Positions 1 through 64,000 of a DNA stretch of 64,000 nt are shown one piece after another. Both the position numbers and the translations under genes were made by a program. Where the stretch lies: contig NZ_UCNW01000004.1 of NCBI RefSeq assembly GCF_900474185.1, positions 124,001-188,000 on the forward strand. Reading direction: 5' to 3'. Below the pieces are notes generated by a model. The model searched no databases. It was not told the DNA's origin and saw only the letters and a program-made list of their open reading frames with translations. The stretch is from Synechococcus sp. UW69. GTDB taxonomy: Bacteria > Cyanobacteriota > Cyanobacteriia > PCC-6307 > Cyanobiaceae. How positions within the stretch are numbered: the first letter of the stretch is position 1; each line of letters starts with the position of its first letter.

Positions 1-565
1 GGGCGATAGGGCCGTACTCGTCGATGCGCTCGGTGGTCATCACCGTGGTGACGCCAATTTCCTTGAGCCGGGCGATCAAGCGAAAAATCTCACGGCGCAC
101 CACAAAGACTGCGTCGTATTGCTGGAACACCGCCGTGATCGAATCAATAGCAACACGCTTGGCTTTGTACTTACGGATGGCGTAGTTAATCCGCTCGATC
201 AGACCCGAGAGATCAAAACTTCCGGCCACATCCTGACCATCGGGATCCGGTGAGGCATCAAGGATGAACAGCTTGTCCTGCTCGACCATCTCCTGCAGGT
301 TCCAGCCGAAGCTGGCGGCATTGCGCAGGATGTCGAGGGGCGACTCCTCGAAGGTGACGAAGATGCCGGGTTCGTCGAAATCCTTGATGCCGTTGTGGAG
401 GAAGTGCAGCGAGAACACCGTCTTCCCGGTGCCGGACGTACCGCTAATCAGCGTGCTACGGCCGATCGGTAGGCCGCCCTGGCAGACATCATCAAAGCCC
501 TCGATCCCTGTCGGGAGCTTTTGAACCTGCATCTGAGGCTGACCGCTGGTCGGAGGGAACTGCAT
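1..565 (-). CDS. kaiC: Circadian clock ATPase/kinase KaiC (N-terminal part, cut by window edge)
   Basis: About 188 N-terminal residues are visible; the rest lies beyond the window edge. They form most of the CI ATPase domain. A Walker A loop GTSGTGKT lies at residues 42-49, the paired catalytic glutamates (FEES) at 73-74 and a Walker B strand ending VAIDS near 138-142. KaiC is a double-domain hexameric ATPase whose CII domain autophosphorylates under KaiA and KaiB control. The start was taken at the ATG giving MQFPPTSGQ. It is the last gene of a minus-strand kaiA-kaiB-kaiC run, 65 bases after kaiB. Confidence 0.97.
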   Translation of the reverse strand, partial: MQFPPTSGQPQMQVQKLPTGIEGFDDVCQGGLPIGRSTLISGTSGTGKTVFSLHFLHNGIKDFDEPGIFVTFEESPLDILRNAASFGWNLQEMVEQDKLFILDASPDPDGQDVAGSFDLSGLIERINYAIRKYKAKRVAIDSITAVFQQYDAVFVVRREIFRLIARLKEIGVTTVMTTERIDEYGPIA

Positions 566-630
566 GGCGAACACCTATGACTTGACCGTAGTGAGCAGGA
601 GTTGAACCGTGCTGGAGCGCACCATGTCGC

Positions 631-996
631 TTAAGGATCCGACGTGATCGTCGTGTCGGTCTCCTCATCGACAGCGTCGATCACACTTGAGTTAAGAGCC
701 GTGTCGGACAGCTCGTCGTACAGAAGATCGAGACCGATCAGAACCCGCTCCCGATCAGAGAGATCACCGATGATGCGGCGCACCGGCGGGGGAAGAATCT
801 TGGACAACGTCGGCGTTGCGAGAATTTTGTCCTCCTCCGCCAGTTGCGGATTTTTGAGCACATCAATCACCTTGAGGGCATAGACACCCCTGAATTCGGT
901 TTCAAGGATGTTGCGCAAGGTTTTCAGCGCCCGCATCGAATTGGGCGTGTTGCCCGCCACGTAGAGCTTGAGGATGTAGGTCTTGCGGGGACTCAT
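631..996 (-). CDS. kaiB: Circadian clock protein KaiB
   Basis: 121 residues. The first 100 or so match the thioredoxin-like KaiB family ([49 protein letters not shown]). KaiB binds phosphorylated KaiC in its fold-switched form, sequesters KaiA and so starts the dephosphorylation phase. Usual KaiB is 100-110 residues; here an extra acidic, Thr-rich tail (about residues 103-121) follows. The ATG overlaps the kaiA stop as ATGA, so the two are probably translationally coupled. Confidence 0.96.
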
Positions 997-1877
997 GACG
1001 ACTCCTCCGAGGCATCGAGCTGATCCATCGGGCGACGTACACGGCTGGAGGCCGTGCCCGATAAAGGAAGATCCGGCGGAATGGAACGCCGGTACATCTC
1101 ACACAGATGGGCCATCACGTCGAGAAGCGCAAGGCGGTAATCCTGAAGAAAGTCATGTTTGTGGCCCTCCAAACTCAGCTGTTTCCAGAATTCATCGATG
1201 AGATCCACGTGAATCTCAACGGTTCGCGTGATCGGCAGATCACTGAAAAAAGCTGTATTCACAAAGCTTTCCAGGGCCTGGCTGGACGCTGCCGGATCAC
1301 TGAAATAACTCGCGAGTAAGTCCCGATAGGTGCGTTGCAGCGAAAGGAGCAAATCCCGGCGCTCTTCAGGAGCCAAGCTCCCTAAAAATCGAGACGGATC
1401 ACGTTTGTAGAAAACCCCGAGATAACCGAGTCGTTCCTGTAGACGTTCGGAGAGGTTGTCAACGGCTTTGCTTCGGCTGGCGGGGTCTTCTTGGCGGCCA
1501 TCGGCGCGGCCCTGCCGCAGAAAGCGGGAAATTGCCGCGTCAACGTTGTATCCCAGCTGGGCCAGCTGGTCGTCGGGCAGATGCAGCTCCTCGGGGTGGT
1601 AATCCACATGGCCCTTCACTTCCCCAACGATCACGGCCGGGAAGAGCAGACCAGCAGAGAGCAGCTGCTCCCTGACCTCAGCGTCCAGAAGAGTCTGCTC
1701 AAGCACCACGGCATCGAAGTCGTCCTGCCTGGGCCCGAGGACGGCCGTCAGGGCCTCTCCAGCTTCAACACTTAGGACAACAGACTCATAGCGATTGGAC
1801 GGCAGCCACTGGCGACAGGATTCCACCAGAGAAGGACTGTCGAGGACGAGAGCAACAGTGAGGGCCGGCCTGGCCAT
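993..1877 (-). CDS. kaiA: Circadian clock protein KaiA, full length
   Basis: 294 residues, a full-length KaiA. The N-terminal 130 residues form a pseudo-receiver domain ([17 protein letters not shown]). After a linker comes the helical C-terminal dimer and KaiC-binding domain ([14 protein letters not shown] through [18 protein letters not shown]). KaiA stimulates KaiC autophosphorylation by binding its A-loops. Full-length kaiA separates this organism from Prochlorococcus, where kaiA is lost or truncated. It is first in the kaiABC run; the 132-base gap to divergent rplU must hold both promoters. Confidence 0.96.
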
Positions 1878-2009
1878 CCGTTCAGCCGAATCATTGAAGT
1901 ATCTGAATCTTGACGAGGGGGCGCGTCAGAGACGAAGATCTTTGTTTGTCTTTCGATTGCGGATCAGGCCTGAATCGGTTCGCCGAGCCTGAACGCGTCT
2001 TTTCACCCT

Positions 2010-2375
2010 ATGGCCGACACCAAACCAGCCGCGGAACAGAGCGGGACCTACGCCATCGTTGAGGCGTCCGGCACCCAGATCTGGTTGCAGCCCAACCGTT
2101 ACTACGACCTCGACAGGCTTCAAGCCGAGGTGGACGACACGATCAAGCTCGAGAACGTGCTTCTGGTTAAGGACGGCGGGGGCACCACCCTGGGCCAGCC
2201 CTACGTCAAGGACGCCACCGTGTCCCTCAAGGTGATGGCCCATCGCCGCGGGCCCAAGGTGATTGTGTACAAGATGCGCCCCAAAAAGAAAACCCGCCGC
2301 AAGAATGGTCATCGGCAGGAACTCACCCGGGTGATGGTTGAGTCCATCTCCGTGGGCGGCAAGGCCATCAGCTGA
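2010..2375 (+). CDS. rplU: 50S ribosomal protein L21
   Basis: 121 residues with the L21 core: [36 protein letters not shown] and the basic stretch [16 protein letters not shown]21 binds 23S rRNA in the large subunit. A short N-terminal extension (about 12 residues) precedes the YAIV strand. It is followed 46 bases later by rpmA, the usual L21-L27 pair, and divergent from kaiA. Confidence 0.97.
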
Positions 2376-2421
2376 CCTCATCCACCCGCTTCATCGAACG
2401 CCCCCACCACCATTCCTTCTC

Positions 2422-2688
2422 ATGGCACATAAAAAAGGCACAGGCTCAACCCGTAACGGCCGCGACTCAAACGCCAAACGTCTTGGCGTGAAGGCCTACG
2501 GCGGAGAAACCGTCACCGCCGGATCCATCCTCATCCGCCAGCGCGGCACCTCCGTTCTTCCCGGCGTCAATGTCGGCAAGGGCAAAGACGACACCCTGTT
2601 TGCCCTCACCGATGGCGTGGTGAAGTTCGAATCAATCCGCCGCGGCCTGCGCAATCGCAAGCGCATCAACATCACCGCAGCGGTCTGA
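2422..2688 (+). CDS. rpmA: 50S ribosomal protein L27
   Basis: 88 residues beginning [16 protein letters not shown], the standard L27 N-terminus, which in mature ribosomes reaches toward the peptidyl transferase centre. The ATG at 2422 was chosen because it gives the canonical L27 start; the reading frame is open further upstream but that part has no L27 similarity. It is the second gene of the rplU-rpmA operon and is followed by a strong terminator. Confidence 0.97.
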
Positions 2689-2709
2689 GTTTCGACGCAA
2701 GCAACGATG

Positions 2710-2747
2710 AAAAGCCCCAATGCCGAATTGGCATTGGGGCTTTTTTA
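2710..2747 (+). terminator. Rho-independent terminator after rpmA
   Basis: A 14-bp stem (AAAGCCCCAATGCC paired with GGCATTGGGGCTTT) around the loop GAATT ends in a run of T. It closes the rplU-rpmA transcript; the flanking A/T tracts may also let it serve the minus-strand gene that ends at 2759. Confidence 0.93.
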
Positions 2748-2758
2748 TTGCCTCAGCC

Positions 2759-3511
2759 TCAGGGACGGCGGTACAGCCGGGCTGTAATCAGCAAGGGATG
2801 AAACACCTCCAGGAACTGGGCCTGCAGGGTGCGGAAAAACCCGTCCACCAGCGCCGGATCATCAAAGTGGAAGGGGTACTCCCCCTGATGGCCCTTAAAG
2901 AAGTACCAGTTCAGGAGGGCAATGGCCCCAGGGGCCATGCGCTGGTGAAACTCAAGCAACTGCGCCGAGGGATCCGGCAGGTGTTCCAGCACATCGAGGC
3001 AGACCACCGCATCGAAACGCACGTCACCCGTGCTGCTGAGGTCCCGATGCACCGAGAGTTTGTCCGCCAAACCCAAGCTTTCCGCCCGTTGCTGCACAAA
3101 CGCCTGGTTGTGGGGGTTGAGATCAACAAACCAGACGTGGTCGACCTCCGGAAGCGCCGCCGCCGACAGGGCATGGGTGCCGATGCCACCACCAAAATCC
3201 AGCACCTGGCCTTGCACGGCAATACCTTGCAGGCGCAGGGTGTCCGCGATGTAGTCCGCACTGGAGAGGTGCCAAGCCGCCAGCTCCAGCAAGTGCCCCG
3301 TGCCGACCGTGTCCTCATAGAAGGCGGTGGCGTCCTCCGGTCGAAACGCACCGGGGTGCAAATCCGCCAAGTCATCGGTACTGCTGGGCAGACGCTGCTC
3401 CAGAAGCTCCGGCGTCAGGTCGAGATAACGGCTCAGATGTTGCTTGATGCCCAAACCATCCGCCAGAAAAGCGGAGACGTCCACATCCGTGCTGCTGCGG
3501 AGCTGGGGCAT
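2759..3511 (-). CDS. Class I SAM-dependent methyltransferase, unknown substrate
   Basis: 250 residues. The middle carries a Rossmann-type SAM-binding core: VLDFGGGIGTHAL (motif I, about residues 104-116), an acidic strand end VWFVDLNPHN and FDAVVCLDVLEHLPDP (motif IV/post-I). The N-terminal 90 residues appear helical and may bind the substrate. The substrate cannot be told from the sequence. It ends facing rpmA and is divergent from truB with almost no intergenic space. Confidence 0.85.
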   Translation of the reverse strand: MPQLRSSTDVDVSAFLADGLGIKQHLSRYLDLTPELLEQRLPSSTDDLADLHPGAFRPEDATAFYEDTVGTGHLLELAAWHLSSADYIADTLRLQGIAVQGQVLDFGGGIGTHALSAAALPEVDHVWFVDLNPHNQAFVQQRAESLGLADKLSVHRDLSSTGDVRFDAVVCLDVLEHLPDPSAQLLEFHQRMAPGAIALLNWYFFKGHQGEYPFHFDDPALVDGFFRTLQAQFLEVFHPLLITARLYRRP

Positions 3512-3552
3512 GAATGGACATCAGGGCGCGGCCAACCTACGCAGACGGCGGA

Positions 3553-4461
3553 ATGCAACAGTCAGAGCACCCCGCTCCAGCCCCGGTGAACGGCCCCTTC
3601 GGCTTCGTGGTGATCGACAAGCCCGCAGGCCTCACCTCCCATGCCTGCGTCAGCCGCCTGCGCCGCAGCTACGGCCTCAAACGCGTGGGCCATGGCGGCA
3701 CCCTCGATCCTGCAGTCACTGGAGTTCTCCCCATCGCTCTGGGCCCGGCAACCCGACTGCTTCCATACCTCCCCGGAGAAAAGACGTACACCGGCGTCAT
3801 CCAACTGGGGAAGCGCACCAGCAGCGACGACCTGGAGGGAGAGCTGCTGGACCAACAGGCCTGGCCCCCGCTAAGCGAGGACGAGCTGGATGCCGCCCTG
3901 GAGCCGTTCCGAGGCGTGATTGAACAGCGACCGCCGCAGGTCTCAGCCGTCCATGTGGACGGCGAGCGGGCCCATGCCAGGGCCCGGCGTGGCGAAGCAA
4001 TGGATCTCCCGCCGCGAGCCGTCACGGTGCAGCGGCTGCAGCTTTTGGATTGGGATGAGGCCCAGGGGAGGCTCAGCATCGACGTTCACTGCTCCGCCGG
4101 CACCTACATCCGCTCGATCGCTCGAGATCTGGGGGACCGTATCGGCTGCGGAGGTTGTCTGGCCTCGCTGCGCCGCACCCAGGCCCTGGGATTCCATGCT
4201 CACCAGGCCCATCCCCTACCGGAGCGAGACGCTCCGCCACCCGATCCCCTATCTCCGCTGCTGGCCCTAGCAGCCCTGCCCCGGCGGAATCTCACCGAAG
4301 CGGAACAGATCGACTGGCGTTGCGGCCGTCGCATCACGATGGAGCCCGGTGCTGGGGACGCTGTGGTGGTGTGCAACGCGGATGGGAGCATGGCTGGCAT
4401 CGGCCACCGCGAGAACGAGGGTCTGTTGCGACCCAAAGTGGTGTTCGATGCAGCAGGCTGA
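3553..4461 (+). CDS. truB: tRNA pseudouridine(55) synthase TruB
   Basis: 302 residues. [15 protein letters not shown] opens the catalytic domain, and [15 protein letters not shown] holds the catalytic aspartate (Asp52 from this start). [22 protein letters not shown] and [15 protein letters not shown] are typical TruB blocks. A C-terminal PUA-like part follows ([10 protein letters not shown]). The enzyme makes Psi55 in the T-loop of tRNAs. An upstream in-frame ATG at 3514 would add 13 residues of no clear homology, so the later ATG is preferred. Confidence 0.95.
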
Positions 4462-4514
4462 ACACACCCGGTCGGTCAGTACTCTCCGACCGCAATCCGC
4501 CCTGCCCTGACGCG

Positions 4515-5258
4515 ATGGCTGGCCACAGCAAATGGTCACAGATCAAACGCACCAAGGCTGTCGTTGACGCCAAACGGGGGGCGGTGTTCACCCGTCTGGG
4601 CCGGGAAATCATGGTGGCGGCCCGCGCCGGAGCCGATCCCGCCGGGAATTTCCAGTTGCGGACGGCCATCAGCAAAGCCCGCGCAGCGGGAGTTCCCGCC
4701 TCCAACATCGAGCGCGCCATCGCCAAGGGCTCCGGCCAAGCGGGCGATGGGGTTCAGCTGGAGGAAGTGCGCTACGAGGGATATGGCCCCGGCGGCATGG
4801 CGGTGCTGGTGGAGGCGCTCACCGACAACCGCAACCGCACTGCGGCGGATCTACGCTTGGCCTTCAGCAAGAACGGGGGCAACCTCGGTGAACACGGCTG
4901 CGTGGCCTATCTGTTTGAACACCGCAGCGAAGTGATCCTCAACGCGGGCCCCGAGGACGAAGAACGGCTGCTGGAAAGCCTCTTGGAGCTGGAGGCCGAT
5001 GGCTATGAGCTGGAAGAGGCGGCCGTTGTGGTGCACGGCCCGTTCGAGGCCTTGGAGAACCTTCAGGACGGCTTGCGCCGGGATGACTGGGATGTGCGGG
5101 AGTGGGGGCATCACTGGTCCGCCCAGACCAGCGTCCCTGTGAATGATCCAGACATTGCCCGCAGCTGCCTGAAGCTGCTGGATTCCCTCGACGGGCTCGA
5201 CGATGTTCGCAGCGTCAGCGCCAACCTCGATCTCGCCGAAGGCCTGGAGATCGACTGA
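4515..5258 (+). CDS. YebC/PmpR-family (TACO1-like) protein
   Basis: 247 residues. The N-terminus [21 protein letters not shown] and the block [20 protein letters not shown] are family hallmarks, followed by [23 protein letters not shown]. Members were long listed as transcription regulators; work on TACO1/YebC shows binding to ribosomes and a role in translating difficult stretches such as polyproline. The length fits. It follows truB by 53 bases on the same strand and may be cotranscribed. The in-frame upstream extension overlaps truB and was rejected. Confidence 0.94.
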
Positions 5259-5363
5259 CCCCTTCTTGAAGTTTGTCGTCAGCAAATCCGCACCAAAGCT
5301 TGCGCTCCTGAGCCCCCTACAACCCCAGAGCTAGGCCGAAGGGATCCCTACTGGAGGATCGCC

Positions 5364-5534
5364 ATGTCCATGAAACAGCTGGAGACGTTCATGTCGCGGG
5401 TTCAGAGCAACGACTCCCTGCGCGACGAGGTGCAGCGCTGCGGCAAGGACAACTCCTGCGTGGTCAAGGTTGGTGCCAAACACGGCCACAAGTTCTCGCC
5501 AGCTCTGCTGACCCGCTGGCAGCGCGAACACTGA
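5364..5534 (+). CDS. Stand-alone Nif11-domain small protein
   Basis: 56 residues, starting with MSMKQLETFMSRVQ after a GGAGG Shine-Dalgarno about 8 bases upstream. The pattern (LETFMSRVQSNDSLRDEVQRC, then VVKVGAKHGHKFSPALL) fits the Nif11 domain, named for nif-cluster proteins and better known as the leader part of some lanthipeptide and other RiPP precursors. There is no Gly-Gly cleavage site and no core peptide after the domain; the protein ends a few residues past it. No modification enzyme lies nearby. It may therefore be a free-standing regulator or binding protein. Function unknown. Confidence 0.8.
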   Translation: MSMKQLETFMSRVQSNDSLRDEVQRCGKDNSCVVKVGAKHGHKFSPALLTRWQREH

Positions 5535-5566
5535 GCACCGGAAGACTGCTGGCGGCGGGGTTCCCC

Positions 5567-5842
5567 TCAGGGGGCGCCTGTCGCCTCCTCCTCTTTGGCA
5601 TCGGGTTGCTGACGAATCATCCGCGCCAGCATCTCCAACTTGGCATTTTCCGATTCAGACGCCCGGGTGGCCATCCAGGCACTAGCCGCCTTCTGCTGGG
5701 CCAGCTGCTGCACTAGCGCCAGGGCCGTTTCGCGCAATTGCTCGAGGTCCTGACAGTCCTGGATGAATCGCGTCCAGCGTTCCACCTCAAAACTCTGCTC
5801 GAGACGCCGTTCCAAGGGGTCGATGCTCATGGCCTCTGCCAT
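5567..5842 (-). CDS. Conserved hypothetical cyanobacterial protein, helical
   Basis: 91 residues, charged and apparently all helical (PLERRLEQSFEVERWTRFIQDCQDLEQL, then ALALVQQLAQQ), with an acidic tail. No known domain is recognised. It begins 8 bases after the stop of the NagB-like gene on the same strand, which suggests one transcription unit. A second ATG at codon 5 is an alternative start. The reading frame agrees with the codon use of its neighbours. Confidence 0.7.
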   Translation of the reverse strand: MAEAMSIDPLERRLEQSFEVERWTRFIQDCQDLEQLRETALALVQQLAQQKAASAWMATRASESENAKLEMLARMIRQQPDAKEEEATGAP

Positions 5843-5849
5843 CGGCTGT

Positions 5850-6581
5850 TCAAGCTAGAGCCGCTGCATCGCACCACAGCCAAACATTGGGGTGGGTCAG
5901 CAGCCAACTGGCAGGTAGCGAAGGGTCCGGCTCCTTCAGGGCGAGCAAGCGCTTGAGAATGCCTGACTTAGCGGCGCCAGTCACCACCAGATGAATCTCG
6001 GCAGCCTCGAGAATCTCGCGTAGGCCAAGGGTGATGGCCCGCTGGGGCACAGCCTCCACGCGCCCATCAAAGAGGGCAGCGTTCTGATGCCGGGTTGCAG
6101 GCGTCAGAACGACTTCATGACAGTGCTGGTCGGGGGGGCAGGGCGGCTCGTTGAAGCCGACATGTCCATTGCTGCCCAGCCCCAGCAGCTGCAGCCCGAT
6201 GCCCCCGCAGCGTGTCAGCTGCTCGCCGTAGCGGCGCGCAGCCGCCTGTCCGTCAGTGGCGGTGCTGTCGGGCAGGTGCACCGCTGACTGCGGCAACCCC
6301 AGTGGCGCAGCAAGGTGCTGGGTCATGTAAGCCCGATAACCCCGGGGATCCTCTGCAGAAAGCCCGAGATACTCGTCCAAGTTGAAACTGCACCAACTGG
6401 CGCGTAGCGCCTCCAGCTCATCGGCAGACCACGACAACAGCCGTTCCACCAGGGTCCTGTAGAGCGGCTCCATCGTGCGGCCCGTAGCCAGGCCCAACGG
6501 CTTCAGGGAGCGAGGCACCTGGCCGGAGCCGCTGCGCAGATGGCGCTCCAGATGCGCCGCCAGCCCAGCGCAGAGATCCAT
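5850..6581 (-). CDS. nagB: Glucosamine-6-phosphate deaminase/isomerase-like protein (NagB family)
   Basis: 243 residues from the ATG at 6581. PLGLATGRTMEPLY is the phosphate-binding loop, SFNLDEYLGL the catalytic acid region and GLGSNGHVGFNEP the NagB signature with its catalytic histidine. NagB converts glucosamine 6-phosphate to fructose 6-phosphate and ammonia; related 6-phosphogluconolactonases share the fold, but the NGHVGFNEP block favours NagB. A TTG at 6623 would lengthen the protein by 14 residues and overlap the upstream SpoIID-like gene; the ATG two bases past that gene's stop is the simpler start. Confidence 0.85.
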   Translation of the reverse strand: MDLCAGLAAHLERHLRSGSGQVPRSLKPLGLATGRTMEPLYRTLVERLLSWSADELEALRASWCSFNLDEYLGLSAEDPRGYRAYMTQHLAAPLGLPQSAVHLPDSTATDGQAAARRYGEQLTRCGGIGLQLLGLGSNGHVGFNEPPCPPDQHCHEVVLTPATRHQNAALFDGRVEAVPQRAITLGLREILEAAEIHLVVTGAAKSGILKRLLALKEPDPSLPASWLLTHPNVWLWCDAAALA

Positions 6582-6582
6582 G

Positions 6583-8004
6583 TCATTGGAGTGGCGCTGC
6601 AAATGACAGGGAAACCGGGCCAAAAGGCGAAACCTGAGCTTCTCTCCAGAGTGGCTTCGTCGGGGGCTTCAGCGCCAGCGATGGGTCGAAGTGCGGTCGG
6701 TAGGGAACGACCTCAGCACCGCGGTAGTAGTGCTGGAGGATCGCGCGGAAGTCGGCCCCCTGCTCCGCCAGACCATGGGCCCCCCACTGGCTCATGCCAA
6801 CACCATGGCCATAGCCCTGGCCCTTCACCAGCAGCTGTAGGCCGCTACCGGACCAACGACCAACTGAGGCTTTGCTGACCAGCACCGGTGGAGGTGCCAC
6901 CAACAGTGGTGGGCGTCCTGGCCCCTGCCGGGCCACCGCCGCTGTGATCCGATCGATGCGGGATCCACCACTGGCCTGTGTGGTCCGCCTCCGCACCGGG
7001 AAAGACGCAGGTGGGCGCTGCCCCCCCGTCACCATCTCGAAGCTCACCAGTGTGCTTTTGAGACCCAACCGTTTGCGTAGATCAGCCCCGCTGAGCACCA
7101 ACGATCCACGTGGACCACGTAACCGGGCCTGGCGCACACGGCCGCTGCCGGACCGGCTAAGCACCTCAACGGCCTGGAGTCCACCGGTCTCCGGCAACCG
7201 CTGGCGCAAACCGGACGGATTAAACCATTGCTCCCAGCGGTGCACCGGACTGTGCTGGTCGTGGTCTGGAACGCTGACCAGATATGGGTGCTGTCGGCGC
7301 CAGACCATCCCGCTCGCCTCGGTCACCCCTCCGGAGCTGCTGTGGAACACGGCATCGATCAAGCGCCCCCCATGAACAAGCACCAGCGCACGGGTACTGG
7401 CCACCGCCTGCAGGGTGCTCGGAGTTTCGGACTCCACACCGCGGTACACCTGACTCGCGACCGTCGCCTTCACATCCCAGGCCCCACCACGGCTTCGTTG
7501 TTTCAGCGCATAGGTCCGGGCCGCCACCGCCTGGGCCTGCAGCGCAGCCAAGGGCCAGCGATGAGGCATTTCGCTACCCACAACGCTGGCGAGATAGGTC
7601 TCGATGCCCAGGCTGTTGACCACCCGTAAGCGCCCGCCCCGTCCGCTGATGCGCAGCACACCGCGGTACCGACGGGATCCCAGCCAGATGCCCCGTGGGT
7701 CGTCGTTCTGCACCGTCAGCAGGGTGCTGGGGCGCAGTGCCATCGAACGACCATCAACATTGGCACTCAGGCGCGTGCCCTGCAGGCTGAGTTGCAGCCG
7801 CTGGGGCCGTCGCTCGCCGCCAGGGAGGCCCTGCACCTGCAACGGCTGTGCACCATCGGAGCGCAGGCTGAGCTGGGTGTTCTCCAGGAGCAGTACGCGC
7901 ATCTGTGGCTCCCGGCCACGGGCCAGCGCCGCGGGAGTTGGAGCAATGACAGCGACGAGCACCAGCCCGACGACAACGGAGGCGCGGCGCACGCTGGGGA
8001 TCAA
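6583..8004 (-). CDS. SpoIID/LytB-domain protein, secreted or membrane-anchored
   Basis: 473 residues. A hydrophobic signal segment (VVGLVLVAVIAPTPAALA, about residues 10-28) sends it across the inner membrane. The SpoIID domain follows, with YLASVVGSEMPHRWPLAALQAQAVAARTYA split by the signature QAQAVAARTYA, then AVFHSSSGGVTEAS and a C-terminal YGHGVGMSQWGAHGLA. In Bacillus, SpoIID is a lytic transglycosylase acting on peptidoglycan; cyanobacteria carry relatives with an unproven wall-remodelling role. It is followed immediately by the NagB-like gene, an amino-sugar enzyme, which hints at shared cell-wall metabolism. Confidence 0.87.
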   Translation of the reverse strand: MIPSVRRASVVVGLVLVAVIAPTPAALARGREPQMRVLLLENTQLSLRSDGAQPLQVQGLPGGERRPQRLQLSLQGTRLSANVDGRSMALRPSTLLTVQNDDPRGIWLGSRRYRGVLRISGRGGRLRVVNSLGIETYLASVVGSEMPHRWPLAALQAQAVAARTYALKQRSRGGAWDVKATVASQVYRGVESETPSTLQAVASTRALVLVHGGRLIDAVFHSSSGGVTEASGMVWRRQHPYLVSVPDHDQHSPVHRWEQWFNPSGLRQRLPETGGLQAVEVLSRSGSGRVRQARLRGPRGSLVLSGADLRKRLGLKSTLVSFEMVTGGQRPPASFPVRRRTTQASGGSRIDRITAAVARQGPGRPPLLVAPPPVLVSKASVGRWSGSGLQLLVKGQGYGHGVGMSQWGAHGLAEQGADFRAILQHYYRGAEVVPYRPHFDPSLALKPPTKPLWREAQVSPFGPVSLSFAAPLQ

Positions 8005-8075
8005 AAGGCGTCCCAGTGTGCCGCCTGATCCTCAGTTCAGCCAGATGGCAGCATGAGTCCTGAGGCGCACCGGCC

Positions 8076-9035
8076 TTGCAGGTCACTTTTCTCGGTACGA
8101 GTTCTGGGGTGCCCACCCGGGCCCGCAACGTCTCAGCAGTGGCCCTGCGCTTGCCGCAGCGCTCGGAGATGTGGCTTTTCGACTGTGGGGAGGGAACGCA
8201 GCATCAGTTTTTACGCAGTGATTTGCGCCTGTCGCAGCTGCGCAGGGTATTCATCACCCACATGCACGGCGACCATATTTTCGGTCTGCCAGGGCTCCTG
8301 GCGAGCCTCGGGCTTGCCGGCAGCAGCCCAGCGGGAGTGGATCTCTACGGACCGGACCCGCTCGAGAGTTACCTCAACGGTGTGCTGAGAACCAGCTCCA
8401 CCCGCATCGGCTATCCCCTGGAGGTGCATCGGGTGAGGTCAGCGGCAGAGCAGGGCTCGCTGCTGTTCGAGGACGACGACTTCACCGTGCAGTGCACCCC
8501 ACTCACCCACCGCGTGCCGGCCTACGCCTATCGCATTGAACAGAAGCCCCTGGCCGGTCGGTTCGATATTCAGAAAGCACGGGAGCTCAACATCCCGCCC
8601 GGCCCCGTCTACGCCAGGTTGAAGCGGGGCGAAACGGTGAAGTTGGAGGACGGTCGCACCATCGACGGCACCAGCCTTTGCGGTGAGGAACGACCGGGAG
8701 TAAGCGTCGTTTATTGCACCGACACCGTGTTCTGCGATGCCGCCGTGGAGCTTGCCCAGGGCGCGGACCTCTTGATCCATGAATCCACCTTTGCCCATGG
8801 AGAGGCGGAGATGGCCTTCCAGAAACAGCACTCCACCAGCACGATGGCGGCCCAAACGGCCGCTGAAGCAGGGGTAGGGCAACTGGTGCTGACCCACCTC
8901 AGCCCGCGCTATGCACCAGGCAATCCTGTGACCCCCCAAAACCTGCTGGACGAGGCCAAGGCGATCTTTCCCAACACGCTGCTGGCCAAGGACTTTCTCA
9001 GCATTGACGTCAAACCACGCTGCAACAGTTTGTGA
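8076..9035 (+). CDS. rnz: Ribonuclease Z (tRNA 3' endonuclease)
   Basis: 319 residues, the size of the short RNase Z form. It has [16 protein letters not shown], the zinc motif [10 protein letters not shown] (residues 61-70, HxHxDH), YCTDTVF, a second metal region LLIHESTF and the late LTHLSPRY. RNase Z cuts tRNA precursors after the discriminator base, which matters here because the tRNA gene in this window does not encode CCA. The start is a TTG giving MQVTFLG. It is divergent from the SpoIID-like gene. Confidence 0.94.
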
Positions 9036-9109
9036 TCCGGCCTCAGAGGGTCACTTCCCCGTGATACAAGAGCTGGGTGCGGTGAATGCGTCACGCCCCC
9101 CCAACCTTC

Positions 9110-9622
9110 ATGGCCTCTGTGTTCTCTTCCTTGCGACGGTCCCTGAAGGGCCTTCTGGTCCTCATCCCGGTGCTGTTCGGCCTTGCCGTCATCTCGCCGG
9201 CTCAGGCGGCCCAGTGGGACGCTGAGACCCTGACGGTTCCAGCTAACCCTTCCGGTTCAGAGGTGACCTTCAGCGATCGGGAAATCGATGCTGGCCGCAA
9301 GGTGTTCAACACCAGCTGCGGAACCTGCCACGCTGGCGGCATCACCAAGACCAACCACAACGTTGGCTTGGATCCGGAAACTCTTGCCCTGGCCACCCCG
9401 GCCCGCGACAACGTCGAGGCCCTGGTCGACTACATGAAGGACCCGACCTCTTACGACGGCGAATACAGCATTGCCGACGTGCACCCCAGCATGCGCGATG
9501 CCGAGCTCTACCCCGCCATGCGTGACCTTGATGATGAGGATCTGCGCCTGATGGCCGGTTACATCCTTGTGTCACCCAAAGTTCAGGGAACTGCCTGGGG
9601 CGGTGGCAAGATCTACTTCTGA
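9110..9622 (+). CDS. psbV: Photosystem II cytochrome c550 (PsbV)
   Basis: 170 residues from the ATG giving MASVFSSLRRS. A signal peptide ends at about residue 33 (SPAQA before AQWDAETL), so the mature protein sits in the thylakoid lumen. The haem motif is CGTCH, and the C-terminus ends WGGGKIYF, typical of PsbV. It stabilises the oxygen-evolving manganese cluster with PsbO and PsbU. An in-frame ATG at 9086 would add 8 residues ahead of the signal peptide. The system II maturation genes ccdA and ccs1 are at 59.7-61.7 kb. Confidence 0.95.
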   Translation: MASVFSSLRRSLKGLLVLIPVLFGLAVISPAQAAQWDAETLTVPANPSGSEVTFSDREIDAGRKVFNTSCGTCHAGGITKTNHNVGLDPETLALATPARDNVEALVDYMKDPTSYDGEYSIADVHPSMRDAELYPAMRDLDDEDLRLMAGYILVSPKVQGTAWGGGKIYF

Positions 9623-9648
9623 TCAATCCCGATCGAAATTTTGCTCAT

Positions 9649-9679
9649 CCCCGGCGCCCTCAGGTCGTCGGGGTTTTTT
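9649..9679 (+). terminator. Rho-independent terminator after psbV
   Basis: CCCCGGCG pairs with CGTCGGGG (one G-U pair) around a 9-base loop, followed by six T. It lies 27 bases past the psbV stop. Confidence 0.8.
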
Positions 9680-10046
9680 GTTGGGGACTCACATAGTCCG
9701 GAGCCATGGATTTGGGGTAGCGGCTGTACCACCACTCCTGCAGATCTCGGGTGAAGCGCACAGAGAACAGGGTCAGCACCGTGGGCGTAGGCCTCCCCCC
9801 CGGCTGTAGAAGTTCCACCGCATAGGACGGGCAACGCCGGGCAGACAGGTCTGGCACAAACCGTCTTCCGATCCGCCGCCAACTCGGCTCCTTGCTGCGC
9901 CAGGCGAGGCGACAGCAGGGCCAGGGCAGCTCTTCACGATCAAACAAACGGCAACAGGGGCCAATCACACGGAAGCTGTACTGACCGCCAGGGCTGGTGT
10001 GGACACTGCCGGGCTCCAGAAGATCGTCAACTTCAGGGCGGCTCAC
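9660..10046 (-). CDS. Conserved hypothetical protein, cysteine-rich
   Basis: 128 residues from a GTG at 10046 (SRPEVDDLLEPG). The frame stays open to 10124, but that extension runs through the petF terminator and is unlikely to be translated. Visible features are GQYSFRVIGPCCRLFD, LPWPCCRLAWRS, and CPSYAVELLQPGG, with two CC pairs. These could bind metal but match no family I recognise. It ends at the psbV terminator, convergent with psbV. Confidence 0.6.
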   Translation of the reverse strand: MSRPEVDDLLEPGSVHTSPGGQYSFRVIGPCCRLFDREELPWPCCRLAWRSKEPSWRRIGRRFVPDLSARRCPSYAVELLQPGGRPTPTVLTLFSVRFTRDLQEWWYSRYPKSMAPDYVSPQQKTPTT

Positions 10047-10088
10047 GGCAGGTGAAGGCAAGGGACTTGCATGGAAGGCGACCAGACC

Positions 10089-10116
10089 AAAAAAAACCAC
10101 CCCCGAAGGGGTGGTT
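10089..10116 (-). terminator. Rho-independent terminator after petF
   Basis: Read on the minus strand: AACCACCCC pairs with GGGGTGGTT around a TTCG loop (plus flanking base), followed by eight T. It lies 30 bases after the petF stop. Confidence 0.93.
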
Positions 10117-10145
10117 GAAGACACGTCCTGTTGAAGGACGAAAGC

Positions 10146-10445
10146 TCAATAGAGCTCTTCTTCGGCGTGGGTCTTGATGGTGCAGTCGGAGGTGGGGTAG
10201 GCGACGCAGGTCAGCACGAAACCAGCTTCGATCTGGTCATCGTCCAGGAAGCTCTGGTCGGACTGGTCGACGGTGCCAGCGGTGATCTTGCCGGCGCAAG
10301 TGGAGCAAGCGCCCGCACGGCAGGAGTAGGGGAGGTCGATGCCCTGCTCTTCAGCAGCGTCGAGGATGTACTGGTCGTCGGGCACTTCGATGGTCTTGTT
10401 CAGACCTTCGCTCTCGGAGACCAGGGTGACCTTGTAGGAAGCCAT
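10146..10445 (-). CDS. petF: Photosynthetic [2Fe-2S] ferredoxin
   Basis: 99 residues, plant-type ferredoxin. The cluster ligands are Cys42, Cys47, Cys50 and Cys80 ([11 protein letters not shown] and VLTCVAYP). The C-terminus EEELY is the usual docking end. It takes electrons from photosystem I and passes them to FNR, ferredoxin-thioredoxin reductase (see ftrV at 21317), nitrogen assimilation enzymes and others. It is monocistronic, with its own terminator. Its 5' region holds two adjacent short palindromes. Confidence 0.96.
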
Positions 10446-10469
10446 GACTTAGTGAATGCGTACAGGGCT

Positions 10470-10493
10470 CCGGAAAATCCGGTCCTGCAGGAC
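10470..10493. repeat. Two adjacent short palindromes in the petF 5' region
   Basis: CCGGA-AAA-TCCGG (10470-10482) is followed at once by the perfect palindrome GTCCTGCAGGAC (10482-10493). They lie 25-50 bases upstream of the petF ATG, so they would sit in its 5' leader or near its promoter. Function unknown; folding into the mRNA leader or protein binding are both possible. Confidence 0.5.
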
Positions 10494-10595
10494 AGCACTT
10501 TTTTACTTCAATTAGGTGCCTAACCAAACGATTCCTGGCTGACTAGGGAGGAGGTCCAATCGGAGACCCCACTCCGATAAGCGTGGCTTATGGGG

Positions 10596-11489
10596 TTACG
10601 GCTGCTGGCGACGAATTTCCAGGAGCCCCCAGCGGCCTTGTTCCGCTTCCGTGGTGACCACCCAGCCCAACCCCCCAAGAACGTCCTTCAGGCGTGGCGC
10701 TTGATCCACCAGGAGCCCGCTGAGCAGAGCACGACCATCCGGCTGAAGCAGCCCCTCGAAGCCAGGCGACAGGGCTTCGATCACCGGGGCCAGGATGTTG
10801 CAGAGCAGCAGATCAGCGCGGCGGTGCGCAAGCAGCTCCGTCAGTCGCTCCACGGAACCGAGGGCCACCTCAAGCTCAGCCTCCGATCGGTCGTTCAGGC
10901 CACGGTTGGCTGCTGTGGCACGCACAGCCAGGGAATCGGTGTCGGCGGCCACCACTGCCTGCGCTCCCAATCCCAGTGCAGCAAGCCCCAACACACCACT
11001 GCCGCAACCCAGGTCGGCCACCAGACCCCCCACGGGAGGCGACTGCTCCAACGCTTCCAGGCAGAGCCGAGTGGTGGGGTGGCTTCCAGTGCCAAAGGCA
11101 CTGCCCGGATCCATGCGGATCACCAGGCGGTCCGCATGCTCCGGCGGAATCTCCAGCCAGGCCGGCAGGATCAGCATCCCCATGCCGACAGGATCCGCCT
11201 GCCAGTGCTGTTTCCAGCTGAGGCTCCAATCCTCGTCGGCCACATCGTCCCAGCGTCCTTCGGGCAGGCTGAGACCAAAGGGCTCTGCCAGCGGCTGCAG
11301 GCTGGCAATCAGCTCACGCCGCTGGGGCTCCGGCCACTCTGGCTGGGGCAACCAGACCAGCAGCGTCTTGCGGTCAGGCGTTTCCGGCGCATGCTGCACC
11401 GCATGGCGATGCAGCCCGAGATCCGTCAGCTTCCACACCAGCGATTCCTCCAGTTCTGGAGGGCACGGCAGTGTCAGACGCCACCACAT
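10596..11489 (-). CDS. prmA: Ribosomal protein L11 methyltransferase
   Basis: 297 residues. The N-terminal 110 residues resemble the substrate-binding domain; the catalytic domain has DPGSAFGTGSHPTT, the SAM motif VADLGCGSGVLGLAALGLGA and LLCNILAPVIEAL, all PrmA hallmarks. The enzyme trimethylates lysines and the N-terminus of L11. Its ATG overlaps the serA stop by one base (TGATG), so it is probably translated by coupling from serA. The same pair is common in marine picocyanobacteria. Confidence 0.95.
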   Translation of the reverse strand: MWWRLTLPCPPELEESLVWKLTDLGLHRHAVQHAPETPDRKTLLVWLPQPEWPEPQRRELIASLQPLAEPFGLSLPEGRWDDVADEDWSLSWKQHWQADPVGMGMLILPAWLEIPPEHADRLVIRMDPGSAFGTGSHPTTRLCLEALEQSPPVGGLVADLGCGSGVLGLAALGLGAQAVVAADTDSLAVRATAANRGLNDRSEAELEVALGSVERLTELLAHRRADLLLCNILAPVIEALSPGFEGLLQPDGRALLSGLLVDQAPRLKDVLGGLGWVVTTEAEQGRWGLLEIRRQQP

Positions 11490-13075
11490 CAGAGCGTGAC
11501 CGGGTGAGCTTCCTGGATGCCCTCGATCGCCGTGATCGTCTGCAGCAGGTCGGCAGGGATCGGATCATCGATGCTGAGCACCATCACCGCGTCCCCTCGC
11601 ACGATCTTGCGACCCACCTGCATCGAGGCGATGTTGACGTTGTGTTCACCCAGCAGGGACCCCAGATGACCAATGATTCCGGGCATGTCCCGGTGTCGGG
11701 TGAACAGCATGTGGCTGCTCGGCGTCACATTGACCGGGAAGGCATCAATGCTGGTGATGCGTAGATCGCCATCGGCAAAGACGGCTCCAGTGACACTGCG
11801 GCTGCCCTGATCCCCGCGCGTGGTGATCTGTAGCGAGCCACCGGCGAAGTCGCGGCTGCTCTCATCCTTCACCTCCAGCACCTGAATACCGCGAGCTTTG
11901 GCCTCCAGGGAGGCATTCACGAAGTTGATGCTGTCGCCCAGCCCCGCACTGAGCAGTCCCTTCAGAGCCGCGATCACCAGAGGCTGAGACGGATGGCTGG
12001 CGAATTCACCCTGAAGCCGCAGTTCCATCTCCTTCACATGGCCACCGGCCAGCTGACTGACGAGCAGACCAACGGTCTCTGCGAGCTGCAGATGGGGCTT
12101 GAGGCGCTCCATGATCTCAGCGCTGAGGCCAGGGATGTTGACGGCACTACGGGCCGGCAGACCCAGCAGCACATCACGGATCTGCTCCGCCACGTCAATC
12201 GCCACATTCTCTTGGGCCTCCTCCGTCGAAGCGCCGAGGTGGGGGGTCAGCACGAGCCCACGCTCAACCGCCCGCAGAGGGGAGTCTTCCGCGAGAGGCT
12301 CACTGGCATACACATCCAGGCCAGCCCCAGCGATCACACCGTTGTTGATGGCTTCGGCGATCGCTGCTTCATCCACAACACCACCGCGAGCACAATTAAC
12401 GATGCGTGCCGTGGGTTTCATCGTGCGCAGCAGCTCCGCATTCACCAGGTTCTCGGTGTCCTTGGTGCGGGGGATGTGCAGGGTGACGTAGTCGGCTGTG
12501 CGGAACAGCTCATCGAGCTCAGAGAGCTTGACCTGCATCTGCTGGGCACGGTCAGCCGCGATAAACGGGTCGTAGGCGATCACCTCCATCCCCATGGCCT
12601 GGGCGACCCGGGCGACGTGGGAGCCGATCTTGCCGAGACCGACGACGCCGAGCGTTTTCTTGTAGAGCTCGTTGCCGACGTACTTCTTGCGGTCCCATTT
12701 GCCGGCCCGCATGCCGGAATGGGCTTGGGGGATATGACGCGAGAGCGTCAGCATCATGGCCAGAGCATGCTCCGCTGCAGCGATGGTGTTGCCCTCCGGG
12801 GAGTTCACCACCAGCACACCCCGCTGGGTTGCAGCAGGAACATCCACGTTGTCGACACCGACGCCCGCGCGGCCAATGATTTTGAGTCGACTCGCAGCGG
12901 CGATCACCGCTGCAGTCACCTGGGTGCCGGAACGGATCATCAAACCGTCGTACTCACCGATGATGCCGATCAGCTCGTCCTCGGAGAGACCGGTGCGCTG
13001 ATCCACCTGCGCCACATGGCCAAGGATGTCGATCCCAGCCTGGTCGATCGGATCAGAGACAAGAACTTTCGTCAT
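11489..13075 (-). CDS. serA: D-3-phosphoglycerate dehydrogenase
   Basis: 528 residues, the long form of SerA. The catalytic domain is followed by the NAD loop [15 protein letters not shown], then [15 protein letters not shown] and [13 protein letters not shown] with the catalytic Arg and His. The C-terminal third holds the allosteric substrate-binding domain and an ACT domain ([26 protein letters not shown]). It commits 3-phosphoglycerate to serine synthesis. prmA follows with a one-base overlap. Confidence 0.96.
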
Positions 13076-13181
13076 CGAAAGGCGCAGAACTGCCGCGCCA
13101 AACTGTAGAGATCAACATCCACCACCCCCCACGGTTCGAAGCACAGGGTTCAGAATTCAGCGCATTGGATCTGAATGCCCC

Positions 13182-13682
13182 ATGCCCGTCTGTGTGATGG
13201 TGATGGCCGATGCCCCATCGGCAGAAGGTCTGACCCAGCGGCTCCGCGACACCGATCTGCCGCTGCTGAAATGTTTGACGATCCCGCCTGATGGGGATGC
13301 CATCGACAAAGTTGCTCTGCTGAACCCCAACCTGACCCGTCAGCAGCGGCAGCGCGGCATGGCCCGCTGGCTGATGCCCTTCGGCTTTCTTGCTGGGGTC
13401 ACTTTTACCAAAATCACCAACCTCTCCACCTTCGCCAGCTTTGGCCCCTGGGCTGAAACCCTGATCAGCGGCCTGCTCGGCATGGGCTCCGGCCTGATGG
13501 GGAGCTACGCCGCGGCCGCCAGCGTCGATTCGGACAACGATGCTGGGGTGCGAATTCTTCGCAACCGCCGCGACGAAGGATGCTGGCTGGTGCTCCTGGA
13601 AACCCCCAATGGCATCGAGGCGCCCTGGCAGGTGATTCAACGATCGCGCCCGCAACAGGTGGTACGCCTCGACGACCTGTGA
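13182..13682 (+). CDS. Conserved cyanobacterial membrane-associated protein, unknown function
   Basis: 166 residues from the ATG giving MPVCVMVMADAPS. An N-terminal segment is followed by a polar region and a hydrophobic hairpin (WLMPFGFLAGVTF and LISGLLGMGSGLMGSYAAAA, about residues 65-115). A soluble C-terminal part follows (GCWLVLLETPNGIEAPWQVIQ). I do not recognise a named family. The frame is open upstream to 13026 but that part runs into the serA promoter region. It overlaps the S4 gene by one base (TGATG), which suggests joint expression. Confidence 0.7.
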   Translation: MPVCVMVMADAPSAEGLTQRLRDTDLPLLKCLTIPPDGDAIDKVALLNPNLTRQQRQRGMARWLMPFGFLAGVTFTKITNLSTFASFGPWAETLISGLLGMGSGLMGSYAAAASVDSDNDAGVRILRNRRDEGCWLVLLETPNGIEAPWQVIQRSRPQQVVRLDDL

Positions 13683-14458
13683 TGTTGCCCCGAGAGGATC
13701 TGCTAGCGGGAGCCCAGGACCCCAAAGGACTGACGGTGCTGATCGATCTGGCGGAGGAGGTGCTGCGCACCTGGCAACCGGCCTGGAGCCCCTTCCTCAG
13801 TGCACCACTCCGGGAGGAAACCCTTGCTCGGCTGGGCAGCCTGAGTGAATTGACCTGGATGAGTGACGGTGGCTATCCGGGGGCCGAGCGCCAACAGCTG
13901 CTCTGCCACCGGCGCGATGACACCCCCGATTCGGCAGCACCTGTTCAAGGTCTGCTAATCGAAGGCAACTTCCTCTTCGACCCCCTCTCCCCCGACGACC
14001 TGCGCGAGGCGTTGCAGGCGATGGGCATGGACGAGACCAGCCTTGGTGATCTCTGGGTGCGGGGCGATCGCGGCGGGCAAGGGATCTGCACCCCTAGCGC
14101 AGCGGAAGCCCTTCATGGACGCGTGGGGGCCGTCCGCGACGTGGAGATCCGCTGTGAATCGCGTCCCCTGGAACAGCTACAGCCTCCCGTGCAACGCAGC
14201 GTCCGCACCCTGCAAACCGTGGAGGCGTCCTGTCGCCTAGATGCGATTGCGTCAGCAGGATTTGGCCTGTCCCGGGCCAAGATCGTGACCCACGTCAAAG
14301 CTGGACGTCTGCGCCTCAACTGGGGGAACGTGCGGCAAGCGAGCCGTGAACTGGTGGTTGGGGACCGACTGCAACTGCAGGACCGCGGCTCTGTTGAGGT
14401 GCTCTCCCTAACACTCACAAAACGTGAGCGTTGGCGGGTTGAACTGCGCCGCAGTTGA
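13682..14458 (+). CDS. Photosystem II S4-domain RNA-binding protein
   Basis: 258 residues. The C-terminal third has an S4 RNA-binding fold (LDAIASAGFGLSRAKIVTHVKAGRLRLNWGNV, split here as SAGFGLSRAK and KAGRLRLNW). The whole architecture matches the family conserved in oxygenic phototrophs and called PSII S4-domain protein; its molecular role is not settled. The ATG overlaps the stop of the preceding membrane protein. It sits upstream of tRNA-Val. Confidence 0.85.
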   Translation: MLPREDLLAGAQDPKGLTVLIDLAEEVLRTWQPAWSPFLSAPLREETLARLGSLSELTWMSDGGYPGAERQQLLCHRRDDTPDSAAPVQGLLIEGNFLFDPLSPDDLREALQAMGMDETSLGDLWVRGDRGGQGICTPSAAEALHGRVGAVRDVEIRCESRPLEQLQPPVQRSVRTLQTVEASCRLDAIASAGFGLSRAKIVTHVKAGRLRLNWGNVRQASRELVVGDRLQLQDRGSVEVLSLTLTKRERWRVELRRS

Positions 14459-14533
14459 ATTGAGCCCCCCCTCCGGCTGCTACTGTTCAGCCTCGATCGG
14501 AGGAATCACAAGATTCCAATTCGATCTATTGGC

Positions 14534-14605
14534 GGGCGATTAGCTCAGGGGTAGAGCACTACATTGACATTGTAGGAGTCACTGGTTCAAATCCAGTATC
14601 GCCCA
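14534..14605 (+). tRNA. tRNA-Val (anticodon GAC)
   Basis: 72 bases fold as a full cloverleaf: acceptor GGGCGAT/ATCGCCC, D arm GCTC/GAGC, anticodon stem CTACA/TGTAG around the loop TTGACAT with anticodon GAC, and T arm ACTGG/CCAGT around TTCAAAT. The discriminator is A and CCA is not encoded, so it must be added after 3' processing (RNase Z is at 8076). Confidence 0.97.
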
Positions 14606-14607
14606 CT

Positions 14608-14630
14608 TCCCTGATAGGGACTGCGTTTTC
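14608..14630 (+). terminator. Possible weak terminator or processing hairpin after tRNA-Val
   Basis: TCCCT-GAT-AGGGA forms a short hairpin three bases past the tRNA, followed by CTGCGTTTTC. The stem is only 5 bp and the T run is short, so read-through into murD, 18 bases further on, is possible. Confidence 0.35.
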
Positions 14631-14647
14631 GAACTTCAGACCTTGCG

Positions 14648-16033
14648 ATGACACGCACGATTGTCGTTGGCTTGGGTCGTTCGGGTTTGGGTGCTGCGCG
14701 TCTGCTCAAACAGCAGAGTTGCGATGTCGTTGTTTTTGAACGCGGCGACAACGATGCCCTCCAGCACATCGCGGCTGAGCTGCATCAAGAGGGCATTCAG
14801 GTGGTCTTAGGGCAGCCCCTCACCCCAGAGAGCTTCCAACCCTGGCGCGAAGGGCTAGAAGCAGTGGTGATCGGACCAGGCATTCCCTGGGATCATCCAA
14901 CTCTGATCCAACTGCGATCCGAGGGCATCCAGGTGCGTGGCGAGATGGACCTGGCCTGGGATGCCCTCCGCCAGATCCCCTGGATCGGCATCACCGGAAC
15001 CAACGGCAAGACCACGGTCACGCACCTGCTCAGTCATGTGTTGGAGCGCTCCGGTCTGAAGGCTCCCATGGGCGGAAATATGGGGCTCTCAGCGGCTGAA
15101 CTGGCTTGTCAGATCACGGCAGGGGCCTCGCCACGGCCGGATTGGCTCGTGATGGAGCTGAGCAGCTACCAGATTGAAGCAGCACCCGCCATTGCCCCCA
15201 AGATCGGCATCTGGACAACGCTGACCCCAGACCATCTCGAGCGCCACGGCAGCCTTGAGGCCTACAGGGCCATCAAGCGTGGGCTACTCGAACGCTCGGA
15301 CTGCGCCCTTTTCAATGCCGATGATCCGGACCTACGCCAACAGCGAAGCAGTTGGCAGCGCGGCACCTGGGTCAGCAGTGAAGGGGCTAGTCCGGATGGC
15401 CAGCCAGCTGATCTCTGGATTGATGCCGAGGGCTTGGTGCGAAACAGCGTCACCACGCTGTTTTCTGCTGATGTCCTGGCGATGCCAGGCAGCCACAACC
15501 GTCAAAACCTTCTGCTGGTTACTGCTGCTGCATTAGCGGTCGGCCTCCCCCCCCAGCAGATCGCAGACGCCCTCAGCACGTTTCCGGGCGTCCCGCATCG
15601 CCTCGAGCAACTCGGAACCCTCTCAGGAGCCACCGTGTTCAACGACAGCAAGGCCACCAACTACGACGCGGCTGAGGTGGGATTACGAGCCATGCAGGGA
15701 CCAGTAGTGGTGCTTGCCGGAGGACAGACCAAACGGGGCGATGCCAGAGGATGGCTGCAGGAACTCAACACCAGGGCCTGCAGCCTGATCCTGTTCGGAG
15801 CGGGGGCTGACGAACTGGCCAGCCTGGCCAAAGCCGCGGGTTATCCAGGCGAACTTCTGCAATGCCCCGATCTCGAAAGTGCTGTGAACTTGGCAGCGGC
15901 GGCCGTGCAGCGGACGAATGCCGCGGCGCTACTGCTGTCACCGGCCTGCGCCAGCTTTGATCAATACCGGGATTTCGAAGCGCGAGGCGAGCACTTCCGC
16001 TCTCTGATTCACCCCTTCTTAGACGCCGCCTGA
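14648..16033 (+). CDS. murD: UDP-N-acetylmuramoyl-L-alanine--D-glutamate ligase
   Basis: 461 residues. The N-terminal nucleotide-binding domain starts TIVVGLGRSGLGAARLL; the ATP loop GTNGKTT is at residues 117-123; LVMELSSYQIE and FNDSKATNYDAA are Mur-ligase blocks. MurD adds D-glutamate to UDP-MurNAc-L-alanine in the cytoplasm during peptidoglycan synthesis. It stands directly downstream of tRNA-Val, without other mur genes nearby. Confidence 0.96.
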   Translation: MTRTIVVGLGRSGLGAARLLKQQSCDVVVFERGDNDALQHIAAELHQEGIQVVLGQPLTPESFQPWREGLEAVVIGPGIPWDHPTLIQLRSEGIQVRGEMDLAWDALRQIPWIGITGTNGKTTVTHLLSHVLERSGLKAPMGGNMGLSAAELACQITAGASPRPDWLVMELSSYQIEAAPAIAPKIGIWTTLTPDHLERHGSLEAYRAIKRGLLERSDCALFNADDPDLRQQRSSWQRGTWVSSEGASPDGQPADLWIDAEGLVRNSVTTLFSADVLAMPGSHNRQNLLLVTAAALAVGLPPQQIADALSTFPGVPHRLEQLGTLSGATVFNDSKATNYDAAEVGLRAMQGPVVVLAGGQTKRGDARGWLQELNTRACSLILFGAGADELASLAKAAGYPGELLQCPDLESAVNLAAAAVQRTNAAALLLSPACASFDQYRDFEARGEHFRSLIHPFLDAA

Positions 16034-16076
16034 GACAAATCGAACGCAATGGGATGCATCCGGGCCAGGCGGTCCG

Positions 16077-16565
16077 ATGATGACCTCAAACAAGCCTGTT
16101 GACGTGGCCTTCTGGTTGATGAAAAGCGAACCCGACGCTTACGGGATCGAAGATCTTCGTCGTGAAGGCACCACGCTTTGGGACGGCATTAGGAATTACC
16201 AGGCCCGCAATTTCATGCGCAGCATGGAGGTGGGCGACCAGGCGTTCTTCTACCACTCGAATTGCAAACCCCCCGGGATCATCGGGCTGATGGAGGTCAT
16301 GGAAACCGGCTTGGTGGACCCCACCCAGTTTGATCCGGCGGCCAAGTACTACGACCCCAAATCAACCACCGAGAAGCCCCGCTGGGACTGTGCGCGCCTG
16401 CGATTTCTCGGCGAGTTTGATGCGCTACTCAGTCTCGACCAGCTGCGGGAGACCTACAGCGAACAGCAGTTGCCCGTGATCAAACGCGGGAACAGGCTTT
16501 CGATCCTTCCTGTTCCAGCTGACACTGCCCACGACCTCCTCTCGCGGCTTGGCCAGCTCCACTGA
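16077..16565 (+). CDS. EVE-domain protein
   Basis: 162 residues. FWLMKSEPDAYGIEDL, TLWDGIRNYQARNFMR and GDQAFFYHSNCKPPGIIGLMEV match the EVE fold, a PUA-related domain that recognises modified bases in RNA or DNA; the human relative is THYN1. The specific ligand is unknown. An ATG at codon 2 is equally possible as a start. It overlaps the following membrane protein gene by 17 bases. Confidence 0.88.
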   Translation: MMTSNKPVDVAFWLMKSEPDAYGIEDLRREGTTLWDGIRNYQARNFMRSMEVGDQAFFYHSNCKPPGIIGLMEVMETGLVDPTQFDPAAKYYDPKSTTEKPRWDCARLRFLGEFDALLSLDQLRETYSEQQLPVIKRGNRLSILPVPADTAHDLLSRLGQLH

Positions 16566-17277
16566 GATCCCACTGGTCACCCTGCTGCCCCGGGCTTGGA
16601 TCGGCTTCAGCCGCGGGCCTTGGCGTTGCGTGGGCCTGGCTGCAATGGTCCTGATCAGCGCCAGTGGCCCTGCGGTGGTCGGCCACGACCTGCGTCTAGC
16701 AGGCTCTCCGTGGCTCAACCGACTGGGGGATCTATCGGTGCTGACCAGCCTGGTGCTTCCCCTGTTGCCCCTCTTGGCCCTGCTGCGGCTGACGGATGGC
16801 CTGCTCCCTGATCGACGCGACGACCGGCCCGACCAGACCTGGCGGCAGCTTCTGCATCAAGCTTTCACCCTGGTGCTTTTTGAGATGCTTCTCGTGCTGG
16901 GGGGGCTCGGACTGATTCAGTCGCTGAGCTGGATGCTCGGACGCTGGAGCACCGCCCTGGCCGGACTCAGCGTGGTGCTGGGGGGGCTGGTTCTGATGAG
17001 TTGGCTGTTTAGCCAAACCTTGGCCTTCCCCCTGCTGGTGCACGAGCGCTGCCGAGCTCTACAAGCGATGGACCACAGCCGCCAGCTGGTGCACCGCAAT
17101 GGCCTCAAGGTGCTAGCGCTACTTGGGATGCTGCTGGGGATCAATCTGCTGGGGCTGATCGGAGCGACCCTGGGGCTGCTGCTCAGCCTCCCCTTCAGCG
17201 CCCTGGTGCTGATGGCCTGCTGCCGACCTCAAACCCCATTCAGCAACGACTCCCGACGGAACATGTTTCCGACGTAA
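16549..17277 (+). CDS. Integral membrane protein of unknown function
   Basis: 242 residues starting at a TTG inside the end of the EVE gene. Several hydrophobic segments are visible: about 27-46, 60-82 (LSVLTSLVLPLLPLLALL), 103-128 (FTLVLFEMLLVLGGLGLI), 135-160 and 185-215. The MDHSRQLVHRNG loop recalls bacterial membrane proteins of the DUF975/YciC sort, but I cannot assign a family. The overlap suggests coupled translation with the EVE protein. Confidence 0.65.
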   Translation: MASSTEIPLVTLLPRAWIGFSRGPWRCVGLAAMVLISASGPAVVGHDLRLAGSPWLNRLGDLSVLTSLVLPLLPLLALLRLTDGLLPDRRDDRPDQTWRQLLHQAFTLVLFEMLLVLGGLGLIQSLSWMLGRWSTALAGLSVVLGGLVLMSWLFSQTLAFPLLVHERCRALQAMDHSRQLVHRNGLKVLALLGMLLGINLLGLIGATLGLLLSLPFSALVLMACCRPQTPFSNDSRRNMFPT

Positions 17278-17477
17278 ACCCGGGTGATCTCCCGCGAAGG
17301 CGTGCCGTTCTGAACCAGGAAACCGGCCAGCGCCGCCTGAACCAAACGGTACTGATCCCAATTCGGATGACCCTCGATGAATTGGATCATGGCCTGCTGA
17401 AGGGGTTGCGGCACTTCCGATTGGAAACTCACAACACTGCTCTCAGCCGTGGAAGCTTGCTCAAGGCCTTCCGGCAT
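17229..17477 (-). CDS. DUF2811-family small protein
   Basis: 82 residues from an ATG at 17477. The core SFQSEVPQPLQQAMIQFIEGHPNWDQ continues to LVQAALAGFLVQNG and ITRVYVGNMF, the pattern of the cyanobacterial DUF2811 family, whose role is unknown. Its length and helix pattern resemble a ribbon-helix-helix type fold, but that is inference. A GTG at 17513 would extend it by 12 basic residues. The 3' end overlaps the end of the convergent membrane gene by 49 bases. Confidence 0.72.
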   Translation of the reverse strand: MPEGLEQASTAESSVVSFQSEVPQPLQQAMIQFIEGHPNWDQYRLVQAALAGFLVQNGTPSREITRVYVGNMFRRESLLNGV

Positions 17478-17683
17478 CTTTTTTGTTTTTCGAAACGAAC
17501 ACCAGTTCTCCACACCACAGCTCCACCGTCAAGGGCAGCCAACATGGAGCCATTCTCATTCATCTCCACATGAGATTCCTGGCTGGAAGCCACTCCCGCA
17601 CTGGCCAGCGCGCCAGAGAGGCCAGACCTAAACACCCCGTCGCCAACGTCAAGCGAAAACAACAAAAACCGGAGGATTTCCAC
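17429..17683 (-). CDS. Possible small secreted protein
   Basis: 84 residues from a GTG at 17683 with a good Shine-Dalgarno (GGAGGA, 5 bases before the start). The N-terminus EILRFLLFSL is hydrophobic and is followed by SGALASAGVASSQESHVE, which could be a signal peptide end. The middle VEMNENGSMLAALDGGAVVWR looks coding. The C-terminus overlaps the DUF2811 gene in another frame. No family is recognised; it may be a real small gene or chance. Confidence 0.4.
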   Translation of the reverse strand: MEILRFLLFSLDVGDGVFRSGLSGALASAGVASSQESHVEMNENGSMLAALDGGAVVWRTGVRFEKQKRCRKALSKLPRLRAVL

Positions 17684-17793
17684 AGCGGTCCTCCATAACG
17701 GCGCTTACAGCTCATCGCCTGTGGAAAAACTGTGCAGAGCTCGCGAGAAAAGGCGGGGGAAATCAATGACTCGAAAATGATTAGCCACACTAA

Positions 17794-18165
17794 TCAATGC
17801 TGCGAGTCCCACAGAGTTCTCATCGCAGCCACTGCCGCCGCGGCCGCGGGGGCCGTCCATTCCCCTTCGGCAGCACGGCCCTCCAACGGGGTGAGCAGGA
17901 TGCGCAAGTCCCATTGATTGCGATCACCGCTCAAGCATCCCCACCAGACGCCGCGATCAAGCTCCAGCTCAATCGCTTCCTCAGGCATCAGCTGGTCAAT
18001 CAGGCCCCGGTGCTGCTGCTCCAGGGTCATCACAAGATCCACCAGATCTCGCCACTCCGACTCGGTCAACTCAAAAGCCCAGCGCTCTCCTCCAACAAGA
18101 ACGCAGTAATGACCACGGGAGGGATCCCGAGACACACGCCAACCGGCTCCCTCCTGCTGAATCAC
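17794..18165 (-). CDS. DUF1818-family cyanobacterial protein
   Basis: 123 residues from a GTG at 18165, 10 bases after the rpoZ stop. GAGWRVSRDPSRGHYCVLVGG, then WAFELTESEWRDLVDLV and a Trp-rich stretch WWGCLSGDRNQWDLRIL are seen; this matches the small DUF1818 family restricted to cyanobacteria and plastid relatives. Function unknown. A GTG at 18213 would add 16 residues and overlap rpoZ by 38 bases. Confidence 0.75.
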   Translation of the reverse strand: MIQQEGAGWRVSRDPSRGHYCVLVGGERWAFELTESEWRDLVDLVMTLEQQHRGLIDQLMPEEAIELELDRGVWWGCLSGDRNQWDLRILLTPLEGRAAEGEWTAPAAAAAVAAMRTLWDSQH

Positions 18166-18175
18166 ACCCAGCCGA

Positions 18176-18403
18176 TCAACCAGGCAGCAGGTCGGGCTGG
18201 TCCTGCTCGTCACTCAATTCCACAATGGCTCGCTGAACCGGCTTGACACTGGACTCCTCCAGCAGGCCATCGAAGTCGTCGAATCGCCGCTGTTTGGCCC
18301 GGAAAGCAATCCGTACGGTCGTCAGATAACGGTTGCTTGATTGACGGATCAAGCTTTCGCCACGCTTGGCGAGATCTTTGGAGTCAACTCCGGCCGAAAG
18401 CAC
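18176..18403 (-). CDS. rpoZ: RNA polymerase omega subunit
   Basis: 75 residues from a [25 protein letters not shown], then [20 protein letters not shown] and [18 protein letters not shown] match cyanobacterial omega, which lacks the enterobacterial sequence but holds the same place on the beta' C-terminus. Omega helps assemble the core enzyme and, in cyanobacteria, affects sigma factor recruitment. A GTG at 18430 would add 9 residues. It is followed closely by the DUF1818 gene. Confidence 0.9.
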
Positions 18404-18445
18404 AGGCTTTTGAGGCAAACAGTCACACACTAATTGGTGACCGTC

Positions 18446-18730
18446 TCAAGCCAGCTGATCGGTGTGAAAGGGCACGTGCATGGGATAAGCACGCTGACGA
18501 GATCCGGGCACACGCAAAACGATCTGGCGACCCAAACCCAGAGCGGCCAGAGGCAACCGCAAATAGACCACCAAACCACTCAGCTCCTCGAGGTGAGCAT
18601 CGTCAACGCACTCGATGCGGATGCTGCCCCAGCTGCGACGCATGCGACAGCTCCGCAGCGGCTCCAGCCTGTCCTGCAGTTCAGGATCTTCCCGGTAGAA
18701 GGAGAAGATCAGCTGCTGCAATCGATCCAT
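18446..18730 (-). CDS. Conserved hypothetical cyanobacterial protein
   Basis: 94 residues from the ATG at 18730 (MDRLQQLIFSFYRED). It alternates helical and strand-like segments (WGSIRIECVDDAHLEEL, LVVYLRLPLAALGLGR). No family is recognised. An ATG at 18754 would extend it by 8 residues. It is divergent from the Hsp70-like gene and upstream of rpoZ on the same strand. Confidence 0.65.
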   Translation of the reverse strand: MDRLQQLIFSFYREDPELQDRLEPLRSCRMRRSWGSIRIECVDDAHLEELSGLVVYLRLPLAALGLGRQIVLRVPGSRQRAYPMHVPFHTDQLA

Positions 18731-18792
18731 CGCCTCCAGTCCCCTTAGTCTCATCCTGACTTCACCGTGCCCCGAGCACGGTCACAGATCGC

Positions 18793-20367
18793 GTGGGCGA
18801 AGAAAAGCTTCAGCATTCAGCACAGCGGGGCGGAACACTCGCCATCGATCTGGGCAGCACCACCACGGTGGTGGCGTATCAGGGTTCGACATCAGCCACA
18901 GCCGATCTGCTGAACCTGCCAGCCATTTGCATTCGGGCCGGTGAAATCCCGAGCCTGGTTTGGAACGCGACGCAACGGCCCCTGATTGGTCGGCAGGTGC
19001 TCGATTCAGGGCTCAATGACTCCAGTGATATCCGTCTGCATCGGGACTTCAAGGGCCGCATCGGTCAAGCCGACGCCCCAGATCAGGAGGCAGCCCGCTG
19101 GGCAGGCGAACAGCTGCTTCAGCAGATCTGGAGCCGGCTCCCCCCTGACCTCGCAATTGAGCGGCTGGTGCTCACCGCCCCGGTGGAGTGCTACAGGGCT
19201 TATCGCAGCTGGTTGCTGCAGGCATGCACCGCGCTGCCGGTGGCCGAAATTGCCCTGGTGGATGAACCCACCGCAGCAGCCATGGGTGCAGGGCTCCCGG
19301 CCGGATCCACGCTGCTGGTGGTGGACTTGGGGGGGAGCACCCTCGATCTGGCTTTGGTGGCGCTGGAAGGAGGCGAAGGTCGTGCAGCACCGATCGCACA
19401 ACTGCTGCGGCTGGGGGGACGCAGCCTGGGGGACAACAGCCGCCAGATGCTGCGCACAGCCAAGGTGCTGGGCAAGGCAGGGCTGCGTCTCGGCGGCCGC
19501 GACATCGATCGCTGGATTGTGGATCGCTGTTGCCCGGGTCAAACCGCCAATTCCACCCTGCTCAACGCCGCCGAACGCCTGAAATGCCGTTTGAGCGACA
19601 CCACGCTGGCCGAACGCGAGCAGCTGATGGAGTTAGCGGTGGATGACCAGGGGCATGTTCTCCGCCTGTCACGCAGCGAGCTCAACACCCTGCTGCTGGA
19701 GCGGGGATTCGGGGACGCCCTCGAACAACTTCTGGAGGCCTGTCTGGCCGGTGGTCGCCGCAACAATTGCAGCCTGGAAGATTTGGAAGGCGTCGTAGCC
19801 GTCGGAGGAGGTGCCCGGCTGCCTTTCCTGCGCCAGTGGCTCACCGAGAACACTGCACCAGCAAGCTTGCTCACCCCGCCACCAGTGGAAGCCGTGGCCC
19901 TCGGCGCCCTGCGACTCACACCAGGGGTCGCCATTCGAGATGTGCTTCAACACGGCGTTTCCCTGCGCTTTTGGGATCAGCGCAGCAACAGCCACCGCTG
20001 GCATCCCCTGTTCATGGCCGGACAACCTTGGCCGAGTCCGGCTCCCCTGGAACTTGTGCTGGCCGCAAGCCAGACAGGGCAAGACAGCCTGGAGGTTGTG
20101 CTGGGGGAACCAATCCCGCAGGGAAGCCACAGCGTGGTCTTTATCGATGGATTGCCGACCCTCCAAGAGCAGCCCGCAGGCGAGATCTCCCATCAGCCCT
20201 GGCCAGGCGACGCTCTGGTGCTGCCCCTGGAACCGGAAGGCGAAAAGGGCGAAGACTGCTTGAGGCTGCGCTGGAGCATTGATTCTGAAGCGCAGCTTCA
20301 GCTGGAAATCATGGATCTGCGCTCTGGAGAAGCATGGGGCCACCCAATGCTGGGGGCTGTCCGATAA
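18793..20367 (+). CDS. Hsp70/DnaK-like ATPase protein
   Basis: 524 residues from a GTG. The actin-like ATPase domain is clear: LAIDLGSTTTVVAY (phosphate 1), EIALVDEPTAAAMGAG (connect 1), LLVVDLGGSTLDLAL (phosphate 2) and GVVAVGGGARLPFLRQWL (adenosine). After about residue 380 the C-terminal part is short and diverges from the usual substrate-binding domain and lid, so it is not a normal DnaK. It is followed by a membrane protein whose start is near its stop, and by ftrV, suggesting an operon. The client is unknown. Confidence 0.85.
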   Translation: MGEEKLQHSAQRGGTLAIDLGSTTTVVAYQGSTSATADLLNLPAICIRAGEIPSLVWNATQRPLIGRQVLDSGLNDSSDIRLHRDFKGRIGQADAPDQEAARWAGEQLLQQIWSRLPPDLAIERLVLTAPVECYRAYRSWLLQACTALPVAEIALVDEPTAAAMGAGLPAGSTLLVVDLGGSTLDLALVALEGGEGRAAPIAQLLRLGGRSLGDNSRQMLRTAKVLGKAGLRLGGRDIDRWIVDRCCPGQTANSTLLNAAERLKCRLSDTTLAEREQLMELAVDDQGHVLRLSRSELNTLLLERGFGDALEQLLEACLAGGRRNNCSLEDLEGVVAVGGGARLPFLRQWLTENTAPASLLTPPPVEAVALGALRLTPGVAIRDVLQHGVSLRFWDQRSNSHRWHPLFMAGQPWPSPAPLELVLAASQTGQDSLEVVLGEPIPQGSHSVVFIDGLPTLQEQPAGEISHQPWPGDALVLPLEPEGEKGEDCLRLRWSIDSEAQLQLEIMDLRSGEAWGHPMLGAVR

Positions 20368-20386
20368 CACGTCCGTCCACAGGCCC

Positions 20387-21286
20387 TTGGAACAGCAGCT
20401 GTCAATCCATAAAACAGATTCAGCTTTTGTTCATTCGTTCTTGGCGGCACCGCGCCATCTGCTGCTGCGGCTCTGGGGTCTCGGAACCCTGGGGCTGGTT
20501 CTGTCGATCGCAGCAGGCGCCTACTGGTGGGAAAAACAACTGCCTGAACGGCTCCAGAGTGCGCTCAACGCCAACAACTTCGAGGCCTGCATTCGCACCA
20601 GTGAGCAACTGGCAGCCCTGCGCTGGTTGGGCGATGGGGCACCCAAAGAACAGGCACTCTGCCGCCGGAAGCATGCCGAACAGCTTTGGGAACAAGGTGA
20701 CCCCATCGCCGCCTTAGCACTGCAGCAACAACTGGTCGCATCGGGCCACGGCGACCTTGACGGCGATCGCGAGACCCTTGAACGCTGGCGACAGGCCCTG
20801 AAGGATCAGGCTGTCGCCCTGTTTCGTCAGGGGGAACTTCAGAAAGCGCTCGACCTGCTGGAACCGCTGAAAGGCCACTCCCGCAGTTCGATCAGCCAAC
20901 TCAGTGCAACGCTGATGGAGATCTGGAACCGGAATCAACTGGAACAGCGTCGGCTGGTGCAACTGGTGGAGCAGGAACGCTGGTGGGAGGCCCTGGACAG
21001 CATCAACAAACTCGACCATCCCTGGTGGCAGCATCAGGCCCGTGCCACCCGAGAACGGGTGGAGAGTGCGATTCAGGCTCTCGACGATGCCCAGGCGCAC
21101 CAACAGCATCCAGCGGTGCATGCCGATGTAATCAGTGGTGAGGCGCTGGATTCTGCCGTCCAGGATCAATTGCGCCAAGGCCTGGACCCTTGGACGGCCT
21201 TTTCCTCAGGATGCAACCATCTCGGCGGACGCGTCGAAGAAGACGGGCCAGAAAGTTTCTGTCGACGCGCATCTCCGAGCCCGTGA
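20387..21286 (+). CDS. Cyanobacterial single-span membrane protein with helical repeats
   Basis: 299 residues if the TTG at 20387 is used; the frame is open from 20279 with no ATG, so the start is uncertain. One transmembrane segment (LWGLGTLGLVLSIAAGAYWW, about 25-45) is followed by a long helical region with repeat-like blocks (LWEQGDPIAALALQQQLV, LFRQGELQKALDLLEPL), reminiscent of TPR-type helices. It lies between an Hsp70-like gene and ftrV. A chaperone partner anchored at a membrane is a reasonable guess, not more. Confidence 0.65.
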   Translation: MEQQLSIHKTDSAFVHSFLAAPRHLLLRLWGLGTLGLVLSIAAGAYWWEKQLPERLQSALNANNFEACIRTSEQLAALRWLGDGAPKEQALCRRKHAEQLWEQGDPIAALALQQQLVASGHGDLDGDRETLERWRQALKDQAVALFRQGELQKALDLLEPLKGHSRSSISQLSATLMEIWNRNQLEQRRLVQLVEQERWWEALDSINKLDHPWWQHQARATRERVESAIQALDDAQAHQQHPAVHADVISGEALDSAVQDQLRQGLDPWTAFSSGCNHLGGRVEEDGPESFCRRASPSP

Positions 21287-21316
21287 CAAAATGGTTCAGT
21301 GGATGATTCAGGTGCG

Positions 21317-21538
21317 ATGCAGGCGGGCGACAGGGTGACGGTTGAGGCATCCGTCGTGGTGTTCAACCATCCCGAACACCGGGGGCAGGCCTTTGACATG
21401 AAAGGGCAGAGCGGTGATGTGGTGAACGTCCTCAACGACTGGAAGGGACGGGTGATCAGCCCGACGCTGCCTGTGATCGTTGCCTTCGGCCGCTACAAAG
21501 CCCACTTCCGGGCCGACGAACTCAAGTCAGCGGGCTGA
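21317..21538 (+). CDS. ftrV: Ferredoxin-thioredoxin reductase variable (alpha) subunit
   Basis: 73 residues. MQAGDRVTVEASVVVFNHPEH, then GQAFDMKGQSGDVVNVL and VAFGRYKAHFRADEL form the SH3-like barrel of FtrV. It pairs with the catalytic FtrC subunit (not in this window) to pass electrons from ferredoxin to thioredoxin, giving light control of the Calvin cycle and other enzymes. The GTG at 21299 would add six residues. Its 3' end overlaps the pyrR 3' end by 17 bases in convergent orientation. Confidence 0.93.
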   Translation: MQAGDRVTVEASVVVFNHPEHRGQAFDMKGQSGDVVNVLNDWKGRVISPTLPVIVAFGRYKAHFRADELKSAG

Positions 21539-22073
21539 CGCGGCTGAGGAACACTCCCTCCTCGCCATCCACATCCTGCAAACGAAGTTCGATGCTTTCG
21601 CTGCGTCGAGTTGGAACGACGCGCCCACAGAAATCAGGCTGAATAGGCAGTTCGCGATGGCCTCGATCAACCATGGCGAGCAGCATCACCCGTTGCGGTC
21701 GTCCCCAACTCTGCAGTGCTTCCAGCGCAGCACGCACTGTCCGACCAGTGAAGATCACGTCGTCCACAAGGATCACCAGACGATCCTCAATGCTGTTGGG
21801 CAGCGATGTCAGCTGGGGCAAACGGGTCCCGATGCGCTCCAGATCGTCGCGATGGAATGTGGGATCGATTGAACCCTGGGAGATAGCGTGACCCGTCAGC
21901 CTTTCCAACTCACCCGCCAGGACCATGGACAGCTGAACACCTCGTGTTGGGATGCCCAGCAACATGAGCCTGCGGCTGTCTTCGGCACTCTCCAGCACCT
22001 GAGACGCCAAGCGCGTCAGGGTGAAACCAAGCTCGCGCTCCGAGAGAATTTCAATCCTGTCAGGGTCAGCCAT
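21522..22073 (-). CDS. pyrR: PyrR-family bifunctional regulator/uracil phosphoribosyltransferase
   Basis: 183 residues. The PRPP-binding loop VILVDDVIFTGRT is at 100-112, with LMLLGIPTRGVQLS upstream and LAMVDRGHRELPIQPDFCGRV downstream, as in PyrR. In Gram-positives PyrR is an RNA-binding attenuation protein with weak UPRTase activity; in cyanobacteria the regulatory role is less sure. It is divergent from gpmI across 108 bases. Confidence 0.92.
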   Translation of the reverse strand: MADPDRIEILSERELGFTLTRLASQVLESAEDSRRLMLLGIPTRGVQLSMVLAGELERLTGHAISQGSIDPTFHRDDLERIGTRLPQLTSLPNSIEDRLVILVDDVIFTGRTVRAALEALQSWGRPQRVMLLAMVDRGHRELPIQPDFCGRVVPTRRSESIELRLQDVDGEEGVFLSRVSPLT

Positions 22074-22181
22074 GGGTGATAAAGCAGTGCAGCGGTGTGG
22101 GGATCGGGTGAAACTGCAGCCTGAGGGCTGACGGAGCGTTAGGTTGATTCTGCAAAAGTCCTTAAGAACCGTCGGTCGCGG

Positions 22182-23819
22182 GTGAACGTGGGGAACAGCA
22201 CTACCAACGGTTCAGGTCGCTCCGGAACAGTGGCACCTGTTGTCCTCGCCATTCTTGATGGCTGGGGCCACCGGGACGCAAGCGAGCACAACGCGATCCA
22301 ACAAAGCGGCACACCGGTGATGGATGCCCTGTGGCATGCGTATCCGCACACGCTGATTGAAGCCAGCGGATCCCACGTTGGCCTGCCCGATCAGCAGATG
22401 GGCAATTCAGAGGTAGGCCACCTAACCATCGGTGCGGGTCGCATCATCCGCCAAGAGTTGGTGCGGATCAGCGACACCGTGCGCAGCAATCAACTGGGTA
22501 CGAGACCGGTGCTCAAGGCGCTGGTGGAACGGATCCAACAGCGGAGAGGGACCCTGCACCTGCTGGGCCTCTGCTCCGATGGCGGTGTCCACAGCCATGT
22601 GAACCACCTCTGTGGACTGATCCAGTGGGCTGCCGATAGCGGCCTCTCCGATGTCGCCGTCCATGCCATCACTGATGGTCGCGACACACCAACCCAGAGC
22701 GCACCGAACTACATCAGCCAGGTTGAAGAAGCTCTAAGCAGATGCGGCGTGGGCCAGCTCGCCAGCCTCTGTGGCCGTTACTGGGCCATGGACCGCGACC
22801 AGCGCTGGGACCGCACCGAAAAGGCCTACAACCTCTACACCGATCCGGAGATCGCCGTTGACAGCCGTAAACCTGATCAGGTGCTGGCTGCCAGTTATGC
22901 CGAGGGAATCACCGATGAATTCCTCGAACCAGTGCGCCTGCAGAACAGCGTCATCAAGGACGGCGACAGTGTTCTGGTCTTCAACTTCCGCCCCGATCGC
23001 GCTCGTCAGATCGTGCAGGCGCTCTGCCTTGCAGACTTTGAATCGTTCGAGCGCAGCCGCGTTCCCTCATTGGACGTGGTGACCTTCACCCAGGTCGAAC
23101 AGGATCTGCCCGTCCACGTCGTCTTCCCACCGGAGCCGCTCGACCAGCTGCTGGGCCAAGTGGTGGCTGATGCGGGGCTTAAGCAGTACCGCACAGCCGA
23201 AACCGAGAAATATCCCCACGTCACCTACTTCATGAACGGCGGGATCGAACAACCCTTGGATGGAGAAGATCGCCACCTGGTGCCCTCTCCAAGAGTCGCC
23301 ACCTATGACCTTTCACCGGCGATGTCTGCCGAGCAACTCACCGACAGCTGCGTTGCTGCCATCAAAAAGGCTGAATATTCGCTGATTGTGATCAACTACG
23401 CCAACCCCGACATGGTTGGGCATACCGGTGTGATGGATGCCGCGAAGGAGGCCATTCAAACGGTTGATGGATGCATAGGCCGCTTGTTGGATGCTGTGGG
23501 GCGTCAAGGCGGAACCATGCTGATCACGGCCGATCACGGCAATGCAGAGTTGATGGAGGGACCGGATGGACAGGCGTGGACAGCCCACACCACCAATCCT
23601 GTGCCCGTGATCCTGATCGAGGGAGAACGGCGCAAGCTGCCTGGCCATGGCAATGGGATCACACTCCGCGATAACGGAGGCCTGGCCGATATTGCACCAA
23701 CCTTGCTTCAGATCCTCGACCTGCCGCAACCGGAGGCCATGACCGGCCTCAGCCTGATTGCGCCAATGTCCAACATGGACCCATCCCCAAAAACCGCTCG
23801 CTTGCCTCTTTCCGTCTGA
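22182..23819 (+). CDS. gpmI: 2,3-bisphosphoglycerate-independent phosphoglycerate mutase
   Basis: 545 residues from a [13 protein letters not shown] holds the first metal aspartate; [16 protein letters not shown] carries the catalytic Ser76; [18 protein letters not shown] and ADHGNAE are the remaining metal and substrate blocks. It is the two-domain, manganese-dependent alkaline-phosphatase-type mutase of glycolysis. Another GTG at codon 17 is an alternative start. It overlaps secG by one base (TGATG). Confidence 0.96.
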
Positions 23820-24049
23820 TGCTGACCTCAATTCTGTCCTGGAGCTGGATTGGCACCGGCATTCTTCTCATTGTCCTTGTGCTGCTGCACAGCCCTAAAG
23901 GTGATGGCATGGGTGGACTGGCTGCCAGCGGCAGCTCAATGTTCAGCAGCGCCAGCAGCGCGGAAGCAACGTTGAACCGGCTGACATGGACCTGTCTTGC
24001 ACTGTTCCTTTCCTTGGCCGTGATCCTGAGTGCTGGTTGGCTGACCTAA
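23819..24049 (+). CDS. secG: Protein translocase subunit SecG
   Basis: 76 residues with two membrane spans (IGTGILLIVLVLLHSPKG and TWTCLALFLSLAVILSAGWL) joined by a Gly/Ser-rich loop with GMGGLAASGSSMFSS. SecG joins SecYE at the inner or thylakoid membrane. Its ATG overlaps the gpmI stop. Only 12 bases separate its stop from the stop of the convergent island gene, the exact left border of the AT-rich region. Confidence 0.94.
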   Translation: MLTSILSWSWIGTGILLIVLVLLHSPKGDGMGGLAASGSSMFSSASSAEATLNRLTWTCLALFLSLAVILSAGWLT

Positions 24050-24061
24050 ACCAAGCAGCAT

Positions 24062-25174
24062 TCAGGAACTCACTATTTCTGCACGCATACTCTTCATACA
24101 TACATTTTCAATCCTGCGATTGAAACACTCTATATCTTCTGAATTTCGACTCTGAGCGGCATCTACAGCAAGGGTCATCAACTCTTCTTCCGACAAAAGC
24201 GAAGCCTCATCAGAAGGCTGAAAATAATTAAAATCAACAGACATCAATTCACAATATTGCTTATTACTCGATGATGCCCTGCAGTCGAGATGACCGACCA
24301 GAGAATGCTGAAGACGAGGCGAAAACAATGAATCAAATTCAGCCATTACATCCTCACCACCAGAAAGACGCTTGCAAACACGAAAGAGCCATCGATTCCC
24401 TTCATGGGGGAGCGGGAAAAACGACTGCTGCACTGGCCGCAATGAGCTGAGATATTCAGACATCCCATGAATCAAAACCGGATGGAAGGAAAGATTCTTT
24501 CGCACGTCAAAGGATTCCAAATCTTCAAGCCCTAAGGACATCCCTGTCGAAGATAAAAAATGCTCAAGCAATGAGTAAGGATGGGAGCGTGTTGGGATAT
24601 GACAACTCACGACACTGACAGAATCACCGAGTTCCCTCACCCCATCATAAAAACGTTGATAGTTGGAATACCAATTGCGGTCTTTACCAACAAAAGACAA
24701 AGCAAGGAGGCTACGCTCAAGCGCGGTAAATTGACGCCAATTCAAATTACGATTGGATAAAACCTTCAAATCATCAAGAAGCTTTTTTCGATCTCTAAAA
24801 AACCATTGAGAGAATGCAGATACATGATAATTAGATTGCAATCTAGAGTATCCAGATATAACAACATGATCAAAGGAATGCTTTTCTAAAGCCCGTTCCG
24901 CCATCGAACACACAAGGGCTGGACGATTGCCCAGCATTTCATGACTAATAACAACCTGGGAACTCGATTGAGCGGAAATAACACGATCGACATACTTAAA
25001 GGCAGTATCGCGATTCATCTTTAGCGCTTGATCTGCATCGCGCAGTTGCGCTGGATTTAAGAAGCAAAATCCAAGACCACCCTTCGACGCCTGAGCAACA
25101 AGCCGGAGAGAGGCTTGAAGAGAGGAAGAAGCACACTTCTGAGCTCCAACATGAATGACCAGCCTTCGCGTCAT
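24062..25174 (-). CDS. Sulfotransferase-like protein A of the AT-rich island
   Basis: 370 residues. The N-terminus LVIHVGAQKCASSSLQASL resembles the 5'-phosphosulfate loop of PAPS-dependent sulfotransferases (His8, Gly10, Lys13, Ser16-18). A second block VVISGYSRLQSNYHVSAFSQW has the Arg111 and Ser119 spacing of the 3'-phosphate site. The likely role is sulfation of a cell-surface glycan or other acceptor; acceptor unknown. Base composition is lower in GC than all its neighbours up to secG, with codon use to match. It is divergent from a second member of the same superfamily, which suggests acquisition as a unit. Confidence 0.7.
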   Translation of the reverse strand: MTRRLVIHVGAQKCASSSLQASLRLVAQASKGGLGFCFLNPAQLRDADQALKMNRDTAFKYVDRVISAQSSSQVVISHEMLGNRPALVCSMAERALEKHSFDHVVISGYSRLQSNYHVSAFSQWFFRDRKKLLDDLKVLSNRNLNWRQFTALERSLLALSFVGKDRNWYSNYQRFYDGVRELGDSVSVVSCHIPTRSHPYSLLEHFLSSTGMSLGLEDLESFDVRKNLSFHPVLIHGMSEYLSSLRPVQQSFFPLPHEGNRWLFRVCKRLSGGEDVMAEFDSLFSPRLQHSLVGHLDCRASSSNKQYCELMSVDFNYFQPSDEASLLSEEELMTLAVDAAQSRNSEDIECFNRRIENVCMKSMRAEIVSS

Positions 25175-25310
25175 TTAAACCTCAGAAGCCCATATTTCAA
25201 TAAAGATTAGAACAAAACAGCGGCTCAACGCAATGCCTAAAATTTTCACTACAGAATGCAAACGACAACGTCAAAGCCAATGCTAAAGTTATTGGGATAA
25301 CTGGAGTGCG

Positions 25311-26471
25311 GTGAAAAAGACGAAGCTTTTCCTGCATATAGGCCATGGCAAAACCGGTACTTCCGCTATTCAGTCATCCCTTGCTATCGCTTCAAACGAT
25401 TTAGCCGGGCAAGGCATTAGCTATCCCATTCAGCAATCGCTACGGGATCGAGCATCTCGACTGGAAATTACGTCTGGAAATTGGGAGCCCAACTCCGAAG
25501 CGAGCTTGAGCGATGAATTGCTAGAAATCACCAAAAATAATGGAGATAATTCAAAAATTATTTTAAGTTCGGAATCACTTTTTTGGCTGATTCCAGAATT
25601 AATTCAAAACAAAAGTAAGTGGGAGAACAATATTGACATACACATCATTCTGGCAGTACGAGAGATTGAAGAGATGCTTTCTTCCGAATACCAACAACGC
25701 GTTAAGCGACATGGAGACTCCATGCCTCTAGAACAATTCCTTCGAGCAAGACATTTCATATCATCCCATCATGCAAAGGCTGCTGAAATCATTGATTTAA
25801 TGACTCAGTCAAATATCTCCAATACAATCATTAATTACTCACGGCACAAACGAGACATCTCACAATTAATTTTCAAATGTATTGGTGCTGAAGAACTCTA
25901 TCCCGCAGACCAGATGGCTGGAGCGATTATCAATCGAAGCCTAAGCCGGAAAGAACTTGAGATCCTGATCACGATCAATGCTCTTTACTACAGAAAATTT
26001 CCGTGGATTAGTACAAGAATTTCAGACGCATTAATTAAAAATCAACCCCAGCTGGAGGCACAGCAATGCAAGCTTGCTAAGCCACAGCTCGAGAAAGTTT
26101 ATGAAGAAAACGATGCTTATCTTCAAACAATTAATGCATACCTTGACCCAAATGAACAGTTGACAATGCTCTCAACTCTCAGCCATAAAGTAATACAAGT
26201 CAGTTCGCCCGAACAAGTTCAAAAAATTCGCGACGAGGAAACCATATCCATATGCCTTATCGGAGATACACTCCTACAGACCTTGACCAATGAGTCCAAG
26301 CGAAAACTCTCAAACGACACCGTTGACGCCATCATCGAGTTGAGTCAGTCAGGGAACGTTTCAAAAACCACGGAGGTTGAACTTTTGGAAGTCGCCAAAG
26401 AGAACCGGCCCCAAGGATTGAAGTTAGGAAAACTATTGGAACGCGCGAGGACAGAACTTTCAAAGCTTTAA
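25311..26471 (+). CDS. Sulfotransferase-like protein B of the AT-rich island
   Basis: 386 residues from a GTG behind a GGAG Shine-Dalgarno. LFLHIGHGKTGTSAIQSSL carries the 5'-phosphosulfate loop (Lys14, Thr15, Thr17), and IILAVREIEEMLSSEYQQRV the 3'-phosphate Arg117/Ser125 pair. About 110 residues past the catalytic core (from 290) are helical and unassigned. Only distantly similar to protein A, so not a recent duplicate. AT-rich with rare codons for this genome. The acceptor molecule is unknown. Confidence 0.7.
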   Translation: MKKTKLFLHIGHGKTGTSAIQSSLAIASNDLAGQGISYPIQQSLRDRASRLEITSGNWEPNSEASLSDELLEITKNNGDNSKIILSSESLFWLIPELIQNKSKWENNIDIHIILAVREIEEMLSSEYQQRVKRHGDSMPLEQFLRARHFISSHHAKAAEIIDLMTQSNISNTIINYSRHKRDISQLIFKCIGAEELYPADQMAGAIINRSLSRKELEILITINALYYRKFPWISTRISDALIKNQPQLEAQQCKLAKPQLEKVYEENDAYLQTINAYLDPNEQLTMLSTLSHKVIQVSSPEQVQKIRDEETISICLIGDTLLQTLTNESKRKLSNDTVDAIIELSQSGNVSKTTEVELLEVAKENRPQGLKLGKLLERARTELSKL

Positions 26472-26483
26472 TCCGCGAGTCGA

Positions 26484-26606
26484 TCAAGCTCGAGCTGGGC
26501 ATCCATTAAGTCGGATATCTCTAGAGTAATTGAGATTGAATCGCCCTAATGAATAAATAAGCCGCCCAACAGCAAACTCTTCATCGAGAAAATGAATAGG
26601 AAGCAT
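26484..26606 (-). pseudogene. Possible gene remnant or 40-residue ORF between island genes
   Basis: An ATG at 26606 opens 40 residues (LPIHFLDEEFAVGRLIYSLG, then RFNLNYSRDIRLNG) on the minus strand between two plus-strand genes. The composition looks coding, and a second minus frame beside it (DLMDAQLELDRLAD) ends just before, as if a frameshift split one old reading frame. There is no clear Shine-Dalgarno. It may be the worn end of a lost island gene. Confidence 0.3.
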
Positions 26607-26607
26607 G

Positions 26608-26613
26608 TATAAT
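26608..26613 (+). promoter_or_regulatory. Candidate -10 box for the 469-residue island gene
   Basis: A perfect TATAAT preceded directly by TG lies 26 bases before the ATG at 26639. No good -35 box is found 16-18 bases upstream, so this may work as an extended -10 promoter or may be chance in AT-rich DNA. Confidence 0.4.
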
Positions 26614-26638
26614 CAAGGATCAGAGGAAGCACAGCGGC

Positions 26639-28048
26639 ATGAAAAAAAATATTCGCGCCAAAAGGTCGGTTAAATATAAATTCAATATTCCATCTAAAAA
26701 ACTACCAAGTTCTCTTGCTCAAGAGGTTCGTAGCTCACTGTGGATAAAAATTATTCATTCCATTGAGAATAGACAAGCCGAACCAATCCTCGAACTAATC
26801 AATAAAATCGACAGGCAAAAGGGGTCACCATGCTTGCCTCATCCTTTCATAGAATCTTTGGATACTTTTCCGGTCAAAAGCATACGCCAGGGAATGTGTA
26901 ACTTTATTTTTTTTAGCGACTCAAGCAATAAAAACCATTGGATCTTGTGCCAATGCACTTCCTTTGTAGACGCCATTTTTTCGAAAAAATACTCGGGAAA
27001 GCACAATTCTTCAATTAGCGATGACACAATCTTAAAGCCTCTACAGCGAGTTCTCAAAAAAGAAAATAAGAAAAATTCAAAGCAATGCGAAAGTGAAAAA
27101 GCGGTATTCGCTGGCTATTTACTTGATCAAATCAGGCCATACCATCACTTTTACGACCAACTCAAATGGATGGTGCATTTAAAAGCCAAAAAACCTGTTA
27201 TTAGCAATAATTCATTTTTCAGCCCAAAATCCTTAAACAGAAATACCTCTTCTAAGGAGGAAGATAATCATACATTTTCGATGTTCCCGTTGGTCATCGG
27301 ATCCAATCAATTGGGAATGAAGCTTGATCAATATTCCGAGAAAATGGAGGAGATTGTATACAAAGACAGCCTTGAAAATCGGCGTGGCGGAATAATTCAT
27401 TATCAATGGAATCAAATTGTCAAAAAACTCAAAAAAATATCGCTGAGAAATAAAAAACTAACCCTTTGGTTTGGCATTTCCGGACAGAAAAGAATATGGG
27501 TAGAGCAAGAAGACTTTCTTCCAACTCTCGTACAACAGCTAAAACCATGGTTCAATTCATTTGTTTTTGTAATTGATGGGTTTACACAATATGAAGACAC
27601 TAAATATCGTGCCATTCAGGGAAGCAAAGCAACCCCTGTCAGCCAAGATCTTGAGGTTATTGATTCCATTCGGCAAAAATTATTGCCCTTTAAAAATGCC
27701 TCTGTTGTAAGTCTTGTAGGCAAAACTTATCGAAAAAAAATCCAGCAATGTCAGTCTGTTGACTTTTTCGCTGCGAACGCTGGTGCGGGCCAGCTGGTTC
27801 CACATCGGTTTTGTAAAAAGCCAGGAATCCTGCACTCAAATGAGAAGCATTGCGTTTTCCCGAAGGGTATTGATAACATTACCGTAAAATTAGTCGATAA
27901 ATCCCTCGTCAAAGATGTCGGCAACTTGTTTGCTAAAGGTAAGAGATTTGAAAACTCAGGCACTGGCTTGATTAGCTATAGCATAGACGTGCAGATTGTG
28001 GTCGAAATGATCAAAAATATGTTGAACCTAAAAAGTACGGAGTCTTAA
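26639..28048 (+). CDS. Unrecognised 469-residue island protein, possibly glycosyltransferase-like
   Basis: Very basic N-terminus (KKNIRAKRSVKYKFNIPSKK). The middle and C-terminal half alternate strands and helices: KKLTLWFGISGQKRIWVEQED, FNSFVFVIDGFTQYED, NASVVSLVGKTYRKKIQQC, and VDFFAANAGAGQLVPHRF followed by KKPGILHSNEKHC. The last part resembles the donor-binding half of GT-B glycosyltransferases such as GT9 enzymes, where a Gly-rich turn is followed by a conserved K/RPG-type segment. No signature is decisive. Next to two sulfotransferase-like genes, a role in a surface glycan is plausible. AT-rich; likely acquired. Confidence 0.6.
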   Translation: MKKNIRAKRSVKYKFNIPSKKLPSSLAQEVRSSLWIKIIHSIENRQAEPILELINKIDRQKGSPCLPHPFIESLDTFPVKSIRQGMCNFIFFSDSSNKNHWILCQCTSFVDAIFSKKYSGKHNSSISDDTILKPLQRVLKKENKKNSKQCESEKAVFAGYLLDQIRPYHHFYDQLKWMVHLKAKKPVISNNSFFSPKSLNRNTSSKEEDNHTFSMFPLVIGSNQLGMKLDQYSEKMEEIVYKDSLENRRGGIIHYQWNQIVKKLKKISLRNKKLTLWFGISGQKRIWVEQEDFLPTLVQQLKPWFNSFVFVIDGFTQYEDTKYRAIQGSKATPVSQDLEVIDSIRQKLLPFKNASVVSLVGKTYRKKIQQCQSVDFFAANAGAGQLVPHRFCKKPGILHSNEKHCVFPKGIDNITVKLVDKSLVKDVGNLFAKGKRFENSGTGLISYSIDVQIVVEMIKNMLNLKSTES

Positions 28049-28059
28049 GCACAAAACCA

Positions 28060-28086
28060 GCAATTAAAATGCTTAGTTTTAATTGC
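28060..28086. terminator. AT-rich hairpin between convergent genes
   Basis: GCAATTAAAA and TTTTAATTGC pair over 10 bases around TGCTTAG. The stem has A and T runs on its two sides, so it could end transcripts from either direction, including the island gene at 28048 and the gene ending at 28093. Confidence 0.5.
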
Positions 28087-28092
28087 TTACGA

Positions 28093-28449
28093 TCATTGCC
28101 CTGGCGCTTTCAGGCCTGATTTAAAAAAAGCGAGTTCCTTGTAAACACGATCCATCTCATACAACATTTTGGTTTCTTTCTTTTCGAGGATCTCAACACG
28201 CTTCAAAAGATCTTCTAACAATTTATTTTGCAGCGATTCAACTTGGACTTGCCTTTTTTGTACGCCTTGTGATGGTGGTGCCGCAGACCCTGCTGTAGAA
28301 AGAATTCCTCCATCCGTTTCGACATACAACAACGCCAGACGCTCCAATACCTTGGAATAGGCCTTGTCTTGCCGTCGACAGAGATCCTTGAAACGCTGGA
28401 GCGTCTCCGGGGCGAACTGAGCGGCAAAGGCACCGAGACGCTGCGGCAT
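28093..28449 (-). CDS. Hypothetical coiled-coil protein at the island border
   Basis: 118 residues from an ATG at 28449 with a GGGA element ahead of it. The N-terminal half MPQRLGAFAAQFAPETLQRF continues as KDLCRRQDKAYSKVLERLA, basic and helical like small DNA-binding proteins; the C-terminal part (VESLQNKLLEDLLKRVEILEKK and on) has a leucine heptad pattern of a coiled coil, about residues 70-112. No family recognised. The frame is open to an ATG at 28575, which would add 42 residues. Composition is between that of the island and the core. Confidence 0.55.
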   Translation of the reverse strand: MPQRLGAFAAQFAPETLQRFKDLCRRQDKAYSKVLERLALLYVETDGGILSTAGSAAPPSQGVQKRQVQVESLQNKLLEDLLKRVEILEKKETKMLYEMDRVYKELAFFKSGLKAPGQ

Positions 28450-28590
28450 TTGTCCCGACAGAACCAGACGAATCAATACATTACCCCGCGCACTTCTGCA
28501 CCCCTTACTCTTCATGCCCTGCAGCTGAAACCGCGCCCCAATCATCAAATGTCTTGAAGGCTCTAGATCTGACAAGACAATGACTGAGTC

Positions 28591-28616
28591 AAAAAAAGAG
28601 GTCCCGCAGGACCTCT
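28591..28616 (-). terminator. Rho-independent terminator after groEL
   Basis: Read on the minus strand: AGAGGTCC pairs with GGACCTCT around TGCG, followed by seven T. It lies about 55 bases after the groEL stop. Confidence 0.93.
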
Positions 28617-28670
28617 TGATATGACTGGGATATGGGTGATTCGGTGGTTTCTAAACCAACCGCACCGACG

Positions 28671-30314
<1,644 letters not shown>

Positions 30315-30367
30315 CTAATGAAGAGGATGAATAGGGATGGCTGAGCCGCAACTCAGCGGAGCTGATC

Positions 30368-30679
30368 TCAGTTGACGACAGCCAGGATGTCTTTCTCGGA
30401 CAGCAGCACGTATTCATCGCTGCCGAGCTTGATGTCGGTGCCGGCGTACTTGCTGTAGAGGACCTTGTCGCCCACACCGACTTCGGGAGCCTGACGGCTG
30501 CCATCGTCGTTGCGCTTGCCGGGGCCCACTTGAACCACTTCACCCACTTGGGGCTTTTCCTTGGCGGTATCGGGCAGAAGGATGCCGCCGGCGGTCTTCT
30601 CTTCGGATTCGGAGACCTTGATGAAGATGCGGTCGCCGAGCGGTTTAACAGTTGAGACGCTGAGAGAAACAGCAGCCAT
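30368..30679 (-). CDS. groS: 10 kDa co-chaperonin GroES
   Basis: 103 residues from the ATG giving [38 protein letters not shown] contains the mobile loop that contacts GroEL, and [13 protein letters not shown] is the usual end. The frame opens further upstream at a GTG but this part shows no GroES similarity. It leads the operon with groEL 65 bases later; a CIRCE operator lies 53-79 bases upstream. Confidence 0.97.
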
Positions 30680-30731
30680 GGGTACTTGCAGGAGCAGGGA
30701 CAGGGCGCAATGCGCCACGCATCGAACCGAG

Positions 30732-30758
30732 TTGGCACTCGATGCCGATGAGTGCCAA
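30732..30758 (-). promoter_or_regulatory. CIRCE operator (HrcA site) upstream of groESL
   Basis: TTGGCACTC and GAGTGCCAA form a perfect 9-base inverted repeat with a 9-base spacer. The CIRCE consensus is TTAGCACTC-N9-GAGTGCTAA, so only the third base of each arm differs and the change is symmetric. It is the operator of the heat-shock repressor HrcA. It lies in the 245-base gap shared with the divergent atpD gene. Confidence 0.95.
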
Positions 30759-30897
30759 CGTATGCAATCGGGCGGCCCCTTTTCTAGTCCTAGAGCTGTG
30801 CGGGTGTCCGAACCGCAGGCTGTGCCGACCCAACCGATGGGAGCGTTGAACTGACAGTGGTATGGTTGCGCCGCTCTGAATGGGTCCGAGCGCGTAG

Positions 30898-32388
<1,491 letters not shown>

Positions 32389-32395
32389 TCCTTGC

Positions 32396-32416
32396 GGGGG
32401 TGTGAATCACACCCCC
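32396..32416 (+). promoter_or_regulatory. Very stable hairpin in the atpD-atpC spacer
   Basis: GGGGGTGTG pairs with CACACCCCC (9 bp, all Watson-Crick) around AAT, 8 bases after the atpD stop. No T run follows, so it is probably not a terminator. It could block 3' exonucleases or reduce the downstream gene's dose (three beta per one epsilon in F1). Confidence 0.65.
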
Positions 32417-32462
32417 AATCACGTGTTTCTCGACAGTCCGTTCTCTTTTCGAACCAAGGTTC

Positions 32463-32873
32463 ATGTCCCTCACCCTCCGCGTGCTGGCAACAGACCAGAA
32501 CGTCTTTGATGGCAGCGCCGACGAGGTGATCCTGCCAAGTACCACCGGTCAACTCGGCATCCTGCCCGGCCACATTTCGCTGCTCACCGCCATCGACATC
32601 GGTGTTCTGCGGGTTCGTGCCAACGGAGCCTGGAACTCCATCGCTCTGATGGGTGGTTTCGCCGAAGTCGATGCCGACGAAGTCACCGTTCTGGTGAACA
32701 AAGCCGAACTGGGCAGCGCCATCGATGCCGGTACCGCTGAAGCCGCCTTCCAGAAGGCCTCAACCGTCGTGGCTGGCATGGAAGGCCAACCGGCTTCTCC
32801 GGAAAAGCTCAAGGCACAGCAGCAGCTGAATGAAGCCCGGGCTCGCCTGCAAGCCAGCAAAACTCCTGACTAA
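32463..32873 (+). CDS. atpC: ATP synthase F1 subunit epsilon
   Basis: 136 residues. SLTLRVLATDQNVFDGSADEV opens the beta-sandwich; TTGQLGILPGHISLLTAID is a family block; the C-terminal helices (EKLKAQQQLNEARARLQAS) form the inhibitory domain of epsilon. It follows atpD by 74 bases holding a strong hairpin and is followed by a terminator. Confidence 0.96.
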   Translation: MSLTLRVLATDQNVFDGSADEVILPSTTGQLGILPGHISLLTAIDIGVLRVRANGAWNSIALMGGFAEVDADEVTVLVNKAELGSAIDAGTAEAAFQKASTVVAGMEGQPASPEKLKAQQQLNEARARLQASKTPD

Positions 32874-32903
32874 TTCATCTGCTTCGCAGATTGACTCCAA
32901 TAC

Positions 32904-32931
32904 GCCAGGGGCACACGCTCCTGGCTTTTTT
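32904..32931 (+). terminator. Rho-independent terminator after atpC
   Basis: GCCAGGGGC pairs with GCTCCTGGC (one G-U pair) around ACAC, followed by six T. It ends the atpD-atpC transcript. Confidence 0.93.
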
Positions 32932-32971
32932 GATGGTTCATCCGGATCACCACCTAGCTTCAGGCAGGCAC

Positions 32972-32997
32972 AAAAAAACCTGCCCGAAGGCAGGTTT
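32972..32997 (-). terminator. Rho-independent terminator after psrp3
   Basis: Read on the minus strand: AAACCTGCC pairs with GGCAGGTTT around TTCG, followed by T residues. It faces the atpC terminator, so the two convergent units are well insulated. Confidence 0.92.
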
Positions 32998-33021
32998 GGA
33001 TGAACAACCTGAAGAAAGGGT

Positions 33022-34358
<1,337 letters not shown>

Positions 34359-34362
<4 letters not shown>

Positions 34363-35522
34363 GGGCGGCCGTTCTCCGCGAAACTCCCCTACTCATCGGG
34401 ATCCTGGCCTTAATCAGCCTGGAAACCACAACAGTGCTCGACTGGCTGCTCCTGCAACCCGCTCTGCCCGTCCTCACTGGCCTTGGCCTGCTCAGTGTGC
34501 TGGTGCTGCTGATGGCGCGGGGAGTGGCGCACCATGCCGATCAACTGGCGGAGCAACTCGCGGAGCCCCTGGGAACCCTGGTGCTGACCGGATCCGTGAT
34601 CGTTATTGAGCTTGCCCTGATTGCCTCCACGATGCTGACGGGAGACAGCAACCCGACCCTGGCCCGCGACTCGATGTTTTCGGTGCTGATGATCGTGCTC
34701 ACGGGGGTTAAGGGCGTGACCTTGATCGTGGCCGCCAGGTTTCAGAGACAGGGCCGAACCCAGCCCATGCAGCTGGAAGACCTGGCGGCTGTAAATCAGA
34801 GCGGTTCGAGTGCCTACATCAATCTGATCACCACCATGAGCGTTTTGGCTCTGGTGCTTCCCAACTTCAGCCAGGACAGCATCGAGGCCAACTACTCGCT
34901 GCCAATCAATTGGCTGCTGACGTTCGTGTCGATCAGTCTTTACGGGATTTTTCTGGGCGGCCAGGTCGGCCGCTACCGCAACCTCTTCATCGATACCGCT
35001 CAGCAACAAGGCTCCGACCAACTTTCCCTCGAGGAAAGCACCTCAGCGGAACCAACACCCCATGACGAATCTCAGAGCTCAATTCTGCAAAACGTCTGTC
35101 TGATGGCAGCAGGCCTGCTGGTGCTGGTGCTGATCGCGGAATCGATGGGAAGCCTGATCGAAACCGGCATCAACGACCTCGAGCTACCCAGTTCCCTCGG
35201 CGGCCTACTCGTGGGCTTGCTGGTGGTGGCACCAGAAGCTCTCAATGCCTTCCAAGCTGCGGGGAAAGGGGAGTTGCAGCGGTCGCTCAACACTCTCTAC
35301 GGCTCGTCCCTGGCGACCCTCTGCCTCACGGTGCCGGCAGTTCTGGCGATCGGTGAATTCACAGGCACCGATGTAATCCTCGGACTGGATCCGATCGAAA
35401 CGGTGCTGCTGGTGCTGACGCTGATCCTGGTGCGGCCGATCAGCGGCCGCGTCAGCGAAATGGATGGCCTGATGCTGCTCACCGTGGGCGTGGTCTGGGT
35501 GGCCTTGCAGGTGGTGAGCTGA
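34359..35522 (+). CDS. chaA: ChaA-like calcium(sodium/potassium)-proton antiporter
   Basis: 387 residues with about ten hydrophobic segments in two homologous halves. Each half has an acidic signature: GSVIVIELALIASTML in the first and LLVVAPEALNAFQAAG in the second, as in the CaCA cation exchanger superfamily, ChaA branch. It would pump Ca2+ or Na+/K+ out in exchange for protons across the inner membrane. A polar loop (about 215-240) separates the halves. ATGA overlap with the HAD gene indicates coupling. Confidence 0.86.
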
Positions 35523-35529
35523 TCCTGGG

Positions 35530-36855
35530 TCAGCGTTCCATCGCGGCAACGCTCTTCAGGGCACCAGCCGTGAGCACCTCGTGACCGGTCTCGGTAACGG
35601 CAACGTCATCTTCGATGCGGATACCGATGCCTTTCCAGCGATCGTCGATCTCAGGCTGACCTTCAGGCACGCTGAGCCGATCGCTGACATAAAGACCTGG
35701 TTCCACCGTGAGCACCATGCCCGGCTCCAGCGGAGCGGGTTGCTCCCCGAGCCGATAAGCACCAACGTCATGCACATCCAGACCCAGCCAATGGCCGGTG
35801 CGGTGCATGTACAGGTGGCGGTAGTCGCCCCGCTCGATGATCCCGTCCACGTCCCCGATCAGCAGGCCCAAATCCACCAGCCCCTCGACAAGCAAGCGCA
35901 GGGCTGTGGCGTGCACCGCATCAGCGGTGCCTCCTGGGGCCACGACAGCAATGGCAGCCTCCTGGGCTGCCAACACCAGGCTGTAGAGCTCCCGCTGTTC
36001 CGCCGAGAAGCTTCCATTCACAGGGAAGGTTCGGGTGATGTCACCGTTGTAGTAATCCTCCAGCGAACAGCCGGCATCAATCAGCAGCAGGTCTCCGTCC
36101 TGGAGGGGTGCCGTGTTGGCGGTGTAGTGCAGCACACAGGCGTTGTCGCCACCGGCAACGATGGAGCCGTAGGCCGGGCCGCGGGCACCTTGGCTGCGGA
36201 AGTGGGCTTCGATCGCCGCCTGAACCTCAGCCTCATTCATGCCGGGGCGGGTGATCGAACGGGCCAATTCGTGGGCTTCGGCGGAGATGCGACAAGCCTC
36301 CCTTAGCCGTTCCAGCTCGTGGGGCTCCTTGCGCAGGCGCAGGCGCTGCAAGATCGGGGTGGGTGCCACCAAGCCCAAGGCGGCCGTCCCCGTACGGGCA
36401 AAGGTGTCGAGCTGTCGCCCCCAGGCGGAGAGCACCATCGATTCGACAGAAGCGTGACGGCCAACCCGAAAGGCAATGGCTTCGGCACCGGCGAGGTACT
36501 CCGGCAGTTTTGCGCTCAACTGATCCAACGGATGGGCCACGTCCGCCCCGTAACGCTCCACAGCTCCCTCAGTGCCCCAACGAATCCCCGTCCACACCTC
36601 AGCCGCAGGGTCCTTGGGCTGCACGAACAGCACGTAACGCTCTCCCTCCGGCCGATGCGGCAGCAACAAGGCCACTGCATCGGGCTCATCAAAACCGGTG
36701 AGATAGAAAAAATCGCTGTCCTGACGGAAGGGCCATTCGCAGTCGGCGTGGTGGGTGGCCAATGCGGCAGCGGGAATCACCGCAGCGGCTGCGCCCAGTT
36801 GCTCCAGGAACAGGGCGCGACGACGCGCATGGATTCCGGAATCGAAGCCGTTCAC
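35530..36855 (-). CDS. pepP: Xaa-Pro aminopeptidase P
   Basis: 441 residues. The N-terminal domain contains HADCEWPFRQDSDFFYLTGF; the pita-bread catalytic domain has LLIDAGCSLEDYYNGDITRTFP (metal Asp pair), HRTGHWLGLDVHD (His), and MVLTVEPGLYV plus IGIRIEDDV (metal Glu pair). It removes N-terminal residues preceding proline. Convergent with the antiporter gene with only 7 bases between stops. Confidence 0.95.
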   Translation of the reverse strand: MNGFDSGIHARRRALFLEQLGAAAAVIPAAALATHHADCEWPFRQDSDFFYLTGFDEPDAVALLLPHRPEGERYVLFVQPKDPAAEVWTGIRWGTEGAVERYGADVAHPLDQLSAKLPEYLAGAEAIAFRVGRHASVESMVLSAWGRQLDTFARTGTAALGLVAPTPILQRLRLRKEPHELERLREACRISAEAHELARSITRPGMNEAEVQAAIEAHFRSQGARGPAYGSIVAGGDNACVLHYTANTAPLQDGDLLLIDAGCSLEDYYNGDITRTFPVNGSFSAEQRELYSLVLAAQEAAIAVVAPGGTADAVHATALRLLVEGLVDLGLLIGDVDGIIERGDYRHLYMHRTGHWLGLDVHDVGAYRLGEQPAPLEPGMVLTVEPGLYVSDRLSVPEGQPEIDDRWKGIGIRIEDDVAVTETGHEVLTAGALKSVAAMER

Positions 36856-36942
36856 AGCAGCAGAGAGTTCAGAGGAACAGGATGGCAGTTGGCAAGGCCA
36901 AACTGGCCAAGGCCTCTACGATGCAAGGAGTTTCAGACGGCA

Positions 36943-37941
36943 ATGAGCTCCGACCTCCTGGTGCTGTTGCTGCTGGTTTTGGTGGTGCTGTTGGGCTCGG
37001 CCCTCTGCTCCGGCGTGGAAGCCGCTTTACTCACGGTAAGTCCGATCCGAGTGCACGAACTGGCGGCCCGGGAGCGCCCCGTACCCGGAGCCCGCAGGCT
37101 GGCGCAGTTGCGCAAGCGCCTGGGACGCACCTTGTCTGCCCTGGTAATCGCCAACAACGGCTTCAACATTTTCGGGAGCCTGATGCTGGGTGGTTACGCC
37201 GCCTGGGTGTTCGAACAACGGAACATCAGCGGCGCCGCCCTGCCGGTGTTCTCGGTGGGCCTGACCGTGCTGGTAATCCTGTTGGGCGAAATCCTGCCCA
37301 AAGCCCTCGGAAGTCGCCTGGCACTGCCAGTGTCCCTGGCCAGCGCACCACTTCTTCACTGGCTTGGCCTGGCGCTCAGGCCGCTTGTGCTGTTGCTGGA
37401 GAGAATGCTTCCGGCCATCACCGCAGAAGCGGAACTCAGCACCAACGAAGAGGAAATCCGTCTGCTGGCTCGCCTGGGCTCACAGAAGGGAGAAATCGAG
37501 GCCGACGAAGCCGCGATGATCGGCAAGGTCTTTCAGCTGAACGATCTCACTGCCCGTGACCTGATGACTCCGCGGGTGGCGGCACCAACCCTTGACGGCG
37601 GCCTGAGCATCGAAGCCCAGCGGGCCCAGCTGATGAGCAACAACGACCCCTGGTGGGTGGTGCTCGGCGATCAGGTGGACAAAGTGCTTGGGGTGGCCAG
37701 CCGCGAACGGGTGCTCACAGCTCTGTTGGAAAACCGTGGCCTGCTGACCCCCGTCGACCTCTGCGAACCGGTGGAGTATGTGCCGGAGATGATCCGGGCC
37801 GATCGACTGCTGACGGGGTTCCGGCGCGACAGCAGCGGAGTGCGCGTGGTGGTGGATGAATTCGGAGGATTTGTTGGCGTGATCGGCGCCGAATCGGTTC
37901 TGGCGGTGCTGGCCGGGTGGTGGCGCAAGCCGGCAGCATGA
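36943..37941 (+). CDS. CNNM/hemolysin-family membrane protein with CBS domains
   Basis: 332 residues. The DUF21 membrane domain spans about residues 1-170 (LLLVLVVLLGSALCSGVEAALL, LSALVIANNGFNIFGSLMLGG, LLGEILPKALGSRLA). A CBS pair follows (FQLNDLTARDLMTPRVAAPTL, to VDEFGGFVGVIGAESVL). The family includes bacterial CorB/CorC-type Mg2+ exporters and the mammalian CNNM proteins. Magnesium or cobalt efflux is the likely role. AAGGAG lies 12 bases before the ATG. It overlaps the GTPase gene by ATGA. Confidence 0.9.
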   Translation: MSSDLLVLLLLVLVVLLGSALCSGVEAALLTVSPIRVHELAARERPVPGARRLAQLRKRLGRTLSALVIANNGFNIFGSLMLGGYAAWVFEQRNISGAALPVFSVGLTVLVILLGEILPKALGSRLALPVSLASAPLLHWLGLALRPLVLLLERMLPAITAEAELSTNEEEIRLLARLGSQKGEIEADEAAMIGKVFQLNDLTARDLMTPRVAAPTLDGGLSIEAQRAQLMSNNDPWWVVLGDQVDKVLGVASRERVLTALLENRGLLTPVDLCEPVEYVPEMIRADRLLTGFRRDSSGVRVVVDEFGGFVGVIGAESVLAVLAGWWRKPAA

Positions 37942-39233
37942 GCGGGATGCAACCCACCCCGCCCCACACCGTCGAACGCTGCCAGGTGCTGCTGGAGCGC
38001 TGGAGGAAACAGCTGCAGCTGAGCGCCAAGGAACGGGGACTGCTGGGGGGTGACTTGCGGCTTCTGGATCGTCAACTGCAACGGCTGCAGCAACGACGCC
38101 TGCGCATTGCGCTGTTTGGTCGGGTGGGGGTTGGCAAATCCAGCCTGATCAATGCATTGATCCAACGCCCGCTGCTGCAGACGGATGTCGCTCACGGCAG
38201 CACCCGGCGGCAACAGGCGGTGGATTGGCCCATGGACATTGCTGGACTGACCAGAGTTGAGCTAGTGGACACCCCTGGAATCGATGAAATCGATGCCGCC
38301 GGGAGGGCTCGATTGGCCTCCCGTGTGGCCATGGGAGCCGACCTGGTATTGCTGGTGCTGGACAGCGACTTAACCCGGGCTGACCTGGAGGCCTTGACCA
38401 CGCTTTTAGCCAGTGGAAAGCCCCTACAAGTGGTTTTGAATCGCAGCGATCGCTGGCCGGAGCAGGAGCGCGCCGCGCTGCTTCGCAGCATTCGCGGGCG
38501 TCTGCCGGTGGATCTCCCAATCACGGCCGCTGCGGCTGCACCCCGCAGTCCCCAGATCCAGGCCGATGGCCGGGTGCGCAGCACGATCACAACGCCACAG
38601 GTGCATGACCTGCGCGAGCAGCTCACCCAGCAGCTGGAGAGCGAAGGCACCCTGCTGCTGGCGATCCAGTCGCTACGCCAGGCCGACCGCTTCCAAGGAG
38701 CATGCCAGCAACTCCGGCTGCAACAGCACCGCCGCACGGCCCAGAGCCTGATCGGTCGCTACGCAGCAGCCAAGGCCACCGGTGTGGCCGTCAACCCAGT
38801 GGTGGCACTGGATATGGCGGGAGGCATGGCCTGCGATACCGCCCTGGTGCTTCAGCTCAGCCGCCTCTACAACCTGCCGATGACGCCAGCGGCGGCACGA
38901 CTGCTGCTGACTCGTCTCTCCAGCCATAACGCCCTGCTGGGAGGTGTTCAGCTGGGACTAGCGGCACTCAAACAGGCACTTCTGCTGCTGGTGCCCGTCA
39001 GCAGCGGCGGCAGCCTGGCCCCGGCAGCTCCTGTGGCCCTCGCTCAAGCCGCCCTGGCGGTGCATGCCAGCCGCCGGACGGGACGGCTTGTAGCGCAGCA
39101 ATTGCTGCGCCGTCGTGGCGGTCAACCCGGAGCCCTGCTGCGCCGCTTGGCAGAACGAGATCCCGTGGTGCACCACTGGCTGCTGCGCTGGCCGAAAGAT
39201 CTGGAGCAGGATCTCCAACCGCTGCTGCCCTGA
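37938..39233 (+). CDS. Era/YcjF-type GTPase with C-terminal membrane-associated domain
   Basis: 431 residues. The P-loop GRVGVGKSS is at 61-69, G3 is DTPG, and LVLLVLDSDLT and LNRSD give the later G motifs (N-x-x-D variant). After about residue 285 comes a hydrophobic helical region (VAVNPVVALDMAGGMACD, and on) of the DUF697 kind found in YcjF and plant/cyanobacterial GTPases. Its role is unknown. The ATG was chosen at the ATGA overlap with the upstream gene. Neighbour nadD follows after one base. Confidence 0.86.
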   Translation: MSGMQPTPPHTVERCQVLLERWRKQLQLSAKERGLLGGDLRLLDRQLQRLQQRRLRIALFGRVGVGKSSLINALIQRPLLQTDVAHGSTRRQQAVDWPMDIAGLTRVELVDTPGIDEIDAAGRARLASRVAMGADLVLLVLDSDLTRADLEALTTLLASGKPLQVVLNRSDRWPEQERAALLRSIRGRLPVDLPITAAAAAPRSPQIQADGRVRSTITTPQVHDLREQLTQQLESEGTLLLAIQSLRQADRFQGACQQLRLQQHRRTAQSLIGRYAAAKATGVAVNPVVALDMAGGMACDTALVLQLSRLYNLPMTPAAARLLLTRLSSHNALLGGVQLGLAALKQALLLLVPVSSGGSLAPAAPVALAQAALAVHASRRTGRLVAQQLLRRRGGQPGALLRRLAERDPVVHHWLLRWPKDLEQDLQPLLP

Positions 39234-39234
39234 G

Positions 39235-39816
39235 ATGACCGTTGCTGCCATCGCCTTGCTGGGCACAAGCGCCGATCCACCCACCCGGGGCCATCAAGTT
39301 CTGCTGGAAGGGCTGCTGAACCGCTACGGCCAAGTGGCGACCTGGGCCAGCGACAACCCTCTGAAACAACACGATGCCCCCCTGTCCTTGCGGGCGATGC
39401 TGCTCAGCCAGCTGGTGGAGCAATTGCAGGATGAACGCCTGGAACTAGCCCAGCACCTGAGCAGCCCTTACACCTTGATCACCCTGCAACGGGCCGCCCA
39501 GCACTGGCCGGATCGGGAGCTGGTGTTTGTGGTGGGCAGCGACCTGGCCAGCCAGATCCCCCGCTGGAAACAAAGCGATGGCTGGCTGCCGCAGTGCCGA
39601 TTGGCGATCGCCCCGCGCAAGGGCTGGCCTCTCCAAGACGCGAATCTGCAAGCGCTGCGGGATCTAGGCGGACGGGTGGAGCTGCTGGATCTTGAGGTTC
39701 CCGCCACCGCCAGTTCGCAGCTGCGCCGTCAACCCAATGCAGCTGAAATTCCGGAATCGGTGTGGCCGCTGTTACTCCAGCACAATCTGTATGGCCTGTC
39801 GGGAAGCCTCTGCTGA
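39235..39816 (+). CDS. nadD: Nicotinate-nucleotide adenylyltransferase
   Basis: 193 residues. IALLGTSADPPTRGHQVLLEG is the nucleotidyltransferase (T/H)xGH motif with Thr in the first place; VFVVGSDLASQIPRW and the late block of YGLS fit NadD. It adenylates nicotinate mononucleotide in NAD synthesis. It overlaps nadE by one base (TGATG), so the last two steps of the pathway are encoded and translated together. Confidence 0.92.
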   Translation: MTVAAIALLGTSADPPTRGHQVLLEGLLNRYGQVATWASDNPLKQHDAPLSLRAMLLSQLVEQLQDERLELAQHLSSPYTLITLQRAAQHWPDRELVFVVGSDLASQIPRWKQSDGWLPQCRLAIAPRKGWPLQDANLQALRDLGGRVELLDLEVPATASSQLRRQPNAAEIPESVWPLLLQHNLYGLSGSLC

Positions 39817-41489
39817 TGCGCATCGCCCTGGCACAACTCAACCCCGTGGTCGGCGACTTCGAGGGCAATGCCAAGCAGATTCTGGATGCCGTGCGCAGTG
39901 CCGAGGAACAGGCGGCAGAGCTTGTGCTGACCCCTGAACTCTCCCTCTGGGGCTATCCCCCCCGGGACCAGTTGCTCGAGCCCAGCCGGATCCAGCATCA
40001 GGAGGCGATGCTGCAGTGGCTGGTCAACCAACTCAGCAGCAGCATCACCCTGTTGGTGGGTGCAGCGCTGCCGGCAGCGGATAACCGCAGCCCAAGGCTG
40101 CTCAATGGTGTCGTGCTGGTGAATCGCCTGGGCTGGCGGCCGATTGCCCACAAACAACTGCTGCCCAGTTACGACGTCTTTGATGAGCGCCGCTATTTCC
40201 GCCCTGGCGATGGCCCCTGTCTGCTGACTTTGCCGAACGGGAAGCGGTTGGGACTCACCATCTGCGAAGACCTGTGGGTGGATGACGGCCTGCAACGCGA
40301 GCGTCTGGCCGGACCGGATCCCATTGATCAACTGATGCCAGAGCAGCCGGATCTGGTCATCAATCTTGCGGCCTCTCCCTTCGATGCCGCGAAGCCCGCC
40401 CTGCGCCAGCAATTAGCAGCTGCAGCGGCGCGGCGCCTGAACTGCCCACTGATCTATCTCAATCAAGTCGGAGGCAACGACGAGCTGGTGTTCGACGGGG
40501 CCAGTTTTGTGGTGGGCGCCGATGGCGGTATACAGCTGGAGCTTCCCGTCTGTGAAGACCATCTTGTGGTCTGGGACAGCGACCAACCCGCTCCTGCTCG
40601 GGTCCAGCCGATGGATCCCCTGGAGCGACTTTTCCGAGCCCTGGTGCTCGGAGTGCGCGATTACGCCCAGAAATGCGGTTTCAAAAAGGCATTGCTGGGG
40701 TTGAGCGGCGGCATCGACTCCGCACTGGTGGCGGTGATCGCCACCGCTGCCCTGGGGAAGGAAGCTGTGGCCACGCTGTTGATGCCCTCCCCCTGGAGCT
40801 CGGCTGGATCCATTGACGATGCCTTGGCCTTGGCCGAACGGCTTGGCCTGCAGACCAACACTGTGCCCATCGCCGGCCTAATGGAGGGCTACGACAATGC
40901 CCTGACGGCACCGTTGGGGGAGGCGCCTCAAGGGATAACGGCGGAGAATCTGCAATCCCGTATTCGCGGCACCCTGCTGATGGCCGTGGCCAACCAACAG
41001 GGGCAATTGCTGCTCACTACCGGCAATAAATCAGAACTAGCCGTGGGCTACTGCACCCTCTACGGCGACATGAACGGCGGGCTGGCGGTGATTGGCGATC
41101 TCTACAAAACCAGCGTGTTTGCACTGTGCGATTGGCTCGACAGCCAAGCAGCCCAGGGCTGCCGGCAGTCGCTGGGGCTACCGAGGCAAGGAGAGCTGGT
41201 GGGGGAAGCGATTCGACGCAAACCCCCCAGTGCCGAACTGTGGCCCAACCAGAAGGACAGCGACTCCCTGCCCGACTACGACGCCCTTGATGCACTGCTC
41301 AAAGGCCTGATTCAGGAGCGCCACTCCGGCGAGGCCCTGGTGGCAGCCGGCCACGATCCCGCCCTGGTGGAACGGGTGGAACGGCTGCTGAAACGGGCCG
41401 AATTCAAACGGCGGCAGGCTGCACCGTTACTCAAGGTGAGTCCCCAGGCCTTCGGCAGCGGCTGGCGCTTGCCAATTGCAGCGGCCTAA
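39816..41489 (+). CDS. nadE: Glutamine-dependent NAD+ synthetase
   Basis: 557 residues. The N-terminal nitrilase-like glutaminase domain (1-270) has the triad Glu41 (LTPELSLWGYPP), Lys113 (HKQLLPSYDVFDERRYF) and Cys150 (LTICEDLW). The synthetase domain carries LSGGIDSALVA and LLTTGNKSELAVGY. It makes NAD+ from deamido-NAD using glutamine ammonia. Runs straight on from nadD. Confidence 0.96.
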   Translation: MRIALAQLNPVVGDFEGNAKQILDAVRSAEEQAAELVLTPELSLWGYPPRDQLLEPSRIQHQEAMLQWLVNQLSSSITLLVGAALPAADNRSPRLLNGVVLVNRLGWRPIAHKQLLPSYDVFDERRYFRPGDGPCLLTLPNGKRLGLTICEDLWVDDGLQRERLAGPDPIDQLMPEQPDLVINLAASPFDAAKPALRQQLAAAAARRLNCPLIYLNQVGGNDELVFDGASFVVGADGGIQLELPVCEDHLVVWDSDQPAPARVQPMDPLERLFRALVLGVRDYAQKCGFKKALLGLSGGIDSALVAVIATAALGKEAVATLLMPSPWSSAGSIDDALALAERLGLQTNTVPIAGLMEGYDNALTAPLGEAPQGITAENLQSRIRGTLLMAVANQQGQLLLTTGNKSELAVGYCTLYGDMNGGLAVIGDLYKTSVFALCDWLDSQAAQGCRQSLGLPRQGELVGEAIRRKPPSAELWPNQKDSDSLPDYDALDALLKGLIQERHSGEALVAAGHDPALVERVERLLKRAEFKRRQAAPLLKVSPQAFGSGWRLPIAAA

Positions 41490-41562
41490 AGCAGTCCCAC
41501 CCTTGAGATGTGGCGGGTTGCTCGCAGCGGAGCCACATTGAAGGGATCCCCCTGAAGCCGCC

Positions 41563-42702
41563 ATGGCAGCCTCCGTCCTCTCGGCCCCGATGGCCAGCAT
41601 CGGTGTGCCGAAGGAGATCAAGCTCGATGAGAAACGGGTCGCGCTGACCCCTGACGCCGTGCGGGAGTTGGTGAGCCAGGGCCTTGAAGTGCTGATTGAA
41701 GCGGGGGCCGGAGCCGGAGCAGGAATCGGCGATGACGCGTTTGCCGCGGCGGGAGCGCGCCTGGTGAACCGAGATGAGGCCTGGGGCGCCCATTTGGTGG
41801 TGAAGGTGAAGGAACCGCAAGCGGAGGAATTTGCCTTCCTGCGGGAGGACATGGTGCTGTTCACCTACCTCCACCTGGCGGCCTATCCCGGCGTCGGGGA
41901 AGCTTTGCTGGAGGCAGGCACCACCGCCATTGCCTACGAAACCGTGCAGCTGGAGAACGGCAGCCTGCCGTTGCTGGCACCAATGAGCGAAATCGCAGGG
42001 CGGCTGGCGGGCCAGGTGGGTGCCCACCTGCTGGAAAAACCCCATGGCGGTCGTGGCGTGCTGATGGGGGGCTGCACCGGCGTGCAACCGGCCAGGGTGG
42101 TGGTGCTTGGCGCTGGCACCGTGGGCTGGAATGCCGCACGCATTGCTGCCGCAATGGATGCGGAAGTGCTACTGCTCGACCGATCACCCCAACGGTTGCG
42201 CAGCCTGGAAGCCGACCGGCGCGGCCGGCTGATGAGTGTGGTGAGCAGCCGCGGCCTGCTGGAACGGTTGGTGCCAACGGCTGATCTTGTGATCGGAGCC
42301 GTTCTCACACCCGGCGGGCGGGCCCCCACCCTGGTGGACGAAGGGATGGTGCAGCAGATGCGGCCTGGTTCGGTGATTGTCGACGTAGCCATCGACCAGG
42401 GCGGCTGCATCGCCACCAGCCAGGAAACCACTCATCGCGATCCCACCGTCACCATTCATGGCGTGCAGCACTACGCCGTGGGCAACATGCCGGGTGCTGT
42501 GCCCTTCACCTCCACCGAAGCCCTGGTCAGCGTGACGCTCCCCTACATCCTGGGCATCGCCGGCCGGGGCCTGGAAGAGGCCGTGACCGAACGACCCGAA
42601 CTGCTCTCGGGCCTAAACACGGTGCAGGGTGCTGTCTGTCACCCGGGGGTAGCCAAAGCTCTTGGCCTGCCGCCCCGGCATCCGATGGCCTGCCTGCGTT
42701 AG
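41563..42702 (+). CDS. ald: Alanine dehydrogenase
   Basis: 379 residues. IGVPKEIKLDEKRVALTPD, VKVKEPQAEEF with the catalytic Lys region, the NAD loop VVVLGAGTVGWNAARIA, and IDQGGCIATSQETTH plus VGNMPGAVPFTSTEAL are diagnostic. It interconverts alanine with pyruvate and ammonia. It lies 73 bases after nadE on the same strand and converges with the YchJ-like gene with overlapping ends (4 bases). Confidence 0.96.
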   Translation: MAASVLSAPMASIGVPKEIKLDEKRVALTPDAVRELVSQGLEVLIEAGAGAGAGIGDDAFAAAGARLVNRDEAWGAHLVVKVKEPQAEEFAFLREDMVLFTYLHLAAYPGVGEALLEAGTTAIAYETVQLENGSLPLLAPMSEIAGRLAGQVGAHLLEKPHGGRGVLMGGCTGVQPARVVVLGAGTVGWNAARIAAAMDAEVLLLDRSPQRLRSLEADRRGRLMSVVSSRGLLERLVPTADLVIGAVLTPGGRAPTLVDEGMVQQMRPGSVIVDVAIDQGGCIATSQETTHRDPTVTIHGVQHYAVGNMPGAVPFTSTEALVSVTLPYILGIAGRGLEEAVTERPELLSGLNTVQGAVCHPGVAKALGLPPRHPMACLR

Positions 42703-43127
42703 CCCTCCAACTTGAGCGCAGCCATGTAGAGCCAAGGGCCATCGGCCGCGCCATCGCGACGCCGAAACAACGACGTTTCTTTCAGCACCCCACCGCGGTA
42801 ACGCGCCTCAAATTGCACCGTTCCCTCTAGGTCGCCGGGACCACCCGCACTGACGGCAAGCACGGTCAATCCGAGCCAATGGGTCTGGCGACAACTCCGC
42901 TGCAGGGCAAGGCGCCGCTGCTGCGCTGGAACATCCGGCTCGGGATGGGTGGTCATCAGGTAGTCCACTTCCCCACGCACAAAGGCTGAATACCTCGAGC
43001 GCATCAGCTGTTCAGCCGTTTCAGCACGCTGTTCGCCGCGATGCATGGGCCCACAGCAGCTGCGATAAGCACCACCCCCACAGGGACAAAGACTCTGATC
43101 AAGGGCTCCACCGAAACCGCCAGGCAT
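42699..43127 (-). CDS. YchJ/UPF0225-family SEC-C zinc-binding protein
   Basis: 142 residues. The SEC-C type metal site is CPCGGGAYRSCCGP near the N-terminus; then LMRSRYSAFVRGEVDYLMTTH and RQTHWLGLTVLAV, FEARYRGGVLKETSLFRRRDG match the YchJ family. Function not established. The ATG overlaps the DUF3326 stop by one base (TGATG); it is the last gene in a chain of four that overlap. Longer upstream frames run antisense to nothing useful and were not used. Confidence 0.85.
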   Translation of the reverse strand: MPGGFGGALDQSLCPCGGGAYRSCCGPMHRGEQRAETAEQLMRSRYSAFVRGEVDYLMTTHPEPDVPAQQRRLALQRSCRQTHWLGLTVLAVSAGGPGDLEGTVQFEARYRGGVLKETSLFRRRDGAADGPWLYMAALKLEG

Positions 43128-44182
43128 CAGTCCAACCGTTGCAATGCTGGCAGTGGGCGGACCAGAGACGCCGGAGTCAATCCTTCCCGCAGAGCCAGCA
43201 ACAGACCTGCTGCCTCGCTGTAACTGCTGACATGAAAAACGCTCTGGCTCAAGCCAAGGGCATCGGCAGTGACCGACAACACCGATGGATTGGCCACGCA
43301 AACCACGGGCAGATTCCGCTCCACACAGGCCAACACCGCCTCGCCCCCCAGGGCTCCTTCGGGAACCACAACCGCCCCCAATTGCTCGACACTGAGGTCT
43401 CCGGGCCTGTGTCGCCCAGCGGCCACGAGATCCGGCGCCCGGCTCAGCCCCACCAGCACGCAAGCCAAAAAGGTGTAACCCAGTTCTTCACCCGCCGCCC
43501 TCGGGTCGAGCCTTGGATCCAGGGGCAACGGATCCAAGGCTGGCGCGTGGGCACAGGGGATCTGCAGGTGCTTCACCAATAAATGACTGATCACCGCTTC
43601 AGCGCCGGCCAAAGCGTCCACGCCACTGCCCTGGCGATAGGCGGCCAGCTCCTCACTCTCCGGATCCTCTGGGAAGCGGGCCACCACGGCGATCCCCGTC
43701 GCCCCTGCTTGCTTCAACCGTTCACCAGCTCGCAACAAGGCATCTGGAGAACCCAATCGCCCCCAGCTGGCACCACTGGCACCGCGCTCCAGCGTCACAT
43801 CGAGCGGCGCATCCGTTGAAATCACCGGGCCGATATCCAAACCCAAGCTGGCGTGGCAGCCCTCGGCCACCTGAATCTGGCGCTGAGCCAGCTCGGGCTC
43901 GATCCCGGCATCCAACAACAGCCCAATGCGTTGCCTCCGCACCGGTCGCAAGGCCCACTCGCCCACGGCGAAACGATCGAGGCCATAGCCCTCCACATAG
44001 TGAACGCGGGGATCGCTCCAATAGAGCGAAGCCCCATTCATCACATTGGGATGGGTGATCAAACAGCCGCTCGCTGCGGCCAACAACCGTGCTGATGGCA
44101 AGGCATCACCGGCATAGCCTCCGATGTCACAACCAATGCCCGTCGGCACCAGCATCAGCGTTGGCATCGGAGCCGAGCTCAT
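43127..44182 (-). CDS. DUF3326-family protein
   Basis: 351 residues. LMLVPTGIGCDIGGYAGDALP and LITHPNVMNGASLYW open the protein; AGATGIAVVARFPEDPE and VVVPEGALGGEAVLACVE follow, ending in YSEAAGLLLAL. This is the DUF3326 family found in cyanobacteria and in plants, of unknown biochemical role. The pattern of Gly-rich loops hints at a nucleotide- or cofactor-binding fold, an inference only. It overlaps both neighbours (ATGA before, TGATG after) in the ferredoxin-linked cluster. Confidence 0.82.
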   Translation of the reverse strand: MSSAPMPTLMLVPTGIGCDIGGYAGDALPSARLLAAASGCLITHPNVMNGASLYWSDPRVHYVEGYGLDRFAVGEWALRPVRRQRIGLLLDAGIEPELAQRQIQVAEGCHASLGLDIGPVISTDAPLDVTLERGASGASWGRLGSPDALLRAGERLKQAGATGIAVVARFPEDPESEELAAYRQGSGVDALAGAEAVISHLLVKHLQIPCAHAPALDPLPLDPRLDPRAAGEELGYTFLACVLVGLSRAPDLVAAGRHRPGDLSVEQLGAVVVPEGALGGEAVLACVERNLPVVCVANPSVLSVTADALGLSQSVFHVSSYSEAAGLLLALREGLTPASLVRPLPALQRLD

Positions 44183-44364
44183 GCGCTGATCACGGCCTCC
44201 ACCTGAATGGTTCGACCACCATCGGGGGCAGGACGCACTTCAGTGAGGGCCCAACGCAACACATCACCCTCTGGCGCCAATTGCTGACGAATCCAGCTGC
44301 GCAGCTCAACCAGCGGCACATCAGCGGGCCAGAGGAATTGGCGTTGCAGGCTGGTCAGCCTCAC
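44179..44364 (-). CDS. Small conserved protein in the ferredoxin-DUF3326 chain
   Basis: 61 residues (MRLTSLQRQFLWPADVPLVEL then a short helix and strands). It overlaps the ferredoxin stop (ATGA) and the DUF3326 start (ATGA), which strongly supports that it is translated. No family recognised; strand-rich end DGGRTIQVEAVIS. Its job may lie between the ferredoxin and DUF3326, for example as an adaptor, which is inference. Confidence 0.8.
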   Translation of the reverse strand: MRLTSLQRQFLWPADVPLVELRSWIRQQLAPEGDVLRWALTEVRPAPDGGRTIQVEAVISA

Positions 44365-44690
44365 TTCTGATATTGCCCGAACTGGGCTTCATAGAGCGCA
44401 TCTTCCTGGCCGGTTTTAAGGGTGAGATCGGCGCGCGGGAAGGCCACACACAACAGGCTGTAGCCCTGCTCTTGAAGCTCGCCTTTCACGCCCATGGCGT
44501 CGGGCTGCTCAACACTGCCCTCGGTGATCACCGCGGCACAGGTGGTGCAGACCCCGGAGCAGCATGAGCTTGGGATCATGACGCCAGCAGCTTCCGCTGC
44601 ATTGAGCACCGTCTGGTCGGCGCGGCAGGGAAAGGTACGGATCTCGCCTTCGAACTCGGCGCGGACGGTGTAGGTGGCCACGTCGGTCAT
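44361..44690 (-). CDS. [2Fe-2S] ferredoxin, second type
   Basis: 109 residues. Cluster ligands are Cys43, Cys48, Cys51 and Cys81 (CCSGVCTTCAA and LLCVAFP). It differs from petF by Ala/Ser replacements around the cluster, an extra Cys44 beside the first ligand and a longer C-terminus, so a dedicated electron carrier rather than the general photosynthetic one. It starts a chain of four overlapping genes and follows the 2OG-oxygenase-like gene by 33 bases. Confidence 0.92.
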   Translation of the reverse strand: MTDVATYTVRAEFEGEIRTFPCRADQTVLNAAEAAGVMIPSSCCSGVCTTCAAVITEGSVEQPDAMGVKGELQEQGYSLLCVAFPRADLTLKTGQEDALYEAQFGQYQK

Positions 44691-44723
44691 GCCGGATGTC
44701 AGGGGAGAAGAGGCCGCATTCTC

Positions 44724-45428
44724 TCAGGCAATGGGCTCATCCAGGGATGTCCAATGACGGGGGTGGGGTGCGAGGTACTCCGGAGATCCACCCTGCTCTT
44801 GAGCCGTCAGAACAAAATCAAAACTGATGGAACAGCGCAGCTCATCCGGGTCGGCATTCGGCAAAACACTGTGCTGAAGACTCGAAGGGAAAAGCACGAG
44901 CAAACCTGGTCGTGGAGCTAGATCCCAATGGGATTGATTCAAAGGATGGTTTGGTGCAATCGGACCGCCATAACCCACCGCCAAGCCAGCCACCAACTCA
45001 TTCGGTTGATGGGATGCATGCAGACGTAAAACGCCCTCCTCACCGGAGCCGGTGCCGGTGAGATAGAGGACAGCGCTGAGATGAGCATTGGGGTGATGGT
45101 GCCGTCCAACCGCCTGATCCCAGTCACTGATGACAGGCCAGCACCGCTGCAGATGCAGGGCGACTTGGCTTCGGGCGAACCCAATTGAATCGAGGTAACT
45201 CCACACCTGATCATTCACCTGTTGCACCAAGGCCTGAAAGCGTTCGTCTTGATGGAGCTGCCACACACCATGGAGATCACCCGTCCAGGCGCAGCCCTCG
45301 CTGGGGTTTCCCTCTGCTTCGCCTCGACCGTCCAGCAGAGCCTGCAGGCATGCGGCCTGCTGCAGTGGGTCCAGGGGGAGTTGGGTTGTGCCTACCACTG
45401 TGGGAAAGAGCTGATGCAGCTGAAGCAC
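44724..45428 (-). CDS. 2-oxoglutarate/Fe(II) oxygenase-like protein (TIGR02466-type)
   Basis: 234 residues. The iron site region HHHPNAHLSAVLYLTG, then LLVLFPSSLQHSVLPN (second His) and DELRCSISFDFVL (Arg that binds 2-oxoglutarate) match the family of putative 2OG-Fe(II) oxygenases. The target is unknown. A 33-base gap leads to the ferredoxin gene, so it may share its transcript; a ferredoxin could keep the iron reduced, but this is only suggested by position. Confidence 0.82.
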   Translation of the reverse strand: MLQLHQLFPTVVGTTQLPLDPLQQAACLQALLDGRGEAEGNPSEGCAWTGDLHGVWQLHQDERFQALVQQVNDQVWSYLDSIGFARSQVALHLQRCWPVISDWDQAVGRHHHPNAHLSAVLYLTGTGSGEEGVLRLHASHQPNELVAGLAVGYGGPIAPNHPLNQSHWDLAPRPGLLVLFPSSLQHSVLPNADPDELRCSISFDFVLTAQEQGGSPEYLAPHPRHWTSLDEPIA

Positions 45429-45537
45429 GCCGACAACCTCAAACCCCTCAGCTCAACCGTAAACAAGGCTTGAAGTGGTGGCCTCTGTCCAAGCAGAGCC
45501 TTGACCAGTCGGAGAGACGGCAGCTTCAAGAAGACAC

Positions 45538-45565
45538 AAAAAAGCCGGCCCAATGGACCGGCTTT
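45538..45565 (-). terminator. Rho-independent terminator after atpG
   Basis: Read on the minus strand: AAAGCCGG pairs with CCGGCTTT around a 9-base loop, followed by six T. It closes the main ATP synthase operon. Confidence 0.92.
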
Positions 45566-45588
45566 CAAGGGTGGATTGATCGGAAAGA

Positions 45589-46539
45589 TCAGCCGACCGC
45601 GGCGGCACCACCTGCAACTTCCAGGATCTCCTGGGTGATCGCAGCCTGACGGGCCTTGTTGTAATCCAGCGTCAGAGTCTTCGCCAATTCCTTGGCGTTG
45701 TCGCTGGCGTTGTTCATGGCCGTCATCCTGCTGGCCAGCTCAGACGCTGCCGATTCCTGCAGTGAACGCAACATCTGGTTCTGCAGATACAGAGGAAGAA
45801 GTGCATTCAGCAACTGTTCAGGGGTCTGCTCAAACACGATGTCCGAAGGAATCTTCGGCTCGGTATTGGCAGGACCAGCACCTGGCTCAACTGTCAACAA
45901 ACCGTCCTTGGTGGTGAGACGGAAAATCTCGTCCTCCGGATCAGCAATGTCTTGAGGATCCAGAGGCAAGAGGGTCTGAACCACAGGCTTGCAGCTCACC
46001 AGGTTGATGAACTTGGTGAAGATCAACTCCACTCGATCGGTGCTCTCTGCCAGGAATTCAGCCAAAAGATCCGTGGAGATCGTGTTGGCCTCATCGGCGG
46101 TGGGCACCTGTTCGAGACCGGAGAAGGTGGCCTGGATCGGATAGTTGCGACGGGTGAAATAGCCGATGGCTTTTGTGCCAACTAGCAGAAGCTTCACATC
46201 AAAGCCTTTGCCCTTCAGTTCAGCGAAACGCTGTTCCGTGCGCTTAATGATGTTGGCGTTGTAGCCACCACACAGACCGCGATCACCAGTAATCGCTACC
46301 AGGGTGATGGTCTCCACATCGCGTTGCTGCATCAGGGGAGATGCCGCATCTTCGAAACGCATGCGGGACTGGAGATTTTCCAGAATTCGCGCCAGCCGAT
46401 CCGCGAAGGGACGGCTGCGGAGCACTTGCTCCTGGGCGCGGCGCACCTTGGCCGCAGCCACGAGGCGCATGGCCTCGGTGATCTTGCGGGTGTTTTTGAC
46501 CGACTTAATTCGGTCGCGGATTTCTTTGAGATTCGCCAT
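45589..46539 (-). CDS. atpG: ATP synthase F1 subunit gamma
   Basis: 316 residues from the ATG giving [34 protein letters not shown] and the C-terminal coil ([19 protein letters not shown]) are family blocks. A cyanobacterial/chloroplast insertion is present near residues 200-230 ([14 protein letters not shown]) but the two regulatory cysteines of plant chloroplasts are absent. Last gene of the main operon. Upstream frame extension overlaps atpA and was not used. Confidence 0.96.
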
Positions 46540-46552
46540 TTCGGCAGCTCCG

Positions 46553-48130
<1,578 letters not shown>

Positions 48131-48679
48131 TCAGCTCGCCTTGGCGAGTGCCAGACCAAGGCGACGAACCTGGCCAGACAAGCTGGCGTCGATCACCTGA
48201 GATCCGAGACTCACGACGAAGCCGCCAATTAAGGACGGATCCACACTGAGGTCGATGTCGACCTTGTTGGTGCCGGCCATGGCCTGCACCTTCTTGGACA
48301 GTGCCGCCTGTTGATCCTCGGTGAGGCTTTGAGCAGAACGGACCTGGGCCAGCGTGATGCCTTGCTGTTCGCGGTAGAGCTCGAGGTAGCGGAGCATGAC
48401 CGCATCAAAAGCAATGAGACGTTGGCGATCAGCCAGCACCTTCAGCAAATTGAAAACTGAAGGAGTGACATCCTCACCAACAAGAGCTTTGAGAGCTTTC
48501 TTTTTGGCGTCGGGCTCAAGAACCGGAGACACCATGGCGTCACGGAAGTCCGCGGAATCGTTCCAGATCTCAAGCAGTTGCTTGCATTGATCCGCAACGG
48601 TTTCAGACTCGCCACGGGCCTCTGTCACCTGAAGCAATGCTTCGGCGTAAGGGGTGGCCAGGGAGTTAAGGAGAGGCAT
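48131..48679 (-). CDS. atpH: ATP synthase F1 subunit delta
   Basis: 182 residues. SLATPYAEALLQVTEARGE, PVLEPDAKKKALKAL and the C-terminal VDPSLIGGFVVSLGSQVIDASL are delta (OSCP) blocks. It links F1 to the peripheral stalk. Its ATG overlaps the atpF stop (TGATG). Confidence 0.95.
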   Translation of the reverse strand: MPLLNSLATPYAEALLQVTEARGESETVADQCKQLLEIWNDSADFRDAMVSPVLEPDAKKKALKALVGEDVTPSVFNLLKVLADRQRLIAFDAVMLRYLELYREQQGITLAQVRSAQSLTEDQQAALSKKVQAMAGTNKVDIDLSVDPSLIGGFVVSLGSQVIDASLSGQVRRLGLALAKAS

Positions 48680-49161
48680 CAGGCGTTCTCCAGATTTTTG
48701 ATGGTGGAATCGATCAACTTGGCCTGAGCTTTGGCATCGAGACGGCCGGGTAGTTCGGCAAGAACCTTGTCGATCGAAGCAAGAGCGGCCTCACGACGAA
48801 GGCTGTCTTTGATTCGAGCGGCATCAGCCTCAGCATCAGCATCGGCACCGGCCTTGATGGCAGCCATCACGGAGATGGTCCGCTTCTCGCCTTCGGCACG
48901 GATACCTGCGGCGCGGGCCTGACCATCGGCACGAATCTTTTCGGCTTTCTGCTGGGCAGCAGCCAATTCGGACTGGGCCTTGCTCAGGTTTTCGCTGGCA
49001 GTCTTCAGGCGGGACTCAGCATCCTGCAGGTCCTGAAGAATGTCAGCGCGGCGGCGTTCCAGGATTCCTCCCAGGAACCCACGTAGGAACCAAACCAGGA
49101 CACCGATCACAATGACCAGGTTGACCAGATTGGTCTCAAGCGGATTGAAATTGAGAGTCAT
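48679..49161 (-). CDS. atpF: ATP synthase F0 subunit b
   Basis: 160 residues. One N-terminal membrane span (LVNLVIVIGVLVWFLRGFLG) is followed by a long charged coil rich in Ala/Glu/Lys that forms the peripheral stalk with b'. Start taken at the ATG overlapping the b' stop (TGATG); a GTG one codon earlier is possible. Confidence 0.95.
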   Translation of the reverse strand: MTLNFNPLETNLVNLVIVIGVLVWFLRGFLGGILERRRADILQDLQDAESRLKTASENLSKAQSELAAAQQKAEKIRADGQARAAGIRAEGEKRTISVMAAIKAGADADAEADAARIKDSLRREAALASIDKVLAELPGRLDAKAQAKLIDSTIKNLENA

Positions 49162-49625
49162 CACGCGGTCAGCAAACGGTTGATGATCGTGGTGCTCAGC
49201 TGATCCACCTGACCCTTCAATTGGGTACGGGCGGATTCACGCTCGGCCTCGATGGCGCGACGGCTTTCCTCTTTCGTGCGGTTGGCTTCAGCTTCCGCCT
49301 GGGCCAGTGCTTCGCGGTAAAGCCGATCGACTTCTTGTTCCGCCTCAACGATCACGGCCTGAGCGGCCTGACGGGCACCTTTCAGCTGTTCAGCCAGATC
49401 AGCTTCCAGGCGTTCAACCTGGGCAAGCTTCTGCTTGGCGTCAGCACGACTGGTGGAGATGTAGCCCTCACGATCTTCCACGACCTTGCCGACCGGACGG
49501 AAGAAGAGAACATTGAGCAGGAAGGTGAGGAGAACCACCTGAACCGCCATCAGCGGAAGGGTGGCATCGAGGTCGAAAAGACCTCCCTCCGGAACACCTG
49601 CTTCAGCGAGCAGAAGCCAGGTCAT
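49161..49625 (-). CDS. atpG': ATP synthase F0 subunit b'
   Basis: 154 residues. The membrane span [20 protein letters not shown] is followed by [21 protein letters not shown] and a long coil. Photosynthetic bacteria carry b and b' as a heterodimer; this is b' because of its N-terminal [10 protein letters not shown] extension and position before atpF. Confidence 0.94.
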
Positions 49626-49695
49626 GGAAAAGTGCGCTGGAAAGGAATCGAAACAAGGAGTTCAGAAGGGGGGATCAGAGATCCCCCGGCACTGA

Positions 49696-50073
<378 letters not shown>

Positions 50074-50113
50074 TTAGCAGATCGCCGATAAAAGGCGAAA
50101 GAAAAGGGGGCGT

Positions 50114-50839
50114 TTAGTGGGCTTCGTGAAGACCTTCACCGATGTAGAAAGCGGTGAGGGTCGCAAAGATCAAAGCCTGAATGGCACTGGTGAACAGGCC
50201 AAGCAGCATCACGGGGAGAGGCACTAAAAGCGGAACCAGGTAGACCAGCACACCCACCGCCAATTCGTCGGCGAGGATGTTGCCGAACAAACGGAACGAG
50301 AGCGAAAGAGGCTTAGTGAATTCCTCGATGATCTTGAACGGGAGCATGATTGGAGTCGGCTCCACGTACAGCTCGAAGAAACGCAAACCCTTGCGGCTCA
50401 AGCCGGCATAGAAGTACGCCAGCGACACCAGCAGAGCCATCGCCACCGTGGTGTTGATGTCTGCCGTGGGAGCGCCGAGTTCACCCTCTGGTAGTTCGAA
50501 GATCTTCCAAGGGATCAGGGCACCGCCCCAGTTGCTCACAAAGATGAACAGGAACAAGGTGCCGATGAATGGCAGCCAATCGCGGTAGTACTTCTCGCCG
50601 ATGTTGTCGCGGGCGATGTCGCGGATGAAGTTCCAGAGGAACTCCATCAGGTTCTGCAGCCCCAAAGGGTCGCGCTGCATGTTGCGGGTGCCAGCCAGCA
50701 CCAGGGCAAGCAGGATGCCAATCAGGATCCAAGAGCTCAGGAAAACCTGGCCATGGAGGTACAGATCGCCGATCTGCCAATACAGGTGGTGGCCCACTTC
50801 CAGTTCAGCGAACGGAAGTGGTAGGGGCAGCAAAGCCAT
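50114..50839 (-). CDS. atpB: ATP synthase F0 subunit a
   Basis: 241 residues with about five membrane spans. The essential arginine region is [40 protein letters not shown] and [10 protein letters not shown] are cyanobacterial subunit a blocks. It supplies the proton half-channels. Second gene of the operon after atp1. Confidence 0.96.
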
Positions 50840-50863
50840 GGGTGCAGAGAAAAGTGCTCAGCT

Positions 50864-51235
50864 TCAGCGGTCGTCGAAAACGTGCTGAAGAATCAGGGCG
50901 GGCTTGTAGAGAAGGAATCCCAGGAAAGCCGGCAACAGATCGAGCTGGGGCAGCTTGGCCGAACCAACCACAAGCAAGGTTGGAACGATGAGCTGAAAAC
51001 GCCCCAGTCCACGGGACTGGTCACTGAGCCGGGCCACACTGCGGGCAAGCAAGCGCACGTACAAAAGTCCGGCGCAGGAGCCCACAAAAACACTGCCAGC
51101 CACCGAAAGGTTCATGGTGAGAGCCACGATCGGAATCGTGACGACGGACACCAGAACGGTGGCCAACAGCAGACGACGCTGAAGACGGTAGAAATCCTCC
51201 AAGCGCTGCCTGAAATGGCGCGCGGAATCTATCAC
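50864..51235 (-). CDS. atp1: ATP synthase-associated protein Atp1 (AtpI-like)
   Basis: 123 residues from a GTG with four hydrophobic segments (LLLATVLVSVVTIPIVALTM, AGSVFVGSCAGLLYVRLLA, IVPTLLVVGSAKLP, LPAFLGFLLYKPALIL). This is the small membrane protein that opens cyanobacterial atp operons, a counterpart of AtpI, thought to help c-ring assembly. 24 bases before atpB. Confidence 0.9.
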   Translation of the reverse strand: MIDSARHFRQRLEDFYRLQRRLLLATVLVSVVTIPIVALTMNLSVAGSVFVGSCAGLLYVRLLARSVARLSDQSRGLGRFQLIVPTLLVVGSAKLPQLDLLPAFLGFLLYKPALILQHVFDDR

Positions 51236-51245
51236 GCGTATTTCC

Positions 51246-52415
51246 TTAAGCCTTCAGCAGCACCAGCCGCCGATCCACCAGGCGGCGAATCACCGTCGGC
51301 TCAGCCAGGGTTCCCAGCGGAGCATCGGGCTGTTCCTGCAGCCTCTGCAGCAACTCCCGCTCCTCATTCGAAAGCTGCAGCGGTTCCATATCGGTGCCAA
51401 GGATCGGATCCGGCTCACCCCACAGACAGGGCTGGCGCAACCCATGGGACTGCAGCAACGCCTCATCGCTCAGCACTGCCGGTTCGATCGGCTGGGCAGA
51501 AAGGAAAAACTCGAAGTGGCTGATGTCGGGATCCAGCTGCTCCACAAGATCCCATTGCTGAGGAAGGGGCAACGCTTGGGCACGCTCCAACAACTCCCCG
51601 TTCAACAAGCGTGCCGGATCCCAGACCTCCGGATTCGAGAAGCCGGCGAAATGAAGGCCTGCCGTGGCGATGTATTGGAACAGCCGCTCGAGGTTGTAGC
51701 TGGTCTCCTGCGGATGCAGATACATGTCCGCGAAGTTGGCATCCGCAGCACAGTCCACGGCCCAGCGTTCACGGTGATGACGGGCGAGACGATTGGTTTC
51801 GGGCAGGGTGTCGAAGAGATCCCTACCAAGGCGCAGCCCCTCAGCCCCGGTACCGGCCTGCAGAAGAGTGAGAGCTTTCTGGGTCCGGTGAATCTCCCAG
51901 CGCCCTGCATCGGCATAAAGAAAGAGATGGAGCAAACCATGGGGGGCCAACAAACCGCTTAAAGCGCGCAGGCCCGCTTCCGGCTGATCCAGGTGGTGCA
52001 ACACCCCCACCGAATTGATGTAATCGAAGGGTCCTTCGTCAGCGAGATCCAGAAGACTGCGCTGCTCCTGACGCAGGGAGGTCACCTGCTGGGCCGCCCC
52101 GGAGCGCTGACACCGTTCCTGCGCCACCGCCAGGGCCCCATCACTGATATCCACCCCCAGCACATCCGCACCCGGATTGAGATGGCAGAGATAGTCAGTG
52201 CTGACGCCGGTGCCACAGCCGGCATCAAGAATCCGCGGCCGCTCCATCCCAGATGGGATCAGTCCGTGGACTGCGGCCAGAACGCTGCGGTGACACCACC
52301 GCCAGTTGTATCCCGGGGGCGGTCCGTCCTGAAGCGGGTCGCCCGGGAAAGGGAAGCGGTCATAGAACGCACTCACCACGGGGGTCGCAGCATCACTGGG
52401 CTTTGGGTGGGCCAT
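51246..52415 (-). CDS. SAM-dependent methyltransferase with C-terminal extension
   Basis: 389 residues from the ATG giving MAHPKPSDA. The SAM domain carries ILDAGCGTGVSTDYL, DVLGVDISDGALAVA and FDYINSVGVLHHLDQPEAGL. About 150 residues follow that contain YLHPQETSYNLERLFQYI and SHFEFFLSAQP, as in a group of cyanobacterial methyltransferases of unknown target. It ends 10 bases before atp1 on the same strand, so it may be read into the ATP synthase operon. The longer frame upstream has no matching sequence. Confidence 0.82.
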   Translation of the reverse strand: MAHPKPSDAATPVVSAFYDRFPFPGDPLQDGPPPGYNWRWCHRSVLAAVHGLIPSGMERPRILDAGCGTGVSTDYLCHLNPGADVLGVDISDGALAVAQERCQRSGAAQQVTSLRQEQRSLLDLADEGPFDYINSVGVLHHLDQPEAGLRALSGLLAPHGLLHLFLYADAGRWEIHRTQKALTLLQAGTGAEGLRLGRDLFDTLPETNRLARHHRERWAVDCAADANFADMYLHPQETSYNLERLFQYIATAGLHFAGFSNPEVWDPARLLNGELLERAQALPLPQQWDLVEQLDPDISHFEFFLSAQPIEPAVLSDEALLQSHGLRQPCLWGEPDPILGTDMEPLQLSNEERELLQRLQEQPDAPLGTLAEPTVIRRLVDRRLVLLKA

Positions 52416-52561
52416 GGAGTGCAGATTCGGCGCCTGCGAGCTTTTCACGTCACACCCAGCGAGACACTCCGACACCGCAGGGCCTGCAAACATTTGTTCA
52501 TGGGGCCGCGGAGCACCATCCCGACAGCCGTAACGTGGCGCGATCCGGCTTGCTTTCGTCG

Positions 52562-55513
52562 ATGACAGTGACCGCCAGCAGCGGCAGCCCGCGCGTGTCT
52601 CCCCAACTGTTCGACACGCTGCCGCTCTCCAGCGTCCGTCAGGCAGAGCAGCAGGACCGTTTCCCTGACAACGGGGAACTGAACAGTCTTGTGACCTTCT
52701 TCCGAACTGGTCAGGACCGGATCGAGGCGTCCAGGATCATTGCGGCGAATGCCGAGGCCATCGTGGCCCGCGCCGCCAACAGAATTTTTGTGGGGGGCAC
52801 GCCCCTCTCCTTCCTTGAATCGCCGCTAACAACAGGCGAGACCGGACGCATTAGTGGTCAGGGGGGCACACCACTGGCAGCAGACCAAGCCGCCTTTGAA
52901 CAGTCGGTACGCACCTTCACCGGCGACAGCGGCAGCACAAAGAGAGGCAACTTTCTGACCCGTCTTTTGGAAGGAGCCGGTGGGGATGCTGATATTCGTG
53001 TGGTGCTTCCGACAGGCTTCAACGCCATCAGTGTTGCCAAGTACGGCCCGGCGTTCATGCGCAAGTCGGTGCGCGATATGGGCTGGTTCCTGCGTTATGT
53101 GGGTTACGCCCTGGTGGCTGGTGACCCCAGCATCCTCGCGGTGAACACCCGCGGCCTGCGGGACATCCTTCTGGAAAACTGCTCCCTGGCTGCCACCAAC
53201 GTGGCCCTTCAGGAGATGCGGGCAGCCTCCGCCGAACTGCTACGGGACCGTCCTGAAGCCCGTCAGATGACCATCGACTGCTTCAACGTGCTGTTGCAGG
53301 AGCTGGCCATACCCACCCCCAGCACCAAGCAGCGACAGGGGAGTGCAGTTCAACAAGGCTTGCAACTCCCGGCGATCTACGCCCTTGCCTCAGAAGGCCG
53401 CCAGCTTTTTGAGATGCGGCCGGGCCTCTCCGGAGCAGAAAAAGCAGAAATCATTCGCGCCGCTTACCGCCAGGTGTTTGAGCGCGACATCGCCAAGGGT
53501 TACTCCCAGACCCCCTGCGCAGACAAAGCCAGCGCGGTCGCCCAAGGCCAGATCTCGATGCGCGAATTCGTTCGCGCCCTCGGCCGCAGCAAGGAATATC
53601 GCCAGCAGTTCCACGACGGTTTCGTCAACAGCCGTGTTGTGGAACTGGCCTATCGCCACTTCCTCGGACGGGGCATCAGCTCCCTCGAGGAATTCCGAAA
53701 GTCGTTCGCCATCCTCAGTGACCAGGGCCTCAATGGCCTCGTGGATGTACTGGTGAATTCCTCGGAATACGCCCAGGCCTTTGGTGAAGAAACAGTTCCC
53801 TACCTGCGTGATCTCGGCACGGAAGCCCAGGAAAGCGCCGGCTGGGGATCCAACCGAAAGCTCTTCAACTTCAGCGCCCCCTTCGATGGCGCACCGCAAT
53901 ACGTCACCCTCTACGCCTCCTACCGCCAACCGTTTGCCGACCAGCACGTCTACGGCGGTGGCAATGATCCGGTGGCCAACAAATTCGGAGCCATCTTCCC
54001 GAGCGGCACAGCTTCAGTGGCCACCCGACCGGCCCCCTACGGCTACGACAGCCGCCGCCTGCTCGTGAGCAATGGGCTCAACAGCCCCGGCCAGCTGGAC
54101 AGCGACAGTTTCCGCAAGAGCCGCCCACGCAAGAGTGGTCCGCGCGTCATGCGACTTCAGCAGATCGCCACGGGTGGCACTGTGAATCCAGGCCGTGGTG
54201 GTCAGCCCAGCGTGCGCACGACTGAGGCCAGCACCCAAGCCGTGATCAAGGCGGTTTACGTGCAAGTGCTAGGCAACGGCGGCTATGCGGGAGAGCGAAT
54301 GAGCTCTGATGAAGCCCGCCTCGAAAACGGGGATATTCCGCTCAAGGATTTTGTTCGGGCCGTCGCCAAATCCGATGCTTTCCGACGCCGCTACTGGAGC
54401 GGCCTTTACATCGTGAAGGCGATCGAAGTGATGCATCGCCGTTTGCTTGGACGACCCACCTTCGGACGCTGGGAAATAGATGCCCTTTTCGATACAGCCG
54501 CACGACACGGTTTCTATGGAGTGGTGGACGCACTGATCGACAGCAAGGAATACAGCCAAGCGTTTGGAGCCGACACAGTCCCCTACGAACGTTTCATCAC
54601 ACCCGGTGATGTGACTGCTCGCCGTGCTCCCGGCTGGTCACGTCCTCTCAAGATTGAAGCTGCCGCTGATCTGACCCTTGGCAGCCGTCCTGAAACACAG
54701 CGATCCGAAGCATTCCGCAGCAGTGGCGATGTAACACCACGCAACCTGCCTGACACGCAAAAGGCAACCAGCCAAGACTTCACGACAACAACCAACGCAA
54801 ACGCCGCGGGGCCCAGTTGGCTGTCGGTGGTGCGTCGACAAGGTCTTGCATCCAACAAGACTGGCTTCCCAATGCGTCGAGCCAGCAACTCAACGCCGAC
54901 CAGCATCGGTGGTCGCACTTGGAGCGTTGAGCTCATTTCTTCCAACGCGCGGAGTGGACAGGCACTCCCACGCATGGGAATGGCCCTTGTCACGGAAGGA
55001 GCTTCAGGGTTCCGCCTGCGGGGTGGACTTCCCGCGATGCTCGAGCTGAAACAGCCTTGCAGCGAAGATGAGCTGCAGACCGTTCTCGATGCGACTTACA
55101 AGCAACTGCTCAACCGTGTCCCCACCGGAAGTGAGCGTCTGATCAGCGCGGAGTCACGTCTGCGCAATCAGGACATCGACCTGGCTGATTTCATCGCTGA
55201 AGTGGCGATGAGCGAGGCGTTCCAGAACCGGATCTCCTCGATGGCACCGCTTCGGGCCGCTTCCGCTGCTGGTTTAGCCCTGCTGGGACGAGCGACCACA
55301 CCTGCTGAGACCAGCCGCTTCCTGATCACACGAGCCCAGGCAGGCCATGGTGCTGCGGTGACCGAATTGCTGGCAGATCGCATCGGTACAGCGGTGCCTC
55401 GCGTTGATGGCATGAACACCAGCTCAGGGGTTCCACAGGCCACAATTCAGCGGACAGCATCGCTGTACAGCGGAAACGCCGGCATGAATCCCCCCTCGAG
55501 CGAGGCGATCTAA
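52562..55513 (+). CDS. apcE: Phycobilisome core-membrane linker ApcE (L-CM)
   Basis: 983 residues. The N-terminal phycobilin lyase-like alpha domain (about 18-240, with a loop insert at 80-150) has the chromophore cysteine Cys207 (LLENCSLAA) and GWFLRYVGYALVAGDPSIL. Three REP linker domains follow at about 290-415, 555-675 and 835-950 (each with AAYRQVF- or KAVYVQVL-like and DFVRAVAKS-like blocks). Three repeats indicate a three-cylinder core. L-CM anchors the phycobilisome to the thylakoid and is its terminal emitter. Starts at the ATG at 52562; the longer frame was rejected. Confidence 0.96.
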   Translation: MTVTASSGSPRVSPQLFDTLPLSSVRQAEQQDRFPDNGELNSLVTFFRTGQDRIEASRIIAANAEAIVARAANRIFVGGTPLSFLESPLTTGETGRISGQGGTPLAADQAAFEQSVRTFTGDSGSTKRGNFLTRLLEGAGGDADIRVVLPTGFNAISVAKYGPAFMRKSVRDMGWFLRYVGYALVAGDPSILAVNTRGLRDILLENCSLAATNVALQEMRAASAELLRDRPEARQMTIDCFNVLLQELAIPTPSTKQRQGSAVQQGLQLPAIYALASEGRQLFEMRPGLSGAEKAEIIRAAYRQVFERDIAKGYSQTPCADKASAVAQGQISMREFVRALGRSKEYRQQFHDGFVNSRVVELAYRHFLGRGISSLEEFRKSFAILSDQGLNGLVDVLVNSSEYAQAFGEETVPYLRDLGTEAQESAGWGSNRKLFNFSAPFDGAPQYVTLYASYRQPFADQHVYGGGNDPVANKFGAIFPSGTASVATRPAPYGYDSRRLLVSNGLNSPGQLDSDSFRKSRPRKSGPRVMRLQQIATGGTVNPGRGGQPSVRTTEASTQAVIKAVYVQVLGNGGYAGERMSSDEARLENGDIPLKDFVRAVAKSDAFRRRYWSGLYIVKAIEVMHRRLLGRPTFGRWEIDALFDTAARHGFYGVVDALIDSKEYSQAFGADTVPYERFITPGDVTARRAPGWSRPLKIEAAADLTLGSRPETQRSEAFRSSGDVTPRNLPDTQKATSQDFTTTTNANAAGPSWLSVVRRQGLASNKTGFPMRRASNSTPTSIGGRTWSVELISSNARSGQALPRMGMALVTEGASGFRLRGGLPAMLELKQPCSEDELQTVLDATYKQLLNRVPTGSERLISAESRLRNQDIDLADFIAEVAMSEAFQNRISSMAPLRAASAAGLALLGRATTPAETSRFLITRAQAGHGAAVTELLADRIGTAVPRVDGMNTSSGVPQATIQRTASLYSGNAGMNPPSSEAI

Positions 55514-55537
55514 GCCGTAAGGCCCATTTCAGTGACA

Positions 55538-55565
55538 AACAACCGCCACATTCGCGACGGTTGTT
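55538..55565 (+). promoter_or_regulatory. Hairpin after apcE
   Basis: AACAACCG pairs with CGGTTGTT around a 12-base loop, 25 bases past the apcE stop. There is no T run directly after it. It may be a processing site or part of a two-hairpin attenuator with the next one. Confidence 0.5.
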
Positions 55566-55572
55566 CTCATTC

Positions 55573-55607
55573 GATCCCGGTGAAGTACAGCTTCCTCGGG
55601 ATCATTT
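55573..55607 (+). terminator. Second hairpin after apcE, terminator or attenuator
   Basis: GATCCCG and CGGGATC enclose GAAG/CTTC with a 2-by-2 internal loop and the loop TACAG; ATTTTG follows. A partial terminator here would let apcE and apcABC be expressed at different levels, as is needed because allophycocyanin subunits outnumber ApcE. Confidence 0.6.
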
Positions 55608-55919
55608 TGTGCGTCTAAGACGCATCCGGAGCGAAGTCGCAGATCGCAGTTATGCCAGCACTTTTCTGCGCAACAAATCAGCCATGAAGAACTGTTACCC
55701 GGGCAAAACTCCCCGGCCATGGTCAGCGCAGAATGCCTCAGCCGAATCCAACGGAGCGAGCTCACAGCGGTCAGTGTTGACCGATGTGAACAAGTCTCAC
55801 TCCCGACGCTTCGACCCCCTGTCCCAGCCTTTAGTCTGAGACTCGATCCTTCGGGATCACCCCTTATTCACCGGATACCGGTCTCCTACGGGCGGCCGCT
55901 TGTTTCGAGGCAGAACTGC
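55608..55919 (+). promoter_or_regulatory. apcA upstream region without a gene
   Basis: About 310 bases between the apcE hairpins and apcA, no ORF with support. A small UUCG hairpin (GATCC-TTCG-GGATC at 55844-55857) lies about 65 bases before apcA. No -35/-10 pair stands out by eye, but an apcABC promoter of its own must be expected here. The nearby GATCC and GGATC repeats echo the apcE terminator stem (GATCCCG). Confidence 0.5.
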
Positions 55920-56405
55920 ATGAGCATCGTCTCCAACTCGATCATCAACGCGGACGCCGAAGCCCGCTACCTCAGCCCTGGCGAACTCGACCAGATCAAA
56001 GCCTTCGTCACCGGCGGTCAACGCCGTCTGCGCGTGGCTCAGGTCTTGTGCGAGAGCCGCGAGCGCATCGTCAAGCAGGCTGGAGGTCAGCTGTTCCAGA
56101 AGCGTCCCGACGTCATCTCCCCTGGCGGTAACGCCTACGGCGAGGAGATGACCGCCACATGTCTGCGCGACATGGATTACTACCTCCGCCTTGTCACCTA
56201 CGGCATCGTTGCCGGTGACGTAACTCCGATTGAAGAGATCGGTGTGATCGGCGCAAAAGAGCTCTATCGCTCCCTGGGAACCCCTCTGGAAGCATTGGCT
56301 GAATCCGTGCGCGAGATGAAGATCGTCGCCATGGGCCTCCTCACAGGGGCCGACGCAGAGGAAGCCGGCACCTACTTCGACTACGTGGTTGGCGCCCTCG
56401 CCTGA
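55920..56405 (+). CDS. apcA: Allophycocyanin alpha chain
   Basis: 161 residues. The phycocyanobilin cysteine is Cys81 ([15 protein letters not shown]). [21 protein letters not shown] and [18 protein letters not shown] are allophycocyanin alpha blocks. With ApcB it builds the core cylinders that pass energy to ApcE and photosystem II. Confidence 0.97.
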
Positions 56406-56444
56406 ACCGCTCGCTGATTTTCTCCCTCGTCTCCTCACGGATCC

Positions 56445-56933
56445 ATGCAAGACGCCATCACCAACGTCATCAACAAGTCGGACGTCCAGGGCCTGTACCT
56501 GGATACGTCCTCGATGAGCAGCCTCGAGTCGTATTTCGCCAGTGGTGAACTGCGCGTGCGCGCTGCCGCCACCATCAGCGCCAACGCTTCAGCCATCATC
56601 CGTGATGCCGTTGCCAAGGCTCTGCTGTATTCGGACATCACCCGTCCCGGCGGCAACATGTACACCACCCGCCGCTACGCAGCCTGCATCCGCGATCTGG
56701 ACTACTACCTGCGGTATTCCACCTACGCCATGCTCGCCGGCGACACTTCCATCCTCGATGAGCGGGTGCTTAACGGCCTCAAGGAGACCTACAACTCCTT
56801 GGGAGTTCCCATCGGCGCCACTGTTCAGGCAATCCAAGCCATGAAAGAAGTCACCGCTGGCTTGGTCGGCCCTGACGCCGGCAAGGAAATGGGCGTCTAC
56901 TTCGACTACATCTGCTCCGGCCTCGGCAACTGA
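56445..56933 (+). CDS. apcB: Allophycocyanin beta chain
   Basis: 162 residues. Cys81 ([14 protein letters not shown]) binds the chromophore; Asn71 (RPGGNMYT) is the methylated asparagine of this family. [20 protein letters not shown] opens the protein. It is 39 bases after apcA and 5 before apcC, one transcript. Confidence 0.97.
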
Positions 56934-56938
56934 GCCCC

Positions 56939-57139
56939 ATGCGGTTGTTCAAAGTCACAGCCTGCATCCCCAGCCCTGAAAAGGTTCGGACGCAGCGCGA
57001 ATTGCAGAACACCTTCTTCACCAAATGGGTTCCCTATGACAGCTGGTTCGCTGAGCAACAGCGCATCCAGAAACAGGGTGGACGCATTATCAAGGTGGAA
57101 CTCTGCACCGGGGGTCAGCAGGTCAACGTCGGCAACTGA
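56939..57139 (+). CDS. apcC: Phycobilisome small core linker ApcC
   Basis: 66 residues (MRLFKVTACIPSPEKVRTQR and QGGRIIKVELCTGGQQVN), the CpcD-like domain of the 7.8 kDa core linker L-C, which caps the allophycocyanin trimers. A strong terminator follows. Confidence 0.96.
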   Translation: MRLFKVTACIPSPEKVRTQRELQNTFFTKWVPYDSWFAEQQRIQKQGGRIIKVELCTGGQQVNVGN

Positions 57140-57160
57140 ACTCCGTTCCAATTCAAGGCC

Positions 57161-57187
57161 AAGCCCGGTTCAACACCGGGCTTTTTT
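57161..57187 (+). terminator. Rho-independent terminator after apcC
   Basis: AAGCCCGGT pairs with ACCGGGCTT around TCAAC, ending in a T run. It closes the apcABC transcript. Confidence 0.94.
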
Positions 57188-57195
57188 ATGGCCCA

Positions 57196-58002
57196 TCAAC
57201 CATTCAGCGTCTTCGCCACCAGAAGCTCTAGATCCGGCAAATCAGCCGCGTCGGCCTCACCCAACCAGAGCACGTACTCGTGGTTGCCGGCGGGGCCTGT
57301 GAGCGGAGAGGCCACGAGGCCCTGCGGCTGCCAACCCGACTCCCCAGCGGCTGTGATCACGGATTCGATGGCATCACGGTGGGCCGCCGGATCACGAACC
57401 ACACCCCCCTTGCCGACCCTGTTCTTACCGACCTCAAACTGCGGCTTCACCAGCACCAGCGCCTCGGTACCTGGACCCTGCAACAGCCGGCGCAAGGCAG
57501 GAAGGATCAGACGCAGCGAAATGAACGACACATCGGTGACCGCAAGACTGGGCCAGGGGTCATCTGCCGTGTAGAGAACCTCGGGTTGGAGGTGGCGCAG
57601 ATTGGTACGTTCACGCAGCACCACCCTGGGATCGGTGCGCAGGCTCCAAGCCGTCTGGCCATAGCCCACATCCACGCCATAGACACGGCTGGCTCCATGC
57701 TGCAGCAGGCAATCGGTGAAGCCACCAGTGGAGATGCCGCCATCCAGGCAGACGCGATCCTCCACCCGTACAGAAAAGGCCTGCAATCCAGCCAACAGTT
57801 TTTCGCCGCCACGGGAGACAAAGCGAGGGGGCTGTTCCACCCGCAATTCACGCTCGGCCGTGACTTCCGTGCCGGGTTTGTCGAGCAGCATGCCGGCACC
57901 ATCCCGAACCTTGCCAGCACGAATCAGCTGCTGCGCCTGTTGCCGTGAACTGACCAGGCCACGGGTCAGGAGTTCCAGATCCAGACGCTGTTTGGACGCC
58001 AT
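57196..58002 (-). CDS. tlyA: TlyA-family rRNA 2'-O-methyltransferase / hemolysin-like protein
   Basis: 268 residues from the ATG giving MASKQRLDLELLTRG. An N-terminal S4 RNA-binding domain (about 1-60, GLVSSRQQAQQLIRAGKVR) is joined to an FtsJ-type methyltransferase (RFVSRGGEKLLAGLQ, DGGISTGGFTDCLLQHGA, VYGVDVGYGQTAW, LVKPQFEVG). In other bacteria TlyA 2'-O-methylates 16S and 23S rRNA; the hemolysin name comes from overexpression. Ends facing the apcC terminator. Confidence 0.9.
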   Translation of the reverse strand: MASKQRLDLELLTRGLVSSRQQAQQLIRAGKVRDGAGMLLDKPGTEVTAERELRVEQPPRFVSRGGEKLLAGLQAFSVRVEDRVCLDGGISTGGFTDCLLQHGASRVYGVDVGYGQTAWSLRTDPRVVLRERTNLRHLQPEVLYTADDPWPSLAVTDVSFISLRLILPALRRLLQGPGTEALVLVKPQFEVGKNRVGKGGVVRDPAAHRDAIESVITAAGESGWQPQGLVASPLTGPAGNHEYVLWLGEADAADLPDLELLVAKTLNG

Positions 58003-58099
58003 TGCGACATAAAAGCAGACCGATCCCGAAGAAAACCGGCGATCCAGAGCCTGAAGCCGGTTCTGCCGTGAGGATTTCCCCCAATCTGCGTCGAGGGAC

Positions 58100-58300
58100 G
58101 TGTCCACCCACCGCCCCCAACCCGCCAACGTGGTGCCTCTGTTGAGGCCCGGCAGCTTTGTGCGGCTCGACAACCAGCCGTCCGACCTGCCTCCCTTCCA
58201 GGTGCTGCACTGCCGTGGGGGCCGCTGCTGGGTGCGCCAGCAATCCTGGGGGTCCCACGTGCAATGGGAAGTGGAGCACGAGCGCCTCAGTGCCGCCTGA
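58100..58300 (+). CDS. Small conserved cyanobacterial protein
   Basis: 66 residues from a GTG (STHRPQPANVVPLLRPGSFVR). A strand-rich body GSFVRLDNQPSDLPPFQVL, then CRGGRCWVRQQSW suggests a small beta barrel. No family is recognised. It is divergent from tlyA (98 bases between starts) and 44 bases upstream of ftsW. Confidence 0.6.
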   Translation: MSTHRPQPANVVPLLRPGSFVRLDNQPSDLPPFQVLHCRGGRCWVRQQSWGSHVQWEVEHERLSAA

Positions 58301-58344
58301 ACAACAGCATCTTTGCCTTGGCAAAGCCCAGCTTTCACGGCTCA

Positions 58345-59601
58345 ATGGAGCATCGAGAGTCCCTCTGCCCAGTACCGGTGAACGCGACAGCGCCTAAGTC
58401 CATTTCTGCCAGGCGTGAAAAGACCGGGGGACGTAACAACGGAGTGTTTCAAAGGCTGCTGCCCTTGCCCTGGCAGCTCTGGCCGGCAGAGGCCCGCCTA
58501 CTGATGGGATTGGCCGGGTTTTGGAGTGTTGCAGGACTGGTGATCCTGGCCTCGGCCAGCTGGTGGGTAGCCCTGCGGGAAATGGGTGATGGCGCCTTCT
58601 ACCTGAAACGGCAGGCGATCTGGCTGATGGCAAGCTGGAGCCTGCTCGGCATCACGATCTCCACCAGCCTTCGGCGCTGGCTGCGCTGGTCAGGCCCGGG
58701 GCTGTGGATGGGCTGCCTGCTGATCGCCGCCACCCTGGTGATGGGCACCACCGTGAACGGCGCCAGCCGCTGGCTGGTGCTGGGGCCCCTGCAGGTGCAG
58801 CCATCAGAACTTGTCAAACCCTTCGTGGTTCTGCAGGCCGCCAACCTGTTCGCTCCCTGGAGCCGGATGAGTCTCGACCAGAAGCTTCTCTGGCTCGGCA
58901 GCTTTGGCGGACTGCTGTTGCTGATCCTCAAACAGCCCAACCTTTCCACCGCCGCCCTGATGGGACTCACCCTGTGGATGGTGGCCATGGCGGCTGGCCT
59001 GCGTTGGCGCAGCCTGGTGGGCACGGCCCTAGCCGGATCGCTTCTGGGCACCGCAAGCATCCTGATTAACGAGTACCAACGCCTGCGGGTGGTGTCGTTT
59101 CTGGATCCCTGGAACGATCCGATGGGGGATGGCTACCAACTGGTGCAGAGCCTGTTGGCGATCGGATCGGGAGGCTGGATGGGCCAGGGGTACGGCCTCT
59201 CCACCCAAAAGCTGCAGTATCTGCCGATCCAGAGCACCGACTTCATTTATGCGGTGTTCGCCGAAGAATTTGGATTTGTCGGCTCAGTGCTGCTGCTGTT
59301 GTTCCTCATGCTGGTGGCCTGGGTGGGGCTGCGAGTGGCCCTGCGCTGCCGCAGCAACCAGGCGCGGCTTGTGGCGATTGGTTGCACCACGATCCTTGTG
59401 GGCCAATCGATTCTGAACATTGCAGTGGCCTCTGGGGCCATGCCAACGACCGGTCTGCCGCTGCCCTTGATCAGCTATGGAGGCAACTCGCTGATGTCGA
59501 GCCTGGTGATCCTGGGGCTACTGATCCGCTGTTCGCTGGAATCCACCGGCTTGATCGGCGGACGATCGAGCACGCGACCAAGGCCAGTGCGCCAACGCTG
59601 A
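58345..59601 (+). CDS. ftsW: FtsW-like peptidoglycan polymerase of the SEDS family
   Basis: 418 residues with about ten membrane spans. Signature blocks: VNGASRWLVLGPLQVQPSELVKP (split as GASRWL and QPSELVKP), LKQPNLSTAALMG, GYQLVQSLLAIGSGG, TDFIYAVFAEEFGFVG, and PTTGLPLPLISYGGNSLM. SEDS proteins make glycan strands with a partner PBP; FtsW serves cell division. The N-terminal 55 residues are a soluble extension. The ATG at 58345 replaces an earlier frame start with no similarity. Confidence 0.93.
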   Translation: MEHRESLCPVPVNATAPKSISARREKTGGRNNGVFQRLLPLPWQLWPAEARLLMGLAGFWSVAGLVILASASWWVALREMGDGAFYLKRQAIWLMASWSLLGITISTSLRRWLRWSGPGLWMGCLLIAATLVMGTTVNGASRWLVLGPLQVQPSELVKPFVVLQAANLFAPWSRMSLDQKLLWLGSFGGLLLLILKQPNLSTAALMGLTLWMVAMAAGLRWRSLVGTALAGSLLGTASILINEYQRLRVVSFLDPWNDPMGDGYQLVQSLLAIGSGGWMGQGYGLSTQKLQYLPIQSTDFIYAVFAEEFGFVGSVLLLLFLMLVAWVGLRVALRCRSNQARLVAIGCTTILVGQSILNIAVASGAMPTTGLPLPLISYGGNSLMSSLVILGLLIRCSLESTGLIGGRSSTRPRPVRQR

Positions 59602-59655
59602 GCTTGACGAGCCAACCGGCTTGCCTGGATAGGCTTTGGAAACTCGTGGGCTTCT

Positions 59656-60369
59656 GTGGACCTGCTGCTGCTCTCCGATCTGGCCCAGAGCAGCGAACAG
59701 CTGCTGCAGCGTGCCCTGGCGGATCCCGGTCCGCTGACCCTGGCACTGGTGTTTGGTGGCGGCGCACTCACCAGCCTGGGGCCCTGTTCCCTGTCGTTGC
59801 TACCGGTGACCCTGGCCTATCTGGCGGGCTTTGAAGATGGCCAACCGGCCTGGCAGCGGAGCCTGGCCTTTTGCGGCGGCATCGTCGGTGCTCTGGTGGT
59901 GCTGGGCAGCGTCAGCGGGCTGCTGGGCCGAATTTACGGGCAGGTGCCGGCACTGATTCCCACATTGGTGGCGATCCTCGCGGTGGCAATGGGGCTGAAC
60001 CTGCTGGGGGTGCTGCGGATTCCGCTGCCCAGTGGTCCGGATCCGGAGCTGTGGCGTCAAAAGGTCCCGGCCCCACTGGCACCCGTCGCGGCTGGACTGG
60101 CCTTCGGCCTGGCGGCCTCCCCCTGCACCACACCAGTCTTGGCGGTTCTGCTGGGCTGGATCGCCCAAAGCGGACGTCCCCTGGCGGGAGTGGCCCTGCT
60201 CAGCAGCTTCGGCATCGGCCAGGTGCTGCCTCTGCTGCTGGCCGGCACATTTGCAGCCGCCATTCCCAAACTGCTGGCGTTGCGGGGCATCAGCCGCTGG
60301 GTGCCGCCGGCCAGTGGCGTCGTACTGCTCACCACCGGCCTGCTCACTCTGCTGGCCCGCTGGAGCTGA
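59656..60369 (+). CDS. ccdA: Cytochrome c biogenesis protein CcdA
   Basis: 237 residues from a GTG, six hydrophobic segments. The two redox cysteines are in [10 protein letters not shown] and [10 protein letters not shown]. CcdA carries reducing equivalents across the membrane to keep apocytochrome haem-site cysteines reduced. It overlaps ccs1 by one base (TGATG), giving the system II pair that matures PsbV (9110) and cytochrome f/c6. Confidence 0.93.
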
Positions 60370-61685
60370 TGGCCATGGCGATGCTTAAACGCCTGGCGGC
60401 CTGGCTCAGCGATCTGCGGCTGGCGATCGTGCTGCTGCTGCTGATCGCCCTGTCCAGTGCCGTGGGAACCGCCATCCCCCAGGGGGATCCCCCCGTTAGC
60501 TACATCGATGCTTACGCCACGAGCCCCTGGCTAGGCCTGCTCCACGGCGAGGAAGTACTGCGACTACAGCTCGATCATGTGTATTCCAGCGGTTGGTTTT
60601 TGGCCTTGCTGGCCTGGCTCGGCCTCGCCCTGATCCTCTGCAGCTGGAGACGTCAATGGCCAGCCCTGGTGGCAGCCCGGCGCTGGATCGACTACCGAAC
60701 CACGCGCCAACTGAGCAAATTGGCCATCGCCGAAAGCCAGGCCTGCCCGGACCCCAGCCAGGGGCTGACGCAGCTGGAGACGGTGCTGCGGGCCAGCGGA
60801 TGGGAGGTGCAACGCAAGTCACAACGGCTGGCGGCCCGGCGCGGCGCCATCGGTCGGGTGGGACCCTTGCTCGTGCACACCGGCCTGGTACTGCTGATGC
60901 TGGGCGCGGCCTGGGGGGCACTGGCGGGGAACCGCCTGGAGCGCTTCCTGGCCCCAGGCCGCAGCCTCGATCTGCTGGATCGCGATGGCAGCAGTCAGTT
61001 GACGATCACCCTGGACCGCTTCGCCATTGATCGGGACCCGGCCGGCCGAACGGAACAATTCCGCTCAGCTCTGAAGCTGCAGGGACCTAACCAAAGCTTG
61101 GATGTCGAGATCAGCGTCAATCACCCGCTGCGGCATCGGGGCATCACGATTTACCAGGCGGACTGGTCATTGGCGACAATCAGCCTGCAGATCGGGCGCA
61201 GCCCCGTTCTGGAGCTGCCGTTGCAGACCTATCCGGAGCTGGGTGATCAGATCTGGGGACTGGTGCTGCCGACCCGCCCCGATGGGACGGAACCGGTGTT
61301 CCTGAGCCTGGACAGTGAACAAGGGCCCGCCACGGTGTTCGATGCGGACGGCCAACAGATCGCTCGGCTGCAGCCTGGCGGTCCAGCCGCTGAGGTAAAG
61401 GGATTACCAATGCGGGTGGACTCGGTTCTACCGGCCAGCGGCCTTCTGCTCAAACGGGATCCTGGCGTTCCACTGGTTTACTTGGGCTTCGCTGTACTGC
61501 TGGTGGGCGGTGGATTGAGCCTCGTGGCCACCCGTCAGCTCTGGGCCATCGCAACCGATGGAACCCTCAGTGTGGGCGGCCTCTGCAACCGCAACCTGGC
61601 CGCCTTCGCCAATGAATTACCCCAGTTGGTGCAGCAGGTGGTGGCTGCATCGGCCGACCCTGGGCAACGACATCAGCAGGGCTGA
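60369..61685 (+). CDS. ccs1: Cytochrome c biogenesis protein Ccs1 (ResB)
   Basis: 438 residues. Membrane spans near the N-terminus ([40 protein letters not shown]), a third near 155-180, and one near the C-terminus ([18 protein letters not shown]) frame a large lumenal domain ([18 protein letters not shown]). It acts with CcsA in haem ligation. Its 3' end overlaps the queF 3' end by 13 bases (convergent). Confidence 0.93.
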
Positions 61686-62140
61686 CGGGTGCCGTGACTG
61701 ACCCTTACCACCGTATGAACGTTGCCACGGGGATTGAAGTCGGCTTCCAACTGCATCCAAACCGGATCGGTGGCCGCGACCAGATCGTCAAGGATCCGAT
61801 TGGTCACCTCCTCATGGGAGACCGACTGGTCGCGGAAGCTGTTCACGTAGAGCTTGATGGCCTTGAGCTCCACTACGCGGGGCCCTGGTTGGTAGATCAA
61901 GCGCAGCACGGCGAAGTCGGGGTACCCGGAGAAAGGGCACTTACAGGTGAACTCGGGCAATTCAATCGATACCTCATAGGGTCGCCCGGGCCGGGGATTG
62001 TCGAAGCAGATCAGCTCGGCTTCCGCGATGGCGCGTTCGCCGTAGAGGGGGGTCTGGGTCAAAGGGCTCAAGGGGCCGGTTCTGAGCAGTGACCCTAGGA
62101 AGTCAAGCTTCGGCAGCGTTCTGTAACAGCGGCCACGCAC
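61673..62140 (-). CDS. queF: NADPH-dependent 7-cyano-7-deazaguanine reductase
   Basis: 155 residues from a [23 protein letters not shown] has the thioimide-forming cysteine and substrate site; [21 protein letters not shown] is the NADPH site. It makes preQ1 for queuosine in tRNA. The first 25-30 residues are poorly conserved and a TTG at L25 (before TQTPLYGE) could be the true start. It overlaps ccs1 at the 3' end. Confidence 0.92.
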
Positions 62141-62166
62141 AGCTCTGAGAACCGCGGCATCCTTGA

Positions 62167-62526
<360 letters not shown>

Positions 62527-62826
62527 GCTGCTGAAGTCAAAAAAGCTCCCAGCCCCCCGAGCCTTCTCCAAGGCTTAGCTATTCAAATCTGGCGAAAATA
62601 CCGACTTCTTCGGCGAATTCGACTACCTGACACCAGACCCTGTTGCAACTCGCTCCGGGTCGAATGTTTCTACGCAGAATCACCGGAGCTGAGCCTCCTT
62701 GGGGATTCGGCTGCTTCTACAAGAGGTCGGGCACACCGCCCATACAGGCACAGAGGAGTGTGATGTTGTAGCTGTCGCGCAGGGGCAGCCCCATAGATTT
62801 GTTGGGTTGTTCAACCGAGCGCGCCG
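62527..62826. other. glnB-purB spacer, holding a possible 25-residue sORF
   Basis: 300 bases without a standard gene. The stretch holds no clear rho-independent terminator; AAAAAAGCTCCC right after glnB is not followed by a matching arm with T. On the minus strand a 25-codon ORF (62717-62794) is described separately. A small RNA is possible but I see no known conserved motif. Confidence 0.6.
62717..62794 (-). CDS. Candidate 25-residue small ORF
   Basis: ATG at 62794 gives 25 residues rich in hydrophobic and cysteine (LPLRDSYNITLLCACMGG near the middle), ending DLL before TAG. There is no Shine-Dalgarno that I can see. It overlaps no gene and sits antisense in the glnB-purB spacer. Whether it is real can only be told from conservation. 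Confidence 0.3.
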   Translation of the reverse strand: MGLPLRDSYNITLLCACMGGVPDLL

Positions 62827-64000
62827 GTGATTGAGCGTTACACCCTCCCTGAGATGGGAGCCGTCTGGAGTGAGCAGGCGAAATTCCAGAGCTGGCTTGA
62901 TGTGGAAATTGCCGCCACCGAAGCCAACTGCCGGCTCGGCCGGGTTCCCCAGGAGGCCCTCGACACCATCAAGGCCAAGGCAAGCTTCGAGGTGGAACGC
63001 ATCCTCGAGATCGAAGCCGAGGTTCGTCATGACGTGATCGCCTTCCTCACCAACGTGAACGAGCACGTCGGCGATGCCGGTCGCCACATCCATGTGGGCA
63101 TGACCAGCAGCGACGTCCTCGACACGGGCGTGGCCCTGCAGCTAAAACGCTCTGTTGCCTTGCTGCGGGACGAACTCGATCTGCTGGCTGAGGCCTTGCG
63201 CGAACTGGCCAGGGCCCACAAGAGCACGGAGATGATCGGTCGGTCCCATGCCATTCACGGTGAGCCGATCACCTTCGGGTTCAAGGTGGCCGGCTGGCTA
63301 GCGGAAACCGAGCGCAACCGCACCCGCCTGGAACGGCTTGAGCAGGATGTGGCCGTGGGCCAGGTCAGCGGTGCCATGGGCACCTATGCCAACACCGATC
63401 CCCAGGTGGAGGCGATCGCCTGCGAGATTCTCGGACTCACACCCGACACTGCAAGCACCCAGGTGATCTCCCGCGATCGGCATGCCGACTACGTGCAGAC
63501 CCTCGCCCTTGTGGGCGCCTCCCTGGAACGCTTCTCCACCGAAATCCGCAACTTGCAGCGCACCGATGTGCTCGAAGTGGAGGAAAATTTTGCCAAGGGC
63601 CAGAAGGGCAGCTCAGCCATGCCCCACAAACGCAACCCAATCCGCAGCGAGCGGATCAGCGGTCTGGCCAGGGTGCTGCGGAGTTACACCATTGCTGCCC
63701 TGGAGAACGTGGCCCTCTGGCATGAACGCGACATCAGCCACAGTTCCACGGAGCGAATGATGCTCCCCGATTGCTCGGTCACCCTGCACTTCATGCTGCG
63801 GGAAATGACCAGCGTCGTGAAGGGGCTCGGTATCTATCCCGAGAACATGCGTCGCAACATGAATGTGTACGGCGGCGTGGTGTTTAGCCAGCGGGTGCTT
63901 CTTGCCCTAGTGGGCGCCGGCATGAGCCGTGAAGAGGCCTACCGGGTCGTTCAGCGGAATGCCCACACGGCCTGGAACACCGCCGGCGGCGACTTCCGCG
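62827..64000 (+). CDS. purB: Adenylosuccinate lyase (C-terminal part beyond window edge)
   Basis: About 391 residues visible from a GTG (IERYTLPEMGAVWSEQAKF). HVGMTSSDVLDTG and the superfamily signature GSSAMPHKRNP with the catalytic Ser loop are clear, and RSHAIHGEPITFG carries the catalytic His. PurB acts at two steps of purine synthesis. The normal length is about 430 residues, so only the last 40 or so are missing. Confidence 0.96.
   Translation, partial: MIERYTLPEMGAVWSEQAKFQSWLDVEIAATEANCRLGRVPQEALDTIKAKASFEVERILEIEAEVRHDVIAFLTNVNEHVGDAGRHIHVGMTSSDVLDTGVALQLKRSVALLRDELDLLAEALRELARAHKSTEMIGRSHAIHGEPITFGFKVAGWLAETERNRTRLERLEQDVAVGQVSGAMGTYANTDPQVEAIACEILGLTPDTASTQVISRDRHADYVQTLALVGASLERFSTEIRNLQRTDVLEVEENFAKGQKGSSAMPHKRNPIRSERISGLARVLRSYTIAALENVALWHERDISHSSTERMMLPDCSVTLHFMLREMTSVVKGLGIYPENMRRNMNVYGGVVFSQRVLLALVGAGMSREEAYRVVQRNAHTAWNTAGGDFR

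What the first reader, a model, noticed from the sequence alone, without database searches (positions are those of the whole stretch)
24062..28092. AT-rich accessory island between secG and the groESL region
The stretch changes sharply in base composition and codon use from the GC-rich core on either side. It starts 12 bases after secG and holds two sulfotransferase-like genes and an unrecognised protein, with no integrase or tRNA at its edge. Such islands in marine Synechococcus often carry surface modification genes under phage or grazer pressure, which is inference here.
Basis: partly seen in the sequence, partly recalled or inferred. Interest (0 to 1): 0.6.

Follow-up and report, generated by a model that had tools for sequence, protein, structure and literature searches.

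The report
Swappable sulfotransferase cassette beside groEL
Between two housekeeping genes, marine Synechococcus keep a fixed slot whose AT-rich genes, mostly enzymes that look able to add sulfate to sugars, differ, are exchanged or are deleted from strain to strain; it probably changes the cell surface and is old rather than newly acquired.

Summary
In detail: 24062-28048 is 41% G+C against 58-65% in 258 overlapping same-length windows, with codon use 6 or more s.d. off the core. It begins 12 bases after secG, without integrase or tRNA. But it is not a recent island. At least one sulfotransferase-like gene lies between secG and groEL in 22 of 26 completely read intervals of the genus, and 23 of 24 tabulated intervals are poorer in G+C than their flanks. 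No near relative of P1, P2 or P3 was found elsewhere in 300 family genomes. Two allelic cassettes cross the rpoB tree (AU p 5e-63), so they were exchanged at the same place. The four short intervals look like deletions, on weak remnants. Those four genomes also lack the Sulfotransfer_2 gene of a distant DUF6716-NeuB operon, present in 15 of 15 other near-complete genomes; at least two lineages did this, which hints at a shared glycan. Two relatives carry tyrosine-recombinase elements at the groEL 3' end with 15-bp repeats. Best reading: a replacement flexible island for strain-variable sulfation of a surface glycan. Activity, substrate and phage or grazer pressure were not tested.

The parts
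23819..24049 (+). secG, conserved left border
   Evidence: ORF; found in 30 of 34 genomes of the genus, the other four being 53-83% complete, and in 30 of 30 sampled genomes of 18 other genera
24062..25174 (-). P1: sulfotransferase-like protein of 370 aa, motif HVGAQKCASSSLQ; P-loop fold model
   Evidence: 11 full-length copies at 49% identity or more (window included) and two at 26-27% in the same interval
25281..25289 (+). TGCTAAAGT, extended -10-like element 21 bases before the P2 start; a like element is seen by eye in all 9 P1-P2 spacers printed (9 of 10 such pairs known)
   Evidence: by eye; the consensus scanner did not list it
25311..26471 (+). P2: sulfotransferase-like protein of 386 aa, motif HIGHGKTGTSAIQ (GTG start)
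   Evidence: 15 copies in the interval incl. window; no other match above 210 bits in 300 family genomes
26639..28048 (+). P3: 469 aa, no known family; probably a glycosyltransferase-like enzyme (inferred)
   Evidence: 7 copies, all in this interval; a related domain is the C-terminus of TPR proteins elsewhere in cyanobacteria, one of which also has a GT17 domain
28093..28575 (-). P4: ribbon-helix-helix-like small protein of the backbone; conservation starts near MPQRxGAF, so the true start is probably near 28443
   Evidence: (PF19839 E 0.029, below cut-off); present in the four short intervals
28596..28617 (-). intrinsic terminator-like hairpin after groEL
   Evidence: 9 pairs, T tail; 9 such sites found in the region against 5.3 in shuffles
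28671..28685 (+). 3' end of groEL, TCAATAGTCGAAGTC: single copy here; repeated beside integrase genes in two relatives (candidate attachment site)
28671..30302 (-). groEL, conserved right border

Best explanation
This is a long-resident replacement-type flexible genomic island at a fixed address (secG-groEL) of this marine Synechococcus genus. It encodes a strain-specific set of tailoring enzymes: two sulfotransferase-like proteins (P1, P2) and a glycosyltransferase-like protein (P3). Most likely they move sulfate from PAPS onto a sugar of a surface or secreted glycan, so that different cassettes give different sulfation patterns. The proposed substrate is the nonulosonate-containing glycan that the DUF6716-NeuB-sulfotransferase operon elsewhere in the genome may make. 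Cassettes are exchanged between lineages, most simply by homologous recombination in the conserved flanks, and are sometimes lost by deletion. Integrase elements that use the groEL 3' end bring extra genes in some relatives. Shown: position, composition, conservation, conflict of the cassette with the rpoB tree, selective constraint, integrase genes beside repeats of the groEL end, and absence of one gene of the NeuB operon in the genomes with a short interval. Inferred: sulfotransfer activity, substrate, surface location, deletion as the cause of the short intervals, and any effect on phages or grazers.
For: 22 of 26 complete intervals hold a sulfotransferase-like gene. Relatives have Pfam Sulfotransfer_1, _2 or _4 genes, or weak _3 matches, at the same place, with GT2, GT61 and GT92-like genes. 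Near relatives were found only here: P2 12 matches above 500 bits and none other above 210, P1 8 above 460 and none other above 326 (300 family genomes), P3 7 and none other above 66, X 16 above 360 and none other above 298 (34 genus genomes); most of these strong matches are members of the query alignments, so the information lies in the lack of others. Cassette trees conflict with rpoB: G001+G003 as a clade is rejected on P2 (p 4.7e-63), the P3 carriers as a clade are rejected on rpoB (p 8e-11). dN/dS is 0.05-0.24 for P1-P3 where computable. The P1 model aligns to sulfotransferases over 203-216 residues (6xl8 Z 9.0, 3rnl Z 8.9, 3uan Z 8.7) and to kinases over some 140-170. APS kinase is present in 19 of 19 near-complete genomes. 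The Sulfotransfer_2 gene of the NeuB operon is absent in 4 of 4 genomes with a short interval and present in 15 of 15 other near-complete ones.
Against: P1 and P2 pass no curated sulfotransferase cut-off, and no solved structure is found by sequence. The P1 model is middling (pLDDT 66), Foldseek gave nothing at E 0.001 or below, and designed P-loop proteins and kinases score a similar or higher Z. P2 was not modelled; the P3 model failed (pLDDT 34), so its enzyme class rests on domain context. The co-absence rests on two changes on one gene tree, too few for a test; NeuB itself was not searched genome-wide, and Sulfotransfer_3 genes are not lost in step (G013 5 matches, G029 3, G004 and G028 1 each). 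P1 remnants in the short intervals exceed shuffles only in G004, narrowly. No peak of substitutions was seen on the groEL side.
Confidence: 0.6

Rival explanations
1. A recent horizontal acquisition from an AT-rich donor, as the title 'island' suggests, with no particular link to other strains.
For: Strong composition and codon deviation; no relatives of P1-P3 in the secG-groEL stretches read in other genera.
Against: Homologues at the same place in most genomes of the genus, in intervals poorer in G+C than their flanks in 23 of 24; P1 remnants at loci without P1; purifying selection with high synonymous divergence (dS above 1.3) between the window's copies and those of G022 and G008.
Confidence: 0.08
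2. An additive island: cargo of integrative elements that insert at the groEL 3' end and decay, the window holding an old insertion that has lost its integrase.
For: G015 (AG-670-B23) and G016 carry tyrosine-recombinase genes beside 15-bp copies of the groEL 3' end. G016 has sulfotransferase, GT2 and GSCFA genes to the left of such copies.
Against: The other 24 complete intervals, window included, have a single copy of the repeat. In the window P1-P3 lie beyond P4 and the groEL terminator, and in G015 the P2-P3 pair lies outside the element. Neither neighbour of P1-P3 (secG, P4) matches a mobility family (P4; secG by its known identity).
Confidence: 0.2
3. P1 and P2 are P-loop proteins that are not sulfotransferases (for instance kinases), so that the locus acts on something other than sulfation.
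For: No Pfam/NCBIfam hit above cut-off; the P1 model is close to small kinases in Z.
Against: Motifs of the HxGxxKTGTxxxQ type; the longest alignments of the P1 model among the rows shown are to sulfotransferases; 3 of 8 distant P2 relatives scanned touch Sulfotransfer_1 below cut-off; curated sulfotransferases occupy the same slot in relatives.
Confidence: 0.12
4. The cassette is a defence or toxin-antitoxin module.
For: Hypervariable position with mobile elements in two relatives; P4 is ribbon-helix-helix-like.
Against: No defence or toxin family above cut-off was seen in the scans made of the interval genes; PADLOC was not run; the recognised cargo is dominated by sulfotransferase and glycosyltransferase genes.
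Confidence: 0.03

Closest known systems
Replacement flexible genomic islands (Lopez-Perez et al. 2014, PMC4033161; abstract, outline and passages read)
   Same: Same position in different strains, similar function with different genes, exchange between lineages without mobility genes at the boundary
   Different: The cargo is tailoring sulfotransferases instead of O-chain, exopolysaccharide or glycosylation clusters; one border is also an integrase site in two relatives; no substitution peak was seen on the groEL side; an exposed structure is only inferred
Genomic islands of marine Synechococcus (Dufresne et al. 2008 PMC2441476; Dore et al. 2020 PMC7522525; passages read)
   Same: Compositionally deviant, accessory, glycan genes among the cargo
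   Different: The words sulfotransferase, groEL and secG do not occur in the main text of PMC2441476; sulfotransferase and groEL do not occur in that of PMC7522525 (secG not searched there). Supplements were not read, so the island may be listed there without a name
Sulfated exopolysaccharide clusters of cyanobacteria (synechan xss genes, PMC8205485; passages read)
   Same: Sulfotransferases with glycosyltransferases, probably for sulfated extracellular glycan
   Different: xss is one large cluster with Wzx/Wzy genes; here only tailoring genes stand between two housekeeping genes, and P1, P2 and X match no Pfam family above cut-off

Membership tests
Replacement flexible genomic island | Present at the same place in most strains, with similar function but different genes | tested here: met
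   22 of 26 complete intervals hold sulfotransferase-like genes of several families: P1, P2, X; Pfam Sulfotransfer_1, _2, _4; weak _3 matches
Replacement flexible genomic island | Exchange between lineages | tested here: met
   P2 data reject the rpoB clade G001+G003, AU p 4.7e-63; P3 carriers not a clade on rpoB, p 8e-11 (groups were named after the tables had been seen)
[quoted passage not shown]
   Met in the window and 23 other complete intervals (single groEL-end copy), not in G015 and G016
Replacement flexible genomic island | Peaks of (mostly synonymous) substitutions at the conserved boundaries | tested here: inconclusive
   No peak over groEL; the gpmI-secG side is more divergent than the groEL side in several pairs with different cassettes, but only about 1 kb was available
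Replacement flexible genomic island | Codes for an exposed cell structure | not testable with these tools
   Inferred from enzyme type and the partly co-absent NeuB operon only
PAPS-dependent sulfotransferase superfamily (P1, P2) | 5' phosphosulfate-binding P-loop near the N-terminus (motif recalled from general knowledge) | tested here: met
   HVGAQKCASSSLQ (P1) and HIGHGKTGTSAIQ (P2), with invariant H, G, K and Q in the alignments
PAPS-dependent sulfotransferase superfamily (P1, P2) | Score above a curated family cut-off | tested here: not met
   No Pfam or NCBIfam match above cut-off; nor for 8 distant P2 relatives in Pfam. Hence 'sulfotransferase-like'
PAPS-dependent sulfotransferase superfamily (P1) | Sulfotransferase fold | tested here: inconclusive
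   Model pLDDT 66; Z 8.5-9.0 over 203-216 residues for 6xl8, 7scd, 3rnl, 3uan and 1vkj, tied with kinases over shorter spans and below designed P-loop proteins. P2 was not modelled
PAPS-dependent sulfotransferase superfamily | Sulfotransfer activity | not testable with these tools
   Needs protein chemistry
Integrase-borne additive island / tycheposon-like element (definition recalled) | Tyrosine recombinase and flanking attachment repeats, usually at a tRNA | tested here: not met
   No recombinase match and a single groEL-end copy in the window; two relatives have both, at groEL instead of a tRNA

The most novel reading that the evidence does not exclude
A 'sulfation serotype' locus: in marine Synechococcus the secG-groEL slot sets, by swapping whole cassettes between species, which sulfate pattern decorates a nonulosonate-bearing surface glycan made by a separate conserved operon. 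Lineages that give up the glycan delete both loci together, and the groEL 3' end is a standing integrase port through which new tailoring genes enter.
Probability: 0.28. Interest if true: 0.78.

Novelty: new variant of a known kind. Interest (0 to 1): 0.55.

Why it matters
What makes strains of an abundant ocean phototroph differ to their phages and grazers is a long-standing question, usually put to large glycosyltransferase islands. This is a small, fixed locus of few enzymes, with natural alleles and natural short forms in close relatives, so the question could be tested by one replacement in a tractable cultured strain. It also adds sulfotransferase-like families that Pfam does not name (P1, P2 and the related X genes; P1 and P2 not in NCBIfam either), and a candidate integrase attachment site in a chaperonin gene.

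Tried and rejected
Rejected: recent island from one donor (relatives carry it); tRNA-bound island (no tRNA in or beside it); a locus reserved for all sulfotransferases (Sulfotransfer_2 genes are common elsewhere: of the matches listed only one each of G012 and G021 lies in the interval).

Led nowhere: structure of P3 (pLDDT 34); solved-structure searches by sequence; viral contigs for P1 and P3 (no relative; for P2 two distant ones); the 'AT-richness tracks the host' test (Pearson 0.63 over 15 genomes, but 0.12 without G030); a boundary substitution peak. P1 remnants against 100 shuffles of two-base blocks: clear in G015 (38.9 bits against a best shuffle of 25.8), G002 (29.3 against 26.2) and G024 (27.7 against 24.6); narrow in G004 (25.8 against 25.4); not above shuffles in G028 (23.9 against 25.4), G029 (19.2 against 23.9), G013 (21.6 against 23.5) and G003 (19.6 against 25.4). 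The best matches of G004, G028 and G029 lie at the expected place for the P1 C-terminus; that of G013 does not. PADLOC was not run. Library searches for this locus found no paper naming it (listings only apart from the papers opened).

Known weak points of counts: G031 and G032 intervals are cut too short to tell, G010 and G027 are cut but hold cargo; all four were left out of the 26 complete ones. The 22 include weak cases: G017 by a sub-cut-off Sulfotransfer_3 match, G009 and G025 by 26-27% identity to P1. The strong-match counts are largely the query's own members. In one search the script stopped with an error at the last of 13 loci (G040), which was not read further; G278 was not extended; G050 and G062 end with their contigs. 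In one search only matches above 45% identity were printed. In one search rpoB was taken from one strand only, mended.
Full report
WHAT IS THERE. The stretch 24062-28048 is 41.1% G+C, while 258 overlapping windows of the same length in the rest of the 64 kb range from 58.0 to 65.4%. GC3 falls from about 0.71 to 0.39-0.42, and the codon score of P1, P2 and P3 lies 6.5, 6.0 and 6.7 s.d. below that of 48 core ORFs. The left edge is sharp: secG ends at 24049 and P1 ends, on the minus strand, at 24062. The right edge is softer, because P4 (28093-28575) is also deviant. P1 and P2 diverge from a 136-base spacer. In the nine such spacers printed (of ten P1-P2 pairs known), a TGCTAAAGT-like element stands shortly before P2 (by eye); the consensus scan did not list it.

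RELATIVES. secG was found in 30 of 34 genomes of the genus and the DNA beyond it was read. Of 26 intervals read from secG to groEL, 22 hold at least one sulfotransferase-like gene and four (G004, G013, G028, G029) hold only P4 among ORFs of 80 aa or more. P1 occurs full length at 49% identity or more in 11 genomes including the window, and as a 26-27% relative in two; P2 in 15; P3 in 7. A further family, called X here (motif HKTATTSFQ or HKTASSSFQ), occurs in up to three copies. Other genomes have at this place Sulfotransfer_1 (G007 by scan; G005 and G006 by homology, with Sulfotransfer_3 just over its cut-off), Sulfotransfer_2 (G012, G021), a sub-cut-off Sulfotransfer_3 match (G017) and Sulfotransfer_4 (G016), with GT2, GT61, GT92-like, GSCFA and methyltransferase genes. 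The intervals are poorer in G+C than their own flanks by 0.08 or more in 23 of 24 genomes tabulated; G007 (0.63 against 0.65) is the exception.

LOCUS SPECIFICITY. The profiles were built from genes of this interval, so strong matches here are expected; what counts is that no others were found. In 300 genomes of the family the 12 matches of P2 above 500 bits all lie at secG, and the next best is 210 bits, in another genus. For P1, 8 matches above 460 bits lie at secG (one, G023, not a member of the alignment) and the others reach 326 bits or less. For P3, 7 lie here and the others reach 65 bits. Within the genus 16 X matches above 360 bits lie here; four of 199-298 bits and weaker ones lie elsewhere. 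Sulfotransferases in general are not confined to the slot. In 30 genomes of 18 other genera secG is present; groEL lies convergent within 3.6 kb in 24 (15, 9 more); in two it was not within 10 kb and four could not be judged. No P1, P2 or P3 relative was found in the parts read. The content there looks like housekeeping genes (msrB- and amt-like by eye), P4 in two g9 genomes, and in G129 a GSCFA-like gene (by eye).

OLD, EXCHANGED, SOMETIMES SHORT. Between the window and G022, P1-P3 have dN/dS 0.07-0.09 with dS 1.5-1.8, against dS 0.69 in gpmI (some more distant pairs are saturated). On rpoB G001 and G003 are sisters (100/100), yet G003 carries the P2-P3 cassette and G001 the P1-P2-X cassette; the P2 data reject G001+G003 (p 4.7e-63) and rpoB rejects the P3 carriers as a clade (p 8.1e-11). 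A like conflict is seen for G000 (P3 type) and G023 (X type), neighbours on rpoB (99; 80/98), unresolved. Loci without P1 retain collinear P1 remnants with stops in G015, G002 and G024, above all 100 shuffles. The short intervals show weaker ones: G004 narrowly above shuffles, G028 and G029 at the right place but not above shuffles, G013 none. DNA similarity of G022 to G028 and G029 continues 82 and 107 bases past secG, into P1. I therefore read the short intervals as deletions, with moderate confidence.

FUNCTION. P1 and P2 have phosphosulfate-binding-like P-loops. P2 aligns with X over 294 columns (hhalign probability 97%), with P1 only over the P-loop (60%). The P1 model (pLDDT 66) aligns with sulfotransferases over 203-216 residues at Z 8.5-9.0 (6xl8, 7scd, 3rnl, 3uan, 1vkj), with kinases over some 140-170 at similar Z, and best with designed P-loop proteins. 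P3 could not be modelled. Its distant relatives are the C-terminal part of TPR proteins in other cyanobacteria, one with a GT17 domain, so a glycosyltransferase-like role is an inference. APS kinase is present in 19 of 19 near-complete genomes.

AN UNEXPECTED LINK. An operon about 45 kb downstream of the island holds three DUF6716 (putative glycosyltransferase) genes, NeuB and three sulfotransferase-like genes (L233). The same layout was read in G022, and in G024 and G002 without a match to the third sulfotransferase. Its Sulfotransfer_2 gene (matches of 112 bits or more) is present in 15 of 15 near-complete genomes with cargo in the slot, and absent in 4 of 4 with a short interval. In those four the right-hand neighbours of the operon remain, and the operon's genes are not in the stretches read beside them, apart from a 32% NeuB relative in G013 (matches above 45% identity printed). 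NeuB was not searched genome-wide. The four are not one clade on rpoB (p 9.6e-64) and need two changes, too few for a phylogenetic test. Sulfotransfer_3 genes do not follow: G013 has 5 matches, G029 3, G004 and G028 1 each. This suggests, without proving, that both loci serve one glycan.

MOBILITY. G015 and G016 carry tyrosine recombinases in the interval (the G016 one is just below the Pfam cut-off but matches PHROG integrases at 8e-19). In G015 a 15-base copy of the groEL 3' end stands before the recombinase gene and another at groEL, where a further copy stands 20 bases away; in G016 two copies stand before the recombinase gene, besides that at groEL. The other 24 complete intervals, the window among them, have one copy. 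The groEL 3' end is thus a candidate attachment site for such elements. In G015 the P2-P3 pair lies outside the element.

COMPARISON AND VERDICT. The anatomy fits replacement flexible genomic islands (PMC4033161) better than additive ones. It departs in cargo, in the double nature of the border, and in showing no substitution peak by groEL. Sulfotransferases in cyanobacterial extracellular polysaccharide clusters are known (PMC8205485). A fixed slot of sulfotransferases between two housekeeping genes was not found in the library searches made. I rate it a new variant of a known kind: solid as genome anatomy, moderate as a function claim.

Noticed in passing
L043:7368-7382 and L062:19221-19255 (G015); L056:7445-7480 (G016): 15-bp copies of the groEL 3' end beside tyrosine-recombinase genes: groEL as a candidate integrase attachment site.
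   Followed up: partly
L233:53-8686 (outside the window, same genome): DUF6716 x3 - NeuB - three sulfotransferase-like genes; its Sulfotransfer_2 gene is missing in the same four genomes that have a short secG-groEL interval.
   Followed up: partly
L064:2769-3683: A contig filed as an uncultured proteobacterium carries Synechococcus-like P1, P2 and a truncated P3 next to an integrase N-terminus; mis-binning or chimera not resolved.
   Followed up: no
28093-28575: P4 is probably shorter than the listed ORF; conservation starts near MPQRxGAF (about 28443). Weak PHROG match phrog_5354 (E 0.0011).
   Followed up: no
L195 (G129, another genus), L056:7546-9446 (G016): A GSCFA-family gene with a partner of no known family in the secG-groEL interval of G016 (Pfam), and a similar-looking pair in another genus (by eye).
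   Followed up: no
G006:C1:2382675 and G005:C1:1506477: P1-like genes (182-193 bits) about 17-19 kb downstream of secG in two genomes, perhaps a second variable spot.
   Followed up: no
L154, L155, L156: The P3-like domain is fused to long TPR proteins in other cyanobacteria, beside what look by eye like nucleotide-sugar genes.
   Followed up: partly
50011-50099 (-): ATPC RNA motif (RF01067, E 1.2e-13).
   Followed up: no
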